Below, piece after piece: positions 1 through 64,000 of a stretch of DNA of 64,000 bases; within the stretch, counting starts at the first letter, position 1; every line of letters begins with the position of its first letter. The position numbers and the translations under genes were made by a program. Location of the stretch: assembly GCF_010731695.1 (NCBI RefSeq), contig NZ_AP022586.1:2232001-2296000 (forward strand). Direction: 5' to 3'. The notes below the pieces were generated by a model. The model searched no databases. It was not told the DNA's origin and saw only the letters and a list, made by a program, of their open reading frames with translations. Origin of the DNA: Mycolicibacterium litorale (GTDB taxonomy: Bacteria > Actinomycetota > Actinomycetes > Mycobacteriales > Mycobacteriaceae).

Positions 1-423
1 CTCGACCTGCGCCGAGCGGTTGTGTCGGGCCCGTTCCAGCAGCGTCGGCAGGGCGCCGATGTTGTGCGTGCCGAACACCACGTCCACCCACGGCGCGCGG
101 CGCAACACCGCATCCCGGTCCTTCTGCGCCAGGCAGCCCCCGACGGCGATCTGCATCTGCGGATCGGACTGTTTGCGCGGCGCGAGGTGGGACAGGTTGC
201 CGTAGAGCTTGTTGTCCGCGTTCTCGCGCACCGCACAGGTGTTGAAGACCACCACGTCGGCGTCGGCGCCCTCGGCGGCGCGCCGGTAACCGGCGGCTTC
301 CAGGAGCCCCGACAGCCGTTCGGAGTCGTGCACGTTCATCTGGCAGCCGTAGGTGCGAACCTGGTAGGTGCGCGCCACCGGCGGCTGCGCACTCGCCGCC
401 TGCTGCGTCACCGTGGAAGTCAC
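1..423 (-). CDS. miaB: MiaB tRNA methylthiotransferase, N-terminal part (cut by window edge)
   Basis: This is the 5' end (141 codons) of the radical-SAM enzyme that adds a 2-methylthio group to N6-isopentenyladenosine-37 of tRNAs. The visible part is the N-terminal UPF0004 domain. It starts with the family hallmark [16 protein letters not shown] and carries three conserved cysteines (in [14 protein letters not shown] and GGCLAQKD) that would bind the auxiliary iron-sulfur cluster. The radical-SAM CxxxCxxC motif and TRAM domain lie beyond base 1. The GTG at 423 is chosen because homology begins shortly after it, and an ATG slightly upstream (432) is out of frame. In M. tuberculosis miaB also lies close to recX/recA, which supports the call. 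It is divergent from gluA. Confidence 0.93.
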
Positions 424-497
424 GGCCCCATGGTACGGGGGCGCCGGATTGATCAGTTCCGGGCACATCAGGCGTTCCCTGGGTAAGGTCAGCACCC

Positions 498-1262
498 ATG
501 GAAACGGCCGGGCACGCCACTGCGGCAGTGCCGATGATCTCGATGCGGGGGGTCAACAAGCATTTCGGCGACCTCCACGTGCTCAAGGACATCGACTTGC
601 GGGTCGAGCGGGGTCAGGTCGTGGTGGTGCTCGGTCCTTCGGGTTCCGGCAAATCGACCCTGTGCCGCACGATCAACCGGCTCGAGACCATCGACTCGGG
701 CGAGATCGCGATCGACGGCGAGGTGCTGCCCGCCGAGGGCCGCAAGCTCGCGCAGTTGCGCTCCGATGTCGGCATGGTGTTCCAGTCCTTCAACCTGTTC
801 GCGCACAAGACGATCCTCGACAACGTCACGCTGGCTCCGATGAAGGTGCGCGGGCTCGGCAAGGAGTCGGCGCGCGAGGCGGCGATGAAGCTGCTCGAGC
901 GCGTCGGGGTGGCCAACCAGGCCGACAAGTATCCCGCGCAGCTGTCCGGCGGCCAGCAGCAACGCGTGGCGATCGCGCGTTCGCTCGCGATGAACCCCAA
1001 GGTGATGCTCTTCGACGAGCCGACCAGTGCGCTCGACCCGGAGATGATCAACGAGGTCCTGGCGGTGATGTCCGCGCTGGCGGCCGACGGGATGACCATG
1101 GTGGTGGTGACCCACGAGATGGGGTTCGCCCGCCGCGCGTCGGACCGTGTGGTGTTCATGTCCGACGGGGCCATCGTCGAGGACTCCGAACCCACCCAGT
1201 TCTTCGACAACCCGCAGACCGAACGCGCCAAGGACTTTCTCGGCAAGATCCTGCACCACTAA
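498..1262 (+). CDS. gluA: Glutamate-type polar amino acid ABC transporter, ATP-binding protein
   Basis: This 254-residue ABC ATPase energises the GluBCD importer at the inner face of the membrane. It has a Walker A motif GPSGSGKST at about residues 46-54, the signature LSGGQQQR near residue 157, a Walker B/D-loop [12 protein letters not shown], and a switch histidine in [10 protein letters not shown]. The last motif and the GlnQ/GluA-like length are typical of the polar amino acid uptake family. It is the first gene of gluABCD; gluB begins 25 bases downstream. Glutamate as substrate is inferred from the four-gene gluABCD arrangement, and glutamine or aspartate cannot be excluded. Confidence 0.92.
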
Positions 1263-1287
1263 CGCTCGGCGAAAGGAAACCCCACCC

Positions 1288-2118
1288 ATGCCGTCCTTCT
1301 CGATGCCGTCTCGTCGGCGCGTCGCGGCCGCCATCGCACTGGCCGTCGCCGTGCCCTTCGCCGCAACCGCATGCGGAGGCGGTGGCGGCGGTGACGAGAA
1401 CAAGATCGTGATCGGCACGAAGTTCGACCAGCCGGGCCTCGGTCTGCGAAACCCCGACGGCACGATGAGCGGGTTCGACGTCGACGTCGCCACCTACGTG
1501 GCAGGCGAACTGGGCTACTCCCCCGAGCAGATCGAGTGGAAGGAGTCGCCGTCCGGCCAGCGCGAGACGCTGATCCAGAACGATCAGGTCGACTACATCG
1601 TGGCCACCTACTCGATCACCGACTCCCGCAAGGAGAAGGTCGATTTCGCCGGGCCGTACCTGGTCACCGGGCAGAGCCTGCTCGTGCGTGAGGACAACAC
1701 CGACATCACCGGCGCCGCGTCGCTGCAGAACAACAAGCGGCTGTGTTCGGTGTCCGGGTCGACGCCCGCGCAGAAGATCAAGGACGAGTACCCGGGTGTG
1801 CAGCTGCAGCAGTACGACACCTATTCGGCGTGCATCGAGGCGCTGAAGAACGGCGCCATCGACGCGGTCACCACCGACGAGGTCATTCTGGCCGGTTACG
1901 CCGCGCAGACGCCCGGTGCGTTCAAGATCGTCGGCGACACGTTCTCCGAGGAGCGCTACGGTATCGGCCTGAAGAAGGACGACACCGAGATGCGCAACAA
2001 GATCAACGACGCGATCGAGAAGATGGAGTCCAGCGGCGCCTGGAAGGAAGCCTTCGACAAGAACCTCGGCCCGGCGGGCATCACGGCGCCCACCCCGCCG
2101 CAGGTCGATCGCTACTGA
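1288..2118 (+). CDS. gluB: Glutamate-binding lipoprotein of ABC transporter
   Basis: This 276-residue protein is the extracytoplasmic solute-binding subunit of the importer. It has a basic N-region (PSRRR), a hydrophobic stretch and a lipobox ending FAATAC, so Cys29 would be lipidated and anchor it to the outer face of the membrane. The rest is a type II periplasmic-binding fold (SBP_bac_3) with the typical KFDQPGLGLRNPDG and GFDVDVATYVA segments. The ATG at 1288 is preferred over in-frame upstream codons because it has a GAAAGGA ribosome site about 11 bases before it and because the signal peptide begins there. It sits between gluA and the two permease genes. Confidence 0.92.
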   Translation: MPSFSMPSRRRVAAAIALAVAVPFAATACGGGGGGDENKIVIGTKFDQPGLGLRNPDGTMSGFDVDVATYVAGELGYSPEQIEWKESPSGQRETLIQNDQVDYIVATYSITDSRKEKVDFAGPYLVTGQSLLVREDNTDITGAASLQNNKRLCSVSGSTPAQKIKDEYPGVQLQQYDTYSACIEALKNGAIDAVTTDEVILAGYAAQTPGAFKIVGDTFSEERYGIGLKKDDTEMRNKINDAIEKMESSGAWKEAFDKNLGPAGITAPTPPQVDRY

Positions 2119-2140
2119 TTCGGCAGGTCTGGCTCCGGCC

Positions 2141-2821
2141 GTGGAGATATTCACCGAGTACCGCGCACAGATCTTCGAGGCGTTCTGGACCACCATCCAG
2201 CTCACGATCTACTCCGCGGTCGGAGCGCTCGTCCTTGGCACCGTGCTGGCCGGGATGCGGTTATCGCCGGTGCCGATGCTGTCCTGGCTCGGCACCGCGT
2301 ATGTCAACATCGTCCGCAACACCCCGCTGACGCTGATCATCCTGTTCTGCTCGTTCGGGGTGTCCCAGACGCTCGGCATCACCCTGGTCGACCCGCAGTC
2401 GAGCACGTCGATCGAGGACAGCAACTTCCGGTTGGCGGTGCTCGGGTTGACCGTGTACACCGCGTCTTTCGTCTGCGAGACGGTGCGGTCGGGGGTCAAC
2501 ACGGTGCCGCTGGGCCAGGCCGAGGCGGCACGCTCGCTGGGGCTGACGTTCGCGCAGAACCTGCGGATGATCCTGTTGCCGCAGGCTTTTCGTGCGGTGG
2601 TCATCCCGCTCGGCTCGGTGTTGATCGCGTTGACGAAGAACACGACGATCGCGTCGGCGATCGGGGTGGCCGAGGCGGCGCTGCTGATGAAGGAGATGAT
2701 CGAGAACACTGCGGCGCTGCTCGTGGTCGGCTCGATCTTCGCCCTCGGGTTCGTCATCCTGACGCTGCCGCTGGGGCTGGTGTTCGGCTGGCTCGGCAAG
2801 CGGTTGGCGGTGGCTCGGTGA
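2141..2821 (+). CDS. gluC: Glutamate-type ABC transporter permease
   Basis: This 226-residue integral membrane protein is one half of the heteromeric channel. It has about five hydrophobic segments and the HEQRo/HisM-type EAA loop, seen as GQAEAARSLGLTFAQNLRMI, which docks on the ATPase. It starts with GTG 22 bases after gluB. Its stop codon TGA (2819-2821) shares one base with the ATG of the first unit of a 32-bp tandem repeat, an unusual junction described separately. Such GluC/GluD pairs are known from Corynebacterium glutamate uptake. Confidence 0.9.
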   Translation: MEIFTEYRAQIFEAFWTTIQLTIYSAVGALVLGTVLAGMRLSPVPMLSWLGTAYVNIVRNTPLTLIILFCSFGVSQTLGITLVDPQSSTSIEDSNFRLAVLGLTVYTASFVCETVRSGVNTVPLGQAEAARSLGLTFAQNLRMILLPQAFRAVVIPLGSVLIALTKNTTIASAIGVAEAALLMKEMIENTAALLVVGSIFALGFVILTLPLGLVFGWLGKRLAVAR

Positions 2822-2948
2822 TGAGCGCTTGCGCGAAGAACGGACGGACCCGATGAGCGCTTGCGCGAAGAACGGACGGACCCGATGAGCGCTTGCGCGA
2901 AGAACGGACGGACCCGATGAGCGCTTGCGCGAAGAACGGACGGACCCG
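2821..2948 (+). repeat. Four perfect 32-bp tandem repeats encoding coupled mini-ORFs (MIRU-like)
   Basis: ATGAGCGC occurs at 2821, 2853, 2885 and 2917, exactly 32 bases apart, and the four units are identical. Read from its ATG, each unit encodes MSACAKNGRTR and stops at a TGA that overlaps the next ATG (ATGA). The fourth stop overlaps the gluD start at 2949. Because 32 is not a multiple of three, each mini-ORF is in a different frame from its neighbour. This matches the published description of mycobacterial interspersed repetitive units, which sit between co-transcribed genes and carry small ORFs whose stop and start codons overlap those of the flanking genes. Membership of that family is inferred from the architecture, not from a sequence comparison. 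Confidence 0.9.
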
Positions 2949-3827
2949 ATGAGCGGCACCGTCCTGTTCGACGCGCCGGGACCCCGCGCCCGCGTCCGCA
3001 ACATGGTCGTCAGCGTGATCACCGTGGCGATCACCGTGCTGATCGCCTGGGTCGTGTACTCGCGACTCGAGGCGAAAGGCCAGCTGACCGCAGCGAAGTG
3101 GGAGCCGTTCCTGACGGCGAACCTGTGGACCACCTACGTGCTACCCGGTGTCCAGGGCACGCTGACGGCCGCCGCGGTCTCGATCGTGTTCGCGCTGGCC
3201 CTGGGCTTCCTGCTCGGAGTGGGCCGGATGTCCACCATCTCGCCGATCCGGTGGGCGTGCGCGGTCATCGTCGAGTTCTTCCGCGCGGTCCCCGTGCTGA
3301 TCATGATGATCTTCGCGTACTTCCTGTACGCCTTCTACGACGTGTTCGCCTCCGAGCACCTGGCGCTGGCCGGTGTCATCACCGGGCTCACCCTCTACAA
3401 CGGCGCGGTCATCGCCGAGATCGTGCGCGCCGGGGTGAACGCGCTGCCGCGCGGGCAGGCCGAAGCCGCATCGGCGCTGGGTCTGCGGTGGGGGCAGACC
3501 ATGCGCTCGATCCTGCTGCCGCAGGCCATCACCTCGATGCTGCCGGTGCTGGTCTCCCAACTCGTGGTGGTGCTGAAGGACACCGCGATCGGCTACCAGA
3601 TCACCTTCGTCGAGATGGTGCGTCAGGGCACCGTCGTCGGATCCTCCTACGGCAACTACATCCCCGCGCTCATCGTGATCGCCGCGCTGATGATCAGTGT
3701 GAACTTCGCGTTGTCGTCGTTGGCCACGCGGCTCGAACGCCGGATGCGGCGGTCGCGGCGCGGGCCGGCACCGCTGGAGGCTGAGGCTGTCGAGCAGGAA
3801 GGCGCACCGGGCGCGAAAGTCGTGTAG
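2949..3827 (+). CDS. gluD: Glutamate-type ABC transporter permease
   Basis: This 292-residue membrane permease is the partner of GluC. It has an N-terminal hydrophobic segment near residues 17-37, further membrane helices, and the EAA loop GQAEAASALGLRWGQTMRS. The C-terminus is charged and cytoplasmic (RLERRMRRSRRG). The ATG at 2949 is the natural start: it is the ATG that would begin a fifth copy of the upstream 32-bp repeat, but the sequence diverges right after ATGAGCG. Initiation is probably coupled to translation of the preceding mini-ORFs. It is the last gene of gluABCD and converges with the gene ending at 3855. Confidence 0.91.
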   Translation: MSGTVLFDAPGPRARVRNMVVSVITVAITVLIAWVVYSRLEAKGQLTAAKWEPFLTANLWTTYVLPGVQGTLTAAAVSIVFALALGFLLGVGRMSTISPIRWACAVIVEFFRAVPVLIMMIFAYFLYAFYDVFASEHLALAGVITGLTLYNGAVIAEIVRAGVNALPRGQAEAASALGLRWGQTMRSILLPQAITSMLPVLVSQLVVVLKDTAIGYQITFVEMVRQGTVVGSSYGNYIPALIVIAALMISVNFALSSLATRLERRMRRSRRGPAPLEAEAVEQEGAPGAKVV

Positions 3828-3854
3828 CGCCGTGCGCGTTGCGACGACCGGTCG

Positions 3855-4472
3855 TCACGGCGTCCACTCCGGTGAGCGGCCGAGGTGGCGCAGCACACGG
3901 TCCAGCAGGACGCCGTCGCCGGTGGGATCCACCGCCGGCGCGAACGGCGAACCCGGTGCGGTGCGGATGTCCCCGTCGGGCACCGCGAGGGCGATCGGCG
4001 CAACGCCGTCGACCACCTCGGCCGGGATGTCGAAGGGCAGGCCCATCGACCGGGCGACGTCCCAGCCGTGCACGACGTAGTCGACGAAGTGGAAGCCGAT
4101 CGCCTGCGCGCCGAGCACCTCGACATCGGGTCCGAACTCAGGAAGGGCGAAAGCCCTGTCCATCACACCGTCGACGGCGAAGGCCTCCAGCACGTCGCCG
4201 GCGGCCGCGGCGTAGACACCAGCGGGATCGTGGCGAACGGCGTCCGCCACAGCGGCAGGGTCCCACACTGCGTGGTCAGCGCCGTGCCCGCGGGCGGCTG
4301 CGGCGAATCCCCTGTGCTGCGCTGTCATGTGCGCAAGCAGGTCGGCGAGGTTCCAGTCGGTGCACGGGGTAGGCCTGGTCAGGTCGTTGCGCGAGACCCG
4401 GGAGACCAAGTCGACCGACTTCTCGATGGCGATGCGGTGCAAGCGAGACACGTCATTTGTATGCATGCGCAT
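3855..4472 (-). CDS. TIGR03086-type DinB-like protein (maleylpyruvate isomerase N-terminal fold)
   Basis: This 205-residue protein has the pattern of the actinobacterial TIGR03086 / mycothiol-dependent maleylpyruvate isomerase-like family: an N-terminal four-helix DinB-like bundle with TPCTDWNLADLLAHM, and later the metal-ligand-type histidine motif HFVDYVVHGWDVARS. These proteins are thought to bind a divalent metal and in some cases use mycothiol; the substrate here is unknown. Two starts are possible (ATG 4472, or ATG 4466 giving MHTND). It is divergently arranged with a MarR regulator across 45 bases, so the regulator may control it. Confidence 0.75.
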   Translation of the reverse strand: MRMHTNDVSRLHRIAIEKSVDLVSRVSRNDLTRPTPCTDWNLADLLAHMTAQHRGFAAAARGHGADHAVWDPAAVADAVRHDPAGVYAAAAGDVLEAFAVDGVMDRAFALPEFGPDVEVLGAQAIGFHFVDYVVHGWDVARSMGLPFDIPAEVVDGVAPIALAVPDGDIRTAPGSPFAPAVDPTGDGVLLDRVLRHLGRSPEWTP

Positions 4473-4517
4473 ATCATAGGCGACAGCGTATTAATCGTCC
4501 ACGCTTAAGATCAGCCC

Positions 4518-4946
4518 ATGACGTCGCCGCCCCAGCGTCCCGATCTGGCGGCGATGCTGGCGCCGCTGCTGAGGGAGACGGCCGCAGCCGAGCTGCCGGT
4601 GCTCGAAGAGCACGGTCTGACCATGTGGGGCTACAGCGTTCTCGTGGCGCTCGACCGCTCATCGATGCGCACCCAGGCCGCGCTGGCCGAGGCGATCCGC
4701 GCCGACAAGACCCGCATCATCCCCACGCTCGATGAATTGCAGGCCCAGGGTTACATCGAGCGCCGTCCCGACCCCGACGACCGCAGGGTGCGCCTGCTGG
4801 CGATCACCGAATCCGGTCGCGCGGTCAAAGACGCCGCCCAGACCGCCATCCAGCGCGGTGAGGACCGATGGCTGTCCAAGCTGTCTCCGACCGACCGCGA
4901 CGCCTTCCTCCGTGCGCTGCAACAGCTCACGGACGCGCAGCCGTAG
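4518..4946 (+). CDS. MarR-family transcriptional regulator
   Basis: This 142-residue winged-helix regulator shows the MarR core: a recognition-helix region TQAALAEAIRADKTRIIPTL followed by a wing with the hallmark RRPDPDDRRVRLLAITESG. MarR proteins are dimeric repressors that release DNA on binding small phenolic or other ligands. It is divergent from the TIGR03086-type gene, with a shared 45-base intergenic region at 4473-4517 that should hold both promoters and its operator. It converges almost end to end with recX (2 bases between stops). The ligand is unknown. Confidence 0.85.
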   Translation: MTSPPQRPDLAAMLAPLLRETAAAELPVLEEHGLTMWGYSVLVALDRSSMRTQAALAEAIRADKTRIIPTLDELQAQGYIERRPDPDDRRVRLLAITESGRAVKDAAQTAIQRGEDRWLSKLSPTDRDAFLRALQQLTDAQP

Positions 4947-4948
4947 CG

Positions 4949-5509
4949 CTACACCCGCCTGCGCTCGCGTTCGTTGGCCAGTTCGACGGTGACGACGTCG
5001 AGCGCCATCGACTGGCTGTAGCCGCGGCGGGCCAGCATGCCGGCCAGCCGTCGCTTCACCTTGAGCTCCGAGGCCGGGTCGTCGTCGAGTCTCTCCCGGC
5101 GCAGCCGGTCGCGGACCAGCTGTTCGGCCCGGTCACGTTCGGCGCCGGCGTCGATGTCGGCGAGTGACGAGGTGATCACCTCAGCGTCGACACCCTTGCG
5201 GCGCAGCTCGGCGGCCAACGCGCGCTTGCCTTTTCCGGCGTAGAGGTGACGCGACCGCACCCACTGTTCGGCGAAGTCCTCGTCGTCGAGGAGCCCGACC
5301 TTCGTCAACCGGTCGAGCACCCGCTGCGCGACCGGTTCGGAATAGCCTCGCTGGGTCAGCTTGCCGGCCAGCTCCGCACGGGTGCGTGCCCGCGCGGTGA
5401 GCAGGCGCAGACAATACGAGTGCGCCTGCTCGTCGCGGTCGGGGTCGTCGCGGTCGCGATCCTCGTCGGAGTCGGACTCAGAAGTCGACGGGCGCGGGGA
5501 GGACGTCAT
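4949..5509 (-). CDS. recX: RecX regulatory protein
   Basis: This 186-residue protein inhibits RecA filament extension and ATPase activity. It has the RecX three-helix repeats, seen in [24 protein letters not shown], the [14 protein letters not shown] motif and the C-terminal repeat [13 protein letters not shown]. An acidic tail of about 28 residues ([18 protein letters not shown]) precedes the family core. The ATG at 5509 lies inside the recA 3' end, giving a 32-base overlap, the typical mycobacterial recA-recX arrangement implying co-transcription and coupled translation. A later start within the acidic stretch is possible. Confidence 0.92.
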
Positions 5510-6521
5510 CAGCGGTCACCACAGCACCGATGTTGAGCTTCTCTTTGATCTTCTTCTCGATCTCGTTGGCCACATCGCCGTTCTCCAGCAGGAATTTCCG
5601 GGCGTTCTCCTTGCCCTGGCCCAGCTGCTCACCCTCGTAGGTGAACCAGGAACCGGACTTGCGGATGAAGCCGTGCTCCACGCCCATGTCGATGAGCGAG
5701 CCTTCCTTGCTGATGCCCTTGCCGTAGAGGATGTCGAACTCGGCCTGCTTGAACGGCGGCGAGACCTTGTTCTTGACGATCTTGACGCGGGTGCGGTTAC
5801 CGACCGCGTCGGTGCCGTCCTTGAGCGTCTCGATGCGGCGGACGTCCATGCGGACCGAGGCGTAGAACTTCAGCGCCTTACCGCCGGTGGTGGTCTCGGG
5901 TGAGCCGAACATCACGCCGATCTTCTCGCGCAGCTGGTTGATGAAGATCGCGGTGGTGCCCGAATTGCTCAGCGCGCCGGTGATCTTGCGCAGCGCCTGG
6001 CTCATCAACCGGGCCTGCAGGCCGACGTGGCTGTCACCCATCTCACCCTCGATCTCGGCGCGCGGCACCAGTGCCGCGACCGAGTCGATGACCAGGATGT
6101 CCAGCGCACCGGAGCGGATCAGCATGTCGGCGATCTCGAGGGCCTGCTCACCGGTGTCGGGCTGGGAGACCAGCAGTGAGTCGGTGTCCACCCCGAGCTT
6201 CTTGGCGTAGTCGGGATCCAGCGCGTGCTCGGCGTCGATGAACGCCGCGATACCGCCGGCGGCCTGGGCGTTGGCCACCGCGTGCAGCGCCACCGTGGTC
6301 TTACCCGAGGATTCCGGACCGTAGATCTCGATGACGCGGCCGCGGGGCAGACCGCCGATGCCCAGCGCGACGTCCAGGGCGATGGAGCCGGTCGGGATGA
6401 CCGAGATCGGCGCGCGGACCTCGTCGCCGAGCCGCATCACCGAGCCTTTACCGTGACTCTTCTCGATCTGCGCGAGCGCCAGCTCGAGGGCCTTCTCGCG
6501 ATCGGGTGCCTGCGGTGCCAT
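5478..6521 (-). CDS. recA: RecA recombinase
   Basis: This 347-residue protein is the strand-exchange recombinase and LexA co-protease. It has the Walker A motif GPESSGKTT, Walker [10 protein letters not shown], and the DNA-binding loop region [19 protein letters not shown]. The sequence is continuous across the Walker A and other common insertion points, so there is no intein, unlike M. tuberculosis RecA. The ATG at 6521 (MAPQAPD) is preferred over the ATG four codons upstream because GGAG sits about 8 bases before it and the known mycobacterial proteins begin there. Two damage-response elements lie upstream (6576-6598 and 6656-6669). Confidence 0.97.
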
Positions 6522-6575
6522 GTCTGTCTCCATCCTCGTGATGTTCGGTTGACCGGTGTCGATCAGTTGGCCGTG

Positions 6576-6598
6576 ACGCTAGAGGGACCCACCGACAA
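6576..6598 (-). promoter_or_regulatory. RecA-NDp-type damage-inducible promoter of recA
   Basis: On the minus strand the sequence reads TTGTCGGTG, eight bases, then TAGCGT, about 55 bases upstream of the recA start. This matches the published RecA-NDp consensus (TTGTCRGTG-N8-TANNNT) for the LexA-independent mycobacterial DNA-damage promoter, later attributed to PafBC. All fixed positions of the consensus are satisfied. Confidence 0.85.
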
Positions 6599-6655
6599 GT
6601 CGCCGAAACGCCGGTGTGGAGCAGCATCTAGCCGTCGAACATCACCCACCATAGA

Positions 6656-6669
6656 CGAACACGTGTTCG
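6656..6669. promoter_or_regulatory. LexA SOS box upstream of recA
   Basis: CGAACACGTGTTCG is a perfect 14-base palindrome that fits the mycobacterial/Gram-positive SOS box (CGAAC-N4-GTTCG). It lies about 135 bases upstream of recA and just downstream of the preceding small gene, the same placement as the LexA-controlled P1 promoter of M. tuberculosis recA. Confidence 0.85.
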
Positions 6670-6694
6670 ACTCAAGTGGACACGCCGTACGGCC

Positions 6695-6889
6695 TCACCA
6701 CAGATCGCGCGGGACGTCGAAGTCGGCGCACAGCGCCCGCCACACGTCGCGCGGTTCGACGCCGTCTTCGATGGCCTGCGCCGCGGTGCGCCCGCCGAGA
6801 CCACTGAGCACATGGTCCACGAGCAGCGACCGGCCACGGATGGAGCCGAACTGGCCATCGACGAGTTCGCGGAATTCCGTCAGTCGCAC
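6695..6889 (-). CDS. DUF3046 family small protein
   Basis: This 64-residue protein has the conserved pattern MRLTEFRELVDGQFG, then GRTAAQAIEDGVEPRDVWRAL, ending CADFDVPRDLW, which is the DUF3046 family that is almost always found next to recA in actinobacteria (Rv2738c in M. tuberculosis). No function is established. It lies 9 bases downstream of the glycosyltransferase gene on the same strand, so it is probably its co-transcribed partner; recA downstream has its own promoters. Confidence 0.85.
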   Translation of the reverse strand: MRLTEFRELVDGQFGSIRGRSLLVDHVLSGLGGRTAAQAIEDGVEPRDVWRALCADFDVPRDLW

Positions 6890-6898
6890 GACACCAAA

Positions 6899-8062
6899 TT
6901 ACGCGAGCGCGCGGTGGCACACCCGTACCGGATCGGTGACCTGCCCCGCGGTGGCCGCCGCCCGGCGGGCCGCCTCCCGGTAACCCGGTGCGCCGAGCAC
7001 CTCGCGGACCGCGGTGGCCAGCGCATCCGCGCTCAACGGCCGCACCAGCTGCGCACTTCCTTGCCGCACAACCCGATTGGCTATCTCCCACTGGTCTCCG
7101 CCACCGGGCACCACCACCATCGGCACCCCGGCCAGCAGCGTCTTGGCCACCATGCCGTGCCCGCCACCGCAGATCACCACGTCGGCGTGGGTGAGCAGTT
7201 CGTCCTGGCGGCCCAGCCCCACCACGGCCCACGGCGGCGCCGGCCCGTCGGCACCCGACAGCCGCGACACCACCACCCGCGCACCGGCGGGCAGCGCGTC
7301 GCCCGGCGTCAGCGCGTCGAGCGCCACCTCGGCGACCCCGCGCTCCCCCGTGCTGGCCGTGGACGGCGCAACCAGCACCACCGGCCCGTCACCGGGCGGC
7401 ACCGCCAGCACCTGCGACGTGGGCTCGAAGTGCAGTGGGCCGACGAGAACGGCCTCGTCGGGCCAGTCCGGACGGGGCACCTCCAGCGCGGGCAGCGTGG
7501 CGATCAGCCGCCGCAGCGGACCGGGATCCGCGGCGGGCAGGCCGATCCCCACCCGGGCCTGCGCGCGCTGGCGCAGACCCTCACGCCAGGACCGGGCGGT
7601 GAGCGCCCGCATCACGGTGTCCCGCAGCCTGCCGCGCAGACCTACCCCCGGGGCGAGTCCGCTGCCCAGCGGCGGCAGGCCCTTCGACGGGCGGTACAGC
7701 GGGTGGGGGTTGAGCTCGACCCACGGCAGGCCGAGCAGTTCGGCGGCCAGACCACCGCAGGCGGTGATGACGTCGGACACCACGAGGTCGGGGGCGAGCG
7801 CGTCGATCACCGGGGCGTTGAGCACCGCCATCCGCGCGGCCCGCTGGTGGATCTTCGCGCCGGCGTCGGTGTCGTCGTCCACCTCGGTCGGGTCGAGGCC
7901 GAGCAGTTCCTGGGCAGCCACCCCGGCCGCCCGCGCGGTGTCGAGCCACTCGACGCCGGTCAGCAGCGTCGGTTCGTCCCCGGCGGCCGAGAACTTCTGA
8001 CACAGCGCGATGGCGGGGAACGCGTGGCCGGGGTCCGGACCGGCGACGACGGCGACACGCAC
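6899..8062 (-). CDS. MGT-type glycosyltransferase (GT1 family), Rv2739c-like
   Basis: This 387-residue protein has a GT-B fold pattern. The N-terminus MRVAVVAGPDPGHAFPAIAL is the acceptor-domain Rossmann start with the His-rich loop. Near the C-terminus the motif GGGHGMVAKTLLAGVPMVVV with GDQWEIANRVVRQG is the nucleotide-sugar binding signature of macrolide/UDP glycosyltransferases. It starts with GTG at 8062. It is the positional homologue of the M. tuberculosis 'alanine-rich transferase' Rv2739c, between ephG and the DUF3046 gene. The sugar donor and acceptor are unknown. Confidence 0.82.
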   Translation of the reverse strand: MRVAVVAGPDPGHAFPAIALCQKFSAAGDEPTLLTGVEWLDTARAAGVAAQELLGLDPTEVDDDTDAGAKIHQRAARMAVLNAPVIDALAPDLVVSDVITACGGLAAELLGLPWVELNPHPLYRPSKGLPPLGSGLAPGVGLRGRLRDTVMRALTARSWREGLRQRAQARVGIGLPAADPGPLRRLIATLPALEVPRPDWPDEAVLVGPLHFEPTSQVLAVPPGDGPVVLVAPSTASTGERGVAEVALDALTPGDALPAGARVVVSRLSGADGPAPPWAVVGLGRQDELLTHADVVICGGGHGMVAKTLLAGVPMVVVPGGGDQWEIANRVVRQGSAQLVRPLSADALATAVREVLGAPGYREAARRAAATAGQVTDPVRVCHRALA

Positions 8063-8124
8063 CCGCCCACCCTGCCACAGTCAGAAGCCCCCGGCGCCCT
8101 CGGGCGAGGACTACCCTGACCGGC

Positions 8125-8574
8125 ATGACCGACTCGAGCAACGGCTCCACCTCAGCCCTGCAGAGCACGACCAACGCGCGCACGGTCGAGACGTTTCTGT
8201 TCGCCCTGCAGGACGAGGACTTCGACACCGCCGACTCCCTGATGGCCGACCACATCGCCTGGCAGAACGTGGGCTTCCCGACCATCCGCGGCCGTGAGCG
8301 CATCACCAAGCTGTTCCGCAGCGGTCAGGGACGAATGCGGTTCGAGGTCAAGGTCCACCGCGTCGCCGCCGAAGGCGACACGGTGCTCACCGAACGGACC
8401 GACGTGCTGGAGTTCGGTCCGGTGCGGATCCAGTTCTGGGTGTGCGGGGTGTTCGAGTTACACGCCGGCCGGATCACGCTGTGGCGGGACTACTTCGACA
8501 CGCTCAACTTCCTGAAGGCGACGGTCCGCGGGCTGCTGGCCGTGCCGTTCCCGGCGCTGCGACCCACGCTGTAG
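8125..8574 (+). CDS. ephG: Limonene-1,2-epoxide hydrolase-type epoxide hydrolase
   Basis: This 149-residue protein is a small SnoaL-like alpha+beta barrel epoxide hydrolase. The catalytic Arg/Asp arrangement of the limonene-epoxide hydrolase family is visible as ERTDVLEF and LWRDYFD, preceded by the AWQNVGFPTIRGR helix region that shapes the pocket. M. tuberculosis EphG (Rv2740) at the same locus acts on bulky lipophilic or sterol epoxides; similar activity here is inferred. It is the only plus-strand gene between the glycosyltransferase and the psp cluster, and it nearly abuts pspM (4 bases). Confidence 0.88.
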   Translation: MTDSSNGSTSALQSTTNARTVETFLFALQDEDFDTADSLMADHIAWQNVGFPTIRGRERITKLFRSGQGRMRFEVKVHRVAAEGDTVLTERTDVLEFGPVRIQFWVCGVFELHAGRITLWRDYFDTLNFLKATVRGLLAVPFPALRPTL

Positions 8575-8578
8575 TGGG

Positions 8579-9415
8579 TCAGGCTGACCTGAATTGATGC
8601 GGCGTGGCCGCTCCCAGCTCGTCGAACGCCTGCGCCCAGCCCTGCATCCGGTCGGTGGCGTTGACCAGTTCCTCGCGGTAGCGCCGGCCGTACATCGGGG
8701 AACTCGACATCGGGCCGCTGTTGGCCGCCGACACGAGTTGTGCGGCCGCGTCGACCATCTCGTGGTACTGGCGCACACCCTGATCCATCTGCGCGGTGAA
8801 CGCCCGCACGGTCGGCGTGAGATGCGCGCGCGACGCGGGCGCCGAGGACATCGCGCGCTCCATCGAAACCACCTCGTTGGCGGTCGCGGCCATCGTGGCG
8901 GCACTCTGCCGCGCCGCCGCGCTGAGCTCACGCAGTTCGTCGGGTGGCAGCATCCGGCCGCGCTCCATGACCCCGAGCAGTGAGAACAGGCCCCGCTCGG
9001 CAGAGACCAGCGCCGCCATCGGCGCCCGAGCGGCGGAGTTCCACGGCGGCAGCCGGCGCGAGCCGCGGGTACGGGCCGGCGGCAGCGGTTCGGCGCGCAG
9101 CCACCGGTAGCGCAGCAGCAGCAGGGTGGCGGGGAACATCGCCCCAGCGGCGATCGCCCCGGTGATGATGAAAACCCAGAACGGCGTACTCCAGGCCGCC
9201 AGCACGGCGGTGACCAGGATCCAGAACACGCTGGTGACGGTGAAGAACAGCCCGAGCCGCAGTGCCCAGCGCCGCTTGCGCAGCAGCTTGGCCCTCGGAT
9301 CGGCGGCGGCCTGCAACCGGTCGGCCACCATGTCGGAGAACTCGGCGGCGGTGTCCACCCCGCGCTGCAGCATCGAACGCCATGCCGCGGGAGCCGGTCT
9401 GCTCTGCGTCTTCAC
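8579..9415 (-). CDS. pspM: PspM, membrane partner of PspA
   Basis: This 278-residue protein has two adjacent membrane helices at about residues 53-75 and 79-101, with cytoplasmic N- and C-terminal parts, and is rich in Ala/Arg outside them. It corresponds to Rv2743c (PspM), the integral membrane protein that binds PspA in the mycobacterial phage-shock response. It follows pspA by 18 bases. In M. tuberculosis a fourth gene, pspN (Rv2742c), comes next; here the next gene is ephG on the other strand, so pspN is absent from this locus. The GTG at 9415 is assumed as start. Confidence 0.85.
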   Translation of the reverse strand: MKTQSRPAPAAWRSMLQRGVDTAAEFSDMVADRLQAAADPRAKLLRKRRWALRLGLFFTVTSVFWILVTAVLAAWSTPFWVFIITGAIAAGAMFPATLLLLRYRWLRAEPLPPARTRGSRRLPPWNSAARAPMAALVSAERGLFSLLGVMERGRMLPPDELRELSAAARQSAATMAATANEVVSMERAMSSAPASRAHLTPTVRAFTAQMDQGVRQYHEMVDAAAQLVSAANSGPMSSSPMYGRRYREELVNATDRMQGWAQAFDELGAATPHQFRSA

Positions 9416-9433
9416 TGCGTCACCTCGCGAAAA

Positions 9434-10252
9434 CTACTGGGACAAGGGATTTTCCGGCGTCGGCTGAGCCGGGTTGGCGGCCGGTGTGGCCGGGTTCGCC
9501 GCGGGGGTGGCGCCGCCGGAGGGCAGCGCGTCGCCCCGCATCGACGCGCGGATCTGTTCCAGGCGCGAATGGCCGGCCATCTGCACGCTGGCCTGCTGCA
9601 CCTCGAGCATGCGGCCCTGGACGGAGTTCTGCGCGAGCTCGGCCTCGCCCATCGCGTTGGCGTAGCGTCGCTCGATCTTCTGGCGCACTTCGTCGAGGCT
9701 CGGCGTGGTACCGGGGGCGGCCAGCTCGCTCATCGAGCGCAGCGACGAGCTGACCTGTTCCTGCATCTTGGCCTGCTCGAGCTGGCTGAGCAGCTTGGTG
9801 CGCTCGGCGATCTTCTGCTGCAGCATCATCGCGTTCTGCTCGACGGCCTTCTTGGCCTGGCCGGCGGCCTGCAGCGCCTGGTCGTGCAGCGTTTTGAGGT
9901 CTTCGACGCTCTGCTCGGCGGTCACCAGCTGGGCGGCGAACGCCTCGGCGGCGTTGTTGTATTCGGTGGCCTTCGCGGTGTCACCGTTGGCCACGGCCTG
10001 GTCGGCCAGCGTCAGCGCCTGGCGAACGTTGACCTGCAGCTTCTCGATGTCGGCGAGTTGGCGGTTCAGCCTCATCTCCAGCTGGCGCTGGTTGCCGATG
10101 ACCTGCGCGGCCTGCTGAGTCAGGGCCTGGTGCTGGCGCTGCGCCTCTTCGATCGCCTGCTGGATCTGCACCTTCGGATCGGCGTACTCGTCGACCTTGG
10201 AGCTGAACAGCGCCATCATGTACTTCCACGCCTTGACGAACGGGTTGGCCAT
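9434..10252 (-). CDS. pspA: PspA/IM30-family phage-shock protein
   Basis: This 272-residue cytoplasmic, largely coiled-coil protein binds stressed membranes and sequesters the ClgR activator. It begins [20 protein letters not shown], an amphipathic helix typical of PspA/IM30, followed by long heptad-rich helices ([20 protein letters not shown]). The C-terminus is a Pro/Ala-rich repeat ([19 protein letters not shown]). The ATG at 10252 is preferred to upstream codons because the family begins here. It lies between clgR and pspM, the canonical mycobacterial order (Rv2744c, the 35-kDa antigen). Confidence 0.93.
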
Positions 10253-10358
10253 CGGTTCACTCCGCCTTCGGGTCTTGTCGACTGGGTCCTGGTGCCAACT
10301 TATCGGTTCCGCGCACCTCGCCACACCCCGGATTTCCGACGCGTGATCGCGGCGGTGT

Positions 10359-10676
10359 TCAGGCCACGGCCATCGAGACGGCCTGCGGAATCACGACCTT
10401 CGTGCTGACGTCGATGTTCGTCACCGGGGCGGCGGCGAGCTCCTGGTGGGCCAGTTCCTCACCCGCATCGGAGAGCACCTGCGACAGCGGGACGTCGAGC
10501 GCACCGCAGATCGCGCTCAGCAGCTCGCTGGACGCCTCCTTACGGCCGCGTTCCACCTCGGAGAGATAACCCAGGCTCACCCGGGCGGTGTCGGAGACTT
10601 CGCGCAGGGTCCGGCCCTGCGAGGTGCGGGCACGGCGCAGCACGTCGCCGATCACCTCGCGCAGCAATGCCGCCAT
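10359..10676 (-). CDS. clgR: ClgR, Clp gene activator (XRE family)
   Basis: This 105-residue helix-turn-helix protein has the recognition segment [29 protein letters not shown]. ClgR activates clp protease genes and the psp operon and is held inactive by PspA. The C-terminus ends SMAVA; non-polar Ala/Val C-termini are typical of Clp protease substrates, and ClgR is known to be degraded by ClpP. The ATG at 10676 follows a strong AAGGAGGGG ribosome site. A SigE-type promoter lies about 40 bases upstream, so this small operon is probably switched on by envelope stress. Confidence 0.93.
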
Positions 10677-10713
10677 CGTGCCCCTCCTTCGTCGGCTGGT
10701 TTGCTACCTGCAC

Positions 10714-10739
10714 AACGCGGCCGGCGCCGAGCCGGTTCC
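10714..10739 (-). promoter_or_regulatory. SigE-type ECF promoter of clgR-pspA-pspM
   Basis: On the minus strand GGAAC is followed after 18 bases by GTT, matching the mycobacterial SigE consensus (GGAAC-N18-19-GTT). It is about 40 bases upstream of the clgR start, which would give a leader of roughly 30 bases. SigE control of clgR is established in M. tuberculosis. Confidence 0.7.
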
Positions 10740-10760
10740 CGCAATCCGGAGAGTTTCAGA

Positions 10761-11249
10761 TCACTGTTGGCCGACGAGCGCGCGCAGATGGGATATCGCC
10801 TGGTCGACCGCGGTCCGGCGGATGTCCCAGCGCGATCCGTCCAGGTGCAGTTCGACGACTTCGGTGTCGACCGGGCCGGCCAGGCCGAGGAACACCGTGC
10901 CCACCGCATGGCCGCCGTGCGGTTCCGGACCTGCCACCCCGGTCAGCCCCACACCCCAGGTGGCCGCGCAGCGCTGCCGCGCGCCGACCGCCAGTGCCCG
11001 CGCGGTGGGCGCGGCGACGGGCCCGACAGCGTCGAGCACCTGCGGCGCCACTCCGGCCAACGCGATCTTGGTGTCCTCGGTGTAGGTGACCAGGCCGCCG
11101 CGCAGCACCGCGCTGGCGCCGGGGACACCGGCCAGCGTCGCTGCCAGCAGCCCCGCGGTCAGCGATTCGGCGGTCGCCACGCTCTGGTGGCGCACGGTGA
11201 GGTCGGCGACCAGGGCGCGGGCGTCGTCAGTGACCAGCGGGTCGTTCAC
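10761..11249 (-). CDS. CinA C-terminal-domain protein (nicotinamide-nucleotide amidohydrolase family)
   Basis: This 162-residue protein corresponds to the stand-alone CinA C-terminal (PncC) domain. It has the conserved SVATAESLTAGLLAATL, the YTEDTKIALAGV segment, and the GVTG-like GVGLTGVAGPEPHG motif. PncC enzymes deamidate NMN to NaMN for pyridine nucleotide recycling. It lacks the N-terminal molybdopterin-binding-like domain of full CinA. It overlaps the pgsA 3' end by 23 bases and is followed by clgR, so it is probably co-transcribed with pgsA. In M. tuberculosis the two flanking genes are adjacent without it. Confidence 0.82.
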   Translation of the reverse strand: MNDPLVTDDARALVADLTVRHQSVATAESLTAGLLAATLAGVPGASAVLRGGLVTYTEDTKIALAGVAPQVLDAVGPVAAPTARALAVGARQRCAATWGVGLTGVAGPEPHGGHAVGTVFLGLAGPVDTEVVELHLDGSRWDIRRTAVDQAISHLRALVGQQ

Positions 11250-11838
11250 GCGAGTCCCGTATCGCCGACAGCACGTAGTCGAGGCCGGTCAGCAGGGTCA
11301 GCACCACCGCGGCCACCATGATCACCCAGGCCACCACCAGCCACGGGCCGGGCCAGGCCGACAGCGGCAGCACGAACAGCCCGATCGCGACGGCCTGGAC
11401 CAGCGTCTTGAGCTTGCCGCCCCGGCTGGCCGGGATCACGCCGTGGCGCAGCACCGCGAACCGCAGCACCGTCACGCCGAGCTCGCGGGCGAGTATGACC
11501 CCGGTCACCCACCAGGGCAGGTCGCCGAGCACCGACAGGCCGATGAGCGCCGCACCGATGAGCGCCTTGTCGGCGATCGGGTCCGCGAGCGTGCCGAACT
11601 CGGTGACCATGCCGTAGCTGCGCGCGAGCGCACCGTCGAACCGATCGGTGATCACCGCCACCGCGAAGACCACGAAAGCGACCACACGCCAATAGGTTTC
11701 ATGCCCGTCGCCGACGAACAGCGCGGCGAGGAACACCGGTACCAGTACGAAGCGCAGCCCGGTCAGCACATTGGCGATATTCGCCACTCGGGCGCGCGGC
11801 ACCACCGGATCAGTAGGAGACGGGCCCGACACCGACAC
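11227..11838 (-). CDS. pgsA3: CDP-diacylglycerol--glycerol-3-phosphate 3-phosphatidyltransferase
   Basis: This 203-residue integral membrane enzyme makes phosphatidylglycerophosphate from CDP-diacylglycerol and glycerol-3-phosphate. The CDP-alcohol phosphatidyltransferase signature DxxDGxxARx8GxxxDxxxD is complete: it runs from DRFDGALARS through GTLADPIAD, with all catalytic Asp present. It has about five to six hydrophobic segments. It is the positional homologue of Rv2746c. The GTG at 11838 is chosen; the promoter region (11839-11874) is shared with the divergent argA. Confidence 0.92.
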   Translation of the reverse strand: MSVSGPSPTDPVVPRARVANIANVLTGLRFVLVPVFLAALFVGDGHETYWRVVAFVVFAVAVITDRFDGALARSYGMVTEFGTLADPIADKALIGAALIGLSVLGDLPWWVTGVILARELGVTVLRFAVLRHGVIPASRGGKLKTLVQAVAIGLFVLPLSAWPGPWLVVAWVIMVAAVVLTLLTGLDYVLSAIRDSRERPAGH

Positions 11839-11874
11839 AGAATATCGGTTGGCTCAGCCGATACTCTCGCAGCT

Positions 11875-12408
11875 GTGAGCGCAGCGGATGAGAACCCGGT
11901 CGACGCGGTCGCCGAGGAGGTCACGGTGCGCCGTGCGCGCACCTCGGACGTACCCGCGATCAAGGGGCTCGTCGACATCTACGCGGGCAGGATCCTGCTC
12001 GAGAAGAACCTCGTCAACATCTACGAGGCCGTGCAGGAGTTCTGGGTCGCCGAAATCGACGACGAGCTGATCGGCTGCGGCGCGCTGCACGTGCTGTGGG
12101 CCGACCTCGGCGAGGTGCGCACGGTCGCGGTGCATCCGAAGGTCCGTGGCCGCGGCGTCGGGCACCGCATCGTGGCGCGGCTGCTCGACGTGGCCCGCGA
12201 GCTGCGCCTGCAGCGGATCTTCGTGCTCACCTTCGAGGTCGAGTTCTTCGCCCGCCACGGCTTCACCGAGATCGACGGCACCCCGGTCACCGCCGAGGTG
12301 TACGAGGAGATGTGCCGCTCGTACGACACCGGTGTCGCGGAGTTCCTCGACCTGTCCTACGTCAAGCCGAACATCCTGGGCAACACCCGGATGCTGCTCA
12401 CCCTCTAG
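11875..12408 (+). CDS. argA: N-acetylglutamate synthase (single-domain GNAT type)
   Basis: This 177-residue GNAT acetyltransferase catalyses the first step of arginine synthesis, acetyl-CoA plus glutamate. It contains the acetyl-CoA-binding signature VRGRGVGHRIVARLL and the characteristic C-terminal segment EFLDLSYVKPNILGNTRML seen in mycobacterial ArgA (Rv2747). The GTG at 11875 is chosen because homology starts about 20 residues later and upstream in-frame sequence is antisense to pgsA. It is flanked by divergent pgsA3 and convergent ftsK, as in M. tuberculosis. Confidence 0.9.
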   Translation: MSAADENPVDAVAEEVTVRRARTSDVPAIKGLVDIYAGRILLEKNLVNIYEAVQEFWVAEIDDELIGCGALHVLWADLGEVRTVAVHPKVRGRGVGHRIVARLLDVARELRLQRIFVLTFEVEFFARHGFTEIDGTPVTAEVYEEMCRSYDTGVAEFLDLSYVKPNILGNTRMLLTL

Positions 12409-12415
12409 CGATTCG

Positions 12416-14992
12416 TCACTCGGCGTCTGCGCCGTTGGCGTCGCTGCCGCCGCGGATCAGGGCCAGCGTGCCGGCGAGCTCGTCGGGTTTGACCAGCACC
12501 TCGCGCGCCTTGGAACCCTCCGACGGCCCGACGATGCCGCGGGTCTCCATGAGGTCCATCAGCCGGCCCGCCTTGGCGAAGCCCACCCGCAGCTTGCGCT
12601 GCAGCATCGAGGTCGACCCGAACTGGCTGGACACCACGAGCTCGACGGCCTGCAGGAAGACGTCCATGTCGTCGCCGATGTCCGGGTCGACGTCCTTGCG
12701 CTCGCCGGCCTTGGCCGCGGTGACGCCCTCGACGAACTCCGGCTCGGCCTGGTCCTTGGTCGCGGTGACGACGGCCTGGATCTCCTCGTCGGTGATGAAC
12801 GCACCCTGCAGCCGGATGGGTTTGCCCGCGCCCATCGGGAGGAACAGCCCGTCGCCCATACCGATCAGCTTCTCCGCGCCGGGCTGGTCGAGGATGACGC
12901 GGCTGTCCGTCAGCGACGAGGTGGCGAACGCCAGCCGCGACGGCACGTTGGTCTTGATCAGACCGGTGACGACGTCCACCGACGGCCGCTGCGTGGCCAG
13001 CACCAGGTGGATACCCGCGGCGCGGGCCTTCTGGGTGATGCGCACGATCGCATCCTCGACGTCGCGCGGGGCGGTCATCATCAGGTCGGCGAGCTCGTCG
13101 ACGATCGCGAGGATGTAGGGGTAGGGCTTGTAGACCCGCTCACTGCCCAGCGGCGCGGTGATCTCGCCGGACCGCACCTTCTCGTTGAACACGTCGATGT
13201 GCCGCACCCGCGAGGCCTGCATGTCCTGGTAGCGCTGCTCCATCTCCTCGACCAGCCAGGCCAGCGCCGCGGCGGCCTTCTTCGGTTCGGTGATGATCGG
13301 CGTGATCAGGTGCGGGATGCCCTCGTACGGGGTGAGCTCGACCATCTTCGGGTCGATCAGGATCATCCTGACCTCGTCGGGGGTGGCGCGCGCGAGCAGC
13401 GACACCAGCATCGAGTTGACGAAGCTGGACTTACCCGAACCGGTCGACCCGGCGACCAGCAGGTGGGGCATCTTGGCGAGGTTGGCCGAGATGAAGTCGC
13501 CCTCGATGTCCTTGCCGAGCCCGATCACCAGCGGGTGGTGGTCGCGCCGGGTGGACGGTGCGGTGAGCACGTCGGCGAGGCGCACCATCTCGCGATCGGT
13601 GTTGGGCACCTCGATACCGACGGCCGACTTGCCCGGGATCGGCGCGAGCATCCGCACACTCTCGGTGGCCACGGCGTAGGCGATGTTGCGCTGCAGCGCG
13701 GTGATCTTCTCGACCTTCACGCCGGGGCCGAGTTCGACCTCGTAGCGGGTAACGGTCGGTCCGCGGGTGCAGCCGGTGACCGCGGCGTCGACCTTGAACT
13801 GCTGCAGCACCGAGGTGATGGCTTCTTCCATCTTCTCGTTGGCGGCGCTGCGCAGCTTCGGCGGATCGCCGGCGATCAGCAGGTCCAGCGACGGCAGGGC
13901 GTAGGGGCCTTCGACGACCCGGTCGAGCGACAGGGTGTCCTGGTCGTCGGCGGGCTTCTCCGGGGCCGGCTTCTTGCGCTTGGGTTTCGGCGCCGGTGCG
14001 GGCGGCAGCGCGGCGAGCTCGGGCAGTGTGGGCGGGTCGCTCTCGGGCGGATCGAGCGGATAGTTGTCCATCGGCGAACCGGACGGCCAGAGCTGCTCGT
14101 CGCGTGAGATCGCCGGGTCGTCGTAGTAGCCGTCCGAGAAGTCGTCGGCCGCACCGATTTCCGGTTCGTCGTCGTAGCCGCCGTCTTCGTCGCGGTAGTC
14201 GCCGTCTTCGTCGCGGTAGTCGTCGTACTCGTCGTAGTCGTCGTAGTCGTCGTCGTAGCCGCGGGTGGAGAACATCGCCCGCACGGTCTCGGGCACTTCG
14301 CGGATCGTCGTCCCGGTGACCAGCAGCAGGCCGAACAGGACCCCGATGAACAGCAGCGGTGCGGCGATCCATGCGGTGAGCCCGTCGGCGAGCGGACCGC
14401 CGATCGCGAAGCCGATGAATCCGGCGGCCTGCTGCCGCTCCCCCGGCACGTGCGGCGACCCCGACCACAGGTGCCACAGCCCGAGCGCCGGGAGCGTGAT
14501 CATCGCCGAACCGAGGATCAGCCGCGGACGCGCCTCGGGGTCGGGTTCACTGCGCATGAGCACGACGGCCACGGCCGCGAGCACGAGCGGGACGAGCACC
14601 ACCGCGTCGCCGACGAGCGAGCGCAGCACCATGTCGATCCACTCGCCCACCGGGCGGGCGGCGTCGAACCACGACCCGGCGGCCACGACGACGGCGACCC
14701 CCAGCAGTGCCAGGGCGATGCCGTCGCGACGGTGCCCGGGCTCGATCTCGCGGGCGCGGCCGACGGAGCGCGCCGTGGATCCGGCGCCCTTGGCCAGCAT
14801 CAGCCACCCGGCGCGGGCTCCGCGCCCCACGGCGGCGCCGGCGGCCCCGACCGGTGACGGATGCCGGCGCGGCGCGGGCTTGCGCCGGGGCGCGGACGAC
14901 TTCGCGGGCCGACTCGGCCGGGCCCCGCTCCGCGTTCCGCCCTTTGACCTGCTCGTACGGGCGCCGGAGCGGGTGACGGTCTTACCAGCCAT
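12416..14992 (-). CDS. ftsK: DNA translocase FtsK
   Basis: This 858-residue division-associated DNA pump segregates chromosome termini at the septum. It has an Arg/Ser/Pro-rich N-tail of about 80 residues, then about four membrane helices, then an unusual Asp/Tyr-rich linker ([15 protein letters not shown] and repeats, around residues 240-280). The motor follows: Walker [12 protein letters not shown], Walker [12 protein letters not shown], and the RecA-like ATPase. A C-terminal gamma winged helix ([20 protein letters not shown]) reads the KOPS polarity signals. Length fits mycobacterial FtsK. It converges with argA. Confidence 0.95.
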
Positions 14993-15139
14993 GGGGTTCA
15001 GCCTAGTCGCTCAAGTCCCAGATGCACCACGAGCCACACTGGTCACAACTTGGTTTCGGCTGCATCTCAGCCGCGTCGCCATGAGTAGGCTGGACACCTG
15101 TCCGGTCTGGCCCGTTACTCATCGAGGAGTCCCCCGCCC

Positions 15140-15454
15140 ATGCCCGTCGTCGTCGTCGCCACCATGACCGCCAAGCCCGAATCCGTCGACACCGTGCGGG
15201 AGGCCTGCAAGAAGGCCATCGAGACGGTGCACTCCGAGCCGGGCTGCGACCTCTACTCACTGCACGAAGCCAATGGCACGTTCGTGTTCGTCGAGCAGTG
15301 GGCCGACGAGGATGCGCTCAAGGCCCACGGCACCGCACCGGGCATCACCACGCTGTTCGCCGAGGTCGGCGAACACCTCGACGGCGCCCCCGACATCAAG
15401 ATGCTCGCGCCGGTTCCCGCCGGCGATCCGGCCAAGGGTCAACTGCGGCCCTGA
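15140..15454 (+). CDS. Antibiotic biosynthesis monooxygenase-type (ABM) protein, Rv2749-like
   Basis: This 104-residue protein has the dimeric ferredoxin-like ABM fold, recognised by [19 protein letters not shown], the [22 protein letters not shown] core and the [13 protein letters not shown] helix. Family members are small cofactor-free monooxygenases or quinol-modifying enzymes. It is followed 14 bases later by a mycofactocin-type dehydrogenase, the same pair as Rv2749-Rv2750, and the two are probably co-transcribed. The substrate is unknown. Confidence 0.82.
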
Positions 15455-15468
15455 CCAGGAGGACAGCC

Positions 15469-16287
15469 ATGCGTCCACTCGAGGGCAAGGTCGCGTTCAT
15501 CACCGGCGCGGCGCGCGGCCAGGGTCGCGCCCATGCCGTCCGGCTCGCCACCGACGGCGCCGACATCATCGTCGTCGACGTCTGCGACGACATCGCATCG
15601 GTGCCGTACCCGCTGGCCACTCCCGACGATCTGGCCGCGACGGTCAAGCTGGTCGAGGAGACCGGCGCGCGGATCGTGGCGTCGCAGGCCGACGTCCGTG
15701 ACCGCGCCGCGTTGAAGTCCGCGCTGATCGACGGCGTGCAGCAGCTCGGCGGACGCCTCGACGTCGTCGTCGCCAACGCCGGCATCGCCCCGATGGCCGG
15801 TGCGGACGCGTGGCAGGACGTCATCGACGTCAACCTCACCGGCGTCTTCCACACCGTCGACGTCGCCATGCGGCCGATGATCAAAGCGGGCAATGGCGGA
15901 TCGATCGTGCTGACCAGTTCGGTGGCCGGCCTCGTCGGCCTGGCCTCGCCGATGGCCGGTTCGATCGGCTACGCCGCCGCCAAGCACGGCATCGTCGGCA
16001 TCATGCGGGTGTACGCCAATATCCTTGCAACACACAGCATCCGCGTGAACTCGGTGCATCCCGCCGGGGTGAACACCCCGATGATCGACAACGACTTCAC
16101 CCGCAGCTGGCTCGAGGGGCTGGCCCAGGAGAACGAGGGCGGACCCGATATGAGCAACGCGCTACCGGTCCAGGCGCTGGAACCCGAGGACATCGCCGCC
16201 GCGGTCGCCTTCCTGGCATCCGACGAGGCGCGCTACATCACCGGCATCACGCTGCCGGTGGACGCCGGATACGTCAACAAGCGCTGA
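15469..16287 (+). CDS. Mycofactocin-coupled SDR-family oxidoreductase
   Basis: This 272-residue short-chain dehydrogenase has the TGAARGQG cofactor motif, NAG in [10 protein letters not shown], the active-site Ser (VLTSSVAG) and YAAAKHG catalytic Tyr-Lys. The long insertion after the second strand ([18 protein letters not shown]) is the hallmark of the TIGR03971 mycofactocin-dependent SDRs, which hold NAD tightly and pass electrons to mycofactocin. The ATG at 15469 has an AGGAGGA ribosome site (15457-15463). It is paired with the upstream ABM gene; the substrate alcohol is unknown. Confidence 0.88.
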
Positions 16288-16292
16288 CCGCC

Positions 16293-16454
16293 TCAGAGGT
16301 GATCCATCAGTCGTGACATCGAGGAGCTCTCGAGGTACACGCACCGCGACGGGTAGAAGTGCGACCGGTCGTCGGGCAGGGTGCGCGAACGTCGACGGGC
16401 GACCGTCCAGGTCGTCGCCAGCTGCCAGGGATGGGTGAGTGGATGGATGTGCAT
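16293..16454 (-). CDS. Putative small protein, 53 residues
   Basis: I do not recognise this short frame. It begins MHIHPLTHPWQLATTW at an ATG preceded by an excellent GAGGAGGA ribosome site about 6 bases upstream, runs 53 codons and ends RLMDHL. It is rich in Arg, His and Ser, with aromatic residues (YPSRCVYLESS). It fills the gap between the dehydrogenase stop and rnj on the rnj strand, so it could be translated from rnj read-through. The remaining 145 bases up to rnj show no other feature. Evidence is only the ribosome site and the intact frame. Confidence 0.45.
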   Translation of the reverse strand: MHIHPLTHPWQLATTWTVARRRSRTLPDDRSHFYPSRCVYLESSSMSRLMDHL

Positions 16455-16599
16455 GATGGTCCTCCTCGCTCAGCGCCGCCACCACGAGCGGGTTGTCGAC
16501 GCTGTCGTCTCACCCAAGCACCGCACAGGCGGCCGCACCTCGTCCGAACGGGTGAAATCCGCTCGGCGGACGTCGGTCTCAGAGGTCAGATCCCGAGGG

Positions 16600-18276
16600 T
16601 CAGATCTCGATGACGGTCGGGACGATCATCGGCTGGCGCCGGTAGGTCTCCCCGACCCATTTGCCGACGGTCCGCCGGACCGCCTGGGCGATGCGGGCGG
16701 GGTCGGTGACCGAGTCGGTGGTGAGCCGCTCGAGCTCCTCCTCGACCTTGCGCGCGGCCGGTTCGAGCGCTTTGGGGTCCTCGGAGAACCCGCGCGACAT
16801 CAGGTGCGCCGGACCGGCCGGCCGGCCGGTCCCCCGGCGCACGACGACGGTGACCGCGACGAAACCCGATGAGAGAACGAGACGCTCACCCAGCGTGGTC
16901 TCCCCGACGTCGCCGGTGATGAGCCCGTCGACGAACATCTTGCCGACCCCGACGGCACCGGCGATGCTCGCCTTCCCGGCCACCAGGTCGACGCTGACAC
17001 CGTTCTCCGCCAGCATGATCGACTCCGGCGGAACCCCGGTGCGGGCCGCGAGCGCGGCGTTGGCGCGCAGGTGGCGCCACGTGCCGTGCACCGGCATCAC
17101 GTTGCGCGGTTTGACGCCGTTGTAGAGGAACAGCAGCTCACCGGCGTAGGCGTGTCCCGAAACGTGAACGCGGGCATGGGCATTGGTCACCACGCGGGCG
17201 CCGATCTTGGACAGCGAGTCGATGACGCCGTAGACGGCCTCCTCGTTGCCGGGGATCAGCGACGACGACAGGATGATCAGGTCACCGGCGGTCAGCGTGA
17301 TGCTGCGGTGCTCGCCGCGCGACATCCGCGACAGTGCCGACATCGGTTCGCCCTGCGTCCCGGTCGTGATCAGCACGACCTTCTCGGCCGGCATCATCTC
17401 GGCGGCCCCGATGTCGAGCAGATCGCTGTCGGCGACGTTGAGATAGCCCAGTTCGCGGGCGATTCCCATGTTGCGCACCATCGACCGGCCCACGAAGGAC
17501 ACCCGCCGGCCCAGCGCCACGGCGGCGTCGATGATCTGCTGGACGCGGTCGACGTTGGAGGCGAAACACGCGACGATCACCCGGCCGTCGGCGCCGCGGA
17601 TCAACCGATGCAGCGTCGGGCCGATCTCGCTTTCGGACGGTCCGACGCCGGGGCGGTCGGCGTTGGTGGAATCGCACAGGAACAGGTCGACCCCCGCGTC
17701 GCCGAGGCGCGACATCCCCGGCAGGTCGGTGGGCCGCCCATCGAGCGGCAGCTGGTCGAGTTTGATGTCGCCGGTGTGCAGGACGGTGCCCGCGCCGGTG
17801 TGCAAGGCCACCGCCAGACAGCCGGGCACCGAGTGGTTGACCGCGAAGTACTGGCATTCGAAGACGCCGTGTGTGCTGCGCTGCCCCTCGGCGACCTCGA
17901 CGAAGCGTGGTTTGAGGCGGTGTTCGCGGCATTTCTCGCGCACCAGCGCGAGGGTGAACTGCGATCCGACGACGGGAATGTCGGGCCGCAGTTTGAGCAG
18001 GAACGGCACCGCCCCGATGTGGTCCTCGTGGGCGTGGGTGAGCACCAGCGCCTCGACGTCGTCGAGACGGTCCTCGACGTGGCGCAGGTCGGGCAGGATC
18101 AGGTCGACACCCGGCTCGTCGTGGCCGGGGAACAACACCCCGCAGTCGATGATGAGCAGCCGGCCGAGGTGTTCGAAGACGGTCATGTTGCGACCGATCT
18201 CGCTGATGCCGCCCAGCGCGGTCACGCGGAGTCCGCCGACCGCGAGCGGGCCGGGCGGGACGAGGCCGTTCGTCAC
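16600..18276 (-). CDS. rnj: Ribonuclease J
   Basis: This 558-residue metallo-beta-lactamase/beta-CASP nuclease has 5' exonuclease and endonuclease activities in rRNA and mRNA processing. The zinc motif HAHEDH is at residues 81-86, followed by further ligands in AVNHSVPGCLAV and HTGDIKLDQ, the beta-CASP segment, and the late motif HVSGHAYAGE. It matches Rv2752c in length and position. The GTG start at 18276 follows dapA by 4 bases, so dapA and rnj are co-transcribed as in M. tuberculosis. Confidence 0.95.
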   Translation of the reverse strand: MTNGLVPPGPLAVGGLRVTALGGISEIGRNMTVFEHLGRLLIIDCGVLFPGHDEPGVDLILPDLRHVEDRLDDVEALVLTHAHEDHIGAVPFLLKLRPDIPVVGSQFTLALVREKCREHRLKPRFVEVAEGQRSTHGVFECQYFAVNHSVPGCLAVALHTGAGTVLHTGDIKLDQLPLDGRPTDLPGMSRLGDAGVDLFLCDSTNADRPGVGPSESEIGPTLHRLIRGADGRVIVACFASNVDRVQQIIDAAVALGRRVSFVGRSMVRNMGIARELGYLNVADSDLLDIGAAEMMPAEKVVLITTGTQGEPMSALSRMSRGEHRSITLTAGDLIILSSSLIPGNEEAVYGVIDSLSKIGARVVTNAHARVHVSGHAYAGELLFLYNGVKPRNVMPVHGTWRHLRANAALAARTGVPPESIMLAENGVSVDLVAGKASIAGAVGVGKMFVDGLITGDVGETTLGERLVLSSGFVAVTVVVRRGTGRPAGPAHLMSRGFSEDPKALEPAARKVEEELERLTTDSVTDPARIAQAVRRTVGKWVGETYRRQPMIVPTVIEI

Positions 18277-18280
18277 GGCC

Positions 18281-19973
<1,693 letters not shown>

Positions 19974-19982
19974 GGCGTCACC

Positions 19983-20750
19983 TTAGTCAGTGGCCACGCC
20001 CGCGCGCCGCATGGCCGTGGCGATCAGCTCGAAGTCGATCGCCACATGCGCGCGGGCGATCGCGTCGGCCTCATCGGGGCGGCCCGCGACGATGGCGTCG
20101 ATGAGGCGTTCGTGGTCGTGCAGAGCCCTGCGCTCCATCGCGGCCATCGTGTCGTGCTCACCCCACGGATGCGCCGGCGCGGCGATGCTGACCGACGCCT
20201 CCAGGTCGAGCAGCAGCTTCTTGAGCACCGGATTGTGGGCGGCGTCCATGATCGTCAGGTGCAGCCGGCTGTCGGCCTGCTGGGCCTCGACGCCGCTGCC
20301 CGCGGCCCGGAAGGCCGCCAGCGCCGCGTGCAACGCCGCCATGTCGGCGTCGGTGCGCGACTCCGCCGCCGCGCGACAGATGGCGCCGTGCAGCCGGCAC
20401 ACCGCGTCACAGCGGTCGCGAAGTTCGTCCAGCCGCATGGCCAGGGTCCGGCCCACCGCCTCGACAGACGAGTCACGCCACTGCTCGAGGACGTAGGAAC
20501 CGCCGCCGCGACCCCGCCGGGTCTCGAGCAGGCCGCGCTCGACCAGCCGGGCGAGAGCGGCGCGGACGGTCATCCGGCCCACCCCGAGGGATGCGGCCAG
20601 CTCACGCTCGACGGGCAGACGCGTCCCCGGCAGATACTCGCCGAGCGCGATCGCGGTGACCAGCCGGTCGGTGATCTCGTCGACGCGCGACGGCATGTCG
20701 AGCTGCTGTTGCAGCAGACCCGGCGTCGCCGCGGCGCCGTTCTCAGCCAT
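19983..20750 (-). CDS. GntR-family regulator with FCD ligand domain
   Basis: This 255-residue regulator has an N-terminal winged helix (LPVERELAASLGVGRMTVRAALARL, wing RRGRGGGSYV) and a helical FCD domain. The FCD metal/ligand residues are visible as the Asp/His pattern DSRLHLTIMDAAHN and HERLIDAI. FCD proteins usually repress transport or catabolic genes and respond to carboxylic or amino acids. It is divergent from an amidase-permease pair, with a PdhR/LldR-like palindrome (20795-20813) between them, so it probably regulates that pair. Confidence 0.88.
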   Translation of the reverse strand: MAENGAAATPGLLQQQLDMPSRVDEITDRLVTAIALGEYLPGTRLPVERELAASLGVGRMTVRAALARLVERGLLETRRGRGGGSYVLEQWRDSSVEAVGRTLAMRLDELRDRCDAVCRLHGAICRAAAESRTDADMAALHAALAAFRAAGSGVEAQQADSRLHLTIMDAAHNPVLKKLLLDLEASVSIAAPAHPWGEHDTMAAMERRALHDHERLIDAIVAGRPDEADAIARAHVAIDFELIATAMRRAGVATD

Positions 20751-20794
20751 CTCCCAGCCCTTTCCATGGATACGGGCATGTTAATGATCAAAAT

Positions 20795-20813
20795 TGGTCT
20801 TGCAACGAGACCA
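20795..20813. promoter_or_regulatory. Predicted operator of the GntR/FCD regulator
   Basis: The inverted repeat TGGTCT-N7-AGACCA lies 22 bases before the amidase start and 44 bases before the regulator start. TGGT...ACCA half-sites are characteristic of FCD-type GntR regulators such as PdhR and LldR. Binding by this regulator is inferred from proximity. Confidence 0.6.
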
Positions 20814-20835
20814 TTATGGGTTCATTCTGATCGCC

Positions 20836-21741
20836 ATGTCTGTCGAGACCCGCACCGTGCCGTTCCGCGAACACGAGACCTGGGTGCGGATCGCCGACCC
20901 GGACGAGCCACGTGGCGGGCTGTTGCCGCTGATCGTGCTGCACGGCGGACCGGGGATGGCGCACAACTACGTGCGCAATATCGCGGAGTTGGCGGACGAG
21001 ACCGGGCGGCGGGTCGTCCACTACGACCAGATCGGTTGCGGCAACAGCACGCATCTTCCCGACGCCCCGGCGGACTTCTGGACTCCGGAGCTGTTCGTCG
21101 AGGAGTTCCACGCGGTGCGCTCGGCGCTGGGCATCGAGCACTACCACCTGCTCGGTCAGTCGTGGGGCGGCATGCTCGGCGCCGAGATCGCGGTCCTGCG
21201 GCCGCCGGGACTGGCGTCGCTGTCGATCTGCAATTCGCCGGCGTCGATGGAGCTGTGGATGGCGGCGGCCGCCGAACTGCGGGCCCAGCTCCCGCCCGAG
21301 ACCCAGGCGGCGCTCGACCGGCACGAGGAGGCCGGAACCGTCACCGACCCCGAGTACCTCGCGGCCACCGAGGAGTTCTATGTGCGCCACGTGTGCCGGG
21401 TGGTGCCCACGCCGAAGGACTTCGTCGAGACCGTCGAGCAGATGGAGGCCGAGCCGACCGTCTATCACACGATGAACGGCCCCAACGAGTTTTACGTGCT
21501 GGGCACGCTGCGCGAGTGGAGCATCATCGACCGCCTCGGTGCCATCGCGGTGCCGACGCTGGTGGTCGCCGGGGAGTTCGACGAGGCGACACCGGCGACG
21601 TGGGCGCCTTTCGTGGAGAACATCCCCGGCGCGCGCAGCCATGTCTTCCCCGACGCCAGCCACTGCAGCCACCTCGAGAAGCCCGAGGAGTTCCGGGCCG
21701 TCATCGCCGACTTCCTCGCCGCCAACGACCCCACCGCCTGA
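20836..21741 (+). CDS. Alpha/beta hydrolase, proline iminopeptidase / L-amino acid amidase type
   Basis: This 301-residue protein has the oxyanion motif HGGPGMAHNY, the nucleophile elbow GQSWGG (Ser), and a late catalytic Asp/His region (AGEFDEAT, DASHCSH). This is the prolyl iminopeptidase (S33) / L-amino acid amidase group, which releases N-terminal residues or amides. The ATG at 20836 is preferred over 20794 because the latter lies inside the probable operator and codes no conserved residues. It is followed 12 bases later by an amino acid permease, suggesting uptake and hydrolysis of a peptide-like or amino-amide nutrient. Confidence 0.82.
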   Translation: MSVETRTVPFREHETWVRIADPDEPRGGLLPLIVLHGGPGMAHNYVRNIAELADETGRRVVHYDQIGCGNSTHLPDAPADFWTPELFVEEFHAVRSALGIEHYHLLGQSWGGMLGAEIAVLRPPGLASLSICNSPASMELWMAAAAELRAQLPPETQAALDRHEEAGTVTDPEYLAATEEFYVRHVCRVVPTPKDFVETVEQMEAEPTVYHTMNGPNEFYVLGTLREWSIIDRLGAIAVPTLVVAGEFDEATPATWAPFVENIPGARSHVFPDASHCSHLEKPEEFRAVIADFLAANDPTA

Positions 21742-21753
21742 CAAGGACCGACC

Positions 21754-23208
21754 ATGGCCACCTCTGACACCAACGCCTCGGCAGGCGCCGGCCTCGACGG
21801 CCAGCGCAGCCTCGAATCGTTCGGGTACAAACAGGAACTCAACCGTTCGGTGGCCACCGTCGACCTGGTGGTCTACGGGCTGGTGTTCATGGTGCCGATC
21901 GCGCCGTGGGCGATCTTCGGGACCGTCTACAACAGTGCCTCGGGCATGGTGCCGCTGGTCTATCTGGTGGGCCTGGTCGCGATGATCTTCACCGCGCTCG
22001 CCTATTCGCAGATGGCCAAGTCGTTCCCCCTGGCCGGATCGGTCTTCTCCTATGTGGGCCGCGGAATCCACCCCGCCGCAGGGTTCTTCGCGGGCTGGGC
22101 GATCCTGCTGGACTACCTTCTGGTGCCCACGCTGCTGTACGTGTTCGCGGCCGAGTCGATGATCGGCCTGTTCCCCGGCACGCCCCGCTGGTTGTGGGCG
22201 GTGATCTTCGTGCTGGTCAACACCGTCATCAACCTCGCCGGAGTCGGCTCGTTGAAGTTGGCGAACCGCGTCTTCCTGGTCATCGAGTTGGTGTTCGTGG
22301 CGATCTTCGTCGTGATCGCGGTGCGCGCGATCAACGGCCAGTCCCTGCCCGACGTCGGCTGGAGCATCTCCCCCGTCTGGGATCCCAGCGTGGTCAGCGC
22401 ACCGCTGCTGGCGACCGCGTTGTCCATCGCGGTGTTGAGTTTCCTTGGTTTCGACGGCATTTCGACGCTGGCCGAGGAGTCGACGGGCAAACGCAACCCC
22501 GCCGGTCGCGCCATGCTGATCGCGCTGTTCGTGGTGGCGACGCTGTTCGTGGTGCAGACGTGGCTGGCCAGCCTGCTCGCCGGTGGGCGGGAGTCGTTCA
22601 GCGACGACGAGACGGGCAACGCGTTCTTCACCCTGGTGCAGGCGGCGGCCAACACCGGCTGGATGAACGCGTTCTTCGTGGTCAACGTGCTGGCCGTGGG
22701 GTTCGCCAACGCCATGGCGGCCCAGGCCGCCACCAGCCGGCTGCTGTTCTCGATGAGCCGCGACCGCCAGCTGCCCGGGTTCCTGTCGCGCATCAGCAGC
22801 CGTCAGGTGCCGATGGCGGCGCTGCTGACGGTGAGCGCGCTCAGCCTGGTGCTGGTGCTGTTCTTCGTCGGGCAGATCGGGCTGATCTCGTCCCTGGTGA
22901 ACTTCGGTGCCCTGTTCGGGTTCTGCCTGCTGCACCTCTCGGTGCTCTGGTACTACCTGGTGCGCCAGAAGTCGAAGAACTACCTACTGCACCTCGTCGT
23001 GCCCACCCTCGGATTCCTGATCATCGCCTATGTGCTGATCAACGCCGACGCGCTGGCGAAGATCGGCGGTGCGGTGTGGCTGGCCATCGGTGCGGTCATC
23101 TTCGGGATCAACGTCTTCCGCGGACGCGGGGTCCCCGAACTGGCCACGGAGCAGGAGATCGACACCATCGGCGAGGGTTCGGTCGGGGGCGTCACCGAGC
23201 CGCGGTGA
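21754..23208 (+). CDS. APC-superfamily amino acid permease
   Basis: This 484-residue membrane transporter has about twelve to fourteen hydrophobic helices. The first carries the substrate-binding VDLVVYGLVFMVPIAPWAIFG stretch, and the unwound helix VLSFLGFDGISTLAEES is the typical APC family signature. It has a short hydrophilic N-tail and a 35-residue C-tail. It is co-transcribed with the upstream amidase. The end overlaps the convergent YcaQ-like gene by 17 bases. Substrate is unknown, probably an amino acid or amide handled by the amidase. Confidence 0.85.
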   Translation: MATSDTNASAGAGLDGQRSLESFGYKQELNRSVATVDLVVYGLVFMVPIAPWAIFGTVYNSASGMVPLVYLVGLVAMIFTALAYSQMAKSFPLAGSVFSYVGRGIHPAAGFFAGWAILLDYLLVPTLLYVFAAESMIGLFPGTPRWLWAVIFVLVNTVINLAGVGSLKLANRVFLVIELVFVAIFVVIAVRAINGQSLPDVGWSISPVWDPSVVSAPLLATALSIAVLSFLGFDGISTLAEESTGKRNPAGRAMLIALFVVATLFVVQTWLASLLAGGRESFSDDETGNAFFTLVQAAANTGWMNAFFVVNVLAVGFANAMAAQAATSRLLFSMSRDRQLPGFLSRISSRQVPMAALLTVSALSLVLVLFFVGQIGLISSLVNFGALFGFCLLHLSVLWYYLVRQKSKNYLLHLVVPTLGFLIIAYVLINADALAKIGGAVWLAIGAVIFGINVFRGRGVPELATEQEIDTIGEGSVGGVTEPR

Positions 23209-24418
23209 CGACTGCGCGCTCGAGCGCCCCGACCAGATCGCCGCGCTCGCCGACCGTCACGTCGGCCAGCCCGAGCCACTGCGCCATCGTCGTGAGTTCC
23301 ACTGCCAGCGCGGCGGCGACCCGCGACCGATCCTCCCCCGGCTCGGCGAACGCACCGACCACGTGCAGGGCGTCGCGGGTCCGCTCCGCCTTGAGGTCGA
23401 CCCGGCCCACCAGCCGGCCGTCGAGCAGGAACGGCCACACGTAGTAGCCGTACTGCCGCTTGGCCGCCGGGGTGTAGATCTCGATGCGGTAGTGGAACCC
23501 GAAGAGACGTTCGACGCGCGGGCGGAAGAAGATCAGCGGGTCGAACGGGCACAGCAGCGCGGTTCCCCGGTCGACGCGGGCCACGGTCTGCCCGGCCCGC
23601 AGGTAGGCCGGTGCGGCCCACCCGTCGACCACCACCGGTTCCAGCTCGCCCTTCGCGACCAGATCGGCGATCGCCGGCTTCGCCTGCTTGGCCGACAGTC
23701 GGAAGTAGTCGCGCAGGTCGGCTTCGGTGGCGACGCCCAGCGCCCCGGCCGCGCGCAGGCACAGCTCACGCACCGCCTCGTCGTCGTCGACCACCCGGGC
23801 CACGACCTCCGGGGGCAGCACCCGTTCGGTGAGGTCGTAGTGGCGGGCGAAGCCGACGCGCGTCGCGGTGGTGAGCACACCGGAGGCGAACAGCGCCTCG
23901 GTCACCCACTTGGTGTCGCTGCGGTCCCACCACGGGCCCTTTCGCCCGCGTTGTTCGGCGCCCAGGTACTCCTCGATCTGCCCCGCGGTGGCGGGTCCGA
24001 GGTCGGTCACCGCGGCGACCACGTCGTCGACGAGCTGCGGATTGGCCTTGACGATGTGGGTGCCCCACCGGCCGTGGGTGTACTCGCGCATGCGCCAGCG
24101 CAGCAGCGGCCAGTCGTCGACGGCCATCAGCGCCGCCTCGTGCGCCCAGTACTCGACCAGCAGCCGAGGGGCCCGCGCCGAGTGCGACCAGGCGGCACCG
24201 TCGAGCACACCGCGGTCGTAGGGCCCGAGCCGGCTGAACACCGGGGCGTAGTGGGCCCGCACCGCCACCGACACGGAATCCAGCTGCAGCACCTGGATGC
24301 GGTTGACGAGCCTGCGCAGGTGTGCGCGGGTGACGGCGCCCCGCGGTTTCGGTTCGGTGAATCCCTGTGCGGCGACGGCGATGCGGCGGGCCTGCGCGCC
24401 GGTGAGGGAAGCAGCCAT
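23192..24418 (-). CDS. YcaQ-family winged-helix protein (DNA crosslink glycosylase-like, HTH_42)
   Basis: This 408-residue protein has the YcaQ / HTH_42 pattern: VNRIQVLQLDSVSVAVRAHYAPVFSRLG near the N-terminus, WAHEAALMAVDDWPLLRWRM in the middle, and LLCPFDPLIFFRPRVERLFGFHYRIEIY towards the end. The founding member repairs DNA interstrand crosslinks by glycosylase action; actinobacterial homologues such as AlkZ protect producers from DNA-damaging natural products. It is the first ATG after the TetR gene end (24418). Catalytic residues were not verified, so function is inferred from family only. Confidence 0.75.
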   Translation of the reverse strand: MAASLTGAQARRIAVAAQGFTEPKPRGAVTRAHLRRLVNRIQVLQLDSVSVAVRAHYAPVFSRLGPYDRGVLDGAAWSHSARAPRLLVEYWAHEAALMAVDDWPLLRWRMREYTHGRWGTHIVKANPQLVDDVVAAVTDLGPATAGQIEEYLGAEQRGRKGPWWDRSDTKWVTEALFASGVLTTATRVGFARHYDLTERVLPPEVVARVVDDDEAVRELCLRAAGALGVATEADLRDYFRLSAKQAKPAIADLVAKGELEPVVVDGWAAPAYLRAGQTVARVDRGTALLCPFDPLIFFRPRVERLFGFHYRIEIYTPAAKRQYGYYVWPFLLDGRLVGRVDLKAERTRDALHVVGAFAEPGEDRSRVAAALAVELTTMAQWLGLADVTVGERGDLVGALERAVVTAAR

Positions 24419-24432
24419 CAGGCCATCATCGC

Positions 24433-25011
24433 CTACGGCACCGACAGGATGCGGTCGAAGACGAACGCGATGACGTTGTCGACCGGTCCGCCGTCCCCGT
24501 CGGCCTTGGCGCGCAGGGCCGCACCTTCCCAGGCGTCGACGATCATCTGCGCCGCCGCATCGGCATCCACCTCGCCGGTGATGTCGCCGGCCTGCTGACC
24601 CTCGCGGATGGTCGCGGCGAGCAGAGTGCGCCACCGCCCCAGGGCCGCCGTGACCGCGGCGGTGACCCCGGGCGCCCCGGCGGGCGCCTCCGCGGCGAAG
24701 TTGCCGTACATACATCCGCGCTGGTATCCATACGCGGCCAGATCGGCGCGCAGGTGGTCGAGGTGGTTGCGGATCCGTTGCAGCGCAGGCACCGAGGGTT
24801 CGGTGAGCAGGTCGAGCCGGCGGCCCCGGCCGTAGCGGGCCAGCACCTCGACGGCAAGCGCCTCCTTGCTGTCGAAGTGGTTGTAGAACGAACCCTTGGG
24901 CGCTCGGGCGGCGGCCGCGATGGCCGCCACGCCGGTGGCCGAGTAACCGCCGGCGTGCAGTGTCTCGAATCCGGCGTCCAGCAGCGCATCTCGGAGACTG
25001 GGTTTGGGCAT
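24433..25011 (-). CDS. TetR-family transcriptional regulator
   Basis: This 192-residue regulator has the TetR N-terminal helix-turn-helix, GYSATGVAAIAAAARAPKGSFYNHFDSKEAL, followed by an all-helical ligand domain with the LmrA/YxaF-like segment YQRGCMYGNFAAEAP. It starts at ATG 25011, 8 bases after the preceding gene on the same strand ends. It is probably co-transcribed with that 240-residue gene and represses it; a GACCGGTC palindrome lies in the promoter at 25776-25783. The ligand is unknown. Confidence 0.85.
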   Translation of the reverse strand: MPKPSLRDALLDAGFETLHAGGYSATGVAAIAAAARAPKGSFYNHFDSKEALAVEVLARYGRGRRLDLLTEPSVPALQRIRNHLDHLRADLAAYGYQRGCMYGNFAAEAPAGAPGVTAAVTAALGRWRTLLAATIREGQQAGDITGEVDADAAAQMIVDAWEGAALRAKADGDGGPVDNVIAFVFDRILSVP

Positions 25012-25019
25012 CGGTTTCC

Positions 25020-25742
25020 TCAGCTGATCCGGACGTCGTCGATGTCGACGGACACCGTGACGACCTCGCGAATCGGGGTGCCGTCGTCGTTGCGGGGATG
25101 GACGATGCGCGTGACCGGCAGCACGATGCCGTCGAATTCGCGGTGGTCGTCCATGTAGTGTGCTGCCGGCGAACCGCCGGCGATGTCGACCTGGTAGTCG
25201 CGCCGCCGCAGGAGCCCGTCGTGGTCGACGTAGAGCACCTGATCGGCGCTGTGTGTGGCGATGTCGTCGGGATAGCGCACGGCAAGGCGCCGCCACGTCT
25301 GCCCGTTCTCGTGCCACTCGCCGATCTCCTCGGTCTGCACGCCCGGGAAGGTCAGGTGGTACGGCTCGGAGAGATACGTCCACATCGCGTATCCGGAGAA
25401 GTATGCGAGTTGGGTTGTGCTCCAGGGAGTCTCAAGCGTATGCCCGATGAACGAGGCGCGCGGGTCGGTCAGCGTCTCGACGGGTTCGTGGCTGTCGTCG
25501 TCGTGCTCGATCACCACGGTTGCCGGTGTGTAGTGCGAGCGCAGCCCCGCGGTGGGCAGCGGCCGGTGCCAGGTGTGCTGGTTCTGGACCCGGATCTGCA
25601 CGGTCGAGTCGTCGAGGATGCCGCCGGCGTTCTTGAGTGGCCACAGCACGCCGCCGACGGTCTGGTGGATCGCGATGGTGTCGATCTGCCGCCACCGGTC
25701 TGCTCCGCCGTGTGCGGCGAGCACTTCGTCGAGAAGTCTCAT
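25020..25742 (-). CDS. Uncharacterised protein, 240 residues
   Basis: I do not recognise a family with confidence. The protein has no signal peptide or membrane helix, and begins MRLLDEVLAAHGGADRWRQI, a pattern common to soluble actinobacterial proteins annotated only as hypothetical or lipid-binding-like. It is rich in aromatic residues and beta-prone segments (YFSGYAMWTYLSEPYHLTF, VLPVTRIVHPRND), which would fit a beta-barrel or lipocalin-like fold. It is the first gene of a pair with a TetR regulator, so expression is probably autoregulated and ligand-induced. A good GGAG ribosome site precedes the ATG. Confidence 0.7.
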   Translation of the reverse strand: MRLLDEVLAAHGGADRWRQIDTIAIHQTVGGVLWPLKNAGGILDDSTVQIRVQNQHTWHRPLPTAGLRSHYTPATVVIEHDDDSHEPVETLTDPRASFIGHTLETPWSTTQLAYFSGYAMWTYLSEPYHLTFPGVQTEEIGEWHENGQTWRRLAVRYPDDIATHSADQVLYVDHDGLLRRRDYQVDIAGGSPAAHYMDDHREFDGIVLPVTRIVHPRNDDGTPIREVVTVSVDIDDVRIS

Positions 25743-25775
25743 GTCGGTCTCCTGGTCGGGTCGACCGCTCTATAT

Positions 25776-25783
25776 GACCGGTC
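25776..25783. promoter_or_regulatory. Predicted TetR operator
   Basis: GACCGGTC is a perfect palindrome located 34 bases upstream of the 240-residue gene, adjacent to a CATATA sequence that could be the -10 region on the minus strand. Its position suggests repression by the TetR protein encoded two genes on. Short palindromes of this kind are common in GC-rich DNA, so the call is tentative. Confidence 0.4.
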
Positions 25784-25830
25784 GTCTTATCCACGAACAC
25801 ATGGATCCCGCGCGGCATTCCACTCGGGTG

Positions 25831-26319
25831 TCAGCGGGTGCGTCGCCGGTAGCTGTGGAACCGGTATCGCAGCCCCGAGGCGCTGGTGAGCCAGTCCCCC
25901 GTGGTCCCGGCCCAGGCCTCACCGAGCACCGGGGCGATGGCGTCGGCATCCTGGCGGTGGAGTTCGATCTCGACCTCGGTGACCTCGCACCGAGTCGCAC
26001 GGGGAAGCGCCTGTGTGTACACCCGTTCACCTCCGATCACCCAGGTGTCGTCGTCGCTCAGCGCGTCGTCGAGGGTGGTGACGACCTCTGCTCCGTCGGC
26101 CAGGTAGTCGGCGTTGCGGGTCAGGACGATGTTCTTTCGTCCCGGCAGCGGCCGCACCTTGGCCGGCAGCGACTCCCAGGTCAGCCGGCCCATCACCACC
26201 GGATGGCCGAGAGTGAGCTCCTTGAACCGGGCCAGGTCCTCGGGGAGGTGCCACGGGATGCCACCGTCGCGTCCGATCACCCCGGAGGTCGACTGCGCCC
26301 AGATGAGTCCGACGCTCAT
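25831..26319 (-). CDS. dfrA: Dihydrofolate reductase
   Basis: This 162-residue enzyme reduces dihydrofolate to tetrahydrofolate with NADPH and is the antifolate target. It has the N-terminal [29 protein letters not shown] segment with the substrate-binding acidic residue, [12 protein letters not shown], and the NADPH motif [13 protein letters not shown]. Length and sequence match the mycobacterial DfrA (Rv2763c). Its ATG overlaps the thyA stop (ATGA at 26316-26319), so the two are translationally coupled, linking reduction to the reaction that consumes methylene-tetrahydrofolate. Confidence 0.96.
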
Positions 26320-27128
26320 ACCGCCACCGGCGCTTTGATGGCCGGATGCGGGTCATAGTTCTTGACGACGATGTCCTCGTAGGTGTAGTCGAAGATCGAA
26401 TCCCGCGGCGCGAGAACGAGTTCCGGATAGGGCCGCGGGTCGCGGCGGAGCTGTTCGGTGACCTGCTCGACGTGGTTGTCGTAGATGTGGCAGTCGCCGC
26501 CGGTCCACACGAACTCGCCGACGCCGAGACCGGCCTGCGCGGCCATCATGTGTGTCAGCAGTGCATAGCTCGCGATGTTGAACGGCACGCCGAGGAACAG
26601 GTCCGCACTGCGCTGGTAGAGCTGGCACGACAACCGGCCCTCGGCGACGTAGAACTGGAAGAACGCGTGGCAGGGCGGCAGCGCCATCTGCGGGATCTCC
26701 CCCACGTTCCAGGCCGAGACGATGTTGCGCCGCGAATCCGGATCGCGCTTGAGCAGGTCCAGGGCGGCGCTGATCTGGTCGACGTGCCCGCCGGACGGGG
26801 TCGGCCAGGACCGCCACTGCACGCCGTAGACGGGGCCGAGGTCACCGGTGTCGTCGGCCCATTCATCCCAGATGCTGACGCCGTGCTCCCGGAGCCAGCG
26901 CACGTTGGAGTCTCCGCGCAGGAACCACAGGAGCTCGTAGACCACCGACTTCAGATGGACCTTCTTGGTGGTGATCAGAGGGAAACCGGCGCTCAGGTCG
27001 TAGCGCATCTGGTGGCCGAACAGACTGCGGGTGCCGGTCCCGGTGCGGTCCGCCTTGGGAGTGCCGCTCTCGAGCACCAGACGCAACAGGTCTTCGTACG
27101 GCGTGGGGATCGGCCCGGAGATCGGCAC
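26316..27128 (-). CDS. thyA: Thymidylate synthase (ThyA type)
   Basis: This 270-residue enzyme converts dUMP to dTMP and produces dihydrofolate. The catalytic cysteine is Cys153 in [13 protein letters not shown], followed by the dUMP-binding region [22 protein letters not shown] and the C-terminal IKAPVAV. The GTG at 27128 ([15 protein letters not shown]) is chosen because homology begins here. It is the upstream partner of dfrA. Its presence alongside thyX gives two unrelated routes to dTMP. Confidence 0.96.
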
Positions 27129-27170
27129 GTCGGCCAGCTTACTTCCAGATGCCCGAGTACAACGGATGGC

Positions 27171-27911
27171 ATGCCGAGTATCACCGCGACCGTCACCACG
27201 CCGGACGGCGAGTGCCCCGTCACCCTTCACACGCCCAACGGGCCGGGTCCGTGGTCCGGTGTGGTGATGTACCCCGACGCCGGCGGCGTGCGTCCCACCT
27301 TTCACGAGATGGCCGATCGGTTGGCCGCATTCGGCCACGCCGTGCTGCTGCCCGATGTGTACTACCGCAGCGGCGACTGGCAGCCGTTCGACATGGGCAC
27401 CGTGTTCAGCGACCCGTCCGAACGGCAACGCCTCTACGGGATGATCGGTTCGGTGACCCCGGAGGCGATGGCCACCGATGCCGCGGCGTTCTTCGACTTC
27501 CTCGCGGGGCGGCCGGAGGTCCGCGGCGACCGCTTCGGCGTGTGCGGTTACTGCATGGGCGGGCGTACGTCGGTGATCGTGGCCGGCCTGCTGCCCGACC
27601 GCGTCGCCGCGGCCGGCTCGATCCACGGCGGCGGCCTGGTCACCGATGATCCGTCGAGCCCGCACCTGTTGGCCCACAGGATGACCGCGACGGTGTACGT
27701 GGCGGGCGCGAAGAACGACCGGTCGTTCACCACCGATCAGGCCGAGACGCTGGACAAGGCGCTCACCGCCGCGGGCGTGCAGCACACCATCGAGAGCTAC
27801 CCCGCCGAACACGGTTTCGCGGTTCCGGACAACGCTCCCTATGACGAGGAGGCCGCGCAGCGGCACTGGATCGCGCTGCAGGAGTTGTTCGCGAGCACGC
27901 TACCCAGCTAG
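27171..27911 (+). CDS. Dienelactone hydrolase family protein, Rv2765-like
   Basis: This 246-residue alpha/beta hydrolase has the dienelactone hydrolase pattern: the nucleophile elbow GVCGYCMGG with cysteine instead of serine, the Asp region [10 protein letters not shown] and the catalytic His in SYPAEHGF. It begins [13 protein letters not shown]. Its divergence from thyA and position match Rv2765. The natural ester or lactone substrate is unknown. It overlaps the convergent membrane protein gene by four bases at the stop. Confidence 0.87.
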
Positions 27912-28360
27912 GCATCGCGGGGGCGGCGCGCCCGGCCCAGCGCCCGCAGCACACCCCGCGCCGCGTAGATGCCGGCGACGACGGTCACCAGGATCAGCAC
28001 GATGAACATCACCAGCCAGTTGGTGCGGCTGTGGCTGACGTTCCACCACACGATCGTGAAGAGCACGGCGCAGACGAACACCACGATGTCGCGCCAGTTG
28101 CCCTCGTAGGACGTGGCGGCCATTCGCAGTTCACGACTGCGTTCGGTGGTCGTGATCAGGTCGGCGATGCGCTGGTCGATGCTGCGCTTGAGCCGCTCAC
28201 GCAGTTCGGTCTGGTCGGCCGGAATTCGCTCGAGCAGATCCATGTCCTTGGCGATCAGGCCGCGGAAGTCGGGACCCCGCAGGTTCCCCGCGGCGATGCC
28301 GAGTAGCGCGCCACCGGCGATGGGAGCAGCTCCCAGGGCGATCTCGGCGAAACCCGGCAT
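27908..28360 (-). CDS. Membrane protein of unknown function
   Basis: This 150-residue protein has a Gly/Ala-rich hydrophobic start (residues 4-25), a charged helical middle with ERLKRSIDQRIADLITTTERSRELR, and two clear membrane helices near residues 90-107 (IVVFVCAVLFTIVWWNV) and 115-132 (NWLVMFIVLILVTVVAGIY), ending in a basic tail. I do not recognise a family. It follows the flavodoxin-like gene by 27 bases on the same strand. Confidence 0.7.
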   Translation of the reverse strand: MPGFAEIALGAAPIAGGALLGIAAGNLRGPDFRGLIAKDMDLLERIPADQTELRERLKRSIDQRIADLITTTERSRELRMAATSYEGNWRDIVVFVCAVLFTIVWWNVSHSRTNWLVMFIVLILVTVVAGIYAARGVLRALGRARRPRDA

Positions 28361-28387
28361 GTGTTCATCCCTTCAGTCCGTCAACGT

Positions 28388-28843
28388 TCAGTTCATCAGC
28401 GTGGCCGCCAGCGTGCCGCCCAGTTCGTAGGCGCGCTCGCGGACTGCGGCACTCATTGTGCCGGTGACCTCGAGCACGTCGGCCGCCTTCTCCAGGCCCA
28501 AACCCGTCGCGAGCTTTTCTACCGCGTTCACCGCGCCCACGGTGTCGTTGTTGCCGTGCACCCACAGCCCGTAGGGGCGGCCGGCGACGTGATCGAGGCT
28601 CGGGTAGTAGACGGTGTCGAAGAAGTGCTTGAGCGCACCGGACATGTATCCGAAGTTGGCGGTGGTGCCGAACAGGTAGCCGTCCGCGGCGAGCATGTCC
28701 GGCAGGGTGGCCGCCAGCGCCGGCTTGGCGACGACGTCCACGCCTTCGATGTCCGGATCGCGGGCGCCAGACAGCACCGCCTCCAGCAGTTCCCGGGTGG
28801 CGGGCGACGGCGTGTGGTGAACGATCAGCAGGGTGGCGCTCAC
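28388..28843 (-). CDS. Flavodoxin / NADPH-dependent FMN reductase-like protein, Rv2771c-like
   Basis: This 151-residue protein has a flavodoxin-type fold: beta strand SATLLIVHHTPSPATRELLEA with the phosphate-binding loop, then DGYLFGTTANFGYMSGALKHFFDTVY, which is the FMN isoalloxazine loop, and a YGLWVHGNNDTVG segment. It probably binds FMN and acts in electron transfer or quinone reduction. The GTG start at 28843 overlaps the stop codon of a degenerate 3' remnant of the next gene upstream (28840-28911), a fossil of a coupled gene pair now separated by inserted DNA. Confidence 0.85.
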   Translation of the reverse strand: MSATLLIVHHTPSPATRELLEAVLSGARDPDIEGVDVVAKPALAATLPDMLAADGYLFGTTANFGYMSGALKHFFDTVYYPSLDHVAGRPYGLWVHGNNDTVGAVNAVEKLATGLGLEKAADVLEVTGTMSAAVRERAYELGGTLAATLMN

Positions 28844-28911
28844 GCCGACTCTTCGAGCTCGACGGCCTTGCGCGTCGCGGCGCGGGCGCGGCTGCGGTCA
28901 CCGGCGTAGTC
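28840..28911 (-). pseudogene. Duplicated 3' end of the 29628-30092 gene (gene-end remnant)
   Basis: The minus strand here encodes DYAGDRSRARAATRKAVELE and then ESA-stop. The intact gene at 29628-30092 ends DYAGDRGRARAAMRRAVELE then ESA-stop. By direct alignment 63 of 72 bases match, and similarity ends abruptly upstream of the GAC codon for the first Asp. The TGA overlaps the flavodoxin-like gene's GTG start, the junction expected if the intact gene once lay directly upstream. The 24 codons have no start of their own and are a leftover end, not a gene. Confidence 0.88.
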
Positions 28912-28985
28912 GCTCGTCCCCGGCCGATTCGTCACGGAGTCAATTGTGGCCTACGCCCACACCGTCCCCACCACCGTGCGCATTG

Positions 28986-29414
28986 TCATTGGTACGCGAC
29001 CGAGACTCCATACGCGGCTTGACTCGCCGTGAACCCCTCGTACTCGAGTTGTTCGACGAGCCCCTGGGGTGAGAAGGCCGAAATGCTGAGGTACTCCTGC
29101 GCCTTCTTCACCGCCTGTTCGTTCCAATCGACGGTGATGCTGTCGACCGCGAATGTCGCGTCCGCCGTTGAGAAACCTTCGTACTCCAGTTGGCTGATCA
29201 GACCCTCGCGCGAGAAGGCGGAAATGCTGAGGTACTCCTCCGCCTTGCGGACTGCATTCTGTTGGCTCGCCGGCGACATGGGCATGTGCATATCGACGCT
29301 GTGTTGCGGTCCGCTCATGGTGGGGCTGAACGCCCGAGGCGCAGCAGACGCGGTCGGAGCCACCCCGATGACAATTGCGCCGAGGGTGGCTGCGACGACG
29401 AGTGAACGAGGCAT
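28986..29414 (-). CDS. Secreted protein with two Ltp-type repeats (superinfection-exclusion family)
   Basis: This 142-residue protein has a signal peptide (MPRSLVVAATLGAIVIGVAP, likely cleaved near TASA/AP) and two tandem copies of a roughly 45-residue helical repeat. Both copies share the core KAxEYLSISAFS...GL..QLEYEGF. This is the Ltp / PF07553 'host cell surface-exposed lipoprotein' domain, best known from the superinfection-exclusion lipoprotein of Streptococcus thermophilus phage TP-J34, which blocks DNA entry of other phages. No lipobox cysteine is present, so this version would be secreted or remain as an uncleaved anchor. It stands alone in a segment bracketed by duplicated gene ends. 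A role in phage defence is inferred. Confidence 0.82.
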   Translation of the reverse strand: MPRSLVVAATLGAIVIGVAPTASAAPRAFSPTMSGPQHSVDMHMPMSPASQQNAVRKAEEYLSISAFSREGLISQLEYEGFSTADATFAVDSITVDWNEQAVKKAQEYLSISAFSPQGLVEQLEYEGFTASQAAYGVSVAYQ

Positions 29415-29479
29415 GAGACCTCCTGTGGTTTAGCTGCCTAGTTAATGTCTATCGCTGGGAGATCCGCCATCGTTACGTG

Positions 29480-29495
29480 CGTAAGGGGCCTTACG
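29480..29495. promoter_or_regulatory. Inverted repeat upstream of the Ltp-type gene
   Basis: CGTAAGG-GG-CCTTACG is a perfect 7-base-arm palindrome located about 65 bases upstream of the Ltp-type gene start, in a stretch visibly less GC-rich than its surroundings. It could be an operator for this gene. The rest of the 29415-29627 intergenic segment holds no coding frame I can support. Confidence 0.4.
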
Positions 29496-29627
29496 GACAG
29501 TGAGGCCACCTATGAATTCTGGTTTGCTGTCAGCGGCCTTGCCCGGAGGGTTCGGAAGCCTGCGGCATGCCGGAGGAGTTTGCGGCGGTGAGAGCAGCTA
29601 GCCGTTCGCCTAGCCGGCCAGCAGGGA

Positions 29628-30835
<1,208 letters not shown>

Positions 30836-30927
30836 CTAGTAGCCCCGGCATGTTGCCCCTCCCCTCGCACCGCGAAGCGGCGACTTGTCGGCGGGTCGAA
30901 CTATCGTTCGAGTCATGGGGCCTGAGG

Positions 30928-31207
30928 GTGGTGGTCGCCGAGCTGCAGACCGCCGCCATCGACGACCTGACCCATCCGGAGATGGTGGAAGAGCTCCACC
31001 GGATCAAGCGGGCGGTGTGGGCGCTGCCCAGTGTGGAACACCGGCTCACCGCGCGGCTGATGGACACCTCACCGCATGAGCTGGGGGCCACCTCACCCAC
31101 GCCTCACCGACGCCCTCAAAGACACCGTCGAATCCGGCGGGCTCGGGCAGGTCGCCGGCGTGCCCGCCACCATCGTCGCCACCACCACCGTCGACGAACC
31201 CGAATAG
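30928..31207 (+). pseudogene. Remnant of a 13E12-repeat / DUF222 HNH-type gene
   Basis: Two pieces of a DUF222/13E12-family protein remain. The first (about 30928-31080) reads IDDLTHPEMVEELHRIKRAV then ALPSVEHRLTARLMD and SPHELG, like the DUF222 start. The second, in another frame from about 31103, reads LTDALKDTVESGGLGQVAGV then PATIVATTTVDEPE and stops at TAG 31205-31207; the phrase resembles the part of these proteins before the HNH region. The long middle section is missing and the frame changes, so the gene is dead. 13E12 genes are multi-copy in mycobacteria and often decay this way. Confidence 0.7.
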
Positions 31208-31220
31208 CTTTGGGCGGCGA

Positions 31221-31736
31221 TCACAGCGGTGACGCGCCTCGCAGATGTTCGAAGATCAGCGATGTCTGCGTCCCCGCCACGTCCGCGTCGGCGTTGAGGT
31301 TCTCGACGACGAAGGCGCGGAGATCCTCGGTGTCGCGGGCCGCCACGTGGAGGATGAAATCGTCGGCGCCGGCGAGAAAGTACACGTCCATCACCTGCGG
31401 CTTGCTGCGGATGTGCTGGATGAAGCTGCGGATCTTCCCGCGCGCATTGGACTGCAGCGTCACCGAGATCATGGCCTGAAGGGAGAGGCCGATCGCCGCC
31501 GGATCGATGTCGGTGTAGAAGCCGCGGATGACACCCAGCTCCTGCAGACGCCGGACCCGCCCGTGACAGGTGGACGGTGCGATGCCGATCGACTCCGCGA
31601 GCGCGCTGTTGGAGATGCGGGCGTCGGCGTGCAGGGCCGTCAGGATGCGACGGTCGACGTCGTCGATCTCCGTGAGCCGAACATCCTTCGATGTGCGCGC
31701 CGGCTTGAGCGTGCGATTCGCTGATTCTTCACCCAT
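31221..31736 (-). CDS. aldR: Lrp/AsnC-family regulator of alanine dehydrogenase
   Basis: This 171-residue regulator has an N-terminal helix-turn-helix (LTEIDDVDRRILTALHADARI, then SNSALAESIGIAPSTCHGRV) and a C-terminal RAM effector domain (QVMDVYFLAGADDFILHVAA). It is divergent from ald, the arrangement of AldR (Rv2779c), which activates ald in response to alanine. The ATG at 31736 (MGEESANRT) is favoured; an ATG at 31763 is possible but would lie inside the likely operator. Confidence 0.92.
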   Translation of the reverse strand: MGEESANRTLKPARTSKDVRLTEIDDVDRRILTALHADARISNSALAESIGIAPSTCHGRVRRLQELGVIRGFYTDIDPAAIGLSLQAMISVTLQSNARGKIRSFIQHIRSKPQVMDVYFLAGADDFILHVAARDTEDLRAFVVENLNADADVAGTQTSLIFEHLRGASPL

Positions 31737-31754
31737 ACCAGCACCGTAGCGAAT

Positions 31755-31778
31755 TTCAGCCAAACATATTGTGCTGAA
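31755..31778. promoter_or_regulatory. Predicted AldR operator in the aldR-ald intergenic region
   Basis: The inverted repeat TTCAGC-N12-GCTGAA lies in the AT-rich 90-base region between aldR and ald. AldR is known to bind several sites between these genes in M. smegmatis and M. tuberculosis. Assignment of this exact repeat is inferred. Confidence 0.55.
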
Positions 31779-31827
31779 CTTGAACTTTCTTCACAATTTT
31801 TACAGACAACACTACTCGAGGAGCATC

Positions 31828-32955
31828 ATGCGCGTCGGAATCCCGACCGAGATCAAGAACAACGAATACCGTGTCGCGATCACCCCCGCGGGCGTGGCGG
31901 AACTGGCCAACCGCGGCCACGACGTGCTGATCCAGTCCGGCGCCGGCGAAGGGTCGGCCATCTCCGATGCGGACTTCAAGGCGGCGGGTGCTCAGCTGAT
32001 CACCGGCGCCGACGAGGTGTGGGCGGAGGCCGACCTGCTGCTCAAGGTCAAAGAACCGATCGAAGCCGAGTACTCCCGCATGCGGGAGGGCCAGACGCTG
32101 TTCACCTACCTCCACCTGGCGGCGTCGAAGCCGTGCACCGACGCGCTGCTCGCCTCGCGCACCACCTCGATCGCCTACGAGACCGTGCAGACCGCCGGCC
32201 CGGACGGATCAGTCGCGCTTCCTCTCTTGGCCCCGATGAGCGAGGTCGCCGGACGGCTCTCCGCCCAGGTCGGCGCCTACCACCTGATGCGCACCCAGGG
32301 CGGTCGCGGCGCCCTGATGGGCGGCGTGCCCGGTGTCGCCCCGGCCGAGGTGGTCGTCATCGGCGGCGGGGTGGCCGGATACAACGCCGCCCGCATCGCC
32401 AAGGGCATGGGCGCGCACGTCACCGTCTTCGACCTCAACGTCAACACGTTGCGCAAGATCGACAACGAGAACAGCGGCGCGATCGAGACTCGCTACTCCA
32501 CGACGCTCGAACTCGACGAGGCCGTCAAGAAGGCCGACCTGGTGATCGGCGCGGTGCTGATCCCCGGCGCGAAGGCACCGAAGCTGGTGACCAATTCGAC
32601 TGTTGCGCATATGAAATCAGGTGCCGTGCTCGTCGACATCGCGATCGACCAGGGCGGCTGCTTCGAGGATTCGCGGCCCACAACGCACGACGACCCGACG
32701 TTCACGGTGCACGACACCGTGTTCTACTGCGTGGCCAACATGCCCGGCGCCGTGCCGCGCACGTCCACGTTCGCGCTGACCAACGCCACCATGCCCTACG
32801 TGCTCAAGCTGGCCGACAAGGGCTGGCAGGCCGCATGCCAGGCCGACCCGGCACTGGCCAAGGGTCTGTCCACCCACGCCGGCGCACTGCTCAACGAGCA
32901 GGTGGCCGCCGACCTCGAGTTGCCCTTCACCGATCCGGCGTCCGTCCTCGCCTGA
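31828..32955 (+). CDS. ald: L-alanine dehydrogenase
   Basis: This 375-residue NAD enzyme interconverts alanine and pyruvate plus ammonia, and in mycobacteria also supports redox balance in hypoxia. It has the start [20 protein letters not shown], the catalytic Lys/His regions ([22 protein letters not shown]) and the Rossmann motif [14 protein letters not shown]. The ATG at 31828 has a GAGGAG site and is the first residue of the conserved protein; upstream in-frame codons are in the regulatory region. It ends immediately next to the convergent YchJ-like gene. Confidence 0.96.
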
Positions 32956-33366
32956 TCAGTCGGCGTCTCCGTCGACATCCCTGTCGACATCCCCGTCGAT
33001 GTAGAACCAGCGCCGGGCTCGAACGGCGAACCGGGACCGCTCGTGCAGCGTCCCGGTCCGCCGGCCCACGCGATAGGCGGCACGGAACTCCACCTCACCG
33101 GCGTCGTCGCCACGCCCACCCGCCACCACGTCGACGATCTCGAGCCCGACCCACTCCATCTCGGTGTCCGGCCTCAGCACCGACGGCCGGGTGCGGGGAT
33201 GCCATGTGCGCCAGGCGTAGTCCAGATCGCCGACCGCATAGGCGCTGTACCGCGACCGCATCAGCTCCTCGGCCGTCTCGGCCTGCCGATCACCCAGGTG
33301 CAGCGGCAGGCAGCACCGCGCGAACGGTTCGCCGGTGCCGCACGGGCACGGATCGGTGGGACGCAC
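32956..33366 (-). CDS. YchJ / UPF0225 family SEC-C motif protein
   Basis: This 136-residue protein has the N-terminal SEC-C zinc motif CPCGTGEPFARCC (a Cys pattern ending CC rather than CH), followed by the UPF0225 core ELMRSRYSAYAVGDLDYAWRTW, and a further conserved region RSRFAVRARRWFYIDG. The function is unknown. The C-terminus is an oddity: codons for DVDRDVDGDAD arise from short imperfect direct repeats (GTCGACATCCC/T) at the 3' end, extending the protein by about ten acidic residues. Confidence 0.87.
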   Translation of the reverse strand: MRPTDPCPCGTGEPFARCCLPLHLGDRQAETAEELMRSRYSAYAVGDLDYAWRTWHPRTRPSVLRPDTEMEWVGLEIVDVVAGGRGDDAGEVEFRAAYRVGRRTGTLHERSRFAVRARRWFYIDGDVDRDVDGDAD

Positions 33367-33378
33367 GTTTTCGAAGGC

Positions 33379-34272
33379 CTACGCGCGCAACAGTTCCGGG
33401 AACACCGTCGCGGTCACCTCACCGACCAGCGGCCGGTTGTTCTCGGCGTCCGGATCGTCAGCGGCCGACCGCGTCATCACCGCCAGGAGCACCCGCTGCC
33501 CCTTCGGTCCGTAGGCGATGCCGACGTCGTTGGTGGTGCCGTAGTCACCACTGCCGGTCTTGTCCGCGGTGGTCCAGCCGACCGGCAGGCCCGCCCGCAT
33601 GCTCGACGTCTCGTTGGCCCGCATCCAGTCCCCCAGGAGTTGACGCTGCGGCGGTGCGAGCACGTCACCGGCGAGAAAGGCCCGGAACCCGCCGGCGAGC
33701 GCCTCGGGAGTGCTGGTGTCCCGCGGATCCCCCGGCACGGCGGAGTTCAACTCGATCTCGAACCGGTCCAGCCGCGAACGCGGATCCCCGATGCTGCGGG
33801 CGAACGCGGTGACCGCGGGTGGGCCGCCGATGTTGCCCAGCAGGATGTTTGCCGCGGCGTTGTCGCTGACCTGCAGGATCGCCTGACACAGTTCGGCGAT
33901 CGTCATGTCACCGCCGACCCGGGGCTCGGTGCGCGGCGAGTTCGGCTTGATGTCGGCCGCGGTGACCGGCAACCGCTGTTCGAGCGACCGCTCGCCCCTG
34001 CCGACGAGCTGCAGAACGTGCGCGGCCAGGTACGCCTTGAACGTCGAGCACATGGCGAACGTGTCCTGCGCCCGGTGCGCCACCGTGCGTCCGGTCTCCA
34101 GGTTGACCCCGAAGACGCCGATCACGGTGCCGTTGGCCCGTTCCAGCGCCTCGAGGCCGCCCGCGGCGGGTTCCGCCAACGCGGGCCGGCCGGCGTAGGT
34201 CGCGAACGCCGCCGCACCGCCCAGCACGGCGGTGGCCGACAACAGTCTTCTGCGGTTCAGGGAATGGGTCAT
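33379..34272 (-). CDS. bla: Class A beta-lactamase, Tat-exported
   Basis: This 297-residue enzyme hydrolyses beta-lactams outside the membrane. It has a twin-arginine signal ([17 protein letters not shown]). The class A motifs are intact: STFK at residues 76-79, SDN at 136-138, the ExxLN omega-loop motif at 172-176 (EIELN) and KTG at 238-240 (DKTGSGDYG). A Cys precedes the active Ser (CSTFK), as in mycobacterial BlaC, but the second cysteine that forms a disulfide in class A carbapenemases is absent from the KTGSGDYG strand. It follows pepR, 41 bases away, on the same strand. Confidence 0.93.
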
Positions 34273-34313
34273 GCCCCGATGTCACCACGGCCGCCGCCTC
34301 CGGCGCAACGCCG

Positions 34314-35681
34314 TTACCGGCCGACGCGCTGTAGCGATTTCGGCAGCGACGATCTCGACCGGTGCGGACCGAGCACCGCCGCCCCGTACGGACGCCTGAG
34401 CAACTGGCGCGCAACGGCATTGACCTCGTCGAGGGTGACCGCGCCGATCTGCTCCAGTGTGTGGTCGATACTGCGGTGCTTGCCGTAGTTCAGTTCGCTG
34501 CGGCCGATGCGGTGCATCCGGGAACCGGAATCCTCCAGCCCCAGCACCAGACCACCGCGTAACGAGCCCTTGGCGATCCGGCATTCCGACTCGGTGATGC
34601 CGTCACGGGCGACGTCCTCCAGCACGGCCGTCGTCACCCGGGCCACCTCGTCGAACCGATCCGGTTGGCATGCCGCGTAGATCGACAGCGCGCCGCTGTC
34701 AGAGAACGTGTCGACCGTCGAGTACACCGAGTACGCCAGGCCCCGCGTCTCCCGGATCTCTTGGAAAAGGCGGGAACTCAGCCCACCGCCCAGCGCGGTG
34801 TTCAGAACCGCCAACGCCCACCGGTGATCCCAGTGCCGGCCGGGGGTGCGCACACCCATCGACAGATGCGTCTGCTCGGCGTCCCGGTTGATGAGTTGTA
34901 GCGTCGGGTTCCCCGGCACGCGACCGGTGCCCTTGCGGGGCGCGACGGCCTCGTGGCCGCGAATCAGCTTCGGGCCGAAGTACTCCCGGGCCAACGCCAC
35001 GACGTCGTCGTGTTCGACGTTGCCGGCGACCGCCAGCACCATGCGTTCGGGTACGTAGCGCCGGACGTGGAACGAGTGCAGTTGGTTGCGCGTCATCGCC
35101 TCGATGGACTCGACGCTGCCGATGACCGGGCGACCGACCGGGTGTGAGCCGAACATCGCGCTCAGGAAGACGTCCCCGAGGGTGTCTTCGGGGTCGTCGT
35201 CGCGCATCGCGATCTCTTCGAGCACCACGTCACGTTCGATTTCGACGTCCTCGCCCGCGCACCGCCCGCGCAGCACCACGTCGGCGACGAGGTCGACCGC
35301 CAATTCGAGGTCGGTGTCGAGCACGTGTGCGTAGTAGCAGGTGTGCTCTCGGGCGGTGAACGCGTTCAGTTCGCCACCGACGGCGTCCACCGCCTGGGCG
35401 ATGTCGACAGCGGTGCGGGTGGGCGTCGACTTGAACAGCAGGTGTTCGAGGAAGTGCGCGGCGCCGGCCACGGTGGGGCCCTCGTCACGGGAACCGACGT
35501 TGACCCACACCCCGACCGAGGCGGAGCGCACCGAAGGGATCCGTTCGGTGACGACTCGCAGACCTCCCGGCAGCGTGGTGCGGCGCACCATGGACGTCGA
35601 AGTGTCGTCCACGGTGGCCGCGTCCGCGCTTGCCGTGCTGCGCCGCAGCGACTGCCGACTAATTGCCGGCCGTGGTCGCAT
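34314..35681 (-). CDS. pepR: M16-family zinc metallopeptidase
   Basis: This 455-residue protein is related to mitochondrial processing peptidase beta and insulinase. It has the inverted zinc motif HFLEH in [15 protein letters not shown] and the distal Glu in a [15 protein letters not shown] / [10 protein letters not shown] region. It matches Rv2782c and lies directly downstream of gpsI, as there. The ATG at 35681 overlaps the gpsI stop by 23 bases and would add about 40 residues before the conserved [14 protein letters not shown]; an internal ATG at 35591 is an alternative start. Confidence 0.88.
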
Positions 35682-37947
35682 CAGCGGTCGCGGGCGCCTC
35701 ACCCTTGTCCGAGGACGTGTCCGAGTCGCCTGAACCGTTGGCGGCGGCCTCCTCCTCGGCCACCAGGACCAGCGAGATCTTGCCGCGGTTGTCGATGTCG
35801 GCGATCTCGACGCGCAGCTTGTCGCCCACCTTGGCCACGTCCTCGACCTTGGCGATCCGCTTGCCGCGACCCAGCTTCGAGATGTGCACCAGACCGTCAC
35901 GGCCCGGCAGCAGCGAGACGAAGGCGCCGAAGTCGGTCGTCTTCACCACGGTGCCGAGGAACCGCTCGCCGATCTTGGGCAGCTGCGGGTTCGCGATCGC
36001 GTTGATCTTGTCGATCGCGGCCTGCGCCGCCTCGCCGTTGCTGGCGCCGACGAACACGGTGCCGTCGTCCTCGATGGAGATCGACGCGCCGGTCTCCTCG
36101 GTGATCGAGTTGATCATCTTGCCCTTGGGTCCGATGACCTCGCCGATCTTGTCGACGGGCACCTTGATCGTGGTGATCCGCGGTGCGTACGGGCTCATCT
36201 CGTCCGGCGAGTCGATGGCCTCGGCCATCACCTCGAGGATCGTCAGACGGGCGTCCTTGGCCTGCGACAGCGCGCCGGCCAGCACCTGCGACGGGATGCC
36301 GTCGAGCTTGGTGTCGAGCTGCAGGGCGGTGACGAAGTCCTTGGTGCCTGCGCACTTGAAGTCCATGTCGCCGAAGGCATCTTCTGCGCCGAGGATGTCG
36401 GTCAGCGTCACGAACCGGCGCTCGGTCTTGCCGTCCACCTCGACGTCGTCGGACACCAGACCCATCGCGATACCGGCGACCGGGGCCTTGAGCGGCACAC
36501 CGGCGTTCAGCAGCGACAGCGTCGAGGCACACACCGAACCCATCGACGTGGAACCGTTGGAGCTCAACGCCTCCGACACCTGACGGATCGCGTACGGGAA
36601 CTCCTCGACGCTCGGCAGCACCGGCATCAGGGCCCGCTCGGCCAGTGCGCCGTGGCCGATCTCGCGGCGCTTGGGCGAACCGACGCGGCCGGTCTCACCG
36701 GTCGAATACGGCGGGAAGTTGTAGTGGTGCATGTAGCGCTTGCTGGTCTCGGGCCCCAGCGAGTCGATCTGCTGGGCCATCTTCACCATGTCGAGCGTCG
36801 TGACACCGAGGATCTGGGTCTCGCCGCGCTCGAACAGCGCGCTGCCGTGTGCCCGCGGCACGATCGCGACCTCGGCCGACAACGCGCGGATGTCGGTGAC
36901 GCCGCGGCCGTCGATGCGGAAGTGGTCGGTCAGGATGCGTTGGCGCACCAGCTTCTTGGTCAGCGAGCGGAACGCCGCGCCGATCTCCTTCTCGCGGCCG
37001 GCGTACTGGTCGGCGAGCCGCTCGAGCACCTCGACCTTGATCTCGTCGGTGCGGTTGTTGCGCTCTTCCTTGCCGGCGATGGTCAGCGCCTCCGACAGCG
37101 CCTCGGTGGCCACCGAGGCGACGGCGTAGTAGACGTCCTCGCCGTATTCGGGGAACAGCGGGTAGTCGGCGGTCGGCTTCGCGGCACGCTGCGCCAGCTC
37201 CTGCTGGGCGGCGCACAGCGCGGCGATGAACGGCTTGGCGGCCTCCAGGCCCTCGGCGACCACGCTCTCGGTCGGCGCCTGCGCGCCACCGGCGACCAGG
37301 TCGACCACATTGTCGGTGGCCTCGGCCTCGACCATCATGATCGCGACGTCACCGTCCTCGAGCGCACGACCGGCGACGACCATGTCGAACACCGCCCGCT
37401 CGAGCTGCTCGACGGTCGGGAACGCGACCCAGGTGCCGTCGATCAGCGCGACGCGCACGCCGCCGACCGGACCCGAGAACGGCAGCCCGGCGATCTGGGT
37501 GGACGCCGAGGCGGCGTTGATGGCCACCACGTCGTAGAGGTCCTTGGGATCGAGGCTCATCACCGTGACGACGACCTGGATCTCATTACGCAGCCCGGAT
37601 ACGAACGTCGGGCGCAGCGGCCGGTCGATCAGCCGGCAGGTGAGGATCGCGTCGGTGGAGGGACGGCCCTCGCGACGGAAGAACGAGCCGGGGATACGGC
37701 CCGCGGCGTACATGCGCTCTTCGACGTCGATCGTCAGCGGGAAGAAGTCGAAGTGGTCCTTGGGGCTCTTGCTGGCCGACGTGGCCGACAGGAGCATGGT
37801 CTCGTCGTCGAGGTAGGCGACGACGGCGCCGGCGGCCTGCTGGGCCAGCCGGCCGGTCTCGAAACGGATGGTGCGGGTGCCGAAGCTCCCGTTGTCGATG
37901 ACGGCAGTCGATTCGTACACACCGTCTTCAATTTCAACTACAGACAT
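35659..37947 (-). CDS. gpsI: Polynucleotide phosphorylase
   Basis: This 762-residue enzyme degrades RNA 3'-5' phosphorolytically and can make heteropolymeric tails. It has two RNase PH domains ([20 protein letters not shown] in the first; [22 protein letters not shown] in the second), a KH domain ([20 protein letters not shown]) and a C-terminal S1 domain ([32 protein letters not shown]) followed by an acidic tail. The ATG at 37947 ([12 protein letters not shown]) is chosen; it is downstream of rpsO, separated by a terminator and a long leader. Confidence 0.96.
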
Positions 37948-38287
37948 TGACGTCCGTACAGCCTCTCTGAATTCATGCAGCTGTTTCGTCGTCACGCCGG
38001 AACACTCACAGCGGATGAACCACCGGCCTTGATGCGGCTACGGCCGTCGATCGAAGCGGCCGGGGACCTCGCAGGTCACCGGCAGCCACTACCGAAGACC
38101 GCCCGATCAAGCGGGTCCTGGCATGACACACGGGAACGAGACTCGCGGTTGTGCGCGTTTCGCACCCATATTGCGTTCGAGCCGATCGTCGAACACATCC
38201 ATATTACATGGCGGGGTTCTCCAGCCCGAGCCTCGGACGGCCGTGCCGGCGTCGTGCGTGCCGGCCGCTCGGTTGCGGCCCGTTCCG
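37948..38287. other. Intergenic region before gpsI
   Basis: This 340-base gap between gpsI and the rpsO terminator has no coding frame I can support on either strand. It is less GC-rich around 38150-38215 and contains TAATAT/ATATTG stretches that could hold the gpsI promoter. Long untranslated leaders upstream of pnp genes are known sites of autoregulation in other bacteria; nothing specific is recognised here. Confidence 0.5.
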
Positions 38288-38334
38288 AAAAGCCGCGGCC
38301 GGACCCGCCAACCTGGACGGGCCCGGCCGCGGCC
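38288..38334 (-). terminator. Intrinsic terminator downstream of rpsO
   Basis: On the minus strand an 11-base perfect stem (GCCGCGGCCGG at the complement of 38323-38333 pairs with the complement of 38292-38302) closes a loop of about 20 bases and is followed by TTTT. It begins about 20 bases after the rpsO stop. A U-tract of this kind is uncommon in mycobacteria, making the call strong. Confidence 0.82.
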
Positions 38335-38352
38335 GAGTCGAGCGGATCTGCC

Positions 38353-38622
38353 TCAGCGGCGCAGACCCAGCCGGTCGATCAGCGAGCGGTAGCGCTCGAC
38401 GTCGACCTGGGCGATGTACTTCAGCAGCCGGCGGCGACGGCCGACCAGCAGCAGCAGTCCGCGCCGCGAGTGGTGATCGTGCTTGTGCTGCTTGAGGTGC
38501 TCGGTGAGGTCCGAGATGCGTTTGGTCAGCATGGCGACCTGCGCCTCGGGAGAGCCGGTGTCGCTCTCATGCAGGCCGTACTGGCCCAGGATTTCTTTTT
38601 TCTGCTCGGCGGTAAGCGCCAC
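38353..38622 (-). CDS. rpsO: 30S ribosomal protein S15
   Basis: This 89-residue protein binds 16S rRNA in the platform of the small subunit. It has the S15 signature in [19 protein letters not shown] and [22 protein letters not shown]. The length equals the family standard when started at GTG 38622 ([12 protein letters not shown]). It is followed by an intrinsic terminator and then gpsI, the widely conserved rpsO-pnp order. Confidence 0.97.
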
Positions 38623-38741
38623 GAAACTACTCCATTCATCGGTCCGCGGGATATCAAGGATGCCCTTCCGAGAAGGGCGAGTGGCCGCCGCGAACTGCAG
38701 CACACGTCGTTGACGCCGAGGAGTCTACCGCGAGTGGGCGC

Positions 38742-39728
38742 TCAGACAGAATCGCGCAGGATCGCGCGGGCGCGGTCGGTGTCGGCGTTCATCGCGGTGA
38801 CCAGGTCGTCGATCGAGCCGAACTTCTCCTGCCCCCGGATGCGGCCCACGAAGTCCACGGCGACGTGCTGTCCGTAGAGGTCGGCGGAGGTGTCGAGGAC
38901 GAACGCCTCGACGGTGCGGGTGCGGCCGGAGAACGTCGGGTTGGTGCCGACCGACACGGCCGCCTGATAGCGCTCGCCGGGCACGACGGTGCCCATCACC
39001 GGCCCGTGGCCGAGAACGGTGAACCACGCCGCGTAGACCCCGTCGGCGGGGATCGCCGAGTACATCGGCGGCGCGACGTTGGCCGTCGGGAAGCCGAGGC
39101 CCCGGCCCCGCCCGTCGCCGCGGACCACGACGCCCTCCACCCGGTGCGGGCGGCCGAGCGCCTCCGCGGCCGCGACGACGTCACCGGCGTCGACACACGA
39201 CCTGATGTAGGTCGAGGAGAACGTGACGGTCTCGTCGCGGCCGGGGTCCGCCGCCTCGGAGACCAAAGACAGGCTGTCGACGGCGAATCCGAACCGCTCC
39301 CCCGCCTTGCGCAGCAGGTCGACGTTGCCCGCCGCCTTCTTGCCGAACGTGAAGTTCTCGCCCACCACGACATCGACGACGTGCAACCGCTCGACGAGCA
39401 GTTCGTGGACGTAGCGCTCGGGAGTCAGCTTCATGAAGTCCGCGGTGAACGGCATCACCAGGAAGACGTCGATGCCCATCTCCTCGACGAGCTCGGCCCG
39501 GCGGGTCAGCGTGGTCAGCTGCGCCGGGTGGCTGCCCGGGAACACGACCTCCATGGGGTGCGGGTCGAACGTCATCAGCACCGTCGGCACACCGCGCGAG
39601 CGCCCGGCCTTGACGGCGTTGTTGATCAACTCCGCATGTCCACGGTGAACACCGTCGAACACCCCGATGGTGACGACGCATCTTCCCCAGTCCGTGGGGA
39701 TGTCGTCCTGACCCCGCCAGCGCTGCAC
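38742..39728 (-). CDS. ribF: Bifunctional riboflavin kinase / FAD synthetase
   Basis: This 328-residue enzyme makes FMN and then FAD. The N-terminal nucleotidyltransferase domain shows VVTIGVFDGVHRGHAELI and VGENFTFGKKAAGN; the C-terminal flavokinase domain has RGLGFPTANV and the GTNPTFSG motif. The GTG at 39728 (VQRWRGQDD) matches mycobacterial starts; a GTG at 39752 would add eight residues. It is upstream of rpsO on the same strand and divergent from mntR. Confidence 0.94.
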   Translation of the reverse strand: MQRWRGQDDIPTDWGRCVVTIGVFDGVHRGHAELINNAVKAGRSRGVPTVLMTFDPHPMEVVFPGSHPAQLTTLTRRAELVEEMGIDVFLVMPFTADFMKLTPERYVHELLVERLHVVDVVVGENFTFGKKAAGNVDLLRKAGERFGFAVDSLSLVSEAADPGRDETVTFSSTYIRSCVDAGDVVAAAEALGRPHRVEGVVVRGDGRGRGLGFPTANVAPPMYSAIPADGVYAAWFTVLGHGPVMGTVVPGERYQAAVSVGTNPTFSGRTRTVEAFVLDTSADLYGQHVAVDFVGRIRGQEKFGSIDDLVTAMNADTDRARAILRDSV

Positions 39729-39809
39729 GACCGCAAGCCTACGGCGCGCCACGCTCGGTGGCTCCGCTAGATCACCGGATCAGACGTCGATTGCCTAAAC
39801 TTTGTCACT

Positions 39810-40511
39810 GTGAGTCCTGACAGCAACTCCCGCGACCTGACGACGGTTGCTCAGGACTACCTCAAGACGATCTGGACCGCGCAGGAGTGGTCGCACGAGA
39901 AGGTCAGCACGAAACTGCTGGCCGAGCGGATCGGGGTCTCCGCTTCGACCGCCTCCGAGTCCATCCGCAAGCTCGCCGACCAGGGGCTGGTCAACCACGA
40001 GAAGTACGGTGCGGTGACGCTGACCGAGGCCGGGCGCAACGCCGCCCTGCAGATGGTGCGCAGGCACCGGCTGATGGAGACGTTCCTCGTCAACGAGTTG
40101 GGCTACAGCTGGGACGAGGTGCACGACGAGGCCGAGGTGCTCGAACACGCGGTGTCGGATCTGATGGTCGACCGCATCGACGCCAAGCTCGGCCACCCCA
40201 CCCGCGATCCGCACGGCGATCCGATCCCGGCCGCCGACGGCCGGGTGCCGACCCCACCGGCCCGTCAGCTCTCGGAGTGCGAGAACGGCGACGCCGGCAC
40301 GGTGGCGCGGATCTCCGACGCCGACCCGGAGATGCTCCGCTACTTCGACAGCGTGGGCATCAGCCTCGACTCACGCCTGCGGGTGGTGGCGCGTCGCGAT
40401 TTCGCGGGCCTGATCTCGGTGGCCATCGAGGGTCCCGAGGGCGCCGAGGGGGCCGCCACGGTGGACCTGGGCAGCCCTGCCGCCGAGGCGATCTGGGTGG
40501 TGGCCGGCTAG
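39810..40511 (+). CDS. mntR: MntR/SirR, DtxR-family metal-dependent regulator
   Basis: This 233-residue regulator has an N-terminal winged helix (TKLLAERIGVSASTASESIRKL), a metal-binding dimerisation domain with the ligands EVHDEAEVLEHAVSD, a proline-rich linker and a C-terminal FeoA/SH3-like domain (SLDSRLRVVARRDFAGLISV). It corresponds to SirR/MntR (Rv2788), which represses manganese uptake when metal-loaded. It starts with GTG at 39810 and converges with truB (1 base apart). Confidence 0.9.
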   Translation: MSPDSNSRDLTTVAQDYLKTIWTAQEWSHEKVSTKLLAERIGVSASTASESIRKLADQGLVNHEKYGAVTLTEAGRNAALQMVRRHRLMETFLVNELGYSWDEVHDEAEVLEHAVSDLMVDRIDAKLGHPTRDPHGDPIPAADGRVPTPPARQLSECENGDAGTVARISDADPEMLRYFDSVGISLDSRLRVVARRDFAGLISVAIEGPEGAEGAATVDLGSPAAEAIWVVAG

Positions 40512-40512
40512 T

Positions 40513-41400
40513 TCACAACGTGGCGGGGCGCAGCACCACCACGGATTTCGTGCGCTGCCGTCCGTCTTCGAGCAGTGCGAGCACCGTTCCGTCCGGGGCG
40601 GTGGCCGCGTACACGCCGTCGATGCCCGCAGGCTCCAGTGGTCGTCCGTGCCGGGTCGACTCCGCCTCGGGCGCGCTCAGGTCACGACGCGGGAACACCA
40701 GCAGACACGCCTCGTCCAGCGAATGACTCAGGCGCGGTTGCTCGGCCAGCGCGTCGAGCGAGTACGCCTCCGCCAGCCCGAACCGCCCGACCCGCGTACG
40801 CCGCAGTGCGGTCAGGTGCCCGCCGACGCCGAGTGTCGCGCCGACGTCGCGCGCCAGGGCGCGAATGTAGGTGCCACTGGAGCAGTCCACCGCGACGTCG
40901 ACGTCGACATAGGCCCCGGCCCGCCGGATCTCGAGCACGTCGAAGCGGTCGATGCGCACGCGGCGAGCGGCCAGTTCGACGGTCTGCCCTTCGCGCGCGA
41001 GCTTGTAGGCGCGCTGCCCGCCCACCTTGATGGCGCTCACCGCGGACGGGATCTGGTCGATCTCCCCGCGCAGCGCCGCGACCGCCCGGCCGATCTGTTC
41101 GTCGGTGATGCCGTCGGTCGGCGCGGTCTCGACGGTCTCGCCTTCGGCGTCCTCGGTGGTGGTGGTCTGCCCGAGCCGGATCGTCGCGGCGTACGACTTG
41201 TCCGTGGCGGTGATCAGTCCGAGCAGTTTGGTGGCACGGTCGATCCCCACGACCAGCACTCCGGTGGCCATCGGGTCCAGGGTGCCCGCGTGCCCGACCT
41301 TGCGGGTACCGAAGATGCGCCGGCACCGCCCGACCACGTCATGGCTGGTCATGCCTGCGGGCTTGTCGACGACGACGATCCCCGCGCCGAGTCCGCTCAC
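40513..41400 (-). CDS. truB: tRNA pseudouridine-55 synthase
   Basis: This 295-residue enzyme makes pseudouridine at position 55 of the T-loop. The catalytic motif [18 protein letters not shown] includes the active Asp. It also has the [14 protein letters not shown] and [17 protein letters not shown] segment ([16 protein letters not shown]). The GTG at 41400 overlaps the pptT stop (GTGA), so it is translationally coupled as the third gene of a pptH-pptT-truB operon, matching Rv2795c-Rv2793c. Confidence 0.95.
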
Positions 41401-42068
41401 AGCACGATGGCCGTCAGCGCCAGGCCGTCACGCACCGACCACCGGCCCTCCAGCGTGCTCAGCGGCGGCCCGGATTCGGCGGTCGGATCGATCAGCACCT
41501 TCGACACGAACCGCCCGGCCTGCCCCGTGGAGTCGACCTCGAAGCTGATGTGGGCGTCCTCGAACCCCAGCCACCGGTGGGTCAGCGGGAACCACGCCTT
41601 GTAGGTGGCCTCCTTGGCGCAGAACAGGATTCGGTCCCAGTGCAGCCCCGCAGGCAATGCCGCGATGGCCGTGCGCTCGGCGGGCAGGCTGATGGCGTCC
41701 AGCACACCCTTGGGCAGGACGTCGTGCGGTTCGGCGTCGATCCCGATGGAGCGGGCCTCGCCCCGGCGGGCGACGGCGGCGCCGCGGAAGCCCTCGCAGT
41801 GGGTGAGGCTGCCCACCACGCCGTCGGGCCAGCACGGTTCGCCCTTGTCTCCCTTGAGTATCGGCACCGGCGGCAGGCCGAGCTCGCCGAGCGCTTCGCG
41901 GGCGCAGTAGCGGACGGTGACGAACTCGTTGCGCCGCTTGGCGACCGAGCGCGCGACCAGAGGTTCCTCCTCGGGCAGCGGTGCGATGCCAGGCGGGTCG
42001 TCGTAGCGTTCGGCGGACACGACGCCCTCGCGCAACACCCCGGGCAGCAGTGTCGTGCGCGGGGTCAT
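41397..42068 (-). CDS. pptT: 4'-phosphopantetheinyl transferase PptT
   Basis: This 223-residue Sfp-type transferase loads the phosphopantetheine arm of CoA onto carrier proteins of type I fatty acid synthase-independent polyketide and siderophore pathways. Core motifs are [25 protein letters not shown] (magnesium-binding Asp) and [14 protein letters not shown] (Glu and Lys). The ATG at 42068 overlaps the upstream gene's stop (ATGA). It is placed between the hydrolase that undoes its reaction and truB, as in M. tuberculosis. Confidence 0.94.
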
Positions 42069-43024
42069 GCGCGCCTCGCCCTGATCCGCTCCTGCATCTT
42101 CTCCGCGTTCTCCCGCATCTCCTGGGTGATCTGGAAGTGGCCGCCGAACTCGTTGAGGTAGCCGGGCGCGTACTGCGGTTCGGGCAGGATCTGTCGCAGC
42201 CACCGGTAGGGCTTGCGGCGCCGCCACTCTCGCGGGTAACCCACCGACACCTCTTCGAAGCGCACGTCGTCATACCAGGTGGTGCGCGGGATGTGCAGGT
42301 GGCCGTACACCGAGCACACCGCGTTGTAGCGGGTGTGCCAGTCCGCGGTGGCCGTGGTGCCGCACCACAGTGAGAACTCTGGGTAGAACATCGCGTCGCA
42401 GGGTTCGCGCACCATCGGGAAGTGGTTCACCTGGATCGTCGGCGTCATCCAGTCGAGGTCTTCGAGGCGTTTGCGGGTGAAGTCCACCCGGTCGCGGCAC
42501 CACGCGTCGCGCGTGGCGTAGGGCTCGGCGGACAACAGGAATTCGTCGGTGCCGACGACATTGCGCTCACGGGCGATGGCCAGTCCCTCGGCCTTGGACG
42601 CCGCGCCCTTGGGCAGGAAGCTGTAGTCGTACAGCAGGAACATCGGCACGATCGTCGCCGGGCCGCCCTCCTCGGTCCACACCGGGAACGGGTGTTCCGG
42701 GGTGACGATGCCCATCTCGTCGCACATGGTGACCAGGTAGTCGTAGCGCGACCTGCCGAAGATCTGCATCGGATCCTTGGTGGTGGTCCACAGTTCGTGG
42801 TTCCCCGGCACCCAGATGACCTTGGCGAAGCGCTTGCGCAGCAGGTCCAGCGCCCAGCGGATCTCGTCGGTGCGCTCCCCCACGTCCCCGGCCACGATCA
42901 GCCAGTCGTCCGGTGTGGACGGGTAGAGCGACTCGGTGACCGGCTTGTTGCCGGTATGACCCGTGTGCAGGTCGCTGATCGCCCACAGCACGGGTCGCCG
43001 GTCGCGGGAAGTCTGGGGTGTCAC
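42065..43024 (-). CDS. pptH: PptH-type metallophosphoesterase (phosphopantetheinyl hydrolase)
   Basis: This 319-residue calcineurin-like phosphoesterase has the metal motifs WAISDLHTGHTG, VAGDVGERTDE, VPGNHELWTT, NHFPMVREP and VYGHLHIPRTT in order. It is the homologue of Rv2795c, shown in M. tuberculosis to remove phosphopantetheine from carrier proteins and so oppose PptT. It starts with GTG at 43024. Its stop overlaps the pptT start, so enzyme and counter-enzyme are made in coupled fashion. Confidence 0.88.
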   Translation of the reverse strand: MTPQTSRDRRPVLWAISDLHTGHTGNKPVTESLYPSTPDDWLIVAGDVGERTDEIRWALDLLRKRFAKVIWVPGNHELWTTTKDPMQIFGRSRYDYLVTMCDEMGIVTPEHPFPVWTEEGGPATIVPMFLLYDYSFLPKGAASKAEGLAIARERNVVGTDEFLLSAEPYATRDAWCRDRVDFTRKRLEDLDWMTPTIQVNHFPMVREPCDAMFYPEFSLWCGTTATADWHTRYNAVCSVYGHLHIPRTTWYDDVRFEEVSVGYPREWRRRKPYRWLRQILPEPQYAPGYLNEFGGHFQITQEMRENAEKMQERIRARRA

Positions 43025-43070
43025 GACCCATCAGCCTACTGATCCGCCGCCGCTCGGCCGTCCGAGCAAC

Positions 43071-43084
43071 TAGAACGTGTTCTC
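43071..43084. promoter_or_regulatory. KstR-like palindrome
   Basis: TAGAACGTGTTCTC matches 9 of the 10... fixed positions apart from the final base of the KstR consensus TNNAACNNGTTNNA; in detail T, AAC and GTT all match and only the last A is replaced by C. It lies 46 bases upstream of pptH and 116 bases upstream of the DUF3558 gene. It also resembles a degenerate SOS box but lacks the CGAAC flank. Regulatory role is inferred. Confidence 0.4.
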
Positions 43085-43200
43085 ATTTCGGGTTCAACCA
43101 GCCCGCGGCGACGGCTACACTCCCCGGAGGGTCGGGCACGACACGCGGCGGCGGGCCGCCGATGATCGACGGCCGCGCCGTCCGGACAACAGGGGGTGAC

Positions 43201-43782
43201 ATGGCCGCCAAGCTGAGAGTGTTCTCGGCGTTGTGTGCGCTGTTCGCGGCAGTCATGGTGGTCTTCGCCACCAACCCGATGGGCGGTTCGGCCACCGGCC
43301 GGGTCGACCTGCGCTCGACGTTCCTGCCGCTGACCGGATCCTCCACGATCAAGTACCCGGTGATCGACACCGTCGACCCCTCCCCGTTCGATCCGTGCCG
43401 CGACATCCCGCTCGACGTCGTGCAGCGCGCCGGCCTCGCCTACACCCCGCCGGCTCCCGAGGACGCGCTGCGATGCAAGTACGACGCCGGGAACTATCAG
43501 ATGTCGGTCGAGGCGTTCGTGTGGCGGACCTACGAGGAGACGCTGCCGCCGGACGCGGTCCAACTCGACATCGCCGGGCACCGCGCCGCGCAGTACTGGA
43601 TCATGAAGCCGACCGACTGGAACAACCGGTGGTGGATCACGTGCGCGATCGCGTTTGACACCGACTACGGCGTGATCCAGCAGGTGCTGTTCTATTCGCC
43701 GATCTACTCGCAACCCGACGTCGACTGCATGCAGACCAATCTGCAGAAGGCGCAGGAACTGGCGCCGCACTACATCTACTAG
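43201..43782 (+). CDS. DUF3558-type exported protein, LppV-like
   Basis: This 193-residue protein has an N-terminal hydrophobic export signal or anchor (FSALCALFAAVMVVFATNP) and no clear lipobox. The body has the DUF3558 pattern: FDPCRDIPLDVVQRAGL near residue 65 and a partnered Cys (ALRCKYD), then a later pair (ITCAIAF, DVDCMQTN), likely forming disulfides outside the cell. DUF3558 proteins are abundant envelope lipoproteins in mycobacteria with unknown role. The ATG at 43201 is chosen since the signal sequence starts there. Confidence 0.8.
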   Translation: MAAKLRVFSALCALFAAVMVVFATNPMGGSATGRVDLRSTFLPLTGSSTIKYPVIDTVDPSPFDPCRDIPLDVVQRAGLAYTPPAPEDALRCKYDAGNYQMSVEAFVWRTYEETLPPDAVQLDIAGHRAAQYWIMKPTDWNNRWWITCAIAFDTDYGVIQQVLFYSPIYSQPDVDCMQTNLQKAQELAPHYIY

Positions 43783-43825
43783 ACGTCCACCAAGGCTCGA
43801 CGCATCGCTGGCTACCCTTGGCCGG

Positions 43826-45481
43826 ATGACGTCCACCGCTCCCGCGACCCTGCGCCGCACCGTCGGCAACGTGGTCAGCCGCGCCCTCGACCTGCCACCC
43901 CACACCAGCGGATTCACGGTGGACCGCGGGGTGCGGGTGCCGATGCGCGACGGCGTCGAGCTGATCGCCGACCACTACGTCCCCGACACCGCGACGCCCG
44001 CCGGGACCCTGCTCGTACGCGGCCCGTACGGCCGCGGCTGGCCGTTCTCGTCGCTGTTCGCGGCGGTGTACGCGTCGCGCGGATACCACGTGGTGGTGCA
44101 GAGCGTCCGCGGCACGTTCGGCTCGGGCGGTGACTTCACGCCGATGGTGCACGAGAAGGACGACGGCGCCGACACGGTCGCGTGGCTGCGCGAACAGCCG
44201 TGGTTCACCGGCTCGTTCGCGACCGTCGGGCTGTCCTACCTCGGCTTCACCCAGTGGGCGCTGCTCACCGATCCGCCGCCCGAGCTCAAGGCCGCCGTGA
44301 TCGCGGTCGGGCCGCACGACTTCCGCGCGTCGTCGTGGGGCACCGGGTCGTTCTCGCTCAACGACTTCCTCGGCTGGAGCGACATGGTCGCCCATCAGGA
44401 GGACACGCGCGGTGTCGCGGCGCTCATCCGGCAGGTCCGCGCCCGGCGCGCACTGGCACGGGCCACCGCCGACCTCCCGCTCGGCGAGGCCGGACGGCGG
44501 CTCCTGGGCTCCGGTGCGGACTGGTACGAATCGTGGATCGAGCGCGCCGACGACGCCGCGTTCTGGGACGCGATGCGCGCCAACGAGGCGCTCGACCGTG
44601 TGAACGTTCCCATCCTGCTGTTCGGCGGCTGGCAGGACCTGTTCCTCGAACAGACCCTGGCCCAGTACACCCATCTACGCGACCGGGGGGTGCCCGCGGC
44701 GCTGACGGTCGGGGCGTGGACGCACTCGCAGCTGATGACGAGGGCCGCGCCCACCGTCGTGCGCGAGACGCTGGACTGGCTGGGCACCCACCTCGGCGGC
44801 CACCCGGATCCGGGGCGCTCCCCGGTGCGCATCGAGATCAGGAACGACGGGTGGCACGATCTGCCGGACTGGCCGCCGGCGATGCCCGAACAAGAGCTGT
44901 TCCTGCATGCCACCGGCACGTTGTCACCGAGCCCACCGGATCCGACGGCACCCCCGTCGACGTTCACGTTCGACCCGACCGACCCCACCCCGACCATTGG
45001 CGGACGGCTGTTGTCGCCGCAGGGCGGGTACCGCGCCGACGGCCGGCTGGCCGACCGCGACGACGTGCTCGCGTTCACCGGCGAGCCGCTGCCCGCGGAC
45101 CTGTACGTGGTCGGCACACCGGTCGCCGAGCTCGCGCACTCGTCCGACAACCCCCACCGCGACCTGTTCGTGCGGCTGTCCGAAGTGGATCCGAAAGGCC
45201 GCTCGCGCAACGTGACCGACGGGTTCCGCAGGCTCACCGGGGAGGACGGCACCGTCCGGCTCGAACTCGACGCGGTCGCCCATCGCTTCCGGGCGGGTTC
45301 GCGGTTGCGCCTGCTGGTGGCCGGCGGTTCGCATCCGCGCTTCGCCCGCAACCTGGGAACCGGCGAACCCCCGATCAGCGGCCGCGCGACGGCGCCCGCC
45401 ACGCACACGGTGCATCACGGCGTCGGCGGGGTGTCGCGCCTGGTGCTGCCCGCGGGCGGACGTCCCCCGTCAGCCCACTGA
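43826..45481 (+). CDS. CocE/NonD-family hydrolase (X-Pro peptidase S15 type), Rv2800-like
   Basis: This 551-residue protein has an alpha/beta hydrolase domain: VPMRDGVELIADHYVPD, YGRGWPFSSLFAAVYASRGY, and the nucleophile elbow GLSYLGF (Ser), with a later Asp/His region (FGGWQDLF, GAWTHSQ). A C-terminal jelly-roll domain from about residue 350 is typical of cocaine esterase and X-prolyl aminopeptidases. It probably cleaves esters or amides; the substrate is unknown. Its end overlaps the convergent DUF1802 gene by 12 bases. Confidence 0.88.
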   Translation: MTSTAPATLRRTVGNVVSRALDLPPHTSGFTVDRGVRVPMRDGVELIADHYVPDTATPAGTLLVRGPYGRGWPFSSLFAAVYASRGYHVVVQSVRGTFGSGGDFTPMVHEKDDGADTVAWLREQPWFTGSFATVGLSYLGFTQWALLTDPPPELKAAVIAVGPHDFRASSWGTGSFSLNDFLGWSDMVAHQEDTRGVAALIRQVRARRALARATADLPLGEAGRRLLGSGADWYESWIERADDAAFWDAMRANEALDRVNVPILLFGGWQDLFLEQTLAQYTHLRDRGVPAALTVGAWTHSQLMTRAAPTVVRETLDWLGTHLGGHPDPGRSPVRIEIRNDGWHDLPDWPPAMPEQELFLHATGTLSPSPPDPTAPPSTFTFDPTDPTPTIGGRLLSPQGGYRADGRLADRDDVLAFTGEPLPADLYVVGTPVAELAHSSDNPHRDLFVRLSEVDPKGRSRNVTDGFRRLTGEDGTVRLELDAVAHRFRAGSRLRLLVAGGSHPRFARNLGTGEPPISGRATAPATHTVHHGVGGVSRLVLPAGGRPPSAH

Positions 45482-46030
45482 CCGGCGCACCGATTCGGCG
45501 ACCGCGGCGAGTGCGGCGTCGTCGTGCACGGGTGGCGCCCACACCGGGTCGACGGGCAGATCGACCCAGCTGGTGCAGCCCCGGTACTGCGGGGTGCGCT
45601 CGATGCGCACCGGTTGCTCCAGCGCGCTGACCTGGACGACCAGCACGGTCAGGCGGTGTTTGGGGCGGAAGTCCAGCCGGTCGGCCTGTACCGAGTCGGC
45701 GGTCCAGATGTGCATCGGCTCGAGTTCGGCGATCGCCTCGGGACGGTTCACCTCAACGGCGGCAACCACTTTCGCTCCGGCGCGGAGCGTGAGCGCGTCA
45801 TCGGTGCTGTCGGCGGCCGCCGGCTCGAGCAGGTCACGATGCTCGGGGCGCACCCGTTCGGCGTGGCTGTGGGCGACCGTCGGGAACAGGACGAACCTGT
45901 CGGCCTGAGCGTCTACGGGCACCCGGAACCGCTTCTCGCCGATACCGCCTTTGCGCAGCAGCACCGTCTGTCTGCCGTCGAGCATCGCGTGCACGGCGGC
46001 ACTCCACTCCTTGAGCGCCGGAGTGCTCAC
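45470..46030 (-). CDS. DUF1802 family protein
   Basis: This 186-residue protein has the DUF1802 pattern: ALKEWSAAVHAMLDGRQTVLLRKGGIGEKRF at the N-terminus, and the WTADSVQADRLDFRPKHRLTVLVVQV segment in the middle. The family has no established function. The GTG at 46030 overlaps the stop of the DUF2277 gene (GTGA). It is probably co-transcribed with that gene. Confidence 0.8.
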   Translation of the reverse strand: MSTPALKEWSAAVHAMLDGRQTVLLRKGGIGEKRFRVPVDAQADRFVLFPTVAHSHAERVRPEHRDLLEPAAADSTDDALTLRAGAKVVAAVEVNRPEAIAELEPMHIWTADSVQADRLDFRPKHRLTVLVVQVSALEQPVRIERTPQYRGCTSWVDLPVDPVWAPPVHDDAALAAVAESVRRSVG

Positions 46031-46293
46031 GCGAGGTTGAGCCGCGCCCGGACCTCGGGCCGGCGCAGCGGCGGCACGCTCTTGGGCGGTTGGCGGCGCG
46101 GTGGCAGCTGGGACAGCAGCCGGGCGGTGGTCGCGGTGACCTCGGCGACGGCCGCCTCGAACGCTTCGGCGTTGGCCGCGGTGGGACGGGTGACGCCGCT
46201 GACCTTGCGGACGTACTGCCGGGCCGCGGCCTCGATCTCCTCGGCCGTCGCCGCCGGCTCGAGGCCCCGCAGCTCGGTGATGTTTCGGCACAT
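46027..46293 (-). CDS. DUF2277 family protein
   Basis: This 88-residue protein has the DUF2277 signature MCRNITELRGLEPAATAEEI with the invariant early Cys-Arg-Asn, and the second region RQYVRKVSGVTRPT. It ends in a Pro/Arg-rich tail. Function unknown. The ATG at 46293 gives the usual MCRNI start; an ATG three codons upstream (46302) is possible. The stop overlaps the DUF1802 start. It is divergent from echA16 with 38 bases between. Confidence 0.85.
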   Translation of the reverse strand: MCRNITELRGLEPAATAEEIEAAARQYVRKVSGVTRPTAANAEAFEAAVAEVTATTARLLSQLPPRRQPPKSVPPLRRPEVRARLNLA

Positions 46294-46331
46294 GCCAGCC
46301 ACGATAGGCGCGAACGCTAGCGTCTGACAGC

Positions 46332-47099
46332 ATGAGCAACGCTGACACCGCCGACGTCCTCGCGATCGACACCACCGACCGGGTCCGCACGCTGACCTTG
46401 AATCGCCCGCAGGCCCGCAACGCGCTGTCCGCGGCGCTGCGTGCGGCGTTCTTCCGTGCGTTGCGCGACGCGGAGGCCGACGACGGAGTCGACGTGGTGA
46501 TCGTGACCGGCGCCGACCCGGTGTTCTGCGCCGGGCTGGATCTCAAGGAGCTCGGTGACACCACCGAACTGCCGGACATCTCGCCGAAGTGGCCGTCGAT
46601 GAGTAAACCGGTGATCGGCGCGATCAACGGCGCCGCGGTGACCGGTGGCCTGGAGATCGCGCTGTACTGCGACATCCTGATCGCCTCCGAGCGGGCCCGG
46701 TTCGCCGACACCCACGCCAGGGTGGGGCTGCTGCCGACCTGGGGATTGTCGGTGCGGCTGCCGCAGAAGGTCGGCGTCGGCATGGCCCGGCGGATGAGCC
46801 TGACCGGCGACTACCTGTCGGCGGCCGACGCGCTGAGGGCCGGCCTGGTCACCGAGGTCGTCCCGCATGCCGAGCTGATGCCGACGGCCCGGGCGGTCGC
46901 GGCGTCGATCGTCGGCAACAACCAGCGGGCGGTGCGCGCACTGCTGGAGTCCTACCACCGCATCGACGAATCCCAGACCGGCGGTGCGCTGTGGCTGGAG
47001 GCCGATGCGGCGCGGCGCTGGATGGCCTCGGCCACCGGTGACGACATCGCCGCGAGCCGCGCCTCGGTGTTCGAGCGGGGCCGCGAACAGGTGCGCTAG
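46332..47099 (+). CDS. echA16: Enoyl-CoA hydratase/isomerase family protein
   Basis: This 255-residue crotonase-fold protein probably hydrates trans-2-enoyl-CoA thioesters in fatty acid breakdown. It has the LNRPQARNALSAAL start, the CoA-binding/oxyanion FCAGLDLKEL segment and GAAVTGGLEIALYCDILIAS. The first catalytic Glu position of classical hydratases appears in GGLEIAL rather than being clearly conserved, so an isomerase or other crotonase activity is possible. The name follows position and similarity to Rv2831. It converges with the TIM-barrel gene (4-base overlap of stops). Confidence 0.82.
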   Translation: MSNADTADVLAIDTTDRVRTLTLNRPQARNALSAALRAAFFRALRDAEADDGVDVVIVTGADPVFCAGLDLKELGDTTELPDISPKWPSMSKPVIGAINGAAVTGGLEIALYCDILIASERARFADTHARVGLLPTWGLSVRLPQKVGVGMARRMSLTGDYLSAADALRAGLVTEVVPHAELMPTARAVAASIVGNNQRAVRALLESYHRIDESQTGGALWLEADAARRWMASATGDDIAASRASVFERGREQVR

Positions 47100-47932
47100 C
47101 CGGTCAGCGCCGGCGCCACGAGGTCGCGGTAGCGCTGCTTCATCACCTCGAGCACGGTGGAACCCTCTGTGGCCCAGACGGTTTCGTTGAAGATCTCAAC
47201 CTCCACGTCGCCCGTGTAGCCGGCGTCGCGCACCAGCGCCGCGATCGCGCCGAAGTCGATGACGCCGTCGCCCATCATGCCGCGCGACACCAGCGGGTCC
47301 GGCGTCATCGGCACCAGCCAGTCGCAGATCTGGAACGCGCTGATGCGCCCCGCGGCGCCCGCGGCGGCAACGCTCTCCGCGAGGTTCGGGTCCCACCAGA
47401 TGTGGAAGGTGTCCACGACGACGCCGACGCTCCGGGCGGGGTGCGGTGCGGCCAGGTCGAGGGCCTGGGCCAGGGTGGAGATGACCGCGCGGTCCGCGCA
47501 GAACATCGGGTGCAGCGGTTCCAGCGCCAGGCGGACGTCGCGTTCGGCCGCATACGGCACCAGGCGGGCGAGACGATCGGCCAGCCGGGCGCGCGCGCCC
47601 GGCAGGTCGCGGTCGGGGATGCCACCGGCGACGATCACCAGTTCCGGCGTACCCAGGGTGGCCGCCTCGTCGATGGCGCGACGGTTGTCGTCGAGCGCCG
47701 CCCCCTCGTCGTCGACGCCGGTGAGAAAACCACCGCGACACAGGCTGGACACCCGTAACCCGTTGTCGCGCACCATCTTCGCCGCCGCGTCGACGCCGGC
47801 CTCGGCGACCCGGTCCCGCCACAGCCCGATGGCGGGCAGTCCGGCCGCGGCGGTGGCCTCGACGGCCTCACGCAGCGTCCAGCCCTTGGTGGTCATCGTG
47901 TTCAGCGACAGCCGGGCGAACTGGCCGCTCAT
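47096..47932 (-). CDS. Sugar phosphate isomerase/epimerase-type TIM barrel (AP_endonuc_2 fold)
   Basis: This 278-residue protein belongs to the xylose-isomerase-like TIM barrels. The metal-ligand pattern is visible: Glu in LALEPLHPMF, Asp/His in VGVVVDTFHIWWDPN, and Glu in VEVEIFNE. Family members isomerise or epimerise sugars and some cleave 3-keto-glycosides. It is the last gene of a three-gene operon with a DUF993 protein and a Gfo/Idh/MocA oxidoreductase. Its ATG (47932) shares one base with the DUF993 stop; a GTG at 47935 is an alternative. Substrate unknown. Confidence 0.83.
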   Translation of the reverse strand: MSGQFARLSLNTMTTKGWTLREAVEATAAAGLPAIGLWRDRVAEAGVDAAAKMVRDNGLRVSSLCRGGFLTGVDDEGAALDDNRRAIDEAATLGTPELVIVAGGIPDRDLPGARARLADRLARLVPYAAERDVRLALEPLHPMFCADRAVISTLAQALDLAAPHPARSVGVVVDTFHIWWDPNLAESVAAAGAAGRISAFQICDWLVPMTPDPLVSRGMMGDGVIDFGAIAALVRDAGYTGDVEVEIFNETVWATEGSTVLEVMKQRYRDLVAPALTG

Positions 47933-49134
47933 CACCCGACCCCGTTCACCGCGAGGAAGGTGCGCATCCGGTGGGCGGCCAGGTGCGGGTCGGTGAGCAG
48001 TCCCGCCCGGTCGGCCAGCGCGAACACCTCACACAGGTGAGCGACCGACCGCCCGGCCGCGAGACCGCCGACCATCGTGAACCCCGCCTGGTGGCCGTTG
48101 AGCCACGACAGGAACGCGATGCCGGTCTTGTAGTAGTACGTCGGCGCCGCGAAGATGTGCCTGCCCAGCGCCCGCGTGGATTCCAGAATCTCGCTGGCGC
48201 GGTCGGTCTCACCGAGGTCGAGGTGCTGCAGCGCGGTCGACGCGGCCGGGTAGATCGCCGCGAAGATGCCGAGCAGGGCGTCGGAGTGGTCCCTGCCCGG
48301 GAAGCCGTCGCCGACGATCAGCTCGGGATAGTTGAAGTCGTCGCCGGTGTAGAGACGCACTCCGGTCGGCAGCGCGCGACGCAGCGCCACCTCGTGGTCG
48401 GCGTCCAGCAGCGACACCTTGACCCCGTCGATCTTGTCGGCGTGGGTCGCGATCAGCTCCTGGAATGTGGCGGTGGCGCGGGCGATGTCGCGATCACCCC
48501 AGTAACCGCGCAGCGCGGGGTCGAACATCTCCCCCAGCCAGTGCAGGATCACCGGGCGGTCGGCCTCGGCGAGCAGCGTGCCGTACACCGACAGATAGTC
48601 CGCCGGCGTCGTGGCGGCGTTCGCCAGCGCCCGCGACGCCATCAGGATGACGTTGGCGCCGGCCTCGCGTACCACCTCGATCTGTTCGCGATAGGCGTCG
48701 GCGATGACGGCCAGCCCGCGCGCACCCGCGGGGACATCCGCCGGATCCAGCTGATCGGTGCCCGCGCCGCACGCCAGCAGACCGCCGACGGTGGCGGCCT
48801 CGCGGCCGCTGCGGCAGATCAGTTCGCGGGTCGCGGGCCAGTCCAGACCCATCCCCCGCTGCGCGGTGTCCATGGCGTCGGCCACTCCCAGACCGTACGA
48901 CCACAGTTCATGGCGGTAGGCCAGGGTGGTGTCCCAGTCGAGGTCCGCGGGGGCGCCGGGGCTGGTGTCACCGAGCGGGCGGGGCACCACATGTGCTGCG
49001 GCGTAGGCGATTCGGGACTCGATCGGCCGCTGCGGCTTTCGCCATGGGCCCGGTTCACCCACCCGGTGAGTGCGCAGGTCACCGTCGACGGGCAGCAGCA
49101 CGGTGGCGTCGGTCAAGGACCGGGAGGTGGTCAC
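47932..49134 (-). CDS. DUF993 protein (dihydrodipicolinate synthase-like)
   Basis: This 400-residue protein belongs to DUF993, a group often annotated as dihydrodipicolinate synthase-related. It resembles class I aldolase TIM barrels: DKIDGVKVSLLDADHEV has the Lys position expected for a Schiff base, and TPADYLSVYGTLLAEADRPVILHWLGEMFDP lies at an adjacent strand. No member has an assigned reaction that I can name. GTG 49134 overlaps the upstream stop (GTGA). Within a sugar-like operon it is likely a lyase or aldolase step. Confidence 0.8.
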   Translation of the reverse strand: MTTSRSLTDATVLLPVDGDLRTHRVGEPGPWRKPQRPIESRIAYAAAHVVPRPLGDTSPGAPADLDWDTTLAYRHELWSYGLGVADAMDTAQRGMGLDWPATRELICRSGREAATVGGLLACGAGTDQLDPADVPAGARGLAVIADAYREQIEVVREAGANVILMASRALANAATTPADYLSVYGTLLAEADRPVILHWLGEMFDPALRGYWGDRDIARATATFQELIATHADKIDGVKVSLLDADHEVALRRALPTGVRLYTGDDFNYPELIVGDGFPGRDHSDALLGIFAAIYPAASTALQHLDLGETDRASEILESTRALGRHIFAAPTYYYKTGIAFLSWLNGHQAGFTMVGGLAAGRSVAHLCEVFALADRAGLLTDPHLAAHRMRTFLAVNGVG

Positions 49135-50297
49135 AGCGCGATCTCCGGCACCTCGAGGCGGCGGCCCTCGGCGGAGCTGCGCAGGCCGAGTTCGGCCAGC
49201 TGCACACCGCGCGCGGCCGACAGCAGGCCGAACCGGTGCGGCCGGCCGGCCACGACGTCGCGCAGATACTCCTCCCACTGCAGCTTGAACCCGTTGTCGA
49301 GGTCGGCGTTGGCCGGCACCTCCAGCCACTGGTCGCGGAACTTCTCGGTGACCGGAAGATCCGGGTTCCACACCGGCTTCGGCGTGTGCGCCCGCTGCTG
49401 GGCCACGCAGCGCCGAAGACCCGCGACCGCCGAGCCGTGCGTCCCGTCGATCTGGAATTCGACCAGTTCGTCGCGGTAGACCCGCACCGCCCACGACGAG
49501 TTGATCTGCGCGATGATGCCGCCTTCGATCTCGAAGATGCCGTAGGCCGCGTCATCGGCGGTCGCGTCATAAGGTCGGTGGGCTTCGTCCCACCGCGTCG
49601 GGATGTGGGTGACGGACCGCGCAGTGACCGCCTGCACGGGACCGAGCAGCGCCTCCATCACGTAGTTCCAGTGGCAGAACATGTCGACGGTGATCCCGCC
49701 GCCGTCCTCGGCGCGGTAGTTCCAGCTCGGCCGCTGCGCGGGCTGCGAGTCACCCTCGAACACCCAGTAGCCGAACTCCCCGCGCATCGACAGGATCCGG
49801 CCGAAGAAGCCCTCGTCGACCAGGCGCCGCAGCTTCACCAGCCCCGGCAGGTACAGCTTGTCGTGCACCACGCCCGCCACGATCCCGGCGTTGTCCGCCA
49901 TGCGCGCCAACTCGACCGCCTCGCCGAGGGTTTCGGCGGTGGGCTTCTCGGTGTAGACGTGCTTGCCCGCCTTGATCGCCGAGGAGAGGGCCTCGACGCG
50001 GCGCGATGTCACCTGGGCATCGAAGTACACGTCGACGGTGGGGTCCGCGATCACCGAGGCGGTGTCGGTCGTCCAGTGCTCGACGCCGTGCTCGGCGGCG
50101 AGGTCGGCCAGCTTGTCCGCGTTGCGGCCGACCAGGATCGGTTCGACGGCCACGCGGGTGCCGTCCTCGAGCACCAGGCCGGTGTCGCGCAGCGGCAGGA
50201 TCGACCGGACCAGGTGCTGGCGGTAGCCCATCCGCCCGGTCACGCCGTTCATGGCGATGCGCAGGATACGGCGGCCGGAGGGACCTGAAGAAGCCAT
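49131..50297 (-). CDS. Gfo/Idh/MocA-family oxidoreductase
   Basis: This 388-residue NAD(P) enzyme has an N-terminal Rossmann region (RIAMNGVTGRMGYRQHLVRS) and the family hallmark EKP (HVYTEKPTAETL), followed by the C-terminal mixed-sheet domain with catalytic-type HDK and DMFCHWNYV. Members oxidise sugar or inositol hydroxyls. It is the first gene of the operon and is divergent from a LacI regulator; a LacI-type palindrome sits at 50402-50415 in front of it. The start at 50297 is accepted; an internal ATG at 50252 is possible. Confidence 0.88.
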   Translation of the reverse strand: MASSGPSGRRILRIAMNGVTGRMGYRQHLVRSILPLRDTGLVLEDGTRVAVEPILVGRNADKLADLAAEHGVEHWTTDTASVIADPTVDVYFDAQVTSRRVEALSSAIKAGKHVYTEKPTAETLGEAVELARMADNAGIVAGVVHDKLYLPGLVKLRRLVDEGFFGRILSMRGEFGYWVFEGDSQPAQRPSWNYRAEDGGGITVDMFCHWNYVMEALLGPVQAVTARSVTHIPTRWDEAHRPYDATADDAAYGIFEIEGGIIAQINSSWAVRVYRDELVEFQIDGTHGSAVAGLRRCVAQQRAHTPKPVWNPDLPVTEKFRDQWLEVPANADLDNGFKLQWEEYLRDVVAGRPHRFGLLSAARGVQLAELGLRSSAEGRRLEVPEIAL

Positions 50298-50401
50298 CGG
50301 GATTCCTTGTCTGTGGGCCGGCTGCCGTGGCGCCGGCGCGTGCTGTCGAGGATCGGCACCGTTCGGAAGGCGCTCGGGGCCTCACGCGGTGTCAGCACTT
50401 C

Positions 50402-50415
50402 GGAATGCGCTTTCC
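50402..50415. promoter_or_regulatory. LacI-family operator, site 1
   Basis: GGAATGCGCTTTCC is a near-perfect palindrome with the central GCGC typical of LacI-family operators. It lies in the 195-base region between the oxidoreductase gene and the divergent lacI-type gene. The identical 14-mer, inverted, occurs at 51609-51622, before the transporter genes. Confidence 0.85.
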
Positions 50416-50492
50416 ACGGTAAGCTGGGACACACCGTCCGGTCAACACCGGCCAACCGGGGCCGTCGGCGCGGACAGAGAAGAGAGACGGCG

Positions 50493-51524
50493 ATGGTTGC
50501 GGTGAGACTGCAGGACGTGGCCGCCCGGGCAGGCGTGTCCCAGGCGACGGCCTCGCGTGTGCTCAACGGATCGGCCCGGGTCCCCGGCGAGGGTGTCGCC
50601 GACCGGGTCCGCGCCGCCGCACGCGAACTCGGTTACGTCCCGAACGCGCAGGCACAGGCGCTGGCGCGGGCGTCGACCGGCTTGCTGGGCCTGGTCGTCC
50701 ACGACATCGCCGACCCCTACTTCTCCTCGATCGCCCGCGGTGTGCAGGCCGCGGCGCGCACCGCGCGCAAACACATGCTGTTGGCCAGCACCGACCGGGA
50801 CTTCGACATCGAACGGGAAGCGGTCAGCACGTTCATCGCCCACCGGGCGGACGCGATCGTGCTGGCCGGTTCTCGGCAGAGCGGCGACCTGGACCTCGAC
50901 CTGGAGGCGGAGTTCGCCCGCTACCGAGACAACGGCGGCCGCGTCGTCGTGATCGGACAGCCCCTGGCCTGCGGCGGCGCGGTGGAGCCCGAGAACCATT
51001 CGGGCGCAGCGAATCTCGCCGATGCGCTGGTGGCGGCGGGCCATACCCAGTTCGCGGTGGTCGGTGGCCCCGGCAGCATTCGCACCGCGGTCGACCGGCG
51101 CAACGGGTTCGTCGAAGCGCTCGGCAGACGGGGGCTGACCCCGCTGGTCGAGGTGTCAGGGGACTTCACCCGGGACGGCGGGTATTCCGCCGCCCGCCGC
51201 CTCGCCGGCGCCCTCGAACTGCGTGCGGACACCGGTACGACACCGGTGTGCGTCTTCGCGGTCACCGACGTCATGGCCATCGGCGCCATCGCGGCATGGC
51301 GAGAACTGGGTCTGTCGGTGCCCCGCGACGTCTGCGTCGCCGGATTCGACGACATCCCGACCCTGCGCGATCACACACCGAGCCTGTCCACGGTGGCGCT
51401 GCCGCTCGAGCACATCGGCGCGCGGGCGGTCGAGCTGGCGCTCTGCCGCGACTTCGGGCCCGATGACCTGCGGGAATCCGTTCCAGGCAGCGTCGTGCTC
51501 CGCGACAGCACCCGCCTGCCCTGA
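50493..51524 (+). CDS. LacI-family transcriptional regulator
   Basis: This 343-residue regulator has the LacI helix-turn-helix and hinge (VRLQDVAARAGVSQATASRVLNGS) and a periplasmic-binding-like sensor domain (LGLVVHDIADPYFSSIARGV, VAGFDDIPTL, PLEHIGARAVELAL). It probably represses the divergent catabolic operon and the downstream transporter, both of which carry the same operator. The ATG at 50493 is chosen as the helix-turn-helix begins four residues later. The inducer is unknown, presumably a sugar or its derivative. Confidence 0.92.
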   Translation: MVAVRLQDVAARAGVSQATASRVLNGSARVPGEGVADRVRAAARELGYVPNAQAQALARASTGLLGLVVHDIADPYFSSIARGVQAAARTARKHMLLASTDRDFDIEREAVSTFIAHRADAIVLAGSRQSGDLDLDLEAEFARYRDNGGRVVVIGQPLACGGAVEPENHSGAANLADALVAAGHTQFAVVGGPGSIRTAVDRRNGFVEALGRRGLTPLVEVSGDFTRDGGYSAARRLAGALELRADTGTTPVCVFAVTDVMAIGAIAAWRELGLSVPRDVCVAGFDDIPTLRDHTPSLSTVALPLEHIGARAVELALCRDFGPDDLRESVPGSVVLRDSTRLP

Positions 51525-51608
51525 CTGCGTCGACGCCGGGCAGGATGCGACAGGCGGCACCCGTACGTTGACAGTGTGCGCTGGGTCACTTACAGTCGGA
51601 ACCGCTTC

Positions 51609-51622
51609 GGAAAGCGCATTCC
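51609..51622. promoter_or_regulatory. LacI-family operator, site 2
   Basis: GGAAAGCGCATTCC is the exact reverse complement of the 14-mer at 50402-50415. It lies 47 bases upstream of the ABC permease start, in the 144-base gap after the lacI-type gene, so it would control the transporter genes. Confidence 0.85.
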
Positions 51623-51668
51623 CAGTCGGGACACTCGAACCCGAGCCACTGCGAACTTAGGACACTCC

Positions 51669-52553
51669 ATGGCGGTAACGGCATCAGCCGGCGTGCGCCC
51701 CACCGGGGACAACGATTCACCACCGGGCTCCCCACGGCGACCGGCGCTGCGGCGCCCGAGCTTCAACCTCCGCCGTACGGCCGCGAGCCTGTGGCGCCCG
51801 GTGGCGCTCGTCCTCGCGCTGTTGGCCGGCTGGTATGCCGTCACCGCGGCCGAGCTGGTCGCGCCCTACATCCTGCCGTCACCGGGCGACACGTGGCGCA
51901 CGGCGCAGGAGAATGCCGCCTACCTCGCACAGAACACGTGGGTGACCACCTGGGAGACGGTCATCGGTTTCGTGATCGCCGCGGTGGTGGGCGAGTTCGT
52001 CGCGGTGATGATGATCTACTCGGCGAGCCTGGAGAAGACGGTGTACCCGCTGATCCTCTTCGCCCAGGTGGTGCCGAAGATCGCGATCGCCCCGCTGTTC
52101 GTGGTGTGGCTCGGCTTCGGCCCGTCCCCCAAGATCCTGGTGGCGGTGCTGATGGCGTTCTTCCCGATCGTCATCTCCGGCCTCGCCGGGCTGCGCTCGG
52201 TGGACCCCGAGATCCTCGAACTCACCTCCACCATGGGCGCGAGCCGGTTCAAGACCTTCATGAAGATCCGGTTCCCCGCGTCGTTGCCCCAGCTGATGTC
52301 GGGCCTGAAGGTGGCGGCCACGCTCGCGGTCACCGGTGCGGTGGTCGGCGAATTCGTCGGCGCCAACGAGGGTCTGGGCTACGTCATCCTGCAGGCAAAC
52401 GGAAACGTCGACACCGCAATGCTTTTCGCTGCCCTGATCATCATGTCGGCGCTGGGCATCGTGTTGTTCGCAATCATCGAGATCGCCGAGAAGCTGCTCA
52501 TCCCGTGGCATTCGTCGCGCCGCGTCGTCAACTCCGCCAGCACCGCCGTCTGA
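51669..52553 (+). CDS. NitT/TauT-class ABC transporter permease
   Basis: This 294-residue membrane protein has a Pro/Arg-rich cytoplasmic N-tail of about 45 residues and about six membrane helices. The BPD_transp_1 EAA loop reads GASRFKTFMKIRFPASLPQL. The organisation is that of SsuC/TauC/ThiX-type permeases. The ATG at 51669 is chosen; the upstream in-frame codons overlap the operator. It is the first gene of a permease-binding protein-ATPase trio and comes 144 bases after the lacI-type gene. Confidence 0.88.
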   Translation: MAVTASAGVRPTGDNDSPPGSPRRPALRRPSFNLRRTAASLWRPVALVLALLAGWYAVTAAELVAPYILPSPGDTWRTAQENAAYLAQNTWVTTWETVIGFVIAAVVGEFVAVMMIYSASLEKTVYPLILFAQVVPKIAIAPLFVVWLGFGPSPKILVAVLMAFFPIVISGLAGLRSVDPEILELTSTMGASRFKTFMKIRFPASLPQLMSGLKVAATLAVTGAVVGEFVGANEGLGYVILQANGNVDTAMLFAALIIMSALGIVLFAIIEIAEKLLIPWHSSRRVVNSASTAV

Positions 52554-52593
52554 CCGTCACTCAACCCGCGAATTTTCGATGAGGAGATAGACC

Positions 52594-53631
52594 ATGACAT
52601 CTTTCCGCCGCCGCGCCACCGTCGCGGCCGCCGCCACCACCGCCGCCCTGACCCTCGCCGCCTGCGGCGGTGGCGGGGGCAGCGAGAACACGCCCGCCGC
52701 GGACGGTGCGGCCGACTCCGCCACCCTGATGCTCAACTGGTATCCGTACGGCGAGCACGCACCGTTCTACTACGGCGTGCAGGAGGGGATCTTCGACAAG
52801 CACGGCATCGACCTGCAGATCGACGCCGGCCAGGGCTCCACCAAGACCGTGCAGGCCGTCGGATCGAAGCAGGTCGACTTCGGCTGGGCGGACACCCCGG
52901 CGGTACTGAGCAACATCGACAAGGGCGTGGAGGTCCGCAGCACCGGCGTGTTCCTGCAGACCACCCCGTCGGCCGTGCAGGTGTTCGCCGACTCCGGGAT
53001 CAACACTCCCCAGGATCTCGCCGGCCGCACCATCGCCGTGTCCGCCGGTGACGCACCCACCACCACCTTCCCGATCTACCTCGACAAGGTCGGCGTCGCA
53101 CAGGATCAGGTGACCCAGCAGAGCCTCGACGCAGCGGGCAAGATGGCCGCGATGATGTCGGGCCGCGTCGACGGGCTGATCGGCTTCGCCCACGACCAGG
53201 GGCCCACGATCGCCAACAAGAGCGGCCGAGAGGTGCGCTACCTCAAGTACTCCGATGCCGGGCTGAACTTCTACAGCAACGGGCTGATCGCCAACGAGTC
53301 GACGATCTCCGACAATCCCGAGCTGGTGCAGAACATGGTCGACGCCACCAGTGAGGCGTTCGCCGCCGCCACCGAGAACCCGGAGGCCGCGGTCGACGCG
53401 ATGGCGGGCAAGGATCCGCAGATGCCGCCGCGCGAGGTGCTGCTGCAGCAGTGGCAGCAGACCATCCCGCTGCTGAGCACCGCGGCCACCGCCGGTCAGG
53501 CGCCGGGCAGCAACGCGAAGGAAGACTGGACCACCACCATCGCGACCCTCACCGATGCCGGATTGCTCGAGACCGCGAAAGACCCGGCGGAATACTGGGA
53601 TTCGTCATTCGCGCCCCAGGCCGGGCAGTAG
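52594..53631 (+). CDS. Substrate-binding lipoprotein (NMT1/THI5-like) of the ABC transporter
   Basis: This 345-residue protein has a signal peptide ending in the lipobox LTLAAC (Cys25), so it is membrane-anchored outside the cell. The mature N-terminus has the NMT1/THI5-like hallmark LMLNWYPYGEHAPFYYGVQE, with a ligand-pocket loop QGSTKTVQAVGSKQVDFGWAD. Related proteins bind thiamine precursors, sulfonates, nitrate or other small solutes. Unlike most LacI-controlled transporters it is not a sugar-binding type. GAGGAG precedes the start. Confidence 0.9.
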   Translation: MTSFRRRATVAAAATTAALTLAACGGGGGSENTPAADGAADSATLMLNWYPYGEHAPFYYGVQEGIFDKHGIDLQIDAGQGSTKTVQAVGSKQVDFGWADTPAVLSNIDKGVEVRSTGVFLQTTPSAVQVFADSGINTPQDLAGRTIAVSAGDAPTTTFPIYLDKVGVAQDQVTQQSLDAAGKMAAMMSGRVDGLIGFAHDQGPTIANKSGREVRYLKYSDAGLNFYSNGLIANESTISDNPELVQNMVDATSEAFAAATENPEAAVDAMAGKDPQMPPREVLLQQWQQTIPLLSTAATAGQAPGSNAKEDWTTTIATLTDAGLLETAKDPAEYWDSSFAPQAGQ

Positions 53632-53643
53632 GAGATGCCGACG

Positions 53644-54456
53644 ATGTCGACCGCGACGATGACCGCACCCAGGACCACCGTGACCGAAGACGCCATCACG
53701 ATCGAGAACCTCACCGTGACGTTCTCGTCCAAACGCGGGACCGTGACCGCACTCGACGACATCCACCTGCGCGTGGCCGACGGCGAGTTCGTCTCGATCG
53801 CAGGCCCGTCGGGTTGCGGCAAGTCCACGCTGCTGAAGGTGGTCGCCGGACTGACCGACTCGACTTCGGGCGAGGTGCGGCTGCGCGGCAAGTCCGTCCG
53901 CGGACCGCAGCGCGAGATCGGCTACGTGTTCCAGCGTGCCGCGTTGCTCGAGTGGCGTTCGGTGCGCCGCAACATCCTGCTGCAGGCCGAGATGCGTGGC
54001 ATGTCCCGCCAGGCCGCCGCACGGCGCTGCGACCACCTCATCGAGATGACCGGACTCACCGGGTTCGAGAACGCGCTGCCGCACGAGCTGTCCGGCGGTA
54101 TGCAGCAACGTGTTTCGCTGTGCCGGGCGCTGCTGCACGAACCGGGCGTGCTGCTCATGGACGAACCGTTCGGCGCGCTGGACGCGTTGACCCGCGAGAA
54201 GATGAACGTCGAACTGCACCGCATCTGGCGCGAGACCGGCACGACGGTGGTGCTGGTGACGCACTCCGTCGCCGAGGCCGTGTACCTCGCCAACCGGGTG
54301 GTGGTGATGAGCCCGCGCCCCGGCCGCATCGTCGAGACGCTCGACGTCGACCTGCCCGCCGAGCGGAACTACGCCGAGACCATGGAGCGCCCGGAGTTCA
54401 TCCGCGTCGCCAATCGGGTGCGCGACCTGCTGGGCAGTTCCACCGCAGCCGACTGA
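53644..54456 (+). CDS. NitT/TauT-class ABC transporter ATP-binding protein
   Basis: This 270-residue ATPase has Walker A GPSGCGKST, Q-loop FQRAALLEW, signature LSGGMQQR, Walker B LLMDEPFGALD and the switch His in VLVTHSVAEA. The pattern is of the SsuB/TauB/NrtD group. The ATG at 53644 is preferred to 53635 because the AGGAG ribosome site (53630-53634) is 9 bases before it and directly touches the other. It is the third gene of the trio and shares its LacI operator. Confidence 0.93.
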   Translation: MSTATMTAPRTTVTEDAITIENLTVTFSSKRGTVTALDDIHLRVADGEFVSIAGPSGCGKSTLLKVVAGLTDSTSGEVRLRGKSVRGPQREIGYVFQRAALLEWRSVRRNILLQAEMRGMSRQAAARRCDHLIEMTGLTGFENALPHELSGGMQQRVSLCRALLHEPGVLLMDEPFGALDALTREKMNVELHRIWRETGTTVVLVTHSVAEAVYLANRVVVMSPRPGRIVETLDVDLPAERNYAETMERPEFIRVANRVRDLLGSSTAAD

Positions 54457-54478
54457 TCCCCGCGAGCGTGCGCGGCGG

Positions 54479-54904
54479 TCAGGGGCCGTGTTCGGCGGCG
54501 AGCTCCTCGACGCTCATGCCGTCGACGAGACGGTCCAGCGCGCCGGTCATCGTCGGGCACTCTCGGGCGGGGTGGTCGGTCGGACACTCCAGCGCAGTGG
54601 TGAGGAACCGCTGGGCACCCCGGGCCCTGGCGATCACCCGGTCCAGCTCGGCGATCTGCTCGCGGACCGTCTGCCGCCACTGTTCACTCGGCGCGTCGAG
54701 CACCGCCACGGCGGTGTCGAGCGGCAGATCCAGCCCGTGCACGATCTTGAGCAACGCCAGCCTGCGCAGCTCGTCGGGCCCGTACATCCGCCGCCCCGAC
54801 CGCCGGCCCTGGGGGTGCACCAGACCGCGCTCGTCGTAGTAGCGCAACGCCGACGTCGTCATTCCCAGCCGGGCGGCCGCCTCGCCGATCGGAATCGCCT
54901 CCAT
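54479..54904 (-). CDS. MerR-family transcriptional regulator
   Basis: This 141-residue regulator has the MerR winged helix (IPIGEAAARLGMTTSALRYYDERGLV), wing residues RRSGRRMYGPDEL, a dimerising coiled-coil helix and a Cys-containing C-terminal segment (LECPTDHPARECPTMTGAL) that could sense metal, thiol or redox changes. It is divergent from a methyltransferase gene, with a TTCAA-N6-TTGAA palindrome between them. Confidence 0.88.
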   Translation of the reverse strand: MEAIPIGEAAARLGMTTSALRYYDERGLVHPQGRRSGRRMYGPDELRRLALLKIVHGLDLPLDTAVAVLDAPSEQWRQTVREQIAELDRVIARARGAQRFLTTALECPTDHPARECPTMTGALDRLVDGMSVEELAAEHGP

Positions 54905-54917
54905 GCGGCCATTTGAC

Positions 54918-54933
54918 TTCAACCGGACTTGAA
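54918..54933. promoter_or_regulatory. Predicted MerR-family operator
   Basis: TTCAA-N6-TTGAA lies in the 45-base region between the divergent MerR and methyltransferase genes, overlapping a TTGACT sequence (54914-54919) that could be the methyltransferase -35 element. MerR regulators bind within long spacers between -35 and -10. Confidence 0.5.
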
Positions 54934-54949
54934 CCGGCAAGGTCGTTTC

Positions 54950-55561
54950 ATGACCGAACCCGCCACCGTGGTCAACCACCATGCCGGCCAGCGGGGCTTC
55001 GCCGGGCCCACCGGCGTGCTGTCCGCCGTCCTGTTCCTGCTCACCGGACGCGGCAACGCCCGCCTCGCCGCCGACCTCGCCGCGGTGTCGGCGAACGACC
55101 GTGTCGTCGACGTCGGGTGTGGGCCCGGGACCGCCGCCCGGGTCGCGGCCCGCCGCGGCGCCCGGGTCACCGGTATCGACCCGTCGGACGCCATGTTGCG
55201 GGTGGCGCGGGCGGTGACCCGCCGCCGCACCGCGGTGACGTGGGTGCGCGCCGGCGCCGAGGCGCTGCCCGTGCCCGACGGGTCCGCGACGGTCGTCTGG
55301 GCGCTGGCCACGGTGCACCACTGGCCCGATGTCGGCACGGCGCTGACCGAGATCCACCGCGTGCTGGCCGCCGGCGGGCAGCTGCTCGTCCTGGAGCGTC
55401 AGGTCCAGCCCGGCGCCACCGGACTCGCCAGCCACGGCTGGACTGCGCAGCAGGCGGAAACGTTTGCCGCACTGTGCAGTTCCGCCGGCTTGACCGATGT
55501 GCGCGTGACCGCACACGTGCGCCGGCGCCGTGCCGCCTGGACCGTGCGCGCCGTCCGGCCG

Positions 55562-55573
<12 letters not shown>
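54950..55573 (+). CDS. Class I SAM-dependent methyltransferase
   Basis: This 207-residue protein has the SAM-binding motif VVDVGCGPGTAAR, a post-I acidic residue in VTGIDPSDAML, and a motif II-like DGSATVVWALATVHHW, followed by EIHRVLAAGGQLLVLE. These are Methyltransf_11/UbiE-type features. The substrate is unknown. The ATG at 54950 is preferred over 54929, which would run through the regulatory region. It is divergent from, and likely controlled by, the MerR protein, and its stop overlaps the convergent dinF end by 12 bases. Confidence 0.87.
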
Positions 55574-58380
<2,807 letters not shown>

Positions 58381-58383
58381 CCG

Positions 58384-61149
58384 CTAGGTCCTCGCCTTCT
58401 CCACGAGTTCGTACGTCTCGATGATGTCGCCCTCTTTGATATCCGAGTACGTCAGCGTCAAACCGCACTCGTAACCTTCGCGGACCTCGGTGGCGTCGTC
58501 CTTCTCCCGCTTGAGCGACGACACGGTGAGGTTCTCGGCCACCACCACGTTGTCGCGCAGCAGCCGGGCCTTGGCGTTGCGCCGCATGATGCCGGACTGG
58601 ACGAGGCAGCCGGCGATGTTGCCGACCTTCGACGACCGGAAGATCGCGCGGATCTCGGCGCGGCCGAGCTCCCGCTCTTCGTAGATCGGCTTGAGCATGC
58701 CCTTGAGCGCGCTCTCGATCTCGTCGATCGCCTGGTAGATCACCGAGTAGTACCGGATCTCCACGCCTTCGCGGTTGGCCAGTTCGGTGGCCTTGCCCTC
58801 GGCGCGGACGTTGAACCCGATGATGATCGCGTCCGACGCCGACGCCAGGTTGACGTTGGTCTCGGTGACACCACCGACGCCGCGGTCGATGACGCGCAGT
58901 TCCACCTCGTCGTCCACCTGGATGCCCATCAGGGCCTCCTCCAGCGCCTCGACGGTGCCGGAGTTGTCGCCCTTGAGGATCAGGTTCAGCTGGCTGGTTT
59001 CCTTCAGCGCCGAATCCAGGTCCTCGAGGCTGATGCGCTTGCGGCTGCGGGCGGCCAGTGCGTTGCGCTTGCGCGCGCTGCGCCGGTCGGCGATCTGCCG
59101 GGCGATGCGGTCCTCGTCGACGACCAGCAGGTTGTCACCGGCACCGGGCACCGACGTGAAGCCGATGACCTGCACCGGCCGCGACGGCGTGGCCGCCTCG
59201 ACGTCGTCGCCGTGCTCGTCGACCATGCGGCGCACACGCCCGTAGGCGTCGCCCGCGACGATCGAGTCGCCGACCCGCAGCGTGCCGCGCTGGATGAGCA
59301 CGGTCGCCACCGGGCCGCGGCCACGGTCGAGGTGCGCCTCGATCGCCACACCCTGGGCCTCCATGTCGGGGTTCGCCCGCAGGTCCAGAGCGGCGTCGGC
59401 GGTCAGCAGGACCGCCTCGAGCAGCGCGTCGATGTTGGTGCCCTGCTTGGCCGAGATGTCGACGAACATGGTGTCGCCACCGAAGTCCTCCGCCACCAGG
59501 CCGTACTCGGTGAGCTGACCGCGGATCTTGGCCGGGTCGGCACCCTCCTTGTCGATCTTGTTGACCGCCACCACGATCGGCACGTCAGCGGCCTGCGCGT
59601 GGTTGATGGCCTCCACCGTCTGCGGCATGACGCCGTCGTCGGCGGCGACCACGAGGATCGCGATGTCGGTGGCCTTCGCACCGCGGGCACGCATGGCGGT
59701 GAACGCCTCGTGACCCGGGGTGTCGATGAAGGTGATGAGCCGTTCGTTGCCGTCGTGGTCGACGGCCACCTGGTAGGCACCGATGTGCTGGGTGATGCCG
59801 CCGGCCTCGCCCTCGCGGACGTTGGCCTGCCGGATCGTGTCGAGCAGTCGGGTCTTGCCGTGGTCGACGTGGCCCATGACGGTGACGACCGGCGGACGGA
59901 TCTCGAGGTCCTCCTCGCCGCCCTCGTCCTCGCCGTAGGTGAGGTCGAACGACTCCAGCAGCTCGCGGTCCTCGTCCTCGGGGGACACGACCTGCACGAC
60001 GTAGTTCATCTCGCTGCCGAGCAGCTCGAGGGTCTCGTCGTTCACCGACTGCGTCGCGGTGACCATCTCGCCGAGGTTGAACAGCGCCTGGACCAGCGAG
60101 GCCGGGTTGGCGTTGATCTTCTCGGCGAAGTCCGACAGCGACGCGCCGCGGGCCAGCCGGATGGTCTCGCCGTTGCCGTGCGGCAACCGCACGCCACCGA
60201 CGACCGGCGCCTGCATGTTCTCGTATTCTGCGCGTTTCGCCCGCTTCGACTTGCGACCCCGCTTCGGGGCGCCGCCGGGACGGCCGAACGCACCCGCAGC
60301 GCCACCGCGCTGTCCGGGCCGTCCACCGCCACCGGGACGACCGCGGAAGCCTCCGGCCGCCGCGCCGCCTCCGGCACCGCCACCGGCGCCACCACCGCGG
60401 TAGTTGCCGCCACCGCCGCCGGCGCCGCCACCCGGGCGACCGCCACCGGCCGGACCACGGCCACCGGGGCCGGGGCGCGGACCGCCGGGACGACCCGCGG
60501 GGGCACCCGGACGGGGGCCGGCGGGACGCGGCGGCATGTTGTTCGGCGACATGCCGGGACGCGGCGTGCCGGGCCGGGGTGCGCCGGGACGCGGCTGCGG
60601 CCGCGGGATCGGTCGCTCGACCGGCTGCTGCGTGGAGAACGGGTTGTTGCCGACCCGCGGGGTCCGCGGAGCGGGCTTGGGCGCCGGAGGGCCGGGACGC
60701 GGGCCGGGGGTGGGCCCCGGACGCGAGGGAGCCGGTGCCGGTGCCGAGGCCGCGGGCTGGGCCGGGGCGGGTGCCGGTACGGACGCCGCAGGCTGGGCCG
60801 GTGCGGCCGGTTGCGGCGCGGGCGCGGGCGCCGCGGGCTTGGGGGCCGCGGGCTTGGCCGGGCTGGGTGCCGCCGGTGTCGGCGACGGGGCCGGAGCGGC
60901 GGCAGCGGCAGCCGCGGCGGCGGGCGTCGCGGGGGTGGGCGCGGGTGCGGACGGAGCACCGTTGCCTGCGCTCTTGGCCGGCGCGGATTTGCTGCCGAAC
61001 TTCTCGCGCAACCGGCGCGCAACGGGTGCTTCCACGGTCGAAGAAGCGGATTTGACGAACTCACCCTGCTCTTTGAGCGTTGCGAGGAGTTCTTTGCTGG
61101 TGACACCGAGTTCCTTCGCCAACTCGTGTACGCGAGCCTTACCTGCCAC
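58384..61149 (-). CDS. infB: Translation initiation factor IF-2
   Basis: This 921-residue GTPase places initiator tRNA on the 30S subunit. It has the IF2 N-terminal domain ([20 protein letters not shown]), a very long Ala/Pro then Gly/Pro/Arg-rich low-complexity region from about residue 60 to 330, and the G domain with [14 protein letters not shown] (G1), IDTPGHEAF (G3) and [10 protein letters not shown] (G4). The C-terminal beta-barrel and tRNA-binding domains complete it. It lies between ylxR and rbfA. The repetitive N-terminal region is the most variable part of this window. Confidence 0.97.
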
Positions 61150-61250
61150 TACATCTCCATCTCTAGAGGCGACAGCGGTGGTAGGCGCCGCGCCTCGGGT
61201 TAGCTATGACGCATGGTCATCGGGACTTCACGGTGTGCTCATGTTCTTCG

Positions 61251-61604
61251 CTACCTGTTCTCTCTTGCCGGGTGAGGCGAACTCGCCGAGAGGTTCTCGA
61301 CGTGCTCGATCACCGCGGATAAGTCCGGTGAACCGGTGATTCGCAGCGCTCGGACGAACGCTCGCCGCCGGATTGCCGCGTGTAGACACTGCTGGTCGGG
61401 ATGCAGCCAGGCACCCCGCCCGGGCAGATTACCCGTTGTATCGACAGTCGCGGCGCATTTACCGTTCCCGTCGACCACAGCGGCCACTCGAAGCAGTTCG
61501 GCGGCCAGCTCTCGCTTCCGGCATCCCACACACGTCCGCACCGGCCCCGGGGGGTTGTCTGTGGTGCTTCGATGCCGCGATACCGAAATCTCGTGCTGGC
61601 TCAC
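61251..61604 (-). CDS. ylxR: YlxR family RNA-binding protein
   Basis: This protein of about 117 residues has the YlxR core GPVRTCVGCRKRELAAELLRV, then LPGRGAWLHPDQQCLHAAIRRRAF. In other bacteria YlxR binds RNA and is always between nusA and infB, as here. The GTG at 61604 is chosen; earlier in-frame codons would reach back to 61730 and overlap the nusA 3' end by 68 bases. Function in the operon is unclear. Confidence 0.9.
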   Translation of the reverse strand: MSQHEISVSRHRSTTDNPPGPVRTCVGCRKRELAAELLRVAAVVDGNGKCAATVDTTGNLPGRGAWLHPDQQCLHAAIRRRAFVRALRITGSPDLSAVIEHVENLSASSPHPARENR

Positions 61605-61662
61605 GTCGAGTCTACCGCCAACGCCCCCGCGAACCGAAACGGCCGTAGGGATGGGACGGGCA

Positions 61663-62706
61663 CTACCGATCACGTACCGCGGGATGCGGCGCGTCGGAGT
61701 CGGCCTTGGGCTGATCGGCGGGGGCGGCATCGCTGCGGATGTCGATCCGCCAGCCCGTCAGCCGCGCGGCCAGCCTGGCGTTCTGCCCCTCCTTGCCGAT
61801 GGCCAGCGACAACTGGAAGTCGGGCACCACCACACGCGCGGCGCGGGTCTGCTCGTCGATCACGCTGACCGAGACGACCTTCGCCGGAGAGAGCGCGTTG
61901 GCGACGAACCGCGCCGGGTCCTCGTCCCAGTCGATGATGTCGATCTTCTCGCCGGACAGTTCGCTCATCACGTTGCGCACCCGCTGCCCCATCGGACCGA
62001 TGCAGGCGCCCTTGGCGTTCAGACCGGGCACCCGGGAGGCCACCGCGATCTTCGACCGGTGGCCGGCCTCGCGCGCCACCGCGACGATGTCCACCGAACC
62101 GTCGTTGATCTCCGGGACCTCCAGGCTGAACAGCTTGCGCACCAGGTTCGGGTGGGTGCGCGACAGCGTGATCAACGGTTCGCGCGCTCCGCGGGTCACC
62201 CCGACGACGTAGCAGCGCAGCCGGTCGCCGTGTTCGTAGCGTTCACCGGGCACCTGTTCGGCGGACGGAATGACGCCTTCGTTGCCCTTGGTCTCGCTGC
62301 CCATCCGCACCACGACCAGTCCGCGGGCGTTGGCACGGGCGTCGCGCTGGATGACCCCGGCCACGATGTCGCCCTCACGGGCGGAGAACTCGCCGTAGTT
62401 CTTCTCGTTCTCGGCGTCGCGCAGGCGCTGAAGGATGACCTGACGCGCCGTGGTCGCGGCGATCCGGCCGAAACCCTCGGGGGTGTCGTCCCACTCCTGG
62501 ATGAGGTTGCCGTCGGCATCGGTCTCGCGAGCCATGACCTTCACCGCACCGCTCTTGCGGTCGATGTCGATCCGCGCGTCGGACTGGTGCCCTTCGGTGT
62601 GGCGGTAGGCGGTCAGCAACGCCGACTTGATGGTGTCGACGACGACGTCCACCGAAATGCCCTTGTCCGCCTCGATGGCGTGCAGGGCCGCCATGTCGAT
62701 GTTCAT
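61663..62706 (-). CDS. nusA: Transcription termination/antitermination factor NusA
   Basis: This 347-residue RNA polymerase partner has the N-terminal domain [18 protein letters not shown], an S1 domain ([20 protein letters not shown]), and two KH domains ([42 protein letters not shown]). It lacks the C-terminal acidic repeats of E. coli NusA, as usual in actinobacteria. The ATG at 62706 overlaps the rimP stop (ATGA). It is the second gene of the operon. Confidence 0.96.
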
Positions 62707-63266
62707 GCTCCGGCCTCCTCTCCCGGTTGGCCGGCCAGTTCCAGCTCACGCTGGCTCGGTGGCGAGAACTCCACCTGGACAACGGCTTTGACGATTCCTT
62801 CCAGCGGCAGCTCGCGCACCGAGAAGTTGGCGCGCGCACCTTCGCGCACCACCAGCGACACCGCTTTCCCGTCCTCGGTCAGCGCACCCACCCGGCCGGT
62901 GAGCTGCGACCCGTCGGACAGGGTCAGCTCCACCTTGCGTCCGCGCGCCCGGCGGAAGTGCTTCTCGGTGGTCAACGGCCGGTCCACCCCCGGCGAGGTG
63001 ACCTCCAGCACGTAGGTCGCGGCATCCACCGACTCGTCCACGCGGTCGAGTTGCTCGGAGGCCGAGCGCGACAGGCTCGCGATGGTGTCGAGGTCGAGCG
63101 GGCGGTCGCCGTCGACGACCACGGTGATACGCGGGGGGCGTGCGCCGCCGTCGATGACGACGCTCTCGATCTCATAGCCGGCGCTCGCGAACTCGCCGTC
63201 GAGCAGCTCCATCACCTGCTCCTGCGACGGCAATCCCGCCGGCCGCAAGTTTGGCTCCGGTGCCAC
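62703..63266 (-). CDS. rimP: Ribosome maturation factor RimP
   Basis: This 187-residue 30S assembly factor has the N-terminal domain with [22 protein letters not shown] and the conserved [22 protein letters not shown] motif, then an SH3-like C-terminal domain. The GTG at 63266 ([11 protein letters not shown]) is chosen; the frame continues further upstream but overlaps the divergent gene's promoter. It is the first gene of the rimP-nusA-ylxR-infB-rbfA-nrnA-dinF operon, and the region 63267-63416 should hold its promoter. Confidence 0.93.
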
Positions 63267-63416
63267 GGCGAGCTCCTCATCTTGAGTTGTCCTGACGCGC
63301 TGCCGGCGGAGACACCGCCGGAATCGACTATCCACGATACGCCAGGCCCGCCAGGGCAGGAACCGAACGCAAACCCGGCTCGTCGCGCTACGGACCGGCC
63401 CGCGGGCAATGGCAGG

Positions 63417-63953
63417 ATGTTGCTCGTGCCGAGCGCCACCGACACCGACACCGCTCCCGACGCCGGGCACCTCAGCAGGCGGCGCCTGCTGGCCGGCGCG
63501 GCCGCCCTGGCGGCGCTCGGTGTCTCGGCCGCCGCGTGCGGTTCGCCGCCACCGCCGCCCGAGGCCGACGAGTTGACCGCCCAGATCGACCGGGCCCGCA
63601 CCGACAGCCGGCTGGCCACCGACGCCTCCGCGACGGCCCGCCCCCCGCTGGCCCAGACCCTGACCGCGGTGGCCGCCGAACGGACGGCGCACGCACAGGC
63701 GCTCAGCGACGAGCTCACCCGGCTCGTCGGCACCGAAGCCCCGACCACCACGCCGTCGACGAGCACGGCGGCTCCGGTCAAACCGCCGACCGCCCGGGAC
63801 GTCGCCGCCGCGCTGCGCCAGTCCGCCGAGAGCGCGACCGAACTCGCAGCCACGATGTCGGGCTATCGCGCCGGCCTGCTGGGCTCGATCGCCGCGGCCT
63901 GCACCGCGGCGGCCGACGTCGCACTGGCGCCCCCGCCCAAGGACACACCGTGA
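63417..63953 (+). CDS. DUF4439-type lipoprotein, Rv2843-like
   Basis: This 178-residue protein has a twin-arginine-type signal with lipobox ([22 protein letters not shown]), so it is probably exported by Tat and lipidated at Cys40. The rest is an Ala-rich helical region with the DUF4439 ferritin-like pattern ([20 protein letters not shown], with [27 protein letters not shown]). Function unknown. ATG 63417 is chosen, GTG 63426 is possible. It is divergent from rimP and its stop overlaps the next start (GTGA). Confidence 0.78.
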
Positions 63954-64000
63954 CCTCTGCCGAACCGACCCCGTCCCGCCCGTCCGACAGCGCCGACGGG
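63950..64000 (+). CDS. Start of an Rv2844-like gene (cut by window edge)
   Basis: A GTG at 63950 overlaps the stop codon of the preceding gene and opens a frame to the window edge ([17 protein letters not shown], 17 codons). Position suggests the homologue of Rv2844, which follows Rv2843 in M. tuberculosis. The visible N-terminus is a Ser/Pro-rich tail with no diagnostic motif. Confidence 0.6.

Follow-up and report, generated by a model that had tools for sequence, protein, structure and literature searches.

What is a chain of four overlapping mini-ORFs doing between the two permease genes of one transporter operon? We analysed a window of 64,000 nucleotides from Mycolicibacterium litorale (contig NZ_AP022586.1, positions 2,232,001 to 2,296,000). 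At 498-3827 of this window, an ATPase, a family 3 solute-binding protein and two permeases are predicted, the composition expected of an amino-acid transporter (Table 1). The names gluA to gluD are taken from an initial annotation made from the sequence; we identified the homologues as “-like”, and the names do not fix the substrate. For the gluA-like product, the best NCBIfam model was GlnQ, with 327 bits, under its cut-off of 379.

We verified the layout of the repeat between gluC and gluD. A single tandem array was detected by TRF at 2820-2955, with a period of 32, 4.2 copies and 100% matches. The four identical 32-bp units of the initial annotation were confirmed, each an 11-codon frame (MSACAKNGRTR) followed by a TGA that overlaps the following ATG. 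The array does lie in the span given for it, 2819..2951, although that span ends one base short of the last stop (2952). The coupling by ATGA that had been described throughout the chain is present at four of the five junctions, including the entry into gluD, as 4-nt overlaps. It does not extend to the entry from gluC, where the gluC stop shares its A with the first mini-ORF ATG (TGATG, -1 overlap). By sequence reading, the passage from gluC to gluD via the array needs five initiations. A 17-base piece of the repeat core had four matches in the window at ≤2 mismatches, compared with a shuffle mean of 0.05. A 15-base piece had 22 exact matches in the genome, all 22 preceded by ATGA, compared with 0 for the reversed pattern. 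Assembly error alone is an unlikely source of the four copies, because the genome is one contig and other species have their own arrays between gluC and gluD.

Table 1 Features of the transporter operon and its repeat array, in window coordinates
Feature	Coordinates	Strand	Mini-ORF	Stop codon	Basis or remark
gluA-like, ABC transporter ATP-binding protein	498..1262	+			PF00005, E 7.9e-37
gluB-like, solute-binding protein family 3	1288..2118	+			PF00497, E 2.7e-29
gluC-like, ABC permease	2141..2821	+		TGA 2819-2821	PF00528, E 3.8e-14
Predicted hairpin, unit 1	2818..2841	+			foot GT (2818-2819)/AC (2840-2841); stem GCG/CGC; loop CTTG (2828-2831)
Repeat unit 1	2821..2852	+	MSACAKNGRTR, 2821-2856	TGA 2854-2856	TRF and sequence reading
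Repeat unit 2	2853..2884	+	2853-2888	TGA 2886-2888	inner foot pair C.A, lost
Repeat unit 3	2885..2916	+	2885-2920	TGA 2918-2920	TRF and sequence reading
Repeat unit 4	2917..2948	+	2917-2952	TGA 2950-2952	stop overlaps gluD ATG (2949)
gluD-like, ABC permease	2949..3827	+			PF00528, E 8.7e-21

We searched the region for signals that could act independently of the array. No sigma-70-like promoter was detected in 2100-3000 (0.1 in shuffles), and no Rfam family reached its gathering score in 1-6500. Three terminator-like matches in 2100-3000 (0.4 in shuffles) are all inside gluC, at 2572-2663. The complementarity of the linkers to the anti-Shine-Dalgarno sequence showed no excess over their own shuffles (-4.23 versus -4.37), and we rejected on this basis the idea that a Shine-Dalgarno sequence in the linkers starts the following gene independently. 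Since the linkers have no ribosome-binding strength beyond their composition, coupling fits better than independent starts.

We then determined the range of the repeat. Its core, ATGAGCGCT[T/C]GCGCGAAGA (also written DTGAGCGCT[T/C]GCGCGAAGA), has 40 copies in the M. litorale genome, and 196 of the 297 genomes searched in the genus carry it; the reversed control gave 0 matches in all 297. Five further arrays in the M. litorale genome have the 32-base spacing as well, but other linkers. Across the order, 52 out of 397 genomes match the core. Within the family it occurs in this genus only (none of the 38 genomes from ten other genera has it), and beyond the family it was found in 19 of 24 genomes of family f2, four of f12, one of f6 and one of f4. 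Tandem cores occur at at least 120 loci in named genomes; among the 80 listed with titles, 75 are mycobacterial and 5 are other MAG loci. At the 14 f2 loci that we read for core pairs, the cores are separated by 75-121 bases at 13 and by 184 bases at the other. In 10 of these 14 (L291-L295, L297, L300, L301, L303, L304), cores alternate with a second DTGA-joined module. This second module carries GAGCATCGCAG close to its start and, in most cases, a stretch resembling GAGGAGCGGAGCGA, and forms a composite relay with the cores. A core-like sequence with 2 mismatches also lies about 260 bases ahead of the window start (G000:C1:2231726-2231744). Carriage of the core by phages was rejected, as only two stretches with it, on 2 viral contigs, were found in the viral collection. 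A literature search did not find the core string, returned only chance words for further repeat sequence and peptide strings, and found no publication combining “DTGA” and “MIRU”.

One account of the four identical copies is simple, functionless tandem slippage, in which the ATGA layout would be a chance by-product of copying a gene start fourfold. The identity of the units within the array agrees with this, but the core is conserved over many independent sites and species while its reversed control is not found at all, and it is subject to the frame and foot constraints described below. We consider this account very improbable, and slippage may be a source of copy number within an array.

We examined the positions of the repeat in its own genome, where the initial annotation had suggested a search at other intercistronic sites. 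Using a slightly relaxed core, and genes called by a simple gene finder based on codon usage and trained on the window, we counted 33 distinct sites. At 28 of them the element lies in sense between two co-directional genes. Of the remaining five, one is followed by an opposite gene, one was called within a gene and three are flanked on both sides by opposite-strand genes. At L051, which was called opposite-flanked, a 366-codon open frame also ends at the TGA of the element. At L018 (G000:C1:4796976), the element is an in-frame insertion of about 11 codons within a gene that is uninterrupted in the relatives G206 and G253. Among the 25 sites with a near upstream stop, this stop overlaps the core ATG in 20, as the TGA of the core ATGA in 8 and of TGATGA in 12. 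Likewise, 25 sites have a downstream gene close by; in 20 of them the mini-ORF stop overlaps its start (by 4 or 1 nt), and the other two frames would do so in 1 and 4.

This arrangement is close to that of MIRUs, as the initial annotation had proposed: the repeat is dispersed and also tandem, lies at stop/start overlaps (28 of 33 sites) and carries an ORF that overlaps both neighbours. Supply et al. reportedly described in 1997 that MIRUs insert at DTGA sites, the stop/start overlaps of co-directional genes. The CTTG loop of the 32-bp repeat presumably also resembles MIRU. Among our pairs of empty and filled sites, some empty sites are TAGTG or other overlaps and not DTGA. MIRUs are described as apparently mobile elements that insert at start codons and carry an ORF coupled at -4 nt, which would limit insertion damage (PMC12548453).

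We compared presence and absence between close relatives. The comparison covered 31 of the 33 sites in the near relatives G206 and G253 only (60 regions), two of the four genomes searched; it left out L010, treated as gluC-gluD, and L050, and L001 and L017 were each read in one relative. At 14 of the 31 sites no relative read has the exact core, and another 14 differ between G206 and G253. We excluded 11 of the 40 core-less comparisons, which were multi-copy, had no gap or had two gaps. In the 29 single-copy, single-gap comparisons that we used, the gap in the relative is 31-34 nt in 15 (32 in 8) and 16 to 29 in the others. Some of these differences may be losses; in G253, L022 resembles a deletion between short repeats.

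We assessed whether the frame from the element to the next gene is the one a relay predicts. For named arrays, 77 out of 112 had a near downstream gene among the matches listed, and the mini-ORF stop overlaps its start in 52 of these 77, compared with 6 and 7 in the other frames. Taking only sites with distinct downstream proteins, the (last) core ATG is in the coupled frame in 64 of 83 (null 1/3). The usual unit length of 32 contributes part of this signal. With starts at exactly 32 nt left out, 25 of 44 sites are still in the coupled frame (p 0.0012). The coupled distances in the M. litorale genome are 23, 26, 29, 32, 35, 38, 50 and 68; all are 2 mod 3 by construction of the overlap, and the quantity tested is the share of sites reaching one. 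The frame signal is what a relay predicts, beyond what a fixed unit length alone fully explains, and the coupled mini-ORF relay gains comparative support as a conserved design.

The initial annotation had also stated that the chain keeps terminating and reinitiating whatever the copy number. The periods of the 123 named arrays listed are 32 in 66, 33 in 34, 30 in 11, 31 in 8 and 29, 34 or 35 in 4, so that 69 are 2 mod 3, 45 are 0 and 9 are 1. The statement is correct for the 69 arrays with a period of 2 mod 3 and fails for the others. With periods of 30 and 33 the units share one frame, and they therefore fuse unless the linker holds a stop. Among the arrays whose period is divisible by three, those with a downstream gene nearby give a weak frame signal (12 of 24, p 0.068).

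The gluC-gluD junction itself could be compared across many species. We found a gluC match in 181 of the 297 genomes and read the best-scoring 90 of these 181 junctions, 89 of which were resolved. The exact core is present in 18 of the 89 and missing from 71. The filled junctions have four copies in 2, three in 2, two in 5 and one in 9, so copy number at this junction differs between species, at 0, 1, 2, 3 or 4. In 16 of the 18 filled junctions (the exceptions are G027 and G137), the mini-ORF stop overlaps the start of the gluD frame. In 70 of the 71 core-less junctions some stop, not necessarily that of gluC, overlaps the gluD start. Filled and empty neighbours are comparable, for example G093 or G136 with G024 or G292. 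The stop/start overlap in these 16 of 18 junctions, together with that at 20 of 25 sites in the M. litorale genome, gives the relay comparative support.

A few genomes with no exact core at gluC-gluD (G163, G079, G179, G185) have degenerate or longer forms there. In G079 (L121), short units are mixed with a longer one bearing an insert, TGGGGGCACCTCCCG...GGGGGAGA, which we take to resemble a longer, MIRU-like form. In G054 (L119) and G019 (L146), a different, longer palindromic repeat of the GCGAGCAGACAC...GTGTCTGCTCGC type lies at gluC-gluD, so several repeat families seem to land at this junction.

Copy number at this junction was central to the initial interpretation, a variable translational attenuator. 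In such a reading, selection would act on the number of units to fix the GluC:GluD ratio, with some reinitiating ribosomes lost at each. The range of 0-4 copies across the 89 resolved junctions and the five initiations required here would suit such a device. The element is however present at 33 sites in the same genome and at many other junctions of other species, and 71 of the 89 gluC-gluD junctions have no exact core. An attenuator dedicated to a single transporter subunit is not supported by this distribution, and we regard selection on copy number as improbable.

We favour, as the probable explanation, a 32-bp interspersed repeat that occupies stop/start junctions and is tandemly expanded here, with mini-ORFs that likely allow stepwise reinitiation from gluC to gluD. 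A ribosome leaving gluC would terminate, reinitiate on each overlapping mini-ORF in turn and so reach gluD, which presupposes that the mini-ORFs are translated. The effect would likely be mainly passive: the insertion would be tolerated because coupling survives, perhaps with a graded loss of GluD per unit. The repeat would in this way likely spread without cutting operons apart, and we see in it, most simply, a MIRU-like interspersed element that likely preserves translational coupling. The repeat is presumed to be mobile, although no enzyme was found.

We looked for structural constraints on the element. The predicted hairpin of unit 1 has, between foot and stem, GA/GA, T-A and GA/GA. Sheared G.A pairing is established chemistry, and the GA/GA positions would form such pairs. 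The foot joins the dinucleotide that precedes ATGA, with a G in between, to the dinucleotide that follows GAAGA. We evaluated the foot at 106 independent sites, which remained from 151 first copies (own sites and named arrays) once those sharing flank peptides were removed. The inner pair is Watson-Crick in 101 and wobble in 4, compared with a mean of 53.6 and a maximum of 70 in 5000 shuffles. The outer pair is Watson-Crick in 78 and wobble in 2, compared with a mean of 54.1 and a maximum of 68, also in 5000 shuffles. Most other registers are near expectation and a few are below it; the ninth upstream base with the first base after GAAGA is moderately above (58 versus 42). In the TGATGA class the foot T belongs to the upstream stop, and with it the partner changes from G to A. 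In four empty/filled pairs (G024/G093, L061/G253, L020/G206 and L052/G206), the 5' base of the inner foot was apparently in the host before insertion; the foot partner in L052 is a wobble. With wobbles counted, the inner pair is present in 176 of 182 first copies compared with 141 of 182 internal tandem copies, and the 41 internal copies that lost it include units 2-4 here (C.A mismatch). The covariation of the foot is strong, and it may reflect either spreading at the DNA level or a function at the RNA level. Under the favoured reading, the hairpin would either serve spreading or hold the ATG until a ribosome terminates upstream.

The RNA-level alternative is a structured mRNA signal, selected as RNA, in which the start of the mini-ORF would be masked by the hairpin until a ribosome that terminates upstream opens it. 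The foot covariation is consistent with this, as are the upstream stop inside the 5' arm of the hairpin at 20 own sites and the RNA fold of a 27-base segment of unit 1, in which the proposed pairs form. When the 87-base junction containing one unit is folded, however, the core pairs with gluC sequence and the hairpin is absent, and the typed version with a C:G foot prefers another structure. Most changes at the first base of the inner stem lack compensation (24 A.C, 6 C.C, 3 A.G and 2 T.C, compared with 8 A:T and 2 C:G). The foot pair is also found at sites called antisense or intragenic, and its loss from the 41 internal copies likewise argues against selection as RNA, which we consider rather unlikely.

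At the DNA level, the repeat could be a REP-like hairpin moved by a Y1 (RAYT/IS200-like) transposase, its preference for junctions reflecting mere tolerance of insertion. Two features point in this direction: the predicted hairpin, which is short and carries the tetranucleotide ATGA within its 5' arm, and the inner foot pair, which is retained off tight junctions (L016, L017, L018, L051, L059). The Y1 transposase family PF01797 has no match in the M. litorale genome, however, and the core is equally common in genomes with a PF01797 match (39 of 58) and overall (196 of 297); a Y1 transposase was rejected as partner for these two reasons. The scarcity of the core in viral contigs, 2 in number, and the non-random frame to the next gene also weigh against REP-like movement, which we judge unlikely, if slightly less so than selection as RNA.

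A further reading, tentative and with perhaps a little more to recommend it than the REP-like one, is a 32-nt mobile hairpin that chooses its landing site by base pairing of the foot while the mini-ORF keeps the operon coupled. Pairing would join the two host bases ahead of the stop to the two that follow GAAGA in the element, and sub-versions with AC, GC and CC feet would land at different stop-codon registers. If true, this would be a new kind of coupling-preserving mobile DNA, moved by some non-Y1 enzyme.

We compared the repeat to known systems, by description and not by sequence in the case of MIRUs. The MIRUs of senX3-regX3 have 77- and 53-bp units in variable copy numbers (PMC4213456, PMC2453075) and are confined to M. 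leprae and the tuberculosis complex (PMC4213456), whereas MIRUs in general occur in many mycobacteria (PMC12548453). As far as the available parts of these reports go, the 32-bp repeat shares dispersal in the genome, tandem copies in variable number and an internal ORF that overlaps the downstream start (20 of 25 own sites, 16 of 18 gluC-gluD junctions) and the upstream stop (20 of 25). It differs in its unit of 29-35 bp, mostly 32 or 33, compared with 53-77, and in its range, with carriers among 196 of the 297 genomes of the genus and also elsewhere in the order, in other families, compared with the narrower range of the senX3-regX3 MIRUs. It also has a covarying hairpin foot, absent from the MIRU descriptions in the portions available. 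Because of its unit length, wider range and covarying foot, we would set the repeat apart from MIRUs as described there.

Like REP and REPIN elements associated with RAYT, the repeat is short and dispersed. Those elements form hairpins; for the repeat a hairpin is predicted, with strong covariation of the foot, weak compensation in the inner stem and folds that differ with context. The repeat has 40 copies here compared with >100 for REP elements in the accessible part of that report (PMC2817692). It also differs from them in its sense orientation at gene junctions, its start and stop codon, the coding constraint evident in its non-random frame to the next gene, and the missing Y1 association noted above. 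With termination-reinitiation at overlapping genes it shares -4 or -1 nt overlaps at every array junction (coupling at -4 is described, in the part of the text available, in PMC12548453). It differs in being a chain of four mini-ORFs between two genes that is missing in most relatives read.

The many species, the empty and filled sites and the 0-4 copies at one junction form a large natural data set, suited to the question of repeated ribosome reinitiation along chains of overlapping mini-ORFs in bacteria. The covarying foot bases are tied to the stop codon of the upstream gene. These observations suggest that coupling-preserving insertion, as described for MIRUs, is a general strategy in this bacterial order, and it could explain the pile-up of such repeats inside operons. 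Elsewhere in the window, TRF detected other tandem repeats at 14165-14262 and 60734-60806, with periods of 21 bp and 36 bp.
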